Source: Streptobacillus ratti
GTDB taxonomy: Bacteria > Fusobacteriota > Fusobacteriia > Fusobacteriales > Leptotrichiaceae
Reading direction: 5' to 3'
DNA length: 36,809 nt
Assembly (NCBI RefSeq): GCF_001891165.1
Contig: NZ_LKKW01000012.1
Coordinates: 1-36,809, forward strand
In this document: piece by piece, positions 1 to 36,809 of the stretch
Numbering within the stretch: the stretch's first letter is position 1
Layout: each line of letters begins with the position of its first letter
Notes under the pieces: generated by a model
The model's database searches: none
What the model was told of the DNA's origin: nothing
Seen by the model: only the letters and a program-made list of their open reading frames with translations
Program-made: the position numbers and the translations under genes

Positions 1-31
1 ACTTTTGGAATTTAGGGTTTTGGAATTTAGG
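1..31 (+). repeat. IS30-type terminal sequence, partly duplicated in tandem
   Basis: Positions 1-16 (ACTTTTGGAATTTAGG) are identical to the minus strand of 36477-36492, which lies just 3' of the IS30-family transposase at the right edge. The last 14 bases are repeated at 18-31, giving a 15-bp period. I infer that this is the terminal inverted repeat of another copy of that element, lying mostly outside the window. The second unit could be a leftover end from an insertion next to an existing end, a known IS30 habit. Confidence 0.6.
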
Positions 32-41
32 TTTAAAATAT

Positions 42-70
42 TTGCAATTTAATTTAAATTATGATAAAAT
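42..70 (+). promoter_or_regulatory. Promoter of the rpsF operon
   Basis: TTGCAA (42-47), a 17-bp spacer and TAAAAT (65-70), with an upstream TGA (62-64) forming an extended -10. The predicted start near 77 leaves a leader of about 57 nt before rpsF. The IS30-type end at 1-31 sits immediately upstream. Confidence 0.7.
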
Positions 71-77
71 TTAGTTA

Positions 78-103
78 CCCTGCTTTGTGGTAATCCACTA
101 GGG
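78..103 (+). promoter_or_regulatory. Leader hairpin before rpsF, candidate S6:S18 autoregulatory element
   Basis: CCCT (78-81) pairs with AGGG (100-103) and GTGG (87-90) pairs with CCAC (95-98) around a TAAT loop. The two helices are separated by a lopsided internal loop, five bases (82-86) against one (99). Ribosomal S6 and S18 are known in several phyla to bind an rpsF leader RNA and repress their own operon, and this operon encodes both. The hairpin is visible; the regulatory role is inference and I have not matched the covariance model. Confidence 0.45.
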
Positions 104-133
104 CAAAATCCAAAGGGAAGGAGAGAAAAAGAA

Positions 134-415
134 ATGACAAATTATGAAATTATGTTTATTCTTTCAACTCAATTAACAGAAGAAGAAAAGAAAGCAAATG
201 TTGAGAAAGTAGAATCTATCTTAACACAAGCTGGAGCAACTGAAGTTAAAACTGAGATAATGGGAGATAGAAAATTAGCATATCCAATTAAGAAAAAAGA
301 AAATGGATACTATGTATTAACTAAATTTGCTATGGACGGTGTTCAATTAGCAGGAGTAGAAAAAAAATTAAACATATCTGAGTACTTAATGAAATACATG
401 ATAGTAAAATTATAA
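134..415 (+). CDS. rpsF: 30S ribosomal protein bS6
   Basis: A 93-residue protein with the typical S6 opening (MTNYEIMFIL) and a length normal for the family, whose core is about 95 residues. S6 binds the central domain of 16S rRNA as a heterodimer with S18, encoded two genes downstream. A purine-rich GGGAAGGAG lies about 10 nt upstream of the ATG. It is first in the rpsF-ssb-rpsR operon, an order conserved in very many bacteria. The leader hairpin upstream may provide feedback control by S6:S18. The long C-terminal tail of enterobacterial S6 is absent, as usual outside that group. Confidence 0.95.
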   Translation: MTNYEIMFILSTQLTEEEKKANVEKVESILTQAGATEVKTEIMGDRKLAYPIKKKENGYYVLTKFAMDGVQLAGVEKKLNISEYLMKYMIVKL

Positions 416-446
416 GGTTAAAATAAATTATTAGGGGGAAAATATT

Positions 447-851
447 ATGAATTACGTATCATTATTAGGAAGACTTACAAGAGATCCTGAAGTTCAATAC
501 ACAGGGACAGGAAAAGCTTATTTAAGATTTTCTATTGCAGTTCAAAAAGATAACAATAGGGAAGAAGTTGACTTTATTAACTGTGTAGCTTGGGAAAAAA
601 GAGCAGAAACTATAGGACAATATTTTAAAAAAGGAAGTAGAATACTTATTACAGGAAAATTATCAGTAAGCAACTATGAAACTAAAGAAGGAGAAAAAAG
701 AACATCAACTGATGTTATTTTAAATAGCTTTGAATTCATAGATTCAAAATCTGATTCAAATGTAGCAAGCAGAGAGTTTACACAAAGTAAATCATTTGAA
801 GCTCCAAAAGAAGAAATTCTTGTAGATGAAGAGGATGACTTCCCATTCTAA
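447..851 (+). CDS. ssb: Single-stranded DNA-binding protein
   Basis: A 134-residue SSB with an N-terminal OB fold (about residues 1-105; MNYVSLLGRLTRDPEV opening, then DFINCVAWEKRAE and GKLSVSNYE). A short low-complexity linker leads to the acidic tail DDFPF, the canonical tip that recruits replication and repair partners. It coats single-stranded DNA during replication, repair and recombination as a tetramer. It lies 31 nt after rpsF with an AGGGGGA ribosome site, 16 nt before rpsR. The linker is shorter than in E. coli SSB (178 residues), as in many AT-rich bacteria. Confidence 0.96.
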   Translation: MNYVSLLGRLTRDPEVQYTGTGKAYLRFSIAVQKDNNREEVDFINCVAWEKRAETIGQYFKKGSRILITGKLSVSNYETKEGEKRTSTDVILNSFEFIDSKSDSNVASREFTQSKSFEAPKEEILVDEEDDFPF

Positions 852-867
852 AAAATAGGAGGAAGAA

Positions 868-1101
868 ATGAAACCAGTTGCTGAATTCAAAAAAAGAAAA
901 AGAAGACCAAAAGTTAAATTCAAAATTGAAGATATAGATTATAAAAATGTGGATTTATTAAAGAACTTTATGAATGATAAAGGGAAAATATCTCCATCAA
1001 GAGTAACAGGGTTAGATGCTAAGATTCAAAGAAAAATTGCAAAAGCAATTAAAAGATCAAGACAAATAGCATTATTACCATATACAAAAATAGAAAAATA
1101 A
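868..1101 (+). CDS. rpsR: 30S ribosomal protein bS18
   Basis: A 77-residue basic protein with a Lys/Arg-rich start (KKRKRRPK) and the S18 core: [12 protein letters not shown], then [10 protein letters not shown] and the helix ending in [10 protein letters not shown]18 dimerises with S6 on the 16S platform. An AGGAGG site lies 7 nt upstream of the ATG. It is the last gene of the operon, directly followed by a strong terminator. The N-terminal Cys residues of some zinc-binding S18 paralogues are absent, so this is the zinc-independent form. Confidence 0.95.
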
Positions 1102-1109
1102 GAATAAAC

Positions 1110-1138
1110 TAGCTAGATGAAAATCTAGCTATTTTTTT
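1110..1138 (+). terminator. Rho-independent terminator of rpsF-ssb-rpsR
   Basis: A perfect 9-bp stem, TAGCTAGAT (1110-1118) with ATCTAGCTA (1123-1131), is capped by a GAAA loop and followed by seven T residues (1132-1138). It starts 8 nt after the rpsR stop. Confidence 0.92.
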
Positions 1139-1223
1139 ACACTTTACTTAATACTGAAAAATTTTAAAATAAAATTTGCTTTAAAACACCTGTTTTTAAA
1201 GGTTTAAGACTGTTTTTGAAAAC

Positions 1224-1252
1224 TTGAAAAATGATTTCTGATAAGGTAAAAT
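1224..1252 (+). promoter_or_regulatory. Promoter of the outer-membrane protein/lipoprotein pair
   Basis: TTGAAA (1224-1229), exactly 17 bp, TAAAAT (1247-1252). The predicted start near 1259 precedes the ATG at 1285, with a ribosome site (AAGGTTAAGGGAG) at about 1271-1283. Confidence 0.65.
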
Positions 1253-1284
1253 ACTGATACTAAATATAGAAAGGTTAAGGGAGT

Positions 1285-3252
1285 ATGAAGAAAATATTGG
1301 TATCATTTTTCTTATTTTTTTCAATGTTAATGGCTAATTTTAAAGGAGAAATAAAAATTGGTATAGAAGAGAATAGAGAGGGGTTATTCTTACAAAATAG
1401 TTTTAAAAGAGAATTTTTAAATGATGTTATTGAAAGAAAAATAAGTCCATTTAAAATTAATCTAAGTTATTCAGATAATATTGGTGTGGAATTTGCGATT
1501 AATAAGAATAAATCAAATAAAATAAGGATAGATACATATAACTATAACTTAGGTTTAAACTTAAAAACACCAGAATTTAAAAAAGTAAGATTTGGATATG
1601 GATTTAAATATAATATTGGGGATGATGTGTATCATAAGGTAAGAGATAATAATATTTTACATAAAATTTCTTTAGAATATGATAATAAACTTAAAACAAA
1701 TTTTAATATAGAAAAAATAGAAAATGAAATATTATCAAAAGAGTTAGGTATTGAATATATTTTAAAAGATTTGGGTATAACTTTGGTATATAAGCATAAA
1801 AAAACAGAAGATGAAACAAGGCATTTGATAGATATGAAGAATAAACAATCAAAAATATCTTCTGAAGATGATGGGCATAATCATGGTGGTCATTTAAATG
1901 AATTATCTAAACTTGAATTTAGTATTAGACATGCAGAATCAGAATATGGGGGTAAATATAAATTTAGAAATAATTCAAACTATTTTTCTATAAATAAAAA
2001 ATTAAATATATTAAATAATAAAATAGATTTTACAGCAAGTTATAGAAAAAGTAATTTACATAGTAATTTAGCCAATAAAATAGTTTCTAAAATAACTGGT
2101 AAAAATCTAGTTTTAGATGCTCTCTTAAAAAGAGAAATTATTAAAAATTTTGATTTTAATATAGGAACAAAATTTACATATTTAAACTTAAATCAAGATA
2201 TATTTGTTAAAGAAAATAATAGGGGAAGGAAAAATTTTGAATTAGAATTATTAGGTTCTAATGTATATAAGGGAATAAATGAAATTGAGGGAACACTTAA
2301 AACAACTTTAACATATTTTTATCCATTAAATAAAAAGTTTAATCTATTATTAGGTATGGATAATAATTTTACTCTTAATGCAAGATATCAAGATGTATAT
2401 GAACAAGCATATAATAATAGAAAAAATGCTTATGAAGGAGAAAAACAAAGAATAAAAAATATGTTAGAAAATCAAACAGAAGATGACAAGAAAAAAAGAG
2501 AAGAAGAATTAAAAAAACTAAAAGAAAATATAGATAAAAAACAAAAAGAAATTGATGATTACAAGAAAAAGAAGGATTTTACTTCAGAAATAGAAAATGC
2601 TTTAGAAAAACAAAAAAGTAGAAGAGATGATTTAGAAGATAGAAAAAAAGAAATTAAAGATGAAATAAAAGAAAAAACATATGATAAAATAGAAGAATAT
2701 TTTAAAGAAAAACTTGAAGAATTAGCAAAATTAGAAAAAGAAAATAATATTAGTAGTAAGAATTATAGTAGTTTTTTAATGGTAAGTAGAGAGAAAACAA
2801 GAGAAAAAAGAAAAGAAAAAATTAAAGAAATATCAGATAAATTGAATATTAATGATAAAGAAAAATTTGCAGAAAAATATGAAAAACTATTAGAATACAG
2901 AGGTAACGGATTATATGCAAGTGTTAAATCAAAAATACTTATAGATTTAACAAAATTAAATAATAAGAAGAATATGGAAGAAAGAAAATATAATGAAAAA
3001 TACAATGAATTTAATGTAGATGAGAATGTAAAAAAAGCCTTAGATATATTAGATGAAAGCAAGAAATTAACTTTTGCATTTAAATATATTAATAGGTCAT
3101 ATGTGGCATTAAGATATGAAATGATAGATAACCTTTATTTAAATACATCTTTTTCTACAACTTTAGAGTTAAATAAAAAGCTTAAAAAAGGCAGTAAATT
3201 AAAACATCATATACATTTAAACCCTAAAATAGAATTGAGATATGTTTTTTAG
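1285..3252 (+). CDS. Outer-membrane beta-barrel protein with coiled-coil insert and His cluster
   Basis: I do not recognise the family. Of 655 residues, 1-17 look like a signal peptide (MKKILVSFFLFFSMLMA). Many alternating-polarity strands and the C-terminal LRYVF, ending in Phe, are typical of outer-membrane barrels recognised by BamA. A His cluster, H198/H200/H203 (GHNHGGH), sits in an acidic stretch and could bind a divalent metal. Residues about 380-560 are Lys/Glu-rich heptad-like helix, predicted coiled coil, which is unusual inside a barrel; the flanks (strands before 380 and after 600) suggest it is an extramembrane insert. It has its own promoter, and a small lipoprotein gene follows 12 nt downstream. 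A role in metal sensing or uptake is only a guess from the His motifs. Confidence 0.75.
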   Translation: MKKILVSFFLFFSMLMANFKGEIKIGIEENREGLFLQNSFKREFLNDVIERKISPFKINLSYSDNIGVEFAINKNKSNKIRIDTYNYNLGLNLKTPEFKKVRFGYGFKYNIGDDVYHKVRDNNILHKISLEYDNKLKTNFNIEKIENEILSKELGIEYILKDLGITLVYKHKKTEDETRHLIDMKNKQSKISSEDDGHNHGGHLNELSKLEFSIRHAESEYGGKYKFRNNSNYFSINKKLNILNNKIDFTASYRKSNLHSNLANKIVSKITGKNLVLDALLKREIIKNFDFNIGTKFTYLNLNQDIFVKENNRGRKNFELELLGSNVYKGINEIEGTLKTTLTYFYPLNKKFNLLLGMDNNFTLNARYQDVYEQAYNNRKNAYEGEKQRIKNMLENQTEDDKKKREEELKKLKENIDKKQKEIDDYKKKKDFTSEIENALEKQKSRRDDLEDRKKEIKDEIKEKTYDKIEEYFKEKLEELAKLEKENNISSKNYSSFLMVSREKTREKRKEKIKEISDKLNINDKEKFAEKYEKLLEYRGNGLYASVKSKILIDLTKLNNKKNMEERKYNEKYNEFNVDENVKKALDILDESKKLTFAFKYINRSYVALRYEMIDNLYLNTSFSTTLELNKKLKKGSKLKHHIHLNPKIELRYVF

Positions 3253-3264
3253 AAAAGAGGTAAA

Positions 3265-3414
3265 ATGAAAAAATTTATTTATACTTTTATACTTATATCA
3301 ATATTTTCTTGCTCATCAGTTATACAAGAATACAAAGAAGAAAATATAAAAGATGAACTCATAAATTCAAGTCATAGTGAATGTGGCTGTGTAGATGGGG
3401 AACATAATCATTAA
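3265..3414 (+). CDS. Small Cys/His-rich lipoprotein
   Basis: A 49-residue protein whose first 15 residues form a lipoprotein signal (MKKFIYTFILISIFS) ahead of Cys16, followed by SS. The mature part is only about 34 residues, mostly charged, and ends in SECGCVDGEHNH, a Cys-x-Cys plus His-x-His tail that looks metal-binding. It starts 12 nt after the barrel gene with an AAAAGAGG ribosome site, and a terminator follows directly, so the two form an operon. The shared HNH-type motif suggests the two products work on the same ligand, perhaps a transition metal. That is inference; the reading frame, lipobox and ribosome site are visible. Confidence 0.7.
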   Translation: MKKFIYTFILISIFSCSSVIQEYKEENIKDELINSSHSECGCVDGEHNH

Positions 3415-3422
3415 AATATATA

Positions 3423-3456
3423 GAGAATTTCAGTAGCTTTAGAAATTCTCTTTTTT
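3423..3456 (+). terminator. Rho-independent terminator after the lipoprotein gene
   Basis: GAGAATTTC (3423-3431) pairs perfectly with GAAATTCTC (3442-3450) around a 10-nt loop, then six T residues (3451-3456). It lies between convergent genes and overlaps the stop of the minus-strand DUF1294 gene. Confidence 0.88.
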
Positions 3457-3697
3457 AATATTTTAAATAATAGATAATTAATAAGTGTAATAACAGAAAT
3501 AGATAAACAGATTTAAATTTAAGTTTTTTAGTTTTATGTCTAAATAAATTCATTCCAATAATAGCTCCAAATGGTCCTAAAAAAGATAATGAAAGTAATG
3601 TTTTTTCTGAAATTCGAGAAATATTATTTATTGCAAAAAATTTATCTATTCCAAAAAATATAAATGCAAATAAATTAATCGTTAATAATAAAAACAT
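3455..3697 (-). CDS. DUF1294 family membrane protein
   Basis: An 80-residue protein with three hydrophobic segments (about 1-20, 32-50 and 63-78). It carries the DUF1294 signature as I remember it: FGIDKFFAINN, RISEKTLL, a Gly-rich LGPFGAIIGMNLF, then RHKTKKLKF. The family is small, widespread and without an established function; in some proteins it follows a cold-shock domain, which is absent here. It is a single gene with its own promoter, divergent from the cysteine desulfurase gene and convergent with the lipoprotein operon. Confidence 0.8.
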   Translation of the reverse strand: MFLLLTINLFAFIFFGIDKFFAINNISRISEKTLLSLSFLGPFGAIIGMNLFRHKTKKLKFKSVYLFLLLHLLIIYYLKY

Positions 3698-3727
3698 ATA
3701 AAATGTCCTTTCATAAAAATATATATA

Positions 3728-3756
3728 ATTTTATCAAAAAATAATTTAAACTTCAA
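3728..3756 (-). promoter_or_regulatory. Promoter of the DUF1294 gene
   Basis: On the minus strand, TTGAAG (3751-3756), 17 bp, TAAAAT (3728-3733), with TGA just upstream of the -10 as an extended element. The start codon is at 3697. Confidence 0.6.
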
Positions 3757-3784
3757 TTTAAACATATATCATTTCCTCTAATAC

Positions 3785-3813
3785 TATCCTTTTTTATATT
3801 TTCATGATAGAAT
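3785..3813 (+). promoter_or_regulatory. Probable promoter of the cysteine desulfurase-dnaE operon
   Basis: An extended -10, TGA followed by TAGAAT (3808-3813), lies at the right distance upstream of the start at 3842. The hexamer 17 bp further up (TATCCT) is a poor -35, so this rests on the -10 alone. Confidence 0.35.
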
Positions 3814-3841
3814 ATATTAAAATAAAAGGAGAATGGTTAAT

Positions 3842-4957
3842 ATGAAAGTATATTTAGATAATGCTGCAACTACAAAAATTTTAGATGAATTTAAAGAAGA
3901 ATTATTAAATATATATACAACATATTTTGCAAATGCTTCATCATTGCATAGTCCTGGTAAGAAAACAAGATATATGTTAGAAAAATCAAGAGAAGTAATA
4001 GCAAAAGATCTCAATGTATTAACTAATGACATTTTCTTTACTTCAGGAGCTACAGAATCTAATAATATGATACTTAAAGGTGTAGCATTAAGTAAAGGAA
4101 AAGGACATATAATTACTTCATCTATAGAACATCTCAGTATATTAAATGTTTGTAAATATCTTGAAGAAAAAGGTTTTACTCTAAGCTATATTAAACCCAA
4201 TAATAAAGGGATTATTGAAGCTAAAGAAATAGAAAAAAATTTAAGAGAAGATACTATACTTGTAACTGTTATGGCAGTTAATAATGAAACTGGTGTTAGG
4301 ATGCCTATAGAAGAAATAGGGAATATGCTTAAAGAAAAAAATATTTTTTTTCATAGTGATATGACACAGTTAATATTAAGGGAAAAATTAGACTTAGCAC
4401 TATTTAATGTAGATGCTATTTCAGCCTCTTTTCATAAATTTCATGGTGCAAAAGGTAGTGGATTTGCATATATTTCATCTAAACATTCAATAGAAAAATA
4501 TATACATGGTGGACATCAAGAAAAAAATAGAAGAGCAGGAACAGAAAATGTCCATTCTATAATATTTTCTGCTAAGGTATATGAATATTTATCAAATAAT
4601 ATAGAAAATAATATTAAATACATTAAAAATTTAAGAGATTATCTAATACAAAATTTAGAAAAATTTGGAGATAAGATCATATTAAATAATTCAGAAAATA
4701 CTATACCACATATTATTAATATACAAATAAAAGATGAAGATATAGAATATCTTTTACCTTTATTTGATATGAGAGGTATTTTTTTATCAGGAGGTTCAGC
4801 ATGTCAAAGTGGTGCAATGAAAGCATCTAATGTTTTAATGGAACAAGGACTTAGTGAAAAAGAAGCTAAATCATCTATAAGAATAAGTTTATCTATACAA
4901 AATAAAAAGGAAGAAATAGATTATTTCATAAAAGTGCTAGATGATATAATAAAGTAA
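3842..4957 (+). CDS. Cysteine desulfurase, NifS/IscS class
   Basis: A PLP enzyme that removes sulfur from cysteine to form a persulfide for Fe-S clusters and tRNA thiolation. The 371 residues show the class V aminotransferase landmarks: VYLDNAATTK at the start, SGATESNN, IEHLSI, VNNETG, PLP lysine K199 in HKFHGAKG, and the persulfide Cys321 in GGSACQSG. An in-frame ATG at 3833 lies only 1 nt after AGGAG (3827-3831), whereas the ATG at 3842 has 10-nt spacing and gives the usual MKVYLDNAATT opening, so I chose 3842. dnaE follows after 12 nt. No scaffold or mnmA gene is adjacent, so its sulfur acceptor (IscU-like or MnmA) cannot be assigned. Confidence 0.92.
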   Translation: MKVYLDNAATTKILDEFKEELLNIYTTYFANASSLHSPGKKTRYMLEKSREVIAKDLNVLTNDIFFTSGATESNNMILKGVALSKGKGHIITSSIEHLSILNVCKYLEEKGFTLSYIKPNNKGIIEAKEIEKNLREDTILVTVMAVNNETGVRMPIEEIGNMLKEKNIFFHSDMTQLILREKLDLALFNVDAISASFHKFHGAKGSGFAYISSKHSIEKYIHGGHQEKNRRAGTENVHSIIFSAKVYEYLSNNIENNIKYIKNLRDYLIQNLEKFGDKIILNNSENTIPHIINIQIKDEDIEYLLPLFDMRGIFLSGGSACQSGAMKASNVLMEQGLSEKEAKSSIRISLSIQNKKEEIDYFIKVLDDIIK

Positions 4958-4969
4958 GGAGGTTTAAAC

Positions 4970-7900
4970 ATGCTAAGAAGAATACACACAGAATATTCAT
5001 TGCTTGAAGGTGTAGGTAGTGTTGAAGAATATGTACAAAAAGCTAGAGAAAACAATATAAAAGAACTAGCTATTACAGATTTTGGCATGTTTGCAACTCT
5101 TAAATTCTATAATGCTTGTAAGAAAAATAATATAGTTCCAATAATAGGAATAGAAATATATTTAAAAGGATTTTTAGATAATGAAAATACATATACTCTT
5201 ACAATACTAGCAAAAAATGAAAAAGGAGTAAAAGATATATATAAGTTATCGACAATAAGTTATGAAAGAAAAGAATATGAAAGAAACTATATTTTATTAG
5301 ATGACTTATTAGAACATAGTAAAGATATATATATTTTAAGTGGTGGAGTTAATTCAGAACTTGTAAGTTATGTTTTGAAAAATGATTATAAAAAAGTTAA
5401 AAAACTTATGGAAATTATGACAGAAAAACTAGATATTATACTAGAAATACCTATGTTTGAAATGTTTGAATATCAAAGACTTATGTTTGATAAATTGGTA
5501 GAAGAATTAAATGTTAAAAGTATAGAAGTAAATGAAATATATTATTTAGAAAAAGAAGATAAAATATTACAAAAAATATTTACAGCTATTAAAGAAAATA
5601 GAACATTAAAAACAGTTCAAAATGAAAAAAAACAAGATGGATTACATTTTATTGTAACTCAAGAAAATACAAGAGAAGAAATATTAAATGATATAGATAC
5701 AGTACTAGATAATAAAAATGTTGAATTTCCTTTAATTAAATTACCAAAAGGATTGAATGAAAAAGAATATATAGTTAGTATACTTGAGGAGAGTAAAAAA
5801 ATAAAATACCCTAATATTACAAAGGAGATTCAAGATAGAATAGATTATGAATTAAATGTAATAGATAAAATGGGTTATATTAAATACTTCCTTATAGTTC
5901 ATGATTTTATTAAATATGCTAAAGAAAATGATATATTTATAGGTCCTGGTAGGGGGTCTGCAGCAGGATCAATTATTTCATATTTACTAGGAATAACAGA
6001 ACTTGACCCAATAAAATATGGTTTGATTTTTGAAAGATTTTTAAATCCTGAAAGAATATCTATGCCTGATATAGATGTGGATATAGAGCAAGAAAAAAGA
6101 ATGGATTTAATAGAATATATTAAAAGGACTTATGGTAGTAGGAATGTAAGCCAAATTATTACATTTTCTACTTTTAAACCAACACTTGCATTAAAAGATT
6201 TAGCTAGAGTTTTTGAAATACCTGAAAAGAATATAAGGAAATTACTAGATGAGTCTAAAGAAAAACCTTTAAATGACCTATATGACGGTAGAGAAATGAT
6301 TAAATCATTAATAGATTATGCTAAAAGAATAGAGGGTAAGGTAAAAAATAGTTCTACTCATGCTGCTGGAGTAATAATTACTAAGGAAGATATGAGAGAA
6401 AATCTACCCTTAATTTATGACGGTTATACTAAAGATTATCAAATACAATTTGAGGCTAATGTACTAGAATCTTTAGGATATCTTAAAATGGATCTTTTAG
6501 GTCTTAAAAATTTAAATATTGTAAAAAGTGTAGTTAAGAAAGTTAATGAAGATATAGATATAGATATATATAACTTACCTGAATATGAAGAAGCATTTAA
6601 TTTATTAAATACAGGGAACACTATGGGAATATTCCAATGTGAATCAAGAGGTATTACTCAACTTGCAATGAATTTAAAAATACATTCTTTAGAAGATATC
6701 GCCTTATTACTTGCCCTATATAGACCTGGTCCTTTAGAAAGTGGATTAATACCTAGTTTAATTGTTATGAAAAATAATAAGGATATTAAAATTAAGTATA
6801 CAGATCCTATTCTTGAAGATATATTATCTTCTACATATGGTGTATTAGTTTATCAAGAACAGGTAATGCAAATAGCTCAAAAAATATCTGGATATAGCTT
6901 AGCTAAAGCTGATGAGTTAAGAAAGGCTATAGGAAAGAAAAATGTAGAATTATTAAAACAAAATAGAAAAACATTTATAGAAAATGCTACTATACCTAAA
7001 TACAGGGCAGAAAAAATATATGATTTAATAGATAATTTTGGAAATTATGGATTTAATAAAGCCCATGCTATAAGTTATGCAAATATTACTTATCAGACTG
7101 CATATTTAAAAGCGAAGTATCCAAAAGAATTTTTTGCAAGTCTTTTGACTACTGAACTTAAAGTAGAAAAGAAATTAGTAAATAGTTATGCTGAAATGAT
7201 TAAAAGAAATATTGAAATGTATCCACCTAGTATAAATAAATCAACGGCTGAATTTGAGATAGAAGAAAAGGGAATAAGAATACCTTTAAGTTCTCTTAAA
7301 GAAATGTCAGAAAAAACGGCAAGAGAAGTAGTGGAAGAAAGAGAAAAAAATGGAGAATTTACAGATATTTTTGATTTCATAAGTAGATGTAGATTTTTAA
7401 ATAAGAGTAATCTTGAGGGTTTAATTTATTCTGGTGCTTTTGATGAATTTAATATAGGAAGAAAAAAATTAATAGTTAATTTACAAGATATTATTAAATG
7501 GGTTGATAAAAAGAATAAATCACAAACTGATATATATTCATCACTTTTCTTAAATATGAATATGGAAATAGAAGAATATGAGTGGCTAGAAACTGATGAA
7601 ATGAGTAATGATGATATAATAAAGTTTGAAAAAGAATATGTTAAATTAAGTATGAGAAATACACAAATATTAAAAAATGAAGTTGTGTATAATATATTTA
7701 AGAGCAATGAATATGTTATAGGCTACATAGAGTCTGAAAATAGTAAGGTTACTAAGAAAAATGAAATTATGAATATAGTAAACATTTTAACACTTGAGGG
7801 AAGTAAAGAATATTTAATATTTCCTAAAGAATATATGAAGTTTTCTAAAGTAATACAAAAAGGAAATATAGTATGCTTTAAGGCAAATAGAATGGAAAAT

Positions 7901-8161
7901 AATAAATATAACATATCTGATATTTTTGGAATAAATGATTTTTCAAAATATAATATTAGTGTAAAAATAAATGAAGATTTTGAATATAAAGAAGAGTTTA
8001 AGGAGTATATATTAAAACATAGAGGAAATGATACATTGAATATATATTTTGGAGTAAATAATAAAAAGAATGTAAAACAAATTAATTTAAGTAAAGAATT
8101 TATAGAAAAAATGATATCTCTTCTAGGACAAGAAAATGTTAGACTACAAATAAAAACTTGA
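4970..8161 (+). CDS. dnaE: DNA polymerase III alpha subunit, DnaE type
   Basis: A replicative polymerase of 1063 residues, somewhat shorter than E. coli DnaE (1160). It has an N-terminal PHP domain (about 1-200), the polymerase core with GPGRGSAAGS, catalytic acids D367 and D369 in MPDIDVD, a third acid D508 in KMDLLGL, THAAGVIIT, and the YGFNKAHA region near 695. The C-terminal third should hold the helix-hairpin-helix and OB domains. The PHP metal site is degraded: the usual His-x-His start reads R-I-H (4-6) and ITDHG reads ITDFG, so intrinsic PHP proofreading is unlikely. A ribosome site (AAGGAGG) overlaps the end of the upstream gene. The gene ends in TGA. Confidence 0.95.
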   Translation: MLRRIHTEYSLLEGVGSVEEYVQKARENNIKELAITDFGMFATLKFYNACKKNNIVPIIGIEIYLKGFLDNENTYTLTILAKNEKGVKDIYKLSTISYERKEYERNYILLDDLLEHSKDIYILSGGVNSELVSYVLKNDYKKVKKLMEIMTEKLDIILEIPMFEMFEYQRLMFDKLVEELNVKSIEVNEIYYLEKEDKILQKIFTAIKENRTLKTVQNEKKQDGLHFIVTQENTREEILNDIDTVLDNKNVEFPLIKLPKGLNEKEYIVSILEESKKIKYPNITKEIQDRIDYELNVIDKMGYIKYFLIVHDFIKYAKENDIFIGPGRGSAAGSIISYLLGITELDPIKYGLIFERFLNPERISMPDIDVDIEQEKRMDLIEYIKRTYGSRNVSQIITFSTFKPTLALKDLARVFEIPEKNIRKLLDESKEKPLNDLYDGREMIKSLIDYAKRIEGKVKNSSTHAAGVIITKEDMRENLPLIYDGYTKDYQIQFEANVLESLGYLKMDLLGLKNLNIVKSVVKKVNEDIDIDIYNLPEYEEAFNLLNTGNTMGIFQCESRGITQLAMNLKIHSLEDIALLLALYRPGPLESGLIPSLIVMKNNKDIKIKYTDPILEDILSSTYGVLVYQEQVMQIAQKISGYSLAKADELRKAIGKKNVELLKQNRKTFIENATIPKYRAEKIYDLIDNFGNYGFNKAHAISYANITYQTAYLKAKYPKEFFASLLTTELKVEKKLVNSYAEMIKRNIEMYPPSINKSTAEFEIEEKGIRIPLSSLKEMSEKTAREVVEEREKNGEFTDIFDFISRCRFLNKSNLEGLIYSGAFDEFNIGRKKLIVNLQDIIKWVDKKNKSQTDIYSSLFLNMNMEIEEYEWLETDEMSNDDIIKFEKEYVKLSMRNTQILKNEVVYNIFKSNEYVIGYIESENSKVTKKNEIMNIVNILTLEGSKEYLIFPKEYMKFSKVIQKGNIVCFKANRMENNKYNISDIFGINDFSKYNISVKINEDFEYKEEFKEYILKHRGNDTLNIYFGVNNKKNVKQINLSKEFIEKMISLLGQENVRLQIKT

Positions 8162-8186
8162 ATAAAGAATATTCAATTGATATAAT
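8158..8186 (+). promoter_or_regulatory. Promoter of asp23-amaP-nusB, overlapping the dnaE stop
   Basis: TTGAAT (8158-8163), 17 bp, TATAAT (8181-8186), with TGA immediately upstream of the -10. The -35 contains the dnaE stop codon. A start near 8193 leaves a short leader with an AGGAGG site before 8216. Confidence 0.65.
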
Positions 8187-8215
8187 AAGATATAAGTAAA
8201 AATAGGAGGACTAAT

Positions 8216-8584
8216 ATGAATAATTTTGGTAGAATTGAAATATCTCCAAGTGTGATAAGCGATATAGTTTTAGAAAGTGTTTCAGAGGTTGATGGAGTCG
8301 TAGGAATTTCTGATAAAACAAGTAAAACTCAAGGTATAAATATGTTAAAAAATTTAACTAAATTAGGAAATGTTAAATTTATAGATGTAGAATTAGGTGA
8401 AACAGAATGTGTAATAGATTTAGGAATAGTTGTAGAATTTGGTAAAAATATAGTTGAAGTTGTTAAAACATTCCAAGAAATTATTAAAACAAATGTTGAA
8501 AAATTAACAGAAATAAGAGTAAATGAAGTAAATGTTAATGTAACTAATATAGTGAAAGTAAATAAGGAGGAAGCAAATGTTTAG
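8216..8584 (+). CDS. Asp23/Gls24 family envelope stress protein
   Basis: A 122-residue acidic protein with the family pattern: GRIEISPSVISDIV near the start, VDGVVGI, and a C-terminal half with repeated Val-rich strands (INVNVTNIV-like). In Firmicutes, Asp23 is a membrane-associated protein tethered by AmaP and linked to cell-wall stress. The next gene is an AmaP-like anchor that overlaps this one by 8 nt, which fits exactly. The AGGAGG ribosome site is strong. It is followed by nusB, a neighbourhood also common in Firmicutes (asp23-nusB). Its role in a diderm is not established. Confidence 0.88.
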   Translation: MNNFGRIEISPSVISDIVLESVSEVDGVVGISDKTSKTQGINMLKNLTKLGNVKFIDVELGETECVIDLGIVVEFGKNIVEVVKTFQEIIKTNVEKLTEIRVNEVNVNVTNIVKVNKEEANV

Positions 8585-9167
8585 ATTTTTATCAAGTTTA
8601 ATTAAGGTATTAGTTTTATTAAGTTTACCAATTTTAGGATTTATGACTATTTCAGATACATTTTTTGATACAGTATATTTTAATGAAGTAATACCATATA
8701 TAGAATATTTAAGATTTGTTGGATTTTTAGCTATAGGATATTTAATAATTTTATTATTATCTCTATTAGAAAAATTATTTAAAAAACCTAAAGCAGTGAA
8801 ATCTCAAGGTAAAAACGGGAAAATAGAAGTAGATTTAAATACAATTAATGAAATATCTAAGGTATTTTTAGAACAAAAACCTTTAATTAAAACAGCTAAA
8901 GTAGTTTCTTATTCATATTTTTCAAAGATATTAATTAGTGTAAATGTTGAAACATATAATATAGAAAACTTAAATGATAGATTATCAGTTATACAAAATG
9001 AGTTGAAAGAATACATAGTTCTTATGACAGGAGTAGTAGTTAAAGATGTAAGTCTTAAAATTGTTAAGATAAATCAAGAAAAAATATTTGACACAGTTAC
9101 TGTAGAAGATGTATCTTTAAGTGAATTAACAGATGAAGAAATAGTTGAAACAACACCAGAATTTTAG
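8577..9167 (+). CDS. amaP: AmaP-like membrane anchor for the Asp23-family protein
   Basis: A 196-residue protein with two N-terminal membrane helices (about 7-26 and 44-66), a basic segment (FKKPKAVK), then a soluble alpha/beta domain (about 75-180) resembling Asp23 itself. This is the AmaP architecture: an N-terminal hairpin that holds Asp23 oligomers on the inner face of the cytoplasmic membrane. The start overlaps the asp23-family stop by 8 nt, implying translational coupling. The extreme C-terminus is acidic (about 180-196). The function is inferred from this architecture and the neighbour. Confidence 0.78.
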   Translation: MFRFLSSLIKVLVLLSLPILGFMTISDTFFDTVYFNEVIPYIEYLRFVGFLAIGYLIILLLSLLEKLFKKPKAVKSQGKNGKIEVDLNTINEISKVFLEQKPLIKTAKVVSYSYFSKILISVNVETYNIENLNDRLSVIQNELKEYIVLMTGVVVKDVSLKIVKINQEKIFDTVTVEDVSLSELTDEEIVETTPEF

Positions 9168-9180
9168 ATTGGAGATAGGA

Positions 9181-9582
9181 ATGACCCAAAGGGAAATAAG
9201 AGATGAAATTTTCAAAATATTATTTGAGCATGAAGTAGTTAATTCTGATATTATATTAAGAAAAAATGAAGTGCTTGAAACTTTAAAAATTAGTAATGCT
9301 AAAAGAGAATTTTTAGAAAATTATTTAAATAATTTTATGTTAAATGAAACTGAAATAATAGAAAAGGTAAAAGAAAAGATAAAAGGTTGGACTTTTTCAA
9401 GACTGGCAACACCAGAAAAAGTAATACTTAAAATGGCTTTTTTTGAAATATTATTTGAAAAAGTAGGTCATGAAATAGTGATAAATGAAGCCGTAGAATT
9501 ATCTAAAATATATGGAGATGAAAAAACTAAAACTTTTATAAACGGTATTTTAGCAGATTTAATTAAAAGTATAGAAAAATAA
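9181..9582 (+). CDS. nusB: Transcription antitermination factor NusB
   Basis: A 133-residue all-helical protein: TQREIRDEIFKILFEHE at the start, KIKGWTFSRL in the middle, and the conserved C-terminal INEAVELSKIYGDEKTKTFINGIL. NusB with S10 binds boxA RNA and supports antitermination on rRNA operons. An upstream in-frame ATG at 9145 lies inside amaP; the ATG at 9181 is preceded by GGAG at 9171-9174 and gives the normal NusB start, so I chose it. It is the last gene of the asp23-amaP-nusB group; no clear terminator hairpin follows. Confidence 0.9.
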   Translation: MTQREIRDEIFKILFEHEVVNSDIILRKNEVLETLKISNAKREFLENYLNNFMLNETEIIEKVKEKIKGWTFSRLATPEKVILKMAFFEILFEKVGHEIVINEAVELSKIYGDEKTKTFINGILADLIKSIEK

Positions 9583-9624
9583 AAGGGTTTTGTGAAATAA
9601 ATGATAAATATTATGTAGGATTTG

Positions 9625-9639
9625 TGTAGATATACTACA
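9625..9639. promoter_or_regulatory. Short inverted repeat upstream of the ABC exporter
   Basis: TGTAG (9625-9629), five bases, CTACA (9635-9639), in the 147-nt gap before the exporter genes. The arms are perfect but short. It could be an operator for an unlinked regulator (GntR/YtrA-type operators have TGT...ACA arms), or chance. No strong promoter was seen in the gap; a TATAAT at 9681-9686 lacks a good -35. Confidence 0.25.
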
Positions 9640-9729
9640 AGGCTCAGGAGTATTTAAATGATGCTATACATTTTAATAAATATAATCGGTTATGAGAATA
9701 ATTTGATAGAATAAAGGAGAAATATAGTT

Positions 9730-10377
9730 ATGAAAATCAATAATTTATTAGTTAAAAAGAGTAACATAGAGATATTGAAAATAGATAGCCTTGATATTGA
9801 TGTTTCAAAAAGTATAGCTATATTTGGAGAAAATTGTGCAGGAAAAACTACATTTATAAAATGTATATTAGGTATTGAAGATTATAATGGGAGCATATCT
9901 GATTTGATGAGCAATAATCAAATACAGGTTTTGCTACAAAATAATAATTACCCACCTTATGCTAAGGTTAAAGACATAATTAGATTGGTATTAGATAAAC
10001 AAGAATTGTCATGTTTGTCTGAATTATTTAGAATTTTCAACTTTGAACATAATTTGAATAAAAAAATAGGCTCGTTAAGTGGTGGAGAATTGCAAAAATT
10101 GAATTTAATTTTAATATTCTCAAAACCTCATAAATTATTAATTGTAGATGAGATAACTACAGGATTAGATTATTCTACAAGAATGAAATTATTAGAATAT
10201 CTAAAAAATCATATAGATAAAATGGGTATAGGATTAATTATTGTTTCACATTATTTAGAAGAAATTAAATACTTGTGTGATGAAGTTATAGTTTTAGAAA
10301 AAGGGAAAGTATCTAAACAATTAAATACTGAAGATTTCTTGAAAAATTTTATCAAGGAGGGGAAAAATTATGTTTAA
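9730..10377 (+). CDS. ABC transporter ATP-binding protein (ABC-2 exporter class)
   Basis: A 215-residue nucleotide-binding subunit. The Walker A is GENCAGKT (33-40), with Cys in place of the usual Ser/Gly but the Lys and Thr intact. The Q-loop is LQNNN near 80, the signature LSGGE is at 116-120, Walker B ends in D140-E141, and the switch His lies in VSHYLEE. It pairs with the membrane subunit that follows with an 8-nt overlap. ATP hydrolysis drives export of an unknown substrate; this class includes drug, lipid and peptide exporters. The AAAGGAG ribosome site lies at 9713-9719. No regulator or immunity gene is adjacent. Confidence 0.88.
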   Translation: MKINNLLVKKSNIEILKIDSLDIDVSKSIAIFGENCAGKTTFIKCILGIEDYNGSISDLMSNNQIQVLLQNNNYPPYAKVKDIIRLVLDKQELSCLSELFRIFNFEHNLNKKIGSLSGGELQKLNLILIFSKPHKLLIVDEITTGLDYSTRMKLLEYLKNHIDKMGIGLIIVSHYLEEIKYLCDEVIVLEKGKVSKQLNTEDFLKNFIKEGKNYV

Positions 10378-11110
10378 TAGACCAATTCAAGTAATTATTA
10401 TTGAATTACGGAATTTGCAGAAAACTATTTTAGGATTATTTTTTTCTTTTATTTTTCCTCTTATTACAATGTATTTTATAATTAATTCATTACCATTAGA
10501 ATACCAAAAAATGGCTATTCAGGAATATTTCCCTGTATCACTAGCATTAGGTATAACACCTTTAGCGTTACTAACATTCCCAGCTAGTATTTCAAAAGAA
10601 TATGAAAGTGGTGTGTTTTTGAGATACAAACTATTTGATATATCACTACCCATGGTATTTATATCTAAAATTGTGCTATATTTTTTATTAATGCTACTTC
10701 AAATAATCATAATTAGCCTTTTTGCTATTATGACATTTGGTTTAGAATTTCCAAGTTTTGAAGTTACATTCATGTTTTTTACATTGTATATATTAGCTTC
10801 ATTACCTATGTTTTTAATAGGAACTATCATTACAATTATTACTAAAAATAATATGATGGTACAATCTATTGGACTTACAATTATGTTTATTTTTTTAATA
10901 CTTTCTAATGCAATGATGCCAGTTAAGAATTTACCAGAGATTATAGAGAGTTTTAAATTTGTAATTCCAACAAATGATATAATACAACAGTTAGGTTCAT
11001 ACTGGAGAGGTATTGATATAGATAAAGTATATTTTCTAATAAAATATCTAGTTTATACAGTATTACTTGTTATTATTATGAAAATAAGTATAAGAAAAGC
11101 AAAATTATAA
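10370..11110 (+). CDS. ABC-2 type transporter permease
   Basis: A 246-residue membrane protein with about six helices: near 20-40, 55-75, 95-125, 135-160, 165-185 and 222-240. The arrangement, including the loop ISKEYESGVFLRYK after the second helix, is typical of the ABC-2/YadH-type exporter subunit. It overlaps the ATPase gene by 8 nt (GGAGGGG ribosome site inside the ATPase reading frame) and ends just before a terminator, so the two form a complete minimal exporter. The substrate cannot be read from the sequence. Confidence 0.85.
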   Translation: MFNRPIQVIIIELRNLQKTILGLFFSFIFPLITMYFIINSLPLEYQKMAIQEYFPVSLALGITPLALLTFPASISKEYESGVFLRYKLFDISLPMVFISKIVLYFLLMLLQIIIISLFAIMTFGLEFPSFEVTFMFFTLYILASLPMFLIGTIITIITKNNMMVQSIGLTIMFIFLILSNAMMPVKNLPEIIESFKFVIPTNDIIQQLGSYWRGIDIDKVYFLIKYLVYTVLLVIIMKISIRKAKL

Positions 11111-11127
11111 TCAAATATAAAAAGAAG

Positions 11128-11168
11128 AGGTGATTCAAGAAATTTTTTAAATTCTTAATCACCTTTTT
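11128..11168. terminator. Terminator between convergent genes
   Basis: AGGTGATT (11128-11135) pairs with AATCACCT (11157-11164); after a single bulged C, AAGAA (11137-11141) pairs with TTCTT (11152-11156). T residues follow on the plus strand (11164-11168) and an A-rich stretch precedes it, so it may act in both directions for the exporter and the minus-strand gene ending at 11172. Confidence 0.85.
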
Positions 11169-11171
11169 GTA

Positions 11172-11685
11172 TTAACTTAATTTTTTTAAAAAATTAAAGA
11201 AGTTTTGACTACTTAATTGAGATAGGAAATTTATTTTTCTTTCCATTCCATTTTCATATTTAATTAATACTTTTTTATTCTCTATTTCAACATCTGAAAT
11301 GTTTTCTATATTTATTTTTAAGAAACCTAAAATTAATATTTTATCATCATAATATATAGTTCCTTGATTAACAAAAATTGTTCCTAGTAAAAATATGGAA
11401 AAACCTATCTCAATAGATTTAATTTCTTTAAAATACATACCAAATAATAATCCTAAAATTGATAGGAAATAGAAACTATAAAGAAAAATTTCACTGTAGT
11501 CATTTTTCTTAGACTTCATAGAATGTCTTATCTTAAAAAATTCCAAATACAATAAGTATATATTAATAATTAATACTAATGAAGCCAAAAATGTCTAATT
11601 TATTTTTACCATTTAAAGTATATAGAAAATATATTGGCACTAAATTTAAAAGATAATACAACATGTTTATCTTTGCTTTTTTCAT
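11172..11685 (-). pseudogene. Small polytopic membrane protein, reading frame split by a homopolymer indel
   Basis: A reading frame starts at ATG 11685 behind GGAGG (11696-11700), encodes MKKAKINMLYYLLNLVPIYF and onward, and stops at 11563 after 40 residues. The remainder is open in the adjacent frame from a TTG at 11588 to 11172 (138 residues). Removing one T from the five-T run (11587-11591 on the minus strand) joins them into a continuous protein of about 171 residues, with four membrane segments and a C-terminal beta-rich domain resembling bacterial PH-like domains (about 105-165). I do not recognise the family. Options are a genuine frameshift mutation, a slippery phase switch, a sequencing indel, or an independent TTG start. 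Confidence 0.6.
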
Positions 11686-11717
11686 AAAATGCTTCCCTCC
11701 TTAATATTTATACTAAA

Positions 11718-11747
11718 ATCATATCATATATATTGTTAATATGTAAA
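11718..11747 (-). promoter_or_regulatory. Probable promoter of the split membrane-protein gene
   Basis: On the minus strand, TTTACA (11742-11747), 18 bp, TATGAT (11718-11723). The TATGAT is part of a doubled TATGATATGAT. The GGAGG ribosome site at 11696-11700 and ATG at 11685 follow. Confidence 0.45.
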
Positions 11748-11796
11748 CTATATATTTAATAATATTATTGATAATATAAATGATTGTTAAAATTTT

Positions 11797-12426
11797 TTAT
11801 TTTCCTTTTTTAATATCTACTATAGTATTAGTATCCATATATAAACATTTATCACAAATCTTCTCTATGATATCTTTCTCATGACTTATTATAATAAGCC
11901 CTATATTTCTCTCTTTTACAATCTTAAGAAAATTTTTCCATATAAATTCCTGTGTAACACCATCTAACATGGTTGTCATCTCGTCAGCTATTAAATATTT
12001 TACCTTTGGATTAAAAGCTCTAACAATAGAAAATCTTTGTAATTCTCCACCAGATAGTTCTATAGGATACCTATTTAACCATTCATCTTTAATTCCAAAA
12101 AGTTCTAATAATTCCTGGTCTGGTTCATAACTTTCATTAAGTATATCTTTCATTTGCCATAATGGATTCATTATTTTTTCTGGGTGCTGATAAATTAACT
12201 GTACTTCTCTAAAAGAATTATCTTGATAAGCCCTATCATCTATAATAACTTCACCACATGTTGGATTTTGAAAATCTGATAACACCTTAGCTAGACTTGT
12301 TTTACCACAACCACTATAACCAAAAATTCCAAGAATTTCTCCTTGTTTAAGTTCAAAATTTAAATCTTTAAATATCCATTTATCTTTTTCATAGCAAAAG
12401 CCTAAATCTTTAACTTTTAATGACAT
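11797..12426 (-). CDS. Nickel/peptide-type ABC importer ATP-binding protein, second ATPase (NikE/OppF-like)
   Basis: A 209-residue ATPase with Walker A GYSGCGKTS (36-44), Q-loop IYQHPEKIMNPLW, signature LSGGE (124-128), Walker B near 145 (LIADEMTT) and switch His in IISHEKD. The short form, with FREVQLIYQHPE and the early C-terminus, resembles NikE and the second ATPase of metal-opine importers more than the long OppF, which carries an Fe-S tail. It is the last gene of the five-gene minus-strand operon, overlapping its partner by one base. With the NikD-like subunit it would form the asymmetric ATPase pair powering import. Confidence 0.85.
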   Translation of the reverse strand: MSLKVKDLGFCYEKDKWIFKDLNFELKQGEILGIFGYSGCGKTSLAKVLSDFQNPTCGEVIIDDRAYQDNSFREVQLIYQHPEKIMNPLWQMKDILNESYEPDQELLELFGIKDEWLNRYPIELSGGELQRFSIVRAFNPKVKYLIADEMTTMLDGVTQEFIWKNFLKIVKERNIGLIIISHEKDIIEKICDKCLYMDTNTIVDIKKGK

Positions 12427-13223
12427 TATTTAACCTCCAAAAACTTATTTTGAGGTAATGAATTCCATAATTTTTTTGAATATTCTTCTTTTAAATTTTC
12501 ACCATTACCACTAAAGAATGTACTTGGAACTGTTTCAATTGTTTCTCCATCTTTAAAAACAGTAATTCTATCTGCTATTTTTATGGCAGAAATTATATCA
12601 TGTGTAATAAGTATTACACTAATTCCAGAATTTGCAAAATCTCTTAATTGTTTTAAAACTTTATCTAGTACAGCTTGATGTATACCTGGAGTTGGCTCAT
12701 CAGCTATTATAAGTTCGGTATTATCTTTTATACTTGTTGCAAATAAAACTCTTCTTAACATTCCACCAGATAATTGATAGGGATATAATTCTCCATCTTC
12801 TTTATTTAATTCAAATTGTTCAAATAATTTTTCTTGTAATTTTGTTTTTTCTTCACAACTTATATTTCTTAATCCAATCTTTATTTGATTTTTAACTTTC
12901 ATTGATGGATCTAAATAATTTACTGATTGTGGAATAAAAGCTATCTTTTCACCCCTGTATTCTTTTATCTTTTCCTTGTTTAAAATTTCATTGTTATATA
13001 AAATTTTTCCATTTATAGTGGCATTAGGAGGTAATATATCCATAATTGCATGAGCTAATAAACTCTTACCTGATCCACTTGCACCTACAATGGCTAATAT
13101 TTCACCTTTTTTTATTTCAATATTTAAATCTTTAATGGGTGTAGTAGTAAATTTTTTTAATCCTCTACCATATTGTTCAAAAGAAATAGATAAATTTTCT
13201 ACTTTTAACAATGTTTCTTTCAT
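12426..13223 (-). CDS. Nickel/peptide-type ABC importer ATP-binding protein, first ATPase (NikD/OppD-like)
   Basis: A 265-residue ATPase. Walker A is GASGSGKS (47-54), followed by IMDILPPNATINGKI, a stretch typical of OppD/DppD/NikD. The Q-loop is IPQSVNYLDPSMKV, the signature is LSGGMLRR, Walker B is LIIADEPTPG and the switch His lies in LITHDI. In this class the first ATPase pairs with a second, here the next gene. The start is 11 nt after the OppC-like permease. It ends shortly after the core, without the long C-terminal extension and Cys cluster of OppD, which again fits the shorter nickel-type proteins. Confidence 0.87.
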   Translation of the reverse strand: MKETLLKVENLSISFEQYGRGLKKFTTTPIKDLNIEIKKGEILAIVGASGSGKSLLAHAIMDILPPNATINGKILYNNEILNKEKIKEYRGEKIAFIPQSVNYLDPSMKVKNQIKIGLRNISCEEKTKLQEKLFEQFELNKEDGELYPYQLSGGMLRRVLFATSIKDNTELIIADEPTPGIHQAVLDKVLKQLRDFANSGISVILITHDIISAIKIADRITVFKDGETIETVPSTFFSGNGENLKEEYSKKLWNSLPQNKFLEVK

Positions 13224-13234
13224 TTTCCCTCCTA

Positions 13235-14056
13235 TTATAAGTATCTTGTTTGAGGATTATTTAAAATCCTTAATGATTCCCCTATATTATCAAAGCATTT
13301 TACTAATAATATTAATGAAATTCCTGGCAGAACAACTAACCACCAATTTCCAAGTGAAATATGTTTAGCAGCCTCTGATAGAATTATTCCTATAGATGGT
13401 TGTTGAACTGATAGTCCAAAACCTAAAAATGTCATAGATGCTTCATGTAATATGATATGTGGGAACAATAATACAAAACCTATGAAAATTTGAGGGAATA
13501 TTATAGGTAAAATATGTTTTTTAATAATAAATAATTTACTTTTACCCATATTTTTTGAAAGTAAAATATATTCTGAATTTTTAATGCTATAAACTTCATT
13601 TCTAATTACCCTTGTTAATGCAGGCCAATGAGTTATAGCTGTGGCAATAATAATACCTTTAGCACCTTTTCCAACAGAAAAAGATATTAAAATCATGAAA
13701 ATAATGTGTGGCATACCTATAAATAAATCTACAAACCACATTATTATTAAATCAATTTTTTTATTACTTGTAGCTGATATTATTCCTAGAGTAACAGCTA
13801 TACTTACACTTATTGTTGCACCTAATATTCCTATTAATAAAGAAAAGTTTAAACCTTTTATAGTTCTAACAAACATATTTCTCCCTAAAGAGTCTGTTCC
13901 AAATATGAAATTACGTGTAGGAGGTAAATTTCTTATAACATGATTTGTTTTTAATCCTTCATCGCTTAAAGCTATATTTAATATTAATATAAGAGCTATT
14001 ATAAATATAGAAAATGCGATTGACATAACTACTTTTATTCTTGCATCTAATTTCAT
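13235..14056 (-). CDS. Nickel/peptide-type ABC importer permease (NikC/OppC-like)
   Basis: A 273-residue inner-membrane permease. An N-terminal helix (about 10-28) is followed by a periplasmic loop with the family pattern FIFGTDSLGRNMFVRTI, then five further helices. The coupling motif lies in ILLSKNMGKSKLFIIKKHILP, the EAA-like loop that contacts the ATPases. The C-terminus LRILNNPQTRYL is standard for OppC/NikC. It lies 1 nt after the OppB-like permease stop with a ribosome site inside that gene, so the two should be made in equal amounts. Confidence 0.88.
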   Translation of the reverse strand: MKLDARIKVVMSIAFSIFIIALILILNIALSDEGLKTNHVIRNLPPTRNFIFGTDSLGRNMFVRTIKGLNFSLLIGILGATISVSIAVTLGIISATSNKKIDLIIMWFVDLFIGMPHIIFMILISFSVGKGAKGIIIATAITHWPALTRVIRNEVYSIKNSEYILLSKNMGKSKLFIIKKHILPIIFPQIFIGFVLLFPHIILHEASMTFLGFGLSVQQPSIGIILSEAAKHISLGNWWLVVLPGISLILLVKCFDNIGESLRILNNPQTRYL

Positions 14057-14057
14057 T

Positions 14058-15032
14058 TTACCTCCTTAAATTTGGCATTAAAATCTTATTTAATATATCA
14101 GATAACATATTACCTAAAAATACAAATACTGCTCCAATAATAACAATTGCTAAAAGAAGAGGACTATCTCCCTTTAAGCCAGCCTGTGTTAATGTAGAAC
14201 CAAGTCCAGAATATGAAAATACTTGTTCAGCCAGTACAGAACCACCAAATAGTTCTCCAAAGTATGAAAAGTGTAATGTTATTGCTGGTGTTATTGCATT
14301 TCTTATACAATGATTTTTAAATATTTCAAAATCATTTTCACCCCTTGCTTTTGCAAAAGTTACATATTCACTATTTAATACATCTATCATCTTTTCTCTT
14401 GTATGTAGTGTAACATTTGCAATCCCAAGTATACTTAATGTGAATGCTGGAAGTATTAAATGCCTTATTTTTTCAATGAAAGAAACTTCAGTACTTATAA
14501 CCCCTATAGGAGAAGATAATCCTATTGGGAACCACTTTAATTGTGCAGAAAATATAAGTAGAAATATAAGTCCCATCCAAAAAGTAGGTACACTTGCTTG
14601 TATAAATGAAAATATTTTTATAATTTTATCGAATATTTTACCTAATTTAAATGCAGAAAGAGTACCTAAAATAAACCCTATAACTCCTGATAAGACCCAT
14701 GATATACCCATTAGAGCAAATGAAGCCATTGCTCTGTTACGAACAATTTCTATAACGGGCTTACTATATATTAATGAATTTCCCCAATTTCCTGTTATAA
14801 AATTTTTAAGCCATATGAAATATTGAGTAAATATAGATTTATTTAATCCATAATATTCAGCTATTTTATCATATTGCTCTTTTGTTAAACTCACGTCATA
14901 ATCAACACTTGCTAATACAGGATCTACTGGTGAATATTTAAGTAAAATAAAAGAAAGAATAGAAACTCCAAAAAGTAAAAATATTAATCGTAAAAGTTTT
15001 TTAAAAATAAAAACTATATATTTTTTATTCAT
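14058..15032 (-). CDS. Nickel/peptide-type ABC importer permease (NikB/OppB-like)
   Basis: A 324-residue permease with six membrane helices. Family marks are FGVSILSFILLKYSPVDP at the first helix, the periplasmic YYGLNKSIFTQYFIWLKNF region, ASVPTFWMGL, the EAA-like loop around YVTFAKARGENDFEIFKNH, and the C-terminal VFVFLGNMLSDILNKIL. It forms the translocation pore with the NikC-like protein. The ribosome site is AAGGAG just upstream. It is separated from the binding-protein gene by a strong hairpin (15049-15092), which probably lowers its expression relative to the binding protein. Confidence 0.88.
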   Translation of the reverse strand: MNKKYIVFIFKKLLRLIFLLFGVSILSFILLKYSPVDPVLASVDYDVSLTKEQYDKIAEYYGLNKSIFTQYFIWLKNFITGNWGNSLIYSKPVIEIVRNRAMASFALMGISWVLSGVIGFILGTLSAFKLGKIFDKIIKIFSFIQASVPTFWMGLIFLLIFSAQLKWFPIGLSSPIGVISTEVSFIEKIRHLILPAFTLSILGIANVTLHTREKMIDVLNSEYVTFAKARGENDFEIFKNHCIRNAITPAITLHFSYFGELFGGSVLAEQVFSYSGLGSTLTQAGLKGDSPLLLAIVIIGAVFVFLGNMLSDILNKILMPNLRR

Positions 15033-15048
15033 TTATTTTCTCCTTGAA

Positions 15049-15092
15049 AAAGTTGATTTATCTTAAAATTAACTTTAAAATAAACCAACTTT
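15049..15092 (-). terminator. Intercistronic hairpin after the binding-protein gene, attenuator-like
   Basis: The arms 15049-15067 and 15074-15092 pair over 19 bp with only two G-T wobbles and a 6-nt loop. On the minus strand the stem is followed by five T residues, then the ribosome site of the NikB-like gene. Such hairpins between a binding protein and its permeases commonly stabilise the upstream mRNA or partly terminate transcription, giving excess binding protein. Confidence 0.75.
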
Positions 15093-15102
15093 TATTTTTC
15101 TT

Positions 15103-16725
15103 TTATTTATTGTTTTCTTCCCATGTCCATTCATTAATATTTGCTATTAATCCCCAAGCATGTCCATGACTATGTATTCCTTGTTTACCAACATTAATTC
15201 TGCTATCTCCTAAATAAGTATGGTTTATTCTAACTAGCCAAACATTAGGTAAATCTCCTTTTATTGATAAACCAGTTTCTCCGTCCCATTGAGCAAGTTT
15301 CCAATATTTATTTGCATCTTCAAGATTTGCACTCTTAATAGCCTTATCTAAATATTCAGTAACTTTTGGATTGTTATAGAAAGTTACATTTCCCCATAAT
15401 TTATGTATTAAATTTGGGTGATATGAATCATATAATGGAACTGGATTAAGTCTTCCACCACCATATAAAACAGAAACTTCATGTATTTTTGTTATAATTT
15501 CTTCCCAATCACTACCTACAAGTTTAATATTTATTCCTAAATCTTTGGCTTGGTTTGCAGCTTCTATTGCAATATTAGTTCTTAATTGATCTTTTGTTGC
15601 ATAGTATAAGTCAAATTCAGCTTTTACACCATTTCTTTCTCTAATTCCATCTGTACCAACTTTCCAACCAGCATCATCTAAAATTTTCTTAGCCATTTCA
15701 GGATCATTAGTTTTAATTATAGAATCAGGATTCCAGAATGGCATATCATCAACAATAGAATATGCAGGTTTACCATGTCCATTTAATACAGTATCAATAA
15801 CTTTTTGTCTATCTAATCCTACATTAAGTGCCTTTCTTATAGCTGGATCACTAGTAATATCATTTCCAACTGGATATCCTTTAGGAGAACTTTCAATAAC
15901 TCCCTTTTTTTGATAAGGTAGAGATAATCCACGCACGTCATTTGATGGTATGTCAAATAAGCTAACCCCATTAATTTTTTTATCTGCAAATTCAGGTGTT
16001 GCATAAATTACATCTACATCTTCTGATTCAAGTGCAGCAAGTGCTGTATTTTCATCTAATAAAACCCATGTCCATTTTTTAAAATGTGGTTCTTCACCAT
16101 GCCAATGTGGATTTACTTCAAAAATAGCTTGTTCATTTGGTTTGTATTCTACTAATCTATATGGACCAGAACCTATAGGATTTTTTTTGAAATTCTCATT
16201 GTAATGAGCCTTAGGTAGAATCCCAATTTCTATTAATTGAGATGAAGCAAAAGTAGATCTAGGTTCTTTTAAAGTAAAGATTACCTTAGTTTTACTTAGT
16301 GCTTCTATTTTATCTATAAATGTTAAATCCCAATTTCTACCGTCATTTTTTAACATTTCATATGTAAATTTAACATCATCAGCAGTTACAACTTCTCCAT
16401 TTGAAAATTTAAAGTTATCATGTAAATCAAATGTCCACATTAAACCATCATCAGATATTTCATAACTTTTTGCTAAATCGCCAACAATTTCTAAATCTGC
16501 TGTTCTTTTAAGTAATGAACTATATAATATATGTGTTTCATTGTGTGTACCAAAACCGTCTTTTGGATCAAATTCAGTTATTCTTGAACCCATTGAAATT
16601 ACAAGTTCGTTAGTAGCTCTCCCCTTTCTATTTCTAATTTTAGATTCATCTTCTTTTTTAACTGAGCATGCAAATAGTAATAATACTAATAGAGTACTCA
16701 TTAAAAGTGATAAATATTTTTTCAT
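15103..16725 (-). CDS. ABC importer substrate-binding lipoprotein, family 5 (nickel/peptide type)
   Basis: A 540-residue solute-binding protein. The lipoprotein signal ends LLFA before Cys20. Family SBP_bac_5 marks are DPKDGFGTHNETHILYSSL near the N-terminus, LAKSYEISDDGLMWTFDLH, FSNGEVVTADDVKFTYE, GSGPYRL, and DPAIRKALNVGLDRQKV. Near the C-terminus is a triple-His stretch, H518/H520/H522 (GIHSHGHAWG). As I recall, nickel-binding members of this family (NikZ-like) use His residues, partly near the C-terminus, to hold Ni as a His or metallophore complex. I therefore prefer metal (nickel) import over peptide import, with moderate confidence. It is first in the operon, with a promoter and dyad upstream. 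Confidence 0.82.
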   Translation of the reverse strand: MKKYLSLLMSTLLVLLLFACSVKKEDESKIRNRKGRATNELVISMGSRITEFDPKDGFGTHNETHILYSSLLKRTADLEIVGDLAKSYEISDDGLMWTFDLHDNFKFSNGEVVTADDVKFTYEMLKNDGRNWDLTFIDKIEALSKTKVIFTLKEPRSTFASSQLIEIGILPKAHYNENFKKNPIGSGPYRLVEYKPNEQAIFEVNPHWHGEEPHFKKWTWVLLDENTALAALESEDVDVIYATPEFADKKINGVSLFDIPSNDVRGLSLPYQKKGVIESSPKGYPVGNDITSDPAIRKALNVGLDRQKVIDTVLNGHGKPAYSIVDDMPFWNPDSIIKTNDPEMAKKILDDAGWKVGTDGIRERNGVKAEFDLYYATKDQLRTNIAIEAANQAKDLGINIKLVGSDWEEIITKIHEVSVLYGGGRLNPVPLYDSYHPNLIHKLWGNVTFYNNPKVTEYLDKAIKSANLEDANKYWKLAQWDGETGLSIKGDLPNVWLVRINHTYLGDSRINVGKQGIHSHGHAWGLIANINEWTWEENNK

Positions 16726-16755
16726 AAGAAATCTCCTTAACTAATTTTAACATTT

Positions 16756-16778
16756 AGTTCTTTAAATATTAGAGAACT
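16756..16778. promoter_or_regulatory. Operator-like dyad at the start site of the importer operon
   Basis: AGTTCT (16756-16761) and AGAACT (16773-16778) are perfect inverted arms around an AT-rich, itself nearly symmetric 11-bp centre. The predicted minus-strand start is near 16779, so the dyad covers roughly +1 to +24, where a bound repressor would block transcription. A metal-responsive regulator is plausible for a nickel importer, but no regulator gene is nearby and the half-site does not match one I can name. Confidence 0.5.
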
Positions 16779-16785
16779 ATACATC

Positions 16786-16814
16786 ATTATATATCATTTT
16801 AATTATATTTTCAA
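16786..16814 (-). promoter_or_regulatory. Promoter of the nickel/peptide importer operon
   Basis: On the minus strand, TTGAAA (16809-16814), 17 bp, TATAAT (16786-16791): close to consensus. The start codon at 16725 is preceded by AAGGAGAT. Confidence 0.75.
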
Positions 16815-16919
16815 CATTTTTATTTTGATAATCAAAGTATATAAAATACACTGAAATAAAAATAATATGACAAATTTACTAAAATATGTGAGGGAGAAAT
16901 AAGAAGACTGATTAAAAAA

Positions 16920-17220
16920 GGGGCTGTTCCGAAATAGCCCAAAATAGAGGAGAGAATTTCTAAATTTTTGGGAATCTCTCCTTTTAAATAAAAAAAATTG
17001 AAGCTTATGTTTTAAACTCCAATAAATTCATATTTTTATACAACCTTAAATTGAGGGTCTTTTCCCCTTAAGTATTAGTATGCCTTTTCCTTAAGTTCAT
17101 ATAAATTAATATTTATTTGAAAAGTCTTCTATATATTTTTCTAGTAATATTTTAAGTCCTAATTTTCTATAAGTCACAAAAAACTTGATTTAGAGCAATT
17201 TCTACAATTCTGTAAGTTGG
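16920..17220 (-). mobile_element. Degenerate insertion-sequence 3' end
   Basis: On the minus strand, a fragment ending at the stop 17106-17108 reads VTYRKLGLKILLEKY with two in-frame stops upstream, and the neighbouring frame reads PTYRIVEIALNQVF. Together these look like the decayed C-terminus of a transposase. The outer end carries two hairpins: GGGCT/AGCCC (16921-16925, 16936-16940) and GGAGAGA/TCTCTCC (16949-16955, 16975-16981), of a kind often found at IS ends as read-through barriers. The family is uncertain; IS1182-like is my best guess from the terminal sequence. Confidence 0.4.
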
Positions 17221-17379
17221 AATAAAAAATTAAATTATATATGATTTTTCTTATAATTATAAAATTTCACTTTACATTTTGTGTAATAGAGAGGCTAAGT
17301 TATATAATTAACATAATAATATTGGTTAAAAACATTTCATAATATGTAGCGAATTAATTGAAGAATATTAAATTATAGG

Positions 17380-17418
17380 AAAAAAATACACCTTTAATCT
17401 TTGTAGATTTTAGGTGTA
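17380..17418 (-). terminator. Terminator of the decayed small membrane-protein gene
   Basis: TACACCT (17387-17393) pairs with AGGTGTA (17412-17418), with an inner AATC/GATT helix. On the minus strand seven T residues (17386-17380) follow the stem, making it a standard Rho-independent terminator for the gene at 17432-17607. Confidence 0.75.
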
Positions 17419-17431
17419 TAGAATTTAAAGT

Positions 17432-17607
17432 TTAAATTTTTTTTGCTATAAAGGGTCTTATAACATGATACATTAATAACATTAAAAAAAGGCTATATCT
17501 TCAATATACCATGTATTAATATATAGTGGTAAAATCCAAACATGTATTCCAACAATTAAAGAAATAGCAATTAAGTCGACTAAAAATATTTTTTTAAATT
17601 TTAATAT
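17432..17607 (-). pseudogene. Decayed small membrane protein (about 58 residues)
   Basis: Behind a good promoter and a GGAGGGG ribosome site (17614-17620) lies an open frame with no ATG, GTG or TTG start (ATT-ATT-ATA-TTA). It reads KFKKIFLVDLIAISLIVGIH and continues through PLYINTWYIEDIAFF, then hits TAA. Adding one T to the seven-T run (17484-17490) restores a tail, MLLMYHVIRPFIAKKI, ending at 17432. A terminator follows. The gene thus has a complete transcription unit but has lost its start codon and frame. It would have encoded two membrane helices. The family was not recognised. Confidence 0.55.
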
Positions 17608-17616
17608 AATAATCCC

Positions 17617-17690
17617 CTCCAATCTATTTTTATTTCAATATCATTATAACTTCAAAGGTACTATTTATCAACAGTTAAAAAAATAACTTG
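17617..17690 (-). repeat. Promoter/leader repeat, copy 1
   Basis: Read on the minus strand, these 74 bases align without gaps to 20551-20624 on the plus strand, with 65 identities. Each copy contains a full promoter and GGAG, and each precedes a decayed small membrane-protein gene. The most conserved block is the run from the -10 to the ribosome site. Confidence 0.85.
17643..17671 (-). promoter_or_regulatory. Promoter in repeat copy 1
   Basis: On the minus strand, TTGATA (17666-17671), 17 bp, TATAAT (17643-17648). It is near-perfect, although the gene it serves is broken. Confidence 0.72.
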
Positions 17691-17783
17691 TAATAACAAT
17701 ATATTGAAAAATCATGTTATACTATATTAATAAAAACGAAAAGAAATGTATCAAAAAGTAATATAATTTAAAGGAGCAGTAAA

Positions 17784-18392
17784 ATGACAGAACGTGAGAA
17801 ATTAGAACATGGATTTTGGTATGATGCAAATTATGATAAGGAATTACTAGATAAAAGAATAGAAGCTGAATCACTATGTTTTTCTCTTAATCAAACAAAT
17901 CCAAAAGAAATAGAAAAACGAGAAGATATTATGAAAAATCTGTTACCGAACAAAGGGAAAGACATTACTATATTATCTCCTTTTTATACAGATTATGGAT
18001 ATAACTGTGTTATTGGAGATTTTACATTTATTAATCATAATGCTTATCTTATGGATTGTGCAACTATTAAAATTGGAACTCATTGTTTTATTGGTCCCAA
18101 TTGTGGTATGTATACAGCAATTCATCCATTACTTGCAAATGAAAGAAACAAAGGATTAGAAAAAGCCAAACCTATAACTATTGGAGATAATGTGTGGATT
18201 GGAGCAGATGTTACCATACTTCCTGGTGTAACTATAGGCTCAAATTCTGTAATTGGAGCTAAAAGTATTGTTACAAAAGATATTCCAGATAGTGTTATTG
18301 CAATAGGAAATCCATGTAAGGTATTACGTAAAATTACAGAACAAGATAGTATTGTAAATGAACTCTTAAGTGAAGAAAATAAGATAAAATAA
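17784..18392 (+). CDS. Sugar O-acetyltransferase, maltose/galactoside acetyltransferase (Maa/LacA) family
   Basis: A 202-residue acetyl-CoA-dependent acetyltransferase of the left-handed beta-helix type. The N-terminal Maa/LacA cap (MTEREKLEHGFWYDANYDKE) is followed by hexapeptide repeats from about 70 to 185. Catalytic His is H114 in YTAIHPLL, and the repeats include KPITIGDNVWIGADVTILPG and IAIGNPCKVLR. It acetylates a sugar hydroxyl; the in vivo substrate is unknown. AAAGGAG lies 6 nt or so upstream. It is a single gene in an accessory stretch, with the importer operon and IS relic on one side and brnQ on the other. Confidence 0.88.
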   Translation: MTEREKLEHGFWYDANYDKELLDKRIEAESLCFSLNQTNPKEIEKREDIMKNLLPNKGKDITILSPFYTDYGYNCVIGDFTFINHNAYLMDCATIKIGTHCFIGPNCGMYTAIHPLLANERNKGLEKAKPITIGDNVWIGADVTILPGVTIGSNSVIGAKSIVTKDIPDSVIAIGNPCKVLRKITEQDSIVNELLSEENKIK

Positions 18393-18500
18393 GTTATCGA
18401 CCTATTAAATAATAAAATATTTTATATCCCCCCTCTTTAAAACAAATATTTTGTGTGTTATTCTATATATAAAATATATGATATACAATACAATATATAT

Positions 18501-18529
18501 TTTACAAACTTATATAAATAATGTATAAT
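18501..18529 (+). promoter_or_regulatory. Promoter of brnQ
   Basis: TTTACA (18501-18506), 17 bp, TATAAT (18524-18529), with the start codon at 18562. The sequence just upstream is very AT-rich, possibly an UP element. Confidence 0.7.
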
Positions 18530-18561
18530 AAGCCAAAATTGTGATAATAAGAGGAGTGAAA

Positions 18562-19869
18562 ATGAGGAATTTAACGAACAAAGAATTTAGATATATAAGT
18601 ATAATGATTTTTGGATTATACTTTGGAGCAGGAAATTTAATATTTCCACCGTTTTTAGGAAAAGAATCAGGAAGCAATGCTATTATTGCTTTAATATTTT
18701 TCTCTATTACTGCAATAGTTTTTCCAATACTTGGAGTAATAGTTGTTTCAAAATTTAATGGAATAAATAACTTTTCTAATATGGTGGGTCCCTGGTTTAC
18801 ATTTATATTTACAACTGCTATGTATTTAACTATAGGACCGTGTCTTTCAATACCAAGAAATGCGTCTACATCATTTGAAATGACAATTGCTCCATATGTT
18901 ACAAATTTAGATAATATAATTTACTATAGATTAATATATACTCTAATATTTTTCTTGATAGTCTATTATTTATCTATGAAACCTAAAAAAATTGTAACAA
19001 CATTAGGTAAAATATTAACTCCCATTTTACTATTATTAATAATATTAATGTTCGTAGGAGTATTATTTAAGCCTTTTAGTTATGTAGCACCAGTAGGAGA
19101 TTATATAACATCACCAGCTATAAAAGGATTCATAGAGGGATATAATACGATTGATGCACTAGCAGGATTAAATTTTGGAATAATAATAGTATTTGCAATT
19201 AAAAGTTTAGGTATAGTTAATGAAAAAGATGTTACTAAAATAACAATAAAGGCTGGAATAGTAGCTGGATTAATATTATTTTTAGTATATTTCATGCTAA
19301 CATACATAGGCTTTGCTACAGCAAATGATTTTCCTAATACAAAAACAGGTGTAGAAATATTAGTTAATGTTGTAAAAGTAAATTACGGTATGTTTAGTAC
19401 TTTAATGTTAGGGGGAATATTTATTATTGCCTGTTTATCTGTAAGTATTGGATTAATTACATCTATAAGTCAGTATTTTAGTCAAAATTATCCAAGTATT
19501 TCATATAGAACTTGGGCAATGATATATATTTTAATTTCATTTGTTTTAGCTAACTTTGGACTTGTTAATATATTGAAAATATCTATGCCTATATTATTAT
19601 CAATATATCCAGTATCATTAGTATTAATATCACTTGGTCTATTTTCAGAATACTTTGATAACTCAAGATTAGTGTTTAGATTATGTGTATATGTAACATT
19701 AATATTTAGTATAGGTATGGTGTTAAATAAATATATAGGAAATATATTAGATCCGTTATTTGTTAATTTACCTTTTTATAGTCTTAATTTAGGTTGGTTA
19801 GTTCCAGCGATGATTACATTTATTTTTTCTATAATAATACATAAAGGAAAGAAAATATGGATAAAGTAA
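18562..19869 (+). CDS. brnQ: Branched-chain amino acid transport protein BrnQ
   Basis: A 435-residue cation-coupled carrier for Leu, Ile and Val, of the LIVCS family, with about 12 membrane helices. The family signature FGAGNLIFPPFLG is in the first helix, followed by GPCLSIPRNASTSFEM after the third. An in-frame GTG lies at 18541, but GAGGAG at 18551-18556 sits properly before the ATG at 18562, which also gives the usual short N-terminus, so I chose the latter. The last 13 nt overlap the next gene, coupling the two. No regulatory element beyond the promoter was seen. Confidence 0.92.
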   Translation: MRNLTNKEFRYISIMIFGLYFGAGNLIFPPFLGKESGSNAIIALIFFSITAIVFPILGVIVVSKFNGINNFSNMVGPWFTFIFTTAMYLTIGPCLSIPRNASTSFEMTIAPYVTNLDNIIYYRLIYTLIFFLIVYYLSMKPKKIVTTLGKILTPILLLLIILMFVGVLFKPFSYVAPVGDYITSPAIKGFIEGYNTIDALAGLNFGIIIVFAIKSLGIVNEKDVTKITIKAGIVAGLILFLVYFMLTYIGFATANDFPNTKTGVEILVNVVKVNYGMFSTLMLGGIFIIACLSVSIGLITSISQYFSQNYPSISYRTWAMIYILISFVLANFGLVNILKISMPILLSIYPVSLVLISLGLFSEYFDNSRLVFRLCVYVTLIFSIGMVLNKYIGNILDPLFVNLPFYSLNLGWLVPAMITFIFSIIIHKGKKIWIK

Positions 19870-20537
19870 AAGAATTTCTTTTTTCTAAGCAAGAACTAGG
19901 TTATAGGGAGTTTAGTGCTAAACTTATACCAACAGTAAAAATAGAAAATATAGTTGGAGTAAGGATGCCAGAACTTAAAAAAATTGTAAAAACTCTATCA
20001 AAAGAAGATAAAGAAAAATATTTAAACAATCTTCCACATGAATATATGGAAGAGTATCATATACATATGTATTTATTAAATGAAGAGAAAGATATAAATA
20101 GACTAATAGAAAATACAGAAAAAGTTTTACCTTTTATTGATAATTGGGCAACTTGTGATATAGGGATAGGGAAAATATCTAAAAAATATCCTGAGATTAT
20201 AGAAAAAAAGGTTTATGAATGGTTAAAATCTAAACATGAATATACTGTTAGATTTGCTGTAACAACCTTAAGAACTAATTTTATAAAAGAAAACTTTAAT
20301 GAAAATCATTTAAAAGTATTATCAGAAATACAAACAGATGAATATTATATAAATATGGCAATAGCTTGGTATCTATGTGAATGCTATATAAGGCATGAAA
20401 AAGAAGTTCTATATTATTTAGAAAAAAACATGATAGTAAATGATTGGGTACATAATAAAGCCATACAAAAAATGAAAGAAAGCTTAAAAATAGATAAAGA
20501 TAAAAAGATATATTTAAATACTTTAAAAAGAAAATAA
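19857..20537 (+). CDS. DNA alkylation repair protein, AlkD-like
   Basis: A 226-residue HEAT-repeat protein of the DNA alkylation repair family. Marks are GVRMPELKKIVKTL, LPHEYMEEYHIHM, the FIDNWATCD block (conserved Asp-Asn-Trp), TVRFAVTTLRTNF, and the closing NDWVHNKAIQKMKES. AlkD excises positively charged alkylated bases; this shorter-linker form, common in anaerobes, is less studied and may repair other lesions. It overlaps brnQ by 13 nt with its ribosome site inside brnQ. No terminator was seen; the promoter repeat begins 14 nt after the stop. Confidence 0.88.
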   Translation: MDKVKEFLFSKQELGYREFSAKLIPTVKIENIVGVRMPELKKIVKTLSKEDKEKYLNNLPHEYMEEYHIHMYLLNEEKDINRLIENTEKVLPFIDNWATCDIGIGKISKKYPEIIEKKVYEWLKSKHEYTVRFAVTTLRTNFIKENFNENHLKVLSEIQTDEYYINMAIAWYLCECYIRHEKEVLYYLEKNMIVNDWVHNKAIQKMKESLKIDKDKKIYLNTLKRK

Positions 20538-20550
20538 AGTAATATAGGTT

Positions 20551-20624
20551 TAAGTTATTTTTTGAACAGTTGACAAACAGTATTTTTGAAGTTAGAATGA
20601 TATTGAAATAAAAATAGAATGGAG
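20551..20624 (+). repeat. Promoter/leader repeat, copy 2
   Basis: It aligns without gaps to the minus strand of 17690-17617 (65 of 74 identical). It includes TTGACA, TAGAAT and GGAG. The similarity weakens right after the ribosome site, with only TATTAAAA shared beyond it. Confidence 0.85.
20570..20598 (+). promoter_or_regulatory. Promoter in repeat copy 2
   Basis: A consensus TTGACA (20570-20575), 17 bp, TAGAAT (20593-20598). Strong, yet upstream of a broken gene. Confidence 0.72.
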
Positions 20625-20886
20625 ATGACATATTAAAAATCAAAGGGTTTTAATGAAGATATAATTCCAGTTGGAGAAGTTGGTAAACCAATTGGTGATA
20701 AAATAGAAGATTATATAATGGAAAGGATAAAAAATAATGAGCATAAGCGATGGTGTATTTATACTTGTATTTACATATCTAATGATAGCTTTTAAACGTT
20801 ATATAAATAAAACTATTGGAGAAATAATTCAAATATTCGGATATTTTTTTTATTTTTTCTACCTAAAAGATATATTATTTAATTAA
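20625..20886 (+). pseudogene. Decayed small membrane protein (about 85 residues)
   Basis: ATG-ACA-TAT is followed at once by TAA (20634-20636), after which the same frame stays open to 20795 (GFNEDIIPVGEVGKPIG, then DKIEDYIMERIKNNEHKRW). A second frame from ATG 20737 runs to 20886 and encodes 49 residues with one or two membrane helices (VFILVFTYLMIAFKRYINK). Removing one A from the A-run near 20729-20734 joins the two into one protein. GGAG abuts the ATG at 20625, so that codon may not be the original start. The second frame could still be expressed. The family was not recognised. Confidence 0.5.
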
Positions 20887-20923
20887 TATTAGAAAAATTT
20901 TTACAAATGAATACTATATAAAC

Positions 20924-20963
20924 AAAAAAGGGATAACTTATGTAAAATAAGCTACCCTTTTTT
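20924..20963. terminator. Bidirectional terminator
   Basis: AAAAAAGGG (20924-20932) pairs with CCCTTTTTT (20955-20963), with inner TA and CTTAT/ATAAG pairs interrupted by matched A-C mismatches. A and T runs at the two ends make it work both ways; it lies 3 nt after the stop of the minus-strand outer-membrane gene. Confidence 0.85.
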
Positions 20964-20965
20964 CT

Positions 20966-21469
20966 TTAAAAAGTATATCCTGCTTGTATTCCAAAATTTC
21001 CTTTTCCATATCCTAAATATGCTCCCATATTGTATCTATCATTTACTTTTATTCCACTAGATATTAATGCTAACCAATCAAATACAGCTGTTTTATTTCC
21101 ATTAGTATTTACATCAGAACCACCACCTATTGCAGTTTCTGCACCAAGGAATATAGAAAGTTTATTAGTTATTCTAAAATTTACATGTGTTTCTGCTCCT
21201 ACTAAAGCTCTAATTTTTGTACCATTGTATTTAAATGTTTGAAATTGAGGAGAAGAAACAACAGTGAATTTAGGTCCAAATGCAATATTGATATCATGTC
21301 TAATGTCATATCTCCATTCTGGAAGTATAGCGACATTTAATGGAATTATTACATGGTCAGCTTTACCTATCCCTACTCCACCCTCAACTTTTATTCTTGG
21401 TCCAACTATATATGTACTATAAGAAAGAAAACTTGACAGTAGTATAAATGTTAATAATATTTTTTTCAT
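20966..21469 (-). CDS. Small outer-membrane beta-barrel protein
   Basis: A 167-residue protein. Residues 1-18 are a signal peptide (MKKILLTFILLSSFLSYS). The rest is built of alternating strands with Gly-rich turns (VGIGKADHVIIPLN, FLGAETAIGGGSDV, GAYLGYGKGNFGIQAGYTF), ending in Phe, as expected for an eight-strand barrel inserted by BamA. It resembles the small fusobacterial barrels annotated only as outer-membrane proteins; I cannot assign it to OmpW or OmpA. It is a single gene with an extended -10 promoter and a terminator. Confidence 0.8.
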   Translation of the reverse strand: MKKILLTFILLSSFLSYSTYIVGPRIKVEGGVGIGKADHVIIPLNVAILPEWRYDIRHDINIAFGPKFTVVSSPQFQTFKYNGTKIRALVGAETHVNFRITNKLSIFLGAETAIGGGSDVNTNGNKTAVFDWLALISSGIKVNDRYNMGAYLGYGKGNFGIQAGYTF

Positions 21470-21493
21470 GTTATCACTCCTTTTATTTTACAT

Positions 21494-21502
21494 ATTATAC
21501 CA
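21494..21502 (-). promoter_or_regulatory. Extended -10 promoter of the small outer-membrane protein
   Basis: On the minus strand, TGG-TATAAT (21502-21494), an extended -10, with no good -35 at the usual distance. An AAAAGGAG site and the ATG at 21469 follow. Confidence 0.5.
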
Positions 21503-21523
21503 TATTTTATTGATTTTTTATAG

Positions 21524-21552
21524 TTGTAAAAAAAAGGTAAATAGTGTAAAAT
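21524..21552 (+). promoter_or_regulatory. Promoter placed directly against the ylxM start codon
   Basis: TTGTAA (21524-21529), 17 bp, TAAAAT (21547-21552). Transcription would begin about 7 nt downstream, at 21559, which is the A of an in-frame ATG. No ribosome binding site lies before it, pointing to a leaderless mRNA. Confidence 0.55.
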
Positions 21553-21558
21553 ATGTGT

Positions 21559-21885
21559 ATGAAAGAGATAGAAGAATATATAAAATACTCAATTTTATTC
21601 ATATACTATAAGGAACTATTTTCTGAAAAACAGAAAAAATATTTATCTGCATATTTAGAGGAGGATAATTCATTAACAGAAATAGCAGAAGCTTTTAATG
21701 TAAGTAGACAGGCAGTTTTTGATAATATTAAAAGAGGCTGTAAACAGTTAGATAAGTATGAGAAGTTACTTGGAGTTATGGAAAGAGAAGAGAACTTAAT
21801 AATGAATTTAAAATGGCTAAGAGATAATTTTTCAAAGGAAAATTTAGATAAAATAATAATGGAATATGAAGAAGGAGCAAATTAA
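21559..21885 (+). CDS. ylxM: YlxM-like DNA-binding protein of the SRP operon
   Basis: A 108-residue protein with a sigma-70 region 4-like helix-turn-helix: YYKELFSEKQKKYLSAYLEE, then SLTEIAEAFNVSRQAVFDN, the recognition helix, and IKRGCKQLDKYE. YlxM (UPF0122) is nearly always encoded just before ffh and is thought to modulate signal recognition particle function. An ATG at 21553 gives two extra residues, but the promoter position predicts a transcript starting at 21559, so I chose that. The stop overlaps the ffh start (TAATG), a coupling arrangement. Confidence 0.85.
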   Translation: MKEIEEYIKYSILFIYYKELFSEKQKKYLSAYLEEDNSLTEIAEAFNVSRQAVFDNIKRGCKQLDKYEKLLGVMEREENLIMNLKWLRDNFSKENLDKIIMEYEEGAN

Positions 21886-23216
21886 TGTTTAAAGGTTTGA
21901 GTGATAAATTACAAGAAACTTTTAAAAAGTTATCTGGACAAAGTAAAATCACTGAAAGTAATATCACGGAAGCTTTAAGAGAAGTAAGACTTGCCTTACT
22001 TGAAGCAGATGTTAATTACATAGTAGTTAAGAATTTTGTTAAGAGAATAAAAGAAAAAGCACAAGGACAAGAAGTTATTAAAGGTGTAAATCCAAGACAA
22101 CAGTTTATAAAAATAATAAATGATGAATTAATAGAAGTTTTAGGAGGGCAAAATACAGCTTTAAATAAGGCAACTTCAAAACCTACTATTATTATGCTAG
22201 TTGGATTGCAAGGAGCAGGTAAAACTACTTTTGCAGGAAAATTAGCTAAGCTTTTAAAGAAAGAAAAAAATAAAGCATTTTTAATAGGAGCAGATGTATA
22301 TAGACCAGCTGCTAAGAAACAATTAATGGTACTTGCAAATCAAATAGGAGTTCCATTCTATAGTATAGAAGATAGTAATAATGTATTAGAAATAGTTAAT
22401 AATGGATTACTAGAGGCTAAAAAAGAAGATGCTGATTATGTATTAATAGATACTGCTGGAAGATTGCATGTTGATGAGGTTTTAATGCAGGAACTTCAAG
22501 ATGTTAAATCAAGCATTAATCCAACAGAAATTCTGTTAGTTGTAGATGGTATGACAGGGCAAGATGCAGTAAATGTGGCTAAAACATTTAATGATGCTTT
22601 AGATATCACAGGAGTAGTAGTTACAAAATTAGATGGTGATACTCGTGGAGGGGCAGCTCTATCTATTAAAGAAATTTCAGGTAAACCTATTAAATATATT
22701 TCTGAGGGGGAAAAGCTTGATGATATATCAGTATTTCACCCTGAAAGACTTGCAAGTAGAATACTTGGAATGGGAGATGTAGTATCTTTAGTTGAAAAAG
22801 CTAAAGATGCTATAGATGAAAAAGAAGCACGTGAAATGGAAGCAAAATTTAGAAAAAATCAATTTGATTTTGAAGATTTTTTAAAACAATTTAAAATGAT
22901 TAAAAGAATGGGTTCTCTTGGAGGTATATTAAAAATGCTACCAGGTATGGGAGCTTTAGGAGATATAGATCTTACTGGTGCTGAAAAAGAGATGAAAAAA
23001 GTAGAAGCTATAATATATTCTATGACAGTAGAGGAAAGAAGAAATCCTAATCTTTTAAAAGTAAGTAGTAGAAAAACAAGAATAGCAAAAGGTTCAGGTA
23101 CAGATGTAACACAAATCAATAAATTACTTAAACAATTTGAACAGATGAAACAAATGATGAAAATGTTTAATTCTGGAAATATACCTGGGTTTGGACAAAT
23201 AGGAAAAAAAAGATAA
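21885..23216 (+). CDS. ffh: Signal recognition particle protein Ffh (SRP54)
   Basis: A 443-residue GTPase that binds 4.5S/6S RNA and signal sequences and delivers nascent membrane proteins to FtsY. Domains are N (about 1-90), G (about 91-295, with GLQGAGKT at 107-114, DTAGRLH, TKLDGDTRGGAAL), and the Met-rich M domain (about 320-443, with KMLPGMGALG and the basic RNA-binding helix ending GSGTDVTQINKLLKQF). Length is normal. It is coupled to ylxM. In many bacteria rpsP follows; here two acyl-ligase fusion genes come first, 25 nt downstream. Confidence 0.97.
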   Translation: MFKGLSDKLQETFKKLSGQSKITESNITEALREVRLALLEADVNYIVVKNFVKRIKEKAQGQEVIKGVNPRQQFIKIINDELIEVLGGQNTALNKATSKPTIIMLVGLQGAGKTTFAGKLAKLLKKEKNKAFLIGADVYRPAAKKQLMVLANQIGVPFYSIEDSNNVLEIVNNGLLEAKKEDADYVLIDTAGRLHVDEVLMQELQDVKSSINPTEILLVVDGMTGQDAVNVAKTFNDALDITGVVVTKLDGDTRGGAALSIKEISGKPIKYISEGEKLDDISVFHPERLASRILGMGDVVSLVEKAKDAIDEKEAREMEAKFRKNQFDFEDFLKQFKMIKRMGSLGGILKMLPGMGALGDIDLTGAEKEMKKVEAIIYSMTVEERRNPNLLKVSSRKTRIAKGSGTDVTQINKLLKQFEQMKQMMKMFNSGNIPGFGQIGKKR

Positions 23217-23241
23217 AGTGTAATATTAGGAGGAGCTATAT

Positions 23242-25722
23242 ATGTTCTTACAAAAATCAAATAGGTTAGCTTTGGTTGACTCTAAAGGAAATAAGGTAAG
23301 TCATAGTGAATTGGTAGATAAGGTTAAGTATTTTTCAAAAAATGTAATTAAAGAAACTAAAGATATTCAAAAATTTAATGTAATAATGATGGAAAACAGA
23401 AAAGAATGGTTATATACTTTTTATGCAATTTGGGATAAAAAGAATATTCCATTAGTAATTGATTCAGAGTCTAGTATAGAAGAAATAGTGTACTTTTTAA
23501 AAGATTCTAATGCAACAAGTATTTATGTTTCAAATAAGACATATGAAAAGGCTAAAGAAACAATAGATACATTAGGAAGAGAAATAACTATAGTAAATAT
23601 AGATGATGTAGAAATAGATGAAAATAAATTAAAAGAGATAGCAAAAGATAATAACTTATTATCTCATCCAGAGGGAGAAGAATTAGCAATAATGCTATAT
23701 ACTTCAGGGACTACAGGGAATCCAAAAGGTGTAATGCTTACTTTTAATAATATAGAAGCACAGATTGAATCAATAAAATCATTAATGATTATTGAAGAAA
23801 ATGAGCAAGTATTGGCAGGACTGCCTTTTCATCACATACTTCCATTAATGACAACAAATCTTTTATTTATGCACCATAGTACTCAATTTTCTATAGTATT
23901 TATAGATAATCTTTCAAGTCAGGATATATTGAAAGCTTTAAGTGATAATGATGTAACAATATTATCTATGGTTCCAAGGGTGTATAAGTTATTTTATAGT
24001 TCTATAAAAAGTAAAATTGATTCTAAGGTTACTGCTAAAAACTTATTTAAACTTGCACAAACAGCTAAAAATATTAAATTTTCAAGAGCATTGTTTAATA
24101 AGATACATAAAATGTTTGGTGGAAAACTTACAAGAGTTATATCAGGTGGAGCTAAAACTGATAAGGAAATAGCTGATTTTTTTGACATTATAGGTATTGA
24201 ATACTTTGAAGGTTATGGTTTAAGTGAAACTTCACCAGTAGTTGCATGTTCAACTACAAAACATGGTAAGAAAAATGGAACTGTAGGAAGAAAAGTTGAT
24301 AATATAGAAGTTAAATTAGTTGATGGAGAATTATGGGTTAAAGGTCCTATAGTAATGAAAGGGTATTACAATAAACCTGAAGAAACAGCTAAGGTAATAA
24401 CTGAAGATGGTTGGTTTAAAACTGGAGATTTAGCAGAAATAGATGAAGAAGGCTTTATTACTATTATAGGAAGAAAAAACTCTATGATAGTATTATCTAA
24501 TGGTAAAAATATAGATCCTGAGAAATTGGAAAATAGGTTATTAGGATATTCAAATGAAATAATAAAAGAAATAGGAATTTTTGCTAAAAATGATAAATTA
24601 GCAGCTTTAATAGTAATAGATGATAATAAAATAAAAGAAAAAAGAATAACAAATATTAAACCATATATAGAAGATGCAATATCATTTTATAATGCAGCTT
24701 CACATGGATATGAAAAAATATTGGAATATAAGATGACTGAAATGGAATTACCTAAAACTAGAATAGGTAAATTAAAAAGATTTATGTTAAAAGATATATA
24801 TTTAGGTCATATGAAAGATGAAGAAAAAGAAAAAGTAGAAGAACCAGATACTTTAGAATATAAGGTTTTAAAAGAATATATTTTTAATATGAAAAATGAA
24901 TATGCTGAACCTAATGTAAACCTAGAAATAGAATTTGGACTAGATTCTTTAGACCAGGTTGAATTACTTTCTTTTATAGAAAGAAGTTTTGGAGTTAAGC
25001 TTACAGCAGAAGAATTTAAAGAAAATATTAATTTAATTAAGTTATCAGAATTAATAAAAAATAAATCTGAAAAATTTATTGAAACAAAAGATCAATGGAA
25101 AGAAATAATAAAAAATGCACCAATAAGAGAATTAGAAAATGGAAGTGGAATTAGATTTTTAAGACCTCTTGGTTGGCTTATTTTTAAAATTTATTTTAGA
25201 TTAAGTATTAAAGGTAAGGAAAATATAAAAGATGAACCACAAATATTTATTGCTAATCATGCAAGCTTTTTAGATGCATTGGCACTTAATTTATTACTTC
25301 CAAAAAAAGTATCTAAGGATACTTATTCACTTGCTATAGATTGGTACTTTAAAAGCAGTTTTATGAAAAAACTTGCTAAGGAAACTAATTTAGTTTTATT
25401 AGATATTGATGGAAATATTAAAGATACAATAGAACAAATTGCATCAGTATTAAAACAAGGGAAAAATGTATTTATATTCCCAGAAGGAACAAGAACAAAA
25501 GATGGTAATTTATCACCATTTAAAAAGACTTTTGCAATAATATCAAAAGAAATGAATGTAAAAATTACTTGTTTAAAAATTGATGGAACTTTTGAAGCTT
25601 ATTCAAGATATGATAAATATCCTAAACCTAAAAAAATAACAGTTAGTTATTTAGGAGAAATTAATCCACAACATTTAAGTTATGATGAAATAGTTGATAA
25701 AGCAAGAGATATGTATAATTAG
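23242..25722 (+). CDS. Fusion protein: AMP-forming acyl ligase, acyl carrier domain and PlsC-type acyltransferase (first copy)
   Basis: An 826-residue protein with three enzymatic parts in order. Residues about 1-535 are an AMP-forming acyl ligase: P-loop YTSGTTGNPKG (153-163), GYGLSETSP (324-332), TGD (394-396) and GRK (410-412). Residues about 545-625 are an acyl carrier domain with the phosphopantetheine Ser569 in GLDSL. Residues about 640-826 are an LPLAT/PlsC acyltransferase with HASFLD (673-678, the HX4D motif) and FPEGTR (746-751). I infer that it activates a fatty acid, loads its own carrier and transfers the chain to a lysophospholipid or glycerol phosphate. E. coli Aas has the acyltransferase first and no carrier. 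It follows ffh by 25 nt with an AGGAGG site, and its paralogue comes next. Confidence 0.85.
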   Translation: MFLQKSNRLALVDSKGNKVSHSELVDKVKYFSKNVIKETKDIQKFNVIMMENRKEWLYTFYAIWDKKNIPLVIDSESSIEEIVYFLKDSNATSIYVSNKTYEKAKETIDTLGREITIVNIDDVEIDENKLKEIAKDNNLLSHPEGEELAIMLYTSGTTGNPKGVMLTFNNIEAQIESIKSLMIIEENEQVLAGLPFHHILPLMTTNLLFMHHSTQFSIVFIDNLSSQDILKALSDNDVTILSMVPRVYKLFYSSIKSKIDSKVTAKNLFKLAQTAKNIKFSRALFNKIHKMFGGKLTRVISGGAKTDKEIADFFDIIGIEYFEGYGLSETSPVVACSTTKHGKKNGTVGRKVDNIEVKLVDGELWVKGPIVMKGYYNKPEETAKVITEDGWFKTGDLAEIDEEGFITIIGRKNSMIVLSNGKNIDPEKLENRLLGYSNEIIKEIGIFAKNDKLAALIVIDDNKIKEKRITNIKPYIEDAISFYNAASHGYEKILEYKMTEMELPKTRIGKLKRFMLKDIYLGHMKDEEKEKVEEPDTLEYKVLKEYIFNMKNEYAEPNVNLEIEFGLDSLDQVELLSFIERSFGVKLTAEEFKENINLIKLSELIKNKSEKFIETKDQWKEIIKNAPIRELENGSGIRFLRPLGWLIFKIYFRLSIKGKENIKDEPQIFIANHASFLDALALNLLLPKKVSKDTYSLAIDWYFKSSFMKKLAKETNLVLLDIDGNIKDTIEQIASVLKQGKNVFIFPEGTRTKDGNLSPFKKTFAIISKEMNVKITCLKIDGTFEAYSRYDKYPKPKKITVSYLGEINPQHLSYDEIVDKARDMYN

Positions 25723-25770
25723 TTATGTTGATTTGGTGGGGAAAAATTAAGAGGAAGAAAGGAAGAAATT

Positions 25771-28260
25771 ATGTTTTTAAATAAATCTGATAGATTGGCG
25801 ATAGTAGATTTTGACGGAACAAGAATAAGTCATACAAATCTTGTAAATACGGTAAAATATTATTCCAAGTATGTTATATCTGAAGGAATACCTAAAACTT
25901 TTAGTATTATTATGATGGAAAATAGAAAAGAATGGTTTTACGCATTTTATTCATTATGGGATATGGATTTAATTCCTGTTGCAGTAGATGCTCTGTCAAA
26001 TGAAAAAGAATTAGAATATTTTTTAAATGATTCAGGTGCTACTTGCATTTATGTTTCTAATAATACTTATGAAGTTGCAAAGAAAGCAATTGAAGCCACA
26101 AATAGAGATATTAAAATATTTAATGTTGATGAAATTGAAATAGATAAAACTCTATTTTCTGAAATAGAAAAAGATGAGAGAATACTTTCACATCCAGAAA
26201 TGGAAGATATAGCTGTAATGCTATATACCTCAGGAACTACAGGGCAACCTAAAGGAGTTATGTTGACTTATGGTAATATACATCATCAAATATTATCTAT
26301 AAAATCATTAGAAATAACATGGGATGATGAACAGATTTTAGCAGTATTACCTTTTCATCATATACTGCCATTGATGTCGGCTAATATTTACTATATGTAT
26401 CACGAAAATCAACATTCTGTGGTATTAGTAGAAAAATTATCTAGTCAAGAAATATTAAAGGCATTATCAGAAAATGATGTAACGATGTTAGTATTGGTTC
26501 CAAGAGTTTATAAGTTATTCTATAAATCTATTAAAAATACTATAGATTCTAAATGGATAACTAGACTTATATATGCACTTGCTAAGAAAATAAATAATAA
26601 GAATTTTTCTAAGAAAATATTTAAAAAAGTGCATGAAAAATTTGGTGGTAAACTAAGAAGTATGGTAGTTGGAGGAGCTAAGTCTGATATTGAAATGATA
26701 GAATTTTTCAATACTTTAGGTTTTGATTACTGCGAAGGTTATGGACTTACTGAAACTTCTCCAATAATATCAGGAAATACAATTAATCATGGATATAAGG
26801 TAGGGACTGTTGGAAAACCAGTAGATAATATAGAGGTTAAAGTTGTAGATCAAGAACTATGGGTTAAAGGACCTATAGTAATGAAAGGGTATTATAACAA
26901 ACCTGAAAAAACTGCTGAGGTATTAACTGAAGATGGTTGGTTTAAAACAGGAGATGTAGTAGAAGTTGATGATGATGGATATATAAGTATAATTGGTCGT
27001 AAAAATGCTATGATAGTATTATCTAATGGGAAAAATGTAGACCCTGAATCATTAGAAATTAAATTTATGTCATCAGCTAATCAAATAATCAAAGAAATTG
27101 GAATAATAGGGCATAATGATAAATTAGCTGCATTAATAGTAGTAGATAGAAATGAGGCTAAGAAATTAAATATTTTAAATATAAACGCATATGTTAAAGA
27201 TACAGTAGAGTTCTATAACGGAGCTGTACATAATTATGAAAAAGTATTGGAATACAAGATTACTGAAGAAGAATTACCTAAGACCAGAATAGGTAAATTA
27301 AGAAGATTTATGTTAAAAGATTTGTATTCTGGAAAAGCTAAAGTTGAGAAAAATGAAACTGTAAATGAGCCAAATACTGAAGAATACAAGATACTTAAAG
27401 AGTTTATCTTTAAAATGAAAGGCGTTTATCCTGAGGCAAATAAAAATTTAGAAGTTGAATTTGGTCTTGATTCACTTGATCAGGTAGAATTATTAACTTT
27501 TATTGAAAATAGTTTTGGACTAAAAATATCAGAGGAAGATTTCAAAGATAATCTAACATTAATTGGATTATCTAAATATATAGAAGAGAAATCAGCTGGA
27601 TTTACTGAAACAACAGATCAATGGAAAGAAGTTATACAAAATGCACCTAATAAAGAACTTAAAGATGGTTGGTTAATGTCATTGATTAAACCAATAATGT
27701 TCTTATTATTTAAGTTATACTTTAGAATAGATATTAAGGGTTCAGAAAATATAAAGAATGAACAACAAATATTTATAGCAAACCATGAAAGTTTTATTGA
27801 TGGATTAGCATTTAGTTTATTAATACCTAATGTATCATCAGAAAAAACATATACTTTAGCTATAAATTGGTATTTCAAAAATGCTTTTATGAAGTTTTTT
27901 GCTAAACATGGTAATATATTATTACTTGATATTAATAAAAACATTAAATCTACTATAGAAAATGTATCATCAGCCCTTAAACAAGGAAAAAATATTTTCA
28001 TATTCCCAGAGGGAACAAGAACAAAAGATGGGAATTTAGGAGAATTTAAGAAGATATTTGCTATATTATCTAAAGAATTAAATATACCTGTAACTTGTTT
28101 AAAGATTGACGGAGCTTTTGAAGCATATTCAAGATATGATAAGTTCCCTAAACCTAAGAAATTATCTGTTAAATATTTAGGTCAAATTAAACCTGAAAAC
28201 ATGTCTTATTCTGAAATAGTTGATACGGCACGTAATATGTATTTAAATGATAAAAAATAA
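25771..28260 (+). CDS. Fusion protein: AMP-forming acyl ligase, acyl carrier domain and PlsC-type acyltransferase (second copy)
   Basis: An 829-residue paralogue of the preceding protein, alignable throughout with only small length differences, so a tandem duplication. All three active sites are intact: YTSGTTGQPKG starting at 152, Ser568 in GLDSL of the carrier domain, HESFID (672-677) and FPEGTR (745-750). Differences cluster in the ligase pocket region (about 230-330, for example LAVLPFHHILPLMSANIYYM against the first copy) and around the acyl acceptor region, suggesting different chain or acceptor preference. The ribosome site is a doubled AGGAAG. It ends about 85 nt before rpsP. Confidence 0.85.
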   Translation: MFLNKSDRLAIVDFDGTRISHTNLVNTVKYYSKYVISEGIPKTFSIIMMENRKEWFYAFYSLWDMDLIPVAVDALSNEKELEYFLNDSGATCIYVSNNTYEVAKKAIEATNRDIKIFNVDEIEIDKTLFSEIEKDERILSHPEMEDIAVMLYTSGTTGQPKGVMLTYGNIHHQILSIKSLEITWDDEQILAVLPFHHILPLMSANIYYMYHENQHSVVLVEKLSSQEILKALSENDVTMLVLVPRVYKLFYKSIKNTIDSKWITRLIYALAKKINNKNFSKKIFKKVHEKFGGKLRSMVVGGAKSDIEMIEFFNTLGFDYCEGYGLTETSPIISGNTINHGYKVGTVGKPVDNIEVKVVDQELWVKGPIVMKGYYNKPEKTAEVLTEDGWFKTGDVVEVDDDGYISIIGRKNAMIVLSNGKNVDPESLEIKFMSSANQIIKEIGIIGHNDKLAALIVVDRNEAKKLNILNINAYVKDTVEFYNGAVHNYEKVLEYKITEEELPKTRIGKLRRFMLKDLYSGKAKVEKNETVNEPNTEEYKILKEFIFKMKGVYPEANKNLEVEFGLDSLDQVELLTFIENSFGLKISEEDFKDNLTLIGLSKYIEEKSAGFTETTDQWKEVIQNAPNKELKDGWLMSLIKPIMFLLFKLYFRIDIKGSENIKNEQQIFIANHESFIDGLAFSLLIPNVSSEKTYTLAINWYFKNAFMKFFAKHGNILLLDINKNIKSTIENVSSALKQGKNIFIFPEGTRTKDGNLGEFKKIFAILSKELNIPVTCLKIDGAFEAYSRYDKFPKPKKLSVKYLGQIKPENMSYSEIVDTARNMYLNDKK

Positions 28261-28268
28261 TAAAAAAT

Positions 28269-28292
28269 TTGTCAATAAAAAATACTTGACAA
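28269..28292. promoter_or_regulatory. Inverted repeat overlapping the rpsP -35
   Basis: TTGTCAA (28269-28275) and TTGACAA (28286-28292) are perfect 7-bp inverted arms with a 10-bp spacer. The right arm contains the -35 of the rpsP promoter. It may be a weak terminator for the acyl-ligase operon (it is followed by TATTT) or an operator. Confidence 0.4.
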
Positions 28293-28314
28293 TATTTCAT
28301 TAATATTGTAAAAT
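28286..28314 (+). promoter_or_regulatory. Promoter of rpsP
   Basis: A consensus TTGACA (28286-28291), 17 bp, TAAAAT (28309-28314). The rpsP start at 28346 follows a GGAGGA site, so rpsP does not depend on the ffh promoter. Confidence 0.82.
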
Positions 28315-28345
28315 GTGTTGTAATAAAAATTTGGAGGAATAATAA

Positions 28346-28612
28346 ATGTTAAAATTAAGATTAACTAGATTAGGTAGAAAAAAAGCACCTTTCTATAGAA
28401 TAGCAGCAATGGAAGCATTAGGAAAAAGAGATGGGAAAGCAGTAGCTTATGTTGGAACATACAATCCATTAGTTTCTGAAAACCAAGTAAACTTAAAAGA
28501 AGAAGAAATTTTAAGATTTTTATCAAATGGAGCACAACCAACAGAAACAGTTAAATCTATATTAACTAAAGCAGGAATTTGGGAAAAATTTGAAGCTTCT
28601 AAAAAAAGATAA
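28346..28612 (+). CDS. rpsP: 30S ribosomal protein bS16
   Basis: An 88-residue protein with the S16 opening LKLRLTRLGRKKAPFYRIA, then AYVGTYNPL and SNGAQPTETVKSILTKAG. S16 is an early assembly protein of the small subunit. The usual followers (KH-domain protein, rimM, trmD, rplS) are absent: a terminator comes 18 nt after the stop and a HAD phosphatase gene next. It therefore has its own promoter and terminator and is transcribed alone or with limited read-through. Confidence 0.96.
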   Translation: MLKLRLTRLGRKKAPFYRIAAMEALGKRDGKAVAYVGTYNPLVSENQVNLKEEEILRFLSNGAQPTETVKSILTKAGIWEKFEASKKR

Positions 28613-28630
28613 ATAAAACATAGAATATAT

Positions 28631-28678
28631 AACACTTAAAGAATAGATTTTATCTTAGTATTTAAGTGTTTTTCTTTT
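28631..28678 (+). terminator. Rho-independent terminator of rpsP
   Basis: AACACTTAAA (28631-28640) pairs perfectly with TTTAAGTGTT (28661-28670); the 20-nt loop may fold further (AGAT/ATCT). A TTTCTTTT tail follows. Confidence 0.82.
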
Positions 28679-28700
28679 AGAAAGGAAGATAATAGAGATT

Positions 28701-29498
28701 ATGAATAATATTAAATTAATTTCTTTTGATTTAGATGGAACCATACTTAAAGATTCTAAATTATCAAAAGGTGTTATTGAGGCTTTTCATAAATTAGAAA
28801 ATAAAGGTATAATGTTAGTTGTAAATACAGGAAGAAGTATAGATAGCCTTTATGAAATGTTTGATTTACTTAAATTATCAGGTAAAAATAATTATGCTAT
28901 ACTTACAACAGGGGCTGTAGTACAGAATATAGATACAAGAAAAATAATTAAACATTTTTCTTTAACTCTTGATGATTATAAATACATTAGAAAAAATGTA
29001 GATGATAAATATAATTTGAGTGTTTATACACCAGATAAACTTTATTATGTTGATGAAATATTTCCAGAAATAGTAGAAGATAATGAAATACTTTTAATGG
29101 AAATGGAAAAATTTGTTGAAGATGAAAATATTGAAATTTCAAGAGTAAATATTATGGGAAGTAAAGAAGAATTAGATGAATTTGAAAGTAAACATGATAA
29201 AACTTTTCTTGATAAATACTATTTTGTAAGAACAATACCTATAAGTATAGAAATATTGAATAAAAATGCAAGTAAAGGTAATGGATTAAAAGCATTTATG
29301 GAAGAACTTAATATAGATCCTAGTGAAGCAATAGCTATAGGCGATGGGAATAATGATATTTCTATGTTTGAAGTAGTAGAACATTCTGTTGCCATGGGTA
29401 ATGCAAGTGATTTGGTTAAATCTCATGCTAAATATGTTACAGATAGTATAGATAATGATGGTTTTGTAAAAATGCTAGAAATGTTTAAATTAATATAG
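28701..29498 (+). CDS. Cof-type HAD hydrolase (sugar or cofactor phosphatase)
   Basis: A 265-residue HAD-IIB phosphatase. The nucleophile and acid/base are D10 and D12 in SFDLDGT. Motif II is VNTGRS near 43, followed by a C2-type cap (about 85-185). Motif IV is GDGNND, with D215 and D219 binding Mg. Members dephosphorylate sugar phosphates, FMN or PLP with broad overlap, so the substrate cannot be set. The ribosome site AAAGGAAG follows the rpsP terminator directly; no separate promoter was obvious, so it may depend on read-through. Confidence 0.88.
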   Translation: MNNIKLISFDLDGTILKDSKLSKGVIEAFHKLENKGIMLVVNTGRSIDSLYEMFDLLKLSGKNNYAILTTGAVVQNIDTRKIIKHFSLTLDDYKYIRKNVDDKYNLSVYTPDKLYYVDEIFPEIVEDNEILLMEMEKFVEDENIEISRVNIMGSKEELDEFESKHDKTFLDKYYFVRTIPISIEILNKNASKGNGLKAFMEELNIDPSEAIAIGDGNNDISMFEVVEHSVAMGNASDLVKSHAKYVTDSIDNDGFVKMLEMFKLI

Positions 29499-29576
29499 GA
29501 CTCTAAAGGCAAAACTTGTCCTAAAAAGTTTTTGAGCAAAAGCTCCATTGTAATTCTTTTATTATTTTAGATTTTT

Positions 29577-29633
29577 AATCGTTCGTTAGTATAAGGTGTA
29601 AAATAAATAAGTCGTAAAAATAATCGTTCGATT
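29577..29633. repeat. Two AATCGTTCG direct repeats, one palindromic
   Basis: AATCGTTCG occurs at 29577-29585 and 29622-29630, 45 nt apart. The second is part of AATCG-TT-CGATT (29622-29633), a perfect dyad. Two copies of a 9-mer with two CG steps are unlikely by chance in such AT-rich DNA. They lie between convergent genes, an odd place for an operator. The function is unknown. Confidence 0.5.
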
Positions 29634-29681
29634 TAAATTTGATAAAAAGAATTACTACCAAAATAACTATTATAAAAATAA

Positions 29682-30179
29682 TTAATAATTACCTTTTAGG
29701 TCAACTTCTATAGTTAGTTTTGAATTTTCTATATCAATTCTTTCTGACATAGAGTTGACCTTTTTTTCTAATTTTATAAATTCTTCTTTTAAAATATTTT
29801 GGTTTAGTACACCGTAATTTACTACACCTACTCCACTTTCTGCACTTGAAGTATTAGAATTAAGGACTCTTTCTAAAAATGATAATAAAGCCCTTTTATT
29901 TTTCACATCTTCTAAGTGGTAGAATATAGGTAAATCATCTATTTTATTAGTAGCATTTGCATGATTTAAAGTAGATTTCAAAGTAGCTAAATCTTGATTT
30001 ATAGTTTCAAGTTCTGAATAAATTTCTAGCATTTCTTTAGCCTGTGTTTTATCAAAAACATCTTTTCCATTAACTTTTAAAGGTATATTAGAATAAGAAT
30101 TTAAATTAATAAAAATTCTATTTTGTTTTTTTGTTAAATTTGATATTAAAAATATACATTGTTGTATAGTTATTTTCAT
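29682..30179 (-). CDS. DIP1984-like (septicolysin-type) protein
   Basis: A 165-residue, mostly helical protein with no signal peptide or membrane segment. The pattern resembles the DIP1984 family as I remember it: an N-terminal helix that binds a partner helix, ETINQDLATLKSTLNHANAT in the middle, then DVKNKRALLSFLERVL and a closing helix (EEFIKLEKKVNSMSERIDIEN). Some members are labelled septicolysin, but no toxic role is established. It is the last gene of the long minus-strand run, 13 nt after truA, with an AAGGAGGA ribosome site. The family call is moderate; it might be a lineage-specific helical protein. Confidence 0.45.
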   Translation of the reverse strand: MKITIQQCIFLISNLTKKQNRIFINLNSYSNIPLKVNGKDVFDKTQAKEMLEIYSELETINQDLATLKSTLNHANATNKIDDLPIFYHLEDVKNKRALLSFLERVLNSNTSSAESGVGVVNYGVLNQNILKEEFIKLEKKVNSMSERIDIENSKLTIEVDLKGNY

Positions 30180-30192
30180 ATTTTCTTCCTCC

Positions 30193-30939
30193 TTATTTTA
30201 CATGGTATAGATAAAGTCCACTACCATCTAATACATATTTTTTTGCGTTAGGATTTGGATTATCAAACCCTTTTTTAATAAAATCTATATTAATTTTATT
30301 TTCATATATGGCTAAAGCTGTTCCTACAATTATTCTTACCATAGTTTTTAAAAAACTGTTTCCTTTGATATATATATGAATATTTTTATCTTTTTTTATA
30401 GCGTAACATTCATAAATTTCTCTTATGGGATTTTTATTAGCCTTGTTTTCTTTTTTAGAAAAATTAGAAAAATTGTGTTTACCAATAAAGTGTTTTAAAA
30501 TATTATTTAGTTTTTCAACATCTATTTCATAATTTATTCTTGTTATATATTTTCTGTTAAAAGGTGTAATATTCTCTTTGTTTGAAATTATATACTCATA
30601 TGTTCTCTCACTACTATCATATCTTGAATTATAGTCTATATCGACCTTTTCTATAGAAAGAATTTTAATAGCATAATTAGAATATTTTTCTATTTTACTC
30701 TTGATGATTTCTAGGTTTATGTCCTTGCTAATTATAAAGTTAGAAATTTGCATTTTAGCATGAACTCCTTTATCAGTTCTTCCGGAACTTATCATATTAA
30801 CTTTTTCGTTAAATGAGTTAATAAGTATATCTTCTATGGTACCTTGAACTGTGATTTTATCTTTTTGTCTTTGTGAACCATAAAAAGCACTGCCGTCATA
30901 TTGATATATAATTTTAATATTATTCGTTATATTACTCAT
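30193..30939 (-). CDS. truA: tRNA pseudouridine(38-40) synthase TruA
   Basis: A 248-residue enzyme that isomerises uridines 38-40 in the tRNA anticodon arm. Family marks are IYQYDGSAFYGSQRQ at the start, catalytic D56 in SSGRTDKGVHA, the FNSRYDSSERTYEY-like block (YNSRYDSSERTYEYI), and NSFLKTMVRIIVGTAL near the end. The start ATG overlaps the stop of the upstream HAD gene (ATGAGTAA), so the two are translationally coupled. Length is normal. Confidence 0.95.
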   Translation of the reverse strand: MSNITNNIKIIYQYDGSAFYGSQRQKDKITVQGTIEDILINSFNEKVNMISSGRTDKGVHAKMQISNFIISKDINLEIIKSKIEKYSNYAIKILSIEKVDIDYNSRYDSSERTYEYIISNKENITPFNRKYITRINYEIDVEKLNNILKHFIGKHNFSNFSKKENKANKNPIREIYECYAIKKDKNIHIYIKGNSFLKTMVRIIVGTALAIYENKINIDFIKKGFDNPNPNAKKYVLDGSGLYLYHVK

Positions 30940-31534
30940 TCGGAAGTCCTTTCTTTTTTATACCCTTAGATATAAAATACTTTTCTTGAGCAAGATCAAA
31001 TAATGGTTTATCAGACATACTATCAGAGTAAAAAGCAAGTATATTAAATTTAGGTAAGTATTCTTTTAGTTTAAATACTTTTTCTATGTGTTTGCAATTT
31101 TTACCCTTTATTTTGCTCACAAAATATTTATTTTGCTTAACAAAATCAGTAGCAATTAATTTATTAAAACCTAGTTCTTCTGCAATTTCTTCAAGAAATA
31201 ATTTAGGAGTAGCAGAAATTAATATTAATTCTTCAGCTTCCGTTTTATTTTTCTCAATTTCTTTATAAACCCAAGAAAATATTTTTACTTTATTTTTTAT
31301 CCAAAATTCATGTATTTCTTTTTTAAGATACTCAACTTCTACATTATTTAATATTTCAAAAAATATCTCTTTAGATTTTTTTAAATCACTTCTATAATAT
31401 ATTAATGAATGAAACACCTTATATATTTTTAAAAGGTATTTAGGGTTTCTTTTAAGAAAAAATCTCATGAAATCAGTAGATGTTTCACCACCATAAATAG
31501 TTTTGTCAAAATCATAAACAATAATATTCTTCAA
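30932..31534 (-). CDS. HAD-superfamily phosphatase, HAD-IB (phosphoserine phosphatase-like)
   Basis: A 200-residue HAD phosphatase. From the chosen start, motif I is YDFDKTIYGG (Asp nucleophile followed two residues later by Asp), motif II ILISATP, a Lys in the FVSKIKGKNC region, and motif III FYSDSMSDKPL. The DFDKT start is typical of HAD-IB enzymes acting on phosphoserine or lipid head-group phosphates. A GTG at 31540 is only 1 nt from the ribosome site, while TTG at 31534 has AGAGG seven bases upstream and gives MKNIIVYDFD, so I chose TTG. It overlaps the upstream ATPase gene by 23 nt. The substrate is unknown. Confidence 0.82.
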   Translation of the reverse strand: MKNIIVYDFDKTIYGGETSTDFMRFFLKRNPKYLLKIYKVFHSLIYYRSDLKKSKEIFFEILNNVEVEYLKKEIHEFWIKNKVKIFSWVYKEIEKNKTEAEELILISATPKLFLEEIAEELGFNKLIATDFVKQNKYFVSKIKGKNCKHIEKVFKLKEYLPKFNILAFYSDSMSDKPLFDLAQEKYFISKGIKKKGLPNE

Positions 31535-32552
31535 GCTCACACCTCTTTTCTAATTTATCTTTTAATTTGATAAATCCTTTGGTTTTAAGTTTTTCTTCTA
31601 TAGTTGTTTTATCAAAATGATTACTAAATATTTTCTTTATTTCATCATTTATTTCAAGTATTTCTGATATACAAGTTCTTTTATACCCATTAAATACTAA
31701 TCTTTGTGAAAGTATACAAAGTAGAGAATCGAGTATAAGATATTTAGGAATGTTCATATCAATTAATCTATTTATTGTTGATACACTATCATTAGTATGT
31801 AATGTAGCAAGAACTAAATGACCTGTAAGCCCTGCTCTAATTGCTATTTGTGCCGTTATTTCATCTCTAATTTCACTTATTATAATAATATCGGGATCTG
31901 ATCTTAGAACAGTTCTTAATATTTTTTCAAAAGTTAAGCCTATTTCTTCTTTTACTTGTACTTGAACTATATCTTCAATCTTATTTTCTATAGGATCTTC
32001 AATAGTTATTATTTTTCTTTTGCTTTTCATAAGAATGTTAATTAAAGAAAGTAATGTAGTAGACTTACCACTTCCTGTAGGACCTGTTATAAGTATAAGT
32101 CCATTACTTTTAGAACAGGCTTTTTTAAGAATAGAAATACTGTCATTATCAAAACCTAAAGATGTTAGACTAATATCATTTAAAGTTGAATTTAATATTC
32201 TTAAAACCACATTTTCACCCATATTACTTGGTAAGGTTGCAACACGAATATCATATTTTTTCTCTTTAAAAACATGGGTAAAAGCACCATCTTGAGGTAG
32301 TCTTTTTTCTGCCACATTTAATTTTGAAAGTATTTTTATTCTTGCAATAATTTCCCTTACATTTAATTTATGTGTGTCCTCTATTTTGTGAATATTTCCA
32401 TTTATTCTTAGTTCAAGTTTACATACATTGTCATGTTCTCTAATATGTATATCTGTAGCATTTTTTGAAATAGCTAATTCTAAAATATTTTCTAAATTAA
32501 ACAAAAAGCAACTATTTGAGGTAGTTGCCATATCTTTATTGTTATTCCTCAT
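31512..32552 (-). CDS. GspE/PilB-type secretion ATPase, compact, lacking the zinc motif
   Basis: A 346-residue hexameric ATPase of type II secretion/type IV pilus systems. Domains are N2-like (about 20-125, with ATDIHIRE), Walker A GPTGSGKST (157-165), Asp box TIEDPIE (183-189), Walker B DPDIIIISEIRD (219-230) and His box GHLVLATLHTND (244-255). In GspE/PilB proteins a four-Cys zinc module follows RLV; here RLVFNGYKRTC goes straight on, so it has been deleted down to one Cys. The long N-terminal domain of PilB is also missing. The form is close to ComGA of competence systems. No pilin, peptidase or platform gene is in the window. The ribosome site is AGGGGG. Confidence 0.85.
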   Translation of the reverse strand: MRNNNKDMATTSNSCFLFNLENILELAISKNATDIHIREHDNVCKLELRINGNIHKIEDTHKLNVREIIARIKILSKLNVAEKRLPQDGAFTHVFKEKKYDIRVATLPSNMGENVVLRILNSTLNDISLTSLGFDNDSISILKKACSKSNGLILITGPTGSGKSTTLLSLINILMKSKRKIITIEDPIENKIEDIVQVQVKEEIGLTFEKILRTVLRSDPDIIIISEIRDEITAQIAIRAGLTGHLVLATLHTNDSVSTINRLIDMNIPKYLILDSLLCILSQRLVFNGYKRTCISEILEINDEIKKIFSNHFDKTTIEEKLKTKGFIKLKDKLEKRCELEEYYCL

Positions 32553-32604
32553 TTAACCCCCTGATTATTTCCTTTTTTATTTTATATCTTTTATTTCATT
32601 ACTT

Positions 32605-33060
32605 TTATTTCATATCTTTTAGTAATTCTTCTGTTTGTTTAGTCATCATTCTATAAACCATTTTTTTAACAATGTTATACCATTTTAATTTAGATTTTTC
32701 TAATGCTAAACCTTTAATTACATCTTTCATTTGTTTTATAATTAAATCATATTCTTCAAAAGAAAGAGCAAGAACTTTTTCTTTAGGTCTTTTTTCTTTT
32801 TTACTTATATGTAGTGATTTTTCAACATAGTTAAAGAATGAAAATACATTAGGTAATTGTTTTTCATACATTATCATTTGTTTTTTCATTTCACCTATCA
32901 TTTGTTCTAAGTATTTTTGTGAATTTTTACTTAATGTTACTTCTTTTTTTCTTTTACCTTTTCCAATTTTTTGAAGTAAAGCAGCCATGCTTGCTTGACT
33001 TTTTGCATTCATAACATCCATATCAGAAATGTTATTAGGGTTTACTAATTTACCTTTCAA
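32605..33060 (-). CDS. Hypothetical helical basic protein
   Basis: I do not recognise this 151-residue protein. It is basic and mostly helical, with no signal peptide or membrane segment. The N-terminal 60 residues (MSAALLQKIGKGKRKKE-like region, here SMAALLQKIGKGKRKKE) are Lys-rich; the rest is made of helices with many Met and Lys (about 50-80, 95-150). It starts at TTG 33060, 6 nt after a strong AGGAGG, right behind tsaC, and precedes the ATPase gene by 52 nt. It could be a nucleic-acid-binding or assembly factor, but nothing specific supports that. Confidence 0.7.
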   Translation of the reverse strand: MKGKLVNPNNISDMDVMNAKSQASMAALLQKIGKGKRKKEVTLSKNSQKYLEQMIGEMKKQMIMYEKQLPNVFSFFNYVEKSLHISKKEKRPKEKVLALSFEEYDLIIKQMKDVIKGLALEKSKLKWYNIVKKMVYRMMTKQTEELLKDMK

Positions 33061-33061
33061 A

Positions 33062-33652
33062 TTATTCCTCCTTAAGTTTTGTTAATTCTATTAATGAGAT
33101 GCTCCCCTCTCTTAATAAAGTAATATTTTCTCCATCTACTTTAAATATACTAGAAGAAATACCACTTAAATTACTATCATCGATATATTTATAATCTACA
33201 AGTTTTAATATTTCTTCATCTATTTCAGAATATTTTTTTGGAGCTTCTTTTCCACTAATATTAGCAGAAGTTGTCATTAAAATTCCACCAAATTTATCAA
33301 TTATTTCTAATGCTTTCTTATTATTAGGTATTCTTACCCCTATATCTTCATATCCTAAAAGTTCTTTGATAAATGGAGTAGATTTTGCTATTAAAGTAAT
33401 AGCTCCTGGAAAAAGCCTATCTATTATTTTATCAATTAAATTATTAGTTTCAATAATTTTATTTATTGTTTCTTTTTTTGAAACTAATGCAATAATTTTC
33501 TTATTTTTATCCCTTTTTTTTATATCAAAAATTCTATCTAAAGCTTTTTTATTAGGAATAGCCCCTAATCCATAAACTGTATCAGTAGGGAATAATATAA
33601 CAATATCATTTTTTGAATTGTTTAATATATTATTCATTTTACTTTTATACAT
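33062..33652 (-). CDS. Threonylcarbamoyl-AMP synthase, Sua5/YrdC/TsaC family
   Basis: A 196-residue enzyme that makes threonylcarbamoyl-AMP from Thr, bicarbonate and ATP, the first step of t6A synthesis at tRNA position 37. YrdC marks are FPTDTVYGLGAIPNKKAL, IKKRDKNKKIIALV, FPGAITLIAK, GVRIPNN, and TTSANISGKEAP. The length matches the short TsaC form without the Sua5 C-terminal domain. The start lies in GGAAGGG-TAATA-ATG just after the prs stop, with the ribosome site inside prs. Other t6A genes (tsaB, tsaD, tsaE) are not in the window. Confidence 0.92.
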   Translation of the reverse strand: MYKSKMNNILNNSKNDIVILFPTDTVYGLGAIPNKKALDRIFDIKKRDKNKKIIALVSKKETINKIIETNNLIDKIIDRLFPGAITLIAKSTPFIKELLGYEDIGVRIPNNKKALEIIDKFGGILMTTSANISGKEAPKKYSEIDEEILKLVDYKYIDDSNLSGISSSIFKVDGENITLLREGSISLIELTKLKEE

Positions 33653-33654
33653 TA

Positions 33655-34632
33655 TTACCCTTCCACATCTAAGTTTTTAGGAACTTCAAATAAATCACTT
33701 ATTGCTTCTTCTTTAAATATTCTATTTATAGTTTCAGCGAACATATTTGCAGTTGAAACTATAGATAATTTATCAAATTTTTTATCTTCTGGTAATTCTA
33801 TAGTATCTGTAACAATAATTTTATTAAATTCTGAATCTTTTAATCTTTCTATTGCTGGACCTGAAAATACTGGGTGAACTGCACAAGCATACACTTCTAA
33901 TGCCCCCTCATTTTTAAGTGCAGCAGCAGCGTTACATATAGTTCCAGCTGTATCTATAATATCATCTATAAGTATAGCTTTTTTACCTCTAACTTCTCCT
34001 ATTAAATTCATAACTTCTGATACATTAGCTTTTTCACGTCTTTTATCTATTATTGCTAAAGGTAAATTTAAAGATCTTGCTAACGCTCTAGCTCTTTTAA
34101 CTCCACCAACATCAGGAGATACAACTACTGCATTTTCTGAATTAAATCCTTTATCATGAAAATATTTAGCAAATAGTGGTAAAGCTTCCATATGATCCAC
34201 TGGTATATTGAAAAATCCTTGTATTTGTCTTGCGTGTAAATCCATAGTAACAACTCTAGTTGCTCCAGCTACAGTTAATAAGTCAGCGACTAATTTAGAT
34301 GTAATTGGCTCTCTTGGGTATGCTTTTCTATCTTGTCTTGCATATCCATAATAAGGAATAACTGCTATAATTTCAGTTGCAGATGCTCTTTTTAATGAAT
34401 CTATGAAAACTAAAAGTTCCATAATACTTTCATTAACAGGTTTAGATGTAGATTGTATTACAAACACCTTACATCCTCTTACAGTCTCATTAGATTTAGC
34501 GAAAGTTTCTCCGTCGGCAAATCTGATGATAGTTCTATCTCCAAGTTTGATACCGAGCTTTTCAGCTATTTTTGCAGCTAATTTTGAACTTGAAGTTCCA
34601 GCATAAACTTTAATTTCATGATTATTATACAT
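33655..34632 (-). CDS. prs: Ribose-phosphate pyrophosphokinase (PRPP synthetase)
   Basis: A 325-residue enzyme that transfers pyrophosphate from ATP to ribose 5-phosphate to make PRPP for nucleotide, His and Trp synthesis. Marks are YAGTSSSKLAAKIAEKLG, FADGETF, YYGYARQDRK, VVTMDLHARQIQGFF, SPDVGGVKRARALA, and the PRPP loop LIDDIIDTAGT. A GTG at 34647 would add five residues, but ATG 34632 matches the usual start and has GGGA upstream. It follows glmU by about 20 nt, the glmU-prs order known from Firmicutes. Confidence 0.95.
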   Translation of the reverse strand: MYNNHEIKVYAGTSSSKLAAKIAEKLGIKLGDRTIIRFADGETFAKSNETVRGCKVFVIQSTSKPVNESIMELLVFIDSLKRASATEIIAVIPYYGYARQDRKAYPREPITSKLVADLLTVAGATRVVTMDLHARQIQGFFNIPVDHMEALPLFAKYFHDKGFNSENAVVVSPDVGGVKRARALARSLNLPLAIIDKRREKANVSEVMNLIGEVRGKKAILIDDIIDTAGTICNAAAALKNEGALEVYACAVHPVFSGPAIERLKDSEFNKIIVTDTIELPEDKKFDKLSIVSTANMFAETINRIFKEEAISDLFEVPKNLDVEG

Positions 34633-34653
34633 TTTGAAATCCCACACTTTCTT

Positions 34654-35994
34654 CTATTTTTTATTCATTCCAATTTTATTAACTTGTTTTGCTCTTCCAA
34701 ATGCTATACTATCATCTGGAATATCTTTTGTAATTACTGAACCAGCAGCAGTTAAAACATTTTCTCCTATTTCTACTGGTGATACTATAATACTATTACT
34801 TCCTATAAAGCAATCTTTACCTATAGTTGTTTTATGTTTTTTAATTCCATCATAATTACATGTAATAGTTCCAGCCCCTATATTTGTATTTTCTCCAACT
34901 TCGCTATCACCAATATATGTTAAATGTCCACATTTAACACCTTTATGTAATGTAGATTTTTTAATTTCAACAAAATTTCCTACTTTTGATTTTTCTTTTA
35001 ATATGCTATTTGGTCTAATGTGTGCAAATGGTCCTATGCTAACATTATCTTCTATATTAGATAGTTCTACTACACTATTATCTATAGTAACATTGTTACC
35101 TATAATTGATTTTTCTATTCTAGTTCCAGAATAAATAGTACAATTACTTCCTATTCTAGTACCTTTTTCTATATATACATTAGGATAAATTACACTATCT
35201 TGCCCTATAATTACATCTTCTTCTATATATGTATTTTTAGGGTCTATAAGTATAACTCCGTCATTCATAAGTTCTTCATTTTTTCTTTCTCTTAATATTT
35301 TAGAAACTTCTGCAAGTTGAGATTTAGAATTAACACCTAACATTTCTTTTTCATCTTCAAGAACTAAACTATCTACTTTTAAATTTTCTGTGTTTAATAA
35401 TTTTACTGCATCTGTTAGATAGTATTCTCCTTTTTTATTATCATTATTAAATTTATCTAATATAGATAATAAGGAATTTCTTTTAAATAAATACACTCCT
35501 GCATTAATTTCTTTAATATTTTTTTGTTCTATAGTTGTATCTACTTCTTCTATTATGTCAGTAACTTTTCCGTTTTCCTTGATTATTCTACCATAACCTA
35601 AAGGATTGTTGACGACACAAGAAAGAATTAGACAATCTAATGAATTTTTTTCAAATTTTTCTTTCATTCTATTAATTGTTTCTACAGTCAATAAAGGTCC
35701 ATCTCCATTGCAAATTAAAACATCATCATTATTTTCTAATATTTTATCTTTTGCAATAATTACTGCATGTCCAGTACCTAATTGTTTGTCTTGAGTTACA
35801 TATTCAGAATCAAGTACTTCAAGTATTTGTTCTTTTAGGTAACCTAATACTAAAATGTTTTTGCTAATGCCTGATTTATTTAAAGTATCTACAAGCTTAA
35901 CTATCATAGGTTGTCCATTCACTTTGTGCATTAATTTAGAGATATTTGACTTCATTCTTGTACCTTTACCTGCTGCAAGAATAATTGAAATCAC
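34654..35994 (-). CDS. glmU: Bifunctional UDP-GlcNAc pyrophosphorylase/glucosamine-1-phosphate acetyltransferase
   Basis: A 446-residue enzyme that acetylates GlcN-1-P and then makes UDP-GlcNAc for peptidoglycan and lipopolysaccharide. The N-terminal nucleotidyltransferase shows ILAAGKGTRMKS, LGTGHAV and NGDGPLL; the C-terminal left-handed beta-helix (about 245-446) has GPFAHIRPNS, VGNFVEIKKS, GHLTYIGDSEVG and NIGAGTITCNYDG. A GTG at 36006 gives four more residues (the frame then reads MGDFVIS), but the GTG at 35994 sits right after GGGTGAT and yields the standard MISIILAAGKGTRM, so I chose it. It is first in the minus-strand run, with a promoter and dyad upstream. Confidence 0.95.
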   Translation of the reverse strand: MISIILAAGKGTRMKSNISKLMHKVNGQPMIVKLVDTLNKSGISKNILVLGYLKEQILEVLDSEYVTQDKQLGTGHAVIIAKDKILENNDDVLICNGDGPLLTVETINRMKEKFEKNSLDCLILSCVVNNPLGYGRIIKENGKVTDIIEEVDTTIEQKNIKEINAGVYLFKRNSLLSILDKFNNDNKKGEYYLTDAVKLLNTENLKVDSLVLEDEKEMLGVNSKSQLAEVSKILRERKNEELMNDGVILIDPKNTYIEEDVIIGQDSVIYPNVYIEKGTRIGSNCTIYSGTRIEKSIIGNNVTIDNSVVELSNIEDNVSIGPFAHIRPNSILKEKSKVGNFVEIKKSTLHKGVKCGHLTYIGDSEVGENTNIGAGTITCNYDGIKKHKTTIGKDCFIGSNSIIVSPVEIGENVLTAAGSVITKDIPDDSIAFGRAKQVNKIGMNKK

Positions 35995-36026
35995 AAAATC
36001 ACCCACTTAAAATTAAATATACATTA

Positions 36027-36055
36027 ATTATATCATTTTTGATGTGTTATTACAA
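36027..36055 (-). promoter_or_regulatory. Promoter of the glmU-prs-tsaC run
   Basis: On the minus strand, TTGTAA (36050-36055), 17 bp, TATAAT (36027-36032), with TGA before the -10. The start should be near 36020, leaving a 26-nt leader to the GTG at 35994. Confidence 0.75.
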
Positions 36056-36060
36056 CACAT
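36042..36060. promoter_or_regulatory. Dyad overlapping the glmU -35
   Basis: ATGTGTT (36042-36048) and AACACAT (36054-36060) are perfect 7-bp inverted arms with a 5-bp centre. The dyad straddles the -35, so a protein bound there would compete with RNA polymerase. The regulator is unknown. Confidence 0.5.
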
Positions 36061-36081
36061 ATAGTTTAAAATATAACAAGC

Positions 36082-36427
36082 GGATATTTTGATATGATAT
36101 TGGGATAAGGTGTTAAATTATGGGGTGGGGTGAAGATTGGTGTAGAGATTAGTGAGAGGATTATATTTAATAATTATTTATTTGTATAAAGATATTTTAA
36201 AATATCTTAAAAGAGAAAAAATAAAGTGGAAAAATTTATAAAGTGATGGGATATATAATAATGTGTGTAAAGTAATGTATATAAAAAATTATAAAGTAAA
36301 AAAATCTATAAATTAATAAAGTAGTGTATACAAAGTAAAAAAATAAATTAATAAAATAAATAGAGTGATGTATATAAAAAGTGATGTATACAAAGCAAAA
36401 AAATGTAAAGTAATTAAAGTGAAATGA
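36082..36427 (-). promoter_or_regulatory. C-depleted tract (G-free on the minus strand), candidate Rho-utilisation region
   Basis: Over these 346 nt the plus strand has only five C residues (36206, 36306, 36331, 36391, 36396), and none at all from 36082 to 36205. The minus-strand transcript would hold almost no G. Its 36105-36165 part is C-rich with repeated pyrimidine-C steps, for example CCAATCTTCACCCCACCCC. That is the composition of a rut site. It lies downstream of the IS30 transposase and upstream of the glmU promoter, both on the minus strand. Rho termination of read-through is inference. No other gene was found in the gap between glmU and the transposase. Confidence 0.5.
36321..36404. 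repeat. Degenerate AT-rich tandem-like repeat
   Basis: The 24-nt unit at 36321-36344 recurs at 36381-36404 with 22 identities, and shorter relatives (GTAATGTATAT at 36272, GTGATGTATATAAAAA at 36365) lie nearby. Between them AAATTAATAAA is also repeated. It is simple-sequence DNA, not coding. Confidence 0.6.
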
Positions 36428-36476
36428 CAAAGTAAAAAAGGTAAAAATAATAAAAAAGTTAAAAAAACAAAAAATA

Positions 36477-36809
36477 CCTAAATTCCAAAAGTAAATGTCC
36501 AAAAACAACTTAAACAAGATTTAAAAGACATTCATAAACTTCATAAGATGTTGAAGAATTGAAAATTTTTCTAGGATAATTATTCATAAAATTTTCAATA
36601 AATTTAACATCTTTTTTTCTTAATTTATTCATAGACCTACCCTTAGGAATAAATCTCCTAATCATCTTATTATTATTTTCATTACTACCCCTCTCATTAG
36701 AACAATAAGGGTGAGCAAAATACCACTTAATACCTAAATCAGTAATATACTTAACATTAGAAAACTCAGAACCATTATCAGAAGTAATAGAATGAATTAA
36801 ATATTTATT
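36477..36809 (-). mobile_element. IS30-family insertion sequence, 3' part, cut by the window edge
   Basis: It contains the C-terminal 99 codons of a DDE transposase (36510-36809) and, 17 nt beyond its stop, the sequence at 36477-36492, which is identical to the left edge of the window and is taken as the terminal inverted repeat. The element continues past position 36809. Confidence 0.75.
36510..36809 (-). CDS. IS30-family transposase, C-terminal part
   Basis: 99 residues up to the TAA at 36510-36512; the 5' part lies outside the window. The visible part holds the second catalytic Asp in TSDNGSEF (residue 11 of the fragment) and the Glu in NERGSNENNNKMIRRFIPKG (residue 44). The D-to-E spacing of 33 is exactly that of the IS30 family DD(33)E core. 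The frame is intact, so the element may be active. DNA cleavage and joining at the terminal repeats is the known role. Confidence 0.88.
   Translation of the reverse strand, partial: NKYLIHSITSDNGSEFSNVKYITDLGIKWYFAHPYCSNERGSNENNNKMIRRFIPKGRSMNKLRKKDVKFIENFMNNYPRKIFNSSTSYEVYECLLNLV

Follow-up and report, generated by a model that had tools for sequence, protein, structure and literature searches.

Two intact open reading frames lie in tandem in the window, the whole stretch of 36,809 nucleotides of Streptobacillus ratti DNA that was analysed (Table 1). Pfam places the domains of both encoded proteins in the order AMP-binding, AMP-binding_C_3, PP-binding, Acyltransferase, with every match over its curated gathering cut-off. 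For copy 1 and copy 2, respectively, the E-values were 2.5e-56 and 1.5e-61 (AMP-binding), 2.8e-06 and 5.2e-06 (PP-binding, PF00550), and 6.6e-21 and 3.5e-19 (Acyltransferase, PF01553). In each copy the carrier Ser, Ser569 in copy 1 and the residue aligned with it in copy 2, sits in a GLDSL motif. An initial annotation, made from the sequence, had described two ligase-carrier-acyltransferase fusions with GLDSL, HX4D and FPEGTR motifs; Pfam and the alignments bear out this order, the coordinates and the motifs, and the carrier domain that it proposed is recognized by PP-binding over the cut-off in both copies. The gene order ylxM-ffh-copy 1-copy 2 is kept in all four Streptobacillus species. In the other genera examined, ylxM-ffh does not adjoin the fusion gene, and no conserved operon of the fusion with lipid genes was found; the ylxM-ffh neighbour is genus-specific.

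Table 1. Coordinates of the tandem fusion genes, their domains and the upstream genes in the window
Feature	Position	Strand	Evidence
Fusion copy 1, 826 aa: acyl ligase-carrier-acyltransferase; faster-evolving, derived copy	23242..25722	+	ORF, Pfam, tree
Copy 1 AMP-binding domain, aa 5-376; A3 motif YTSGTTGNPKG	23254..24369	+	Pfam, motif conservation
Copy 1 AMP-binding_C_3, aa 414-513; invariant A10 Lys510	24481..24780	+	Pfam, alignment
Copy 1 acyl carrier domain, aa 557-605; Ser569 codon 24946-24948	24910..25056	+	Pfam; Ser in 57/57
Copy 1 PlsC-type acyltransferase, aa 654-775; H673..D678, FPEGTR 746-751	25201..25566	+	Pfam, motifs, 5KYM match
Fusion copy 2, 829 aa: architecture as copy 1; family residue at 12/13 informative positions	25771..28260	+	ORF, Pfam, alignment
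Copy 2 AMP-binding domain, aa 5-375	25783..26895	+	Pfam
Copy 2 AMP-binding_C_3, aa 414-519	27010..27327	+	Pfam
Copy 2 acyl carrier domain, aa 556-604; Ser568 codon near 27472-27474	27436..27582	+	Pfam, alignment
Copy 2 PlsC-type acyltransferase, aa 652-775	27724..28095	+	Pfam
ylxM and ffh, directly upstream of copy 1 (25 bp gap)	21553..23216	+	gene order

The carrier Ser, as well as the His and Asp of HX4D, is present in all 57 fusion homologues from 39 genomes, and a 41-member alignment shows the ligase A10 Lys510, the carrier D568-S569-L570 and FPEG/R751 (copy 1 numbering) to be invariant. As judged from these alignments, motif conservation across the fusion family far exceeds chance. The AlphaFold model of the fusion had a mean pLDDT of 83.4, with confidently predicted domains, and a pTM of 0.57, by which the placement of the domains is uncertain. 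Structure comparison of this predicted model matched the ligase part to ANL enzymes and the ligase plus carrier stretch to the adenylation-carrier fusions of EntE and EntB (3rg2, 4iz6). In a sequence search, Thermotoga maritima PlsC (5KYM) was the only PDB match of the acyltransferase domain (E 2.6e-08).

We compared the fusions with known systems that share some of their parts. E. coli Aas, a 2-acyl-glycerophosphoethanolamine acyltransferase and acyl-ACP synthetase that recycles free fatty acid into glycerophospholipid, likewise carries a PlsC-type acyltransferase and an AMP-forming acyl ligase on one chain, but its acyltransferase is N-terminal (15-137), its ligase is C-terminal (AMP-binding, 233-568) and it has no carrier domain, an opposite order that the initial annotation had correctly pointed out. 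E. coli Aas needs a separate ACP. The fusion failed both NCBIfam equivalogs, scoring 137.6 bits against the cut-off of 886 bits for NF005959 and 220 against 1221 bits for NF006386. The latter, to which copy 1 scores best among NCBIfam models even though far under its cut-off, corresponds to the PRK08633-type LplT-acyltransferase-ligase proteins (such as the 1125-aa L169). These also combine acyltransferase and AMP-binding domains on one chain, but they begin with an MFS transporter, place the acyltransferase ahead of the ligase and lack a carrier domain; in some Fusobacteriaceae they occur alongside carrier fusions. PlsC, whether from T. maritima or a stand-alone protein of Fusobacteriales, shares HX4D, FPEG and the Arg at position 159 of the T. 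maritima enzyme (TmPlsC) with the fusions, whereas stand-alone PlsC relies on acyl-ACP or acyl-CoA made elsewhere and has the motif II Arg and Lys105, both missing from the Leptotrichiaceae fusions. The EntE-EntB proteins resemble the fusions, by predicted fold match, in joining a ligase to a carrier, but they are engineered aryl-acid NRPS constructs without an acyltransferase. The fusion is real and conserved, and is well accounted for as a version of the Aas idea that contains a carrier.

The fusion is carried by 39 of 40 Fusobacteriales relatives. The exception, G024, has FASII, PlsX and PlsC, and is without the fusion, FakB or any AMP-binding enzyme; the fusion and the Fak kinase thus vanish together. 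Among the matches listed, MAGs of Bacteroidaceae, Bacteroidales and Opitutales also encode full-length proteins of the fusion architecture (33-36% identity), so that the architecture is neither unique to S. ratti nor confined to its phylum. Two variant proteins were seen. One, of 422 aa (L050:2991-4256, genome G030), consists of HTH_28, carrier and PlsC-type domains without a ligase, its carrier Ser and HX4D being intact. The other, a 1464-aa MAG protein (L080:1179-5570), has a fatty acyl reductase-like domain (NAD_binding_4) together with ligase, carrier and acyltransferase, and is possibly a one-chain ester-forming enzyme.

The two S. ratti copies are 62% identical, and the fusion tree places their duplication at the base of Streptobacillus (SH-aLRT 96). 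A duplication in common with Fusobacteriaceae was rejected, as the tree shows separate events: Fusobacteriaceae have an ancient duplication, Streptobacillus a recent one and G015 one of its own. Besides G015, G009 has a further duplication (L036, L037), and one of its two fusions is very fast-evolving (784 aa, branch 1.17). A single copy is found in G006, G007 and G016. Copy 1 has 12 fixed derived changes against 1 in copy 2, a stem of 0.37 against 0.18 in the fusion tree, and NHASF in place of NHESF; by these sequence measures it is clearly the derived copy. The fixed differences between the copies amount to 0.11-0.17 per site and are spread over all domains, giving no clear signal of divergence confined to any one of them.

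We then considered the gene content of the genomes. Nine of them, comprising Streptobacillus and sister genera (G000-G003, G006, G007, G009, G015 and G016), are referred to here as FASII-less; they form a single clade in the fusion tree (SH-aLRT 100). Gene absences were scored by family searches in assemblies that are partly fragmented. On this basis, FabF/B, FabH and LpxC are absent from all nine, as is stand-alone PlsC, PF01553 domains being found solely within fusions, and PlsX is absent from eight, the exception being G006. PlsY, CdsA, AcpS and free ACP are kept in all nine. A FakB domain is present in eight, within an ORF of about 830 aa; G009 has no FakB/DegV detectable by family search, which would leave its PlsY without a known donor. 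The S. ratti genome (1.43 Mb) conforms to this pattern, which is also shown by the complete genome of the same genus, G001. Examination of the S. ratti fab genes and phosphopantetheinyl transferase, as proposed with the initial annotation, showed FabF/B and FabH to be absent and AcpS to be present. Weak KAS-like matches in FASII-less genomes were rejected as residual FASII, since the protein is a thiolase encoded, like HMG-CoA synthase and HMG-CoA reductase, in a mevalonate operon. S. ratti has no AMP-binding proteins other than the two fusions, which are hence its only acyl ligases and also its only PF01553 acyltransferases. FakA and FakB are joined there in one chain of 827 aa with Dak2, FakA-like_M, FakA-like_C and DegV domains (L031:1517-4000, G000:C47), which matches both FakA and FakB structures.

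Several further observations concern these gene sets. In nearly all Fusobacteriales relatives the DegV matches belong to ORFs of about 830 aa, and a single-chain fatty acid kinase therefore seems to be phylum-wide. The free ACP gene (L032:5731-5961) adjoins rnc, and is kept in genomes without FASII, PlsX, PlsC or LpxC. LpxC is missing from precisely the FASII-less genomes, plus G004, which is 88% complete; this suggests that lipid A was lost along with fatty acid synthesis in the FASII-less genomes. In the FASII-positive Leptotrichiaceae G005, G011-G014, G019 and G021-G023, PlsX was not found by PF02504, yet FASII and PlsY are present; their acyl-phosphate perhaps comes from a thioesterase and FakAB, or from a divergent PlsX. 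A nearly identical integrase-like fragment lies at two contig ends of S. ratti (L031:17-424 and L033:17-424), and the contigs may break at insertion sequences.

Published physiology is consistent with dependence on external fatty acids. Streptobacillus requires serum, blood or ascites for growth (PMC3035246, PMC11609424). The fatty acids reported from its cells form a host-like set of C16:0, C18:0, C18:1, C18:2 and C20:4 (PMC11609424, PMC3035246); both the profile and the serum need fit fatty-acid dependence. 3-Hydroxy fatty acids have been reported from Sebaldella termitidis (PMC3035275), which retains FabF, FabH and LpxC. The suggestion in the initial annotation that the fusions build membranes from host fatty acids thus gains support, both from these profiles and from a gene content that includes no FASII condensing enzymes, PlsX, stand-alone PlsC or other acyl ligase.

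Given the presence of PlsY, CdsA, AcpS and FakA-FakB, lysophosphatidate (LPA) can be made and phosphatidic acid (PA) is needed. Since the sole remaining acyl ligase and PlsC-type domain lie in the fusion, we infer that the fusion acylates lysophosphatidate; it is apparently the sole candidate left for the second acylation in S. ratti. FakA-FakB enzymes convert free fatty acid to acyl-phosphate, from which PlsY transfers the acyl group to glycerol-3-phosphate, as established for these families. The single-chain FakA-FakB and PlsY would therefore supply the first chain from host fatty acid, giving lysophosphatidate, which would require a second acylation before CdsA could act. For the second chain, AcpS would attach the phosphopantetheine arm to Ser569 or Ser568, the ANL domain would convert free fatty acid and ATP to acyl-AMP, the acyl group would move to the arm of the same protein, and the PlsC-type domain would pass it to a lysolipid, most likely 1-acyl-glycerol-3-phosphate, to yield phosphatidic acid. 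We consider it likely that the fusion is self-contained in this way, activating a fatty acid, loading its own carrier and acylating a lysolipid, with FakAB and PlsY providing the first chain and the fusion the second. The scheme of two routes is not uniform across the clade, because G009 is without detectable FakB.

Although gene content favours 1-acyl-glycerol-3-phosphate as the most likely acceptor, the evidence from individual residues is mixed. Arg159 of TmPlsC has been reported to coordinate the LPA phosphate (PMC8319176). At the corresponding position, 57/57 fusions have Arg and E. coli Aas has Ile. The residue preceding this position is T, S, G or E in 15/15 FASII-less fusions and in 10/10 stand-alone PlsC examined, and Ala in 14/14 fusions of FASII-positive Leptotrichiaceae, which has the appearance of a move towards PlsC within the PlsC-less clade, among sequences that are related and are not independent tests. 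Conversely, every stand-alone PlsC in the comparison has the motif II Arg (R128 of TmPlsC), whereas no fusion keeps it, the FASII-less ones having Ile in its place. Lys105 is absent from all Leptotrichiaceae fusions, as it is from Aas, and the FASII-less fusions have I or L there. These two losses, the first of which is also shared with E. coli Aas, would suit a fusion that is mainly an Aas-like lysophospholipid acyltransferase, repairing or salvaging lyso-PE, lyso-PG or host lysolipids, while an unrecognised enzyme makes PA. The same can be said of the FASII-positive relatives, in which a true stand-alone PlsC coexists with the fusion; LPA acylation was, accordingly, probably not the sole ancestral job of the fusion. 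We nevertheless regard such a role as unlikely for the FASII-less clade, where no other PF01553 protein exists even though PlsY and CdsA are kept, and where the fusions, unlike Aas, keep Arg159.

It could also be asked whether the two copies divide the work, either between sn-1 and sn-2 or between saturated and unsaturated chains. In favour of this, four species retain both copies and the motifs of each are intact, copy 1 is plainly the derived one, and other duplications have occurred within the FASII-less clade. However, one copy suffices in G006, G007 and G016, and the fixed differences single out no domain, so that a division of this kind seems rather doubtful to us. In particular, the sn-1/sn-2 split that the initial annotation had entertained did not find support and is unlikely, because PlsY and the Fak fusion cover the first acylation and because single-copy genomes exist in two sister genera (G006; G007 and G016); a difference between the copies in fatty acid preference is possible. 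Finally, all FASII-less genomes keep a free ACP together with AcpS, so that loading in trans is possible, and CoA is often the acceptor for ANL ligases of this type, but a ligase that hands its acyl group to CoA or free ACP, with the built-in carrier as an auxiliary, appears improbable, as the carrier Ser is invariant in 57/57, even in the copy without a ligase, and S. ratti has neither another ACP-using acyltransferase (PlsX, PlsC) nor the lipid A marker LpxC.

With the fusion taken as the enzyme of the second acylation, a broader evolutionary reading can be proposed, towards which we lean only slightly: the lineage would have swapped FASII, PlsX and PlsC for two salvage enzymes, each a single polypeptide, namely FakA-FakB, which feeds PlsY, and the ligase-carrier-acyltransferase fusion. 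Each acyl chain of PA would then be activated by a dedicated route of its own, without any need for a pool of free acyl-ACP. An ancestrally Aas-like fusion would thereby have been recruited as an essential LPA acyltransferase.

Our literature search, which covered few subscription journals, found no publication on the ligase-carrier-acyltransferase architecture or on FakA-FakB fusions. The new point is that the fusion is apparently the sole second acyltransferase in a fatty-acid-auxotrophic lineage. Its built-in carrier offers a simple one-protein system in which to test carrier-channelled acyl transfer onto lipids. The loss of LpxC in the FASII-less species ties lost fatty acid synthesis to a probable loss of lipid A in an outer-membrane lineage. 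If the proposed role is correct, these bacteria would have a phospholipid pathway that operates without FASII, PlsX or PlsC, in which the step taken by the fusion is probably essential and has no backup enzyme, and there would be a gene-level reason why the fastidious Streptobacillus needs serum and carries host-type polyunsaturated fatty acids.
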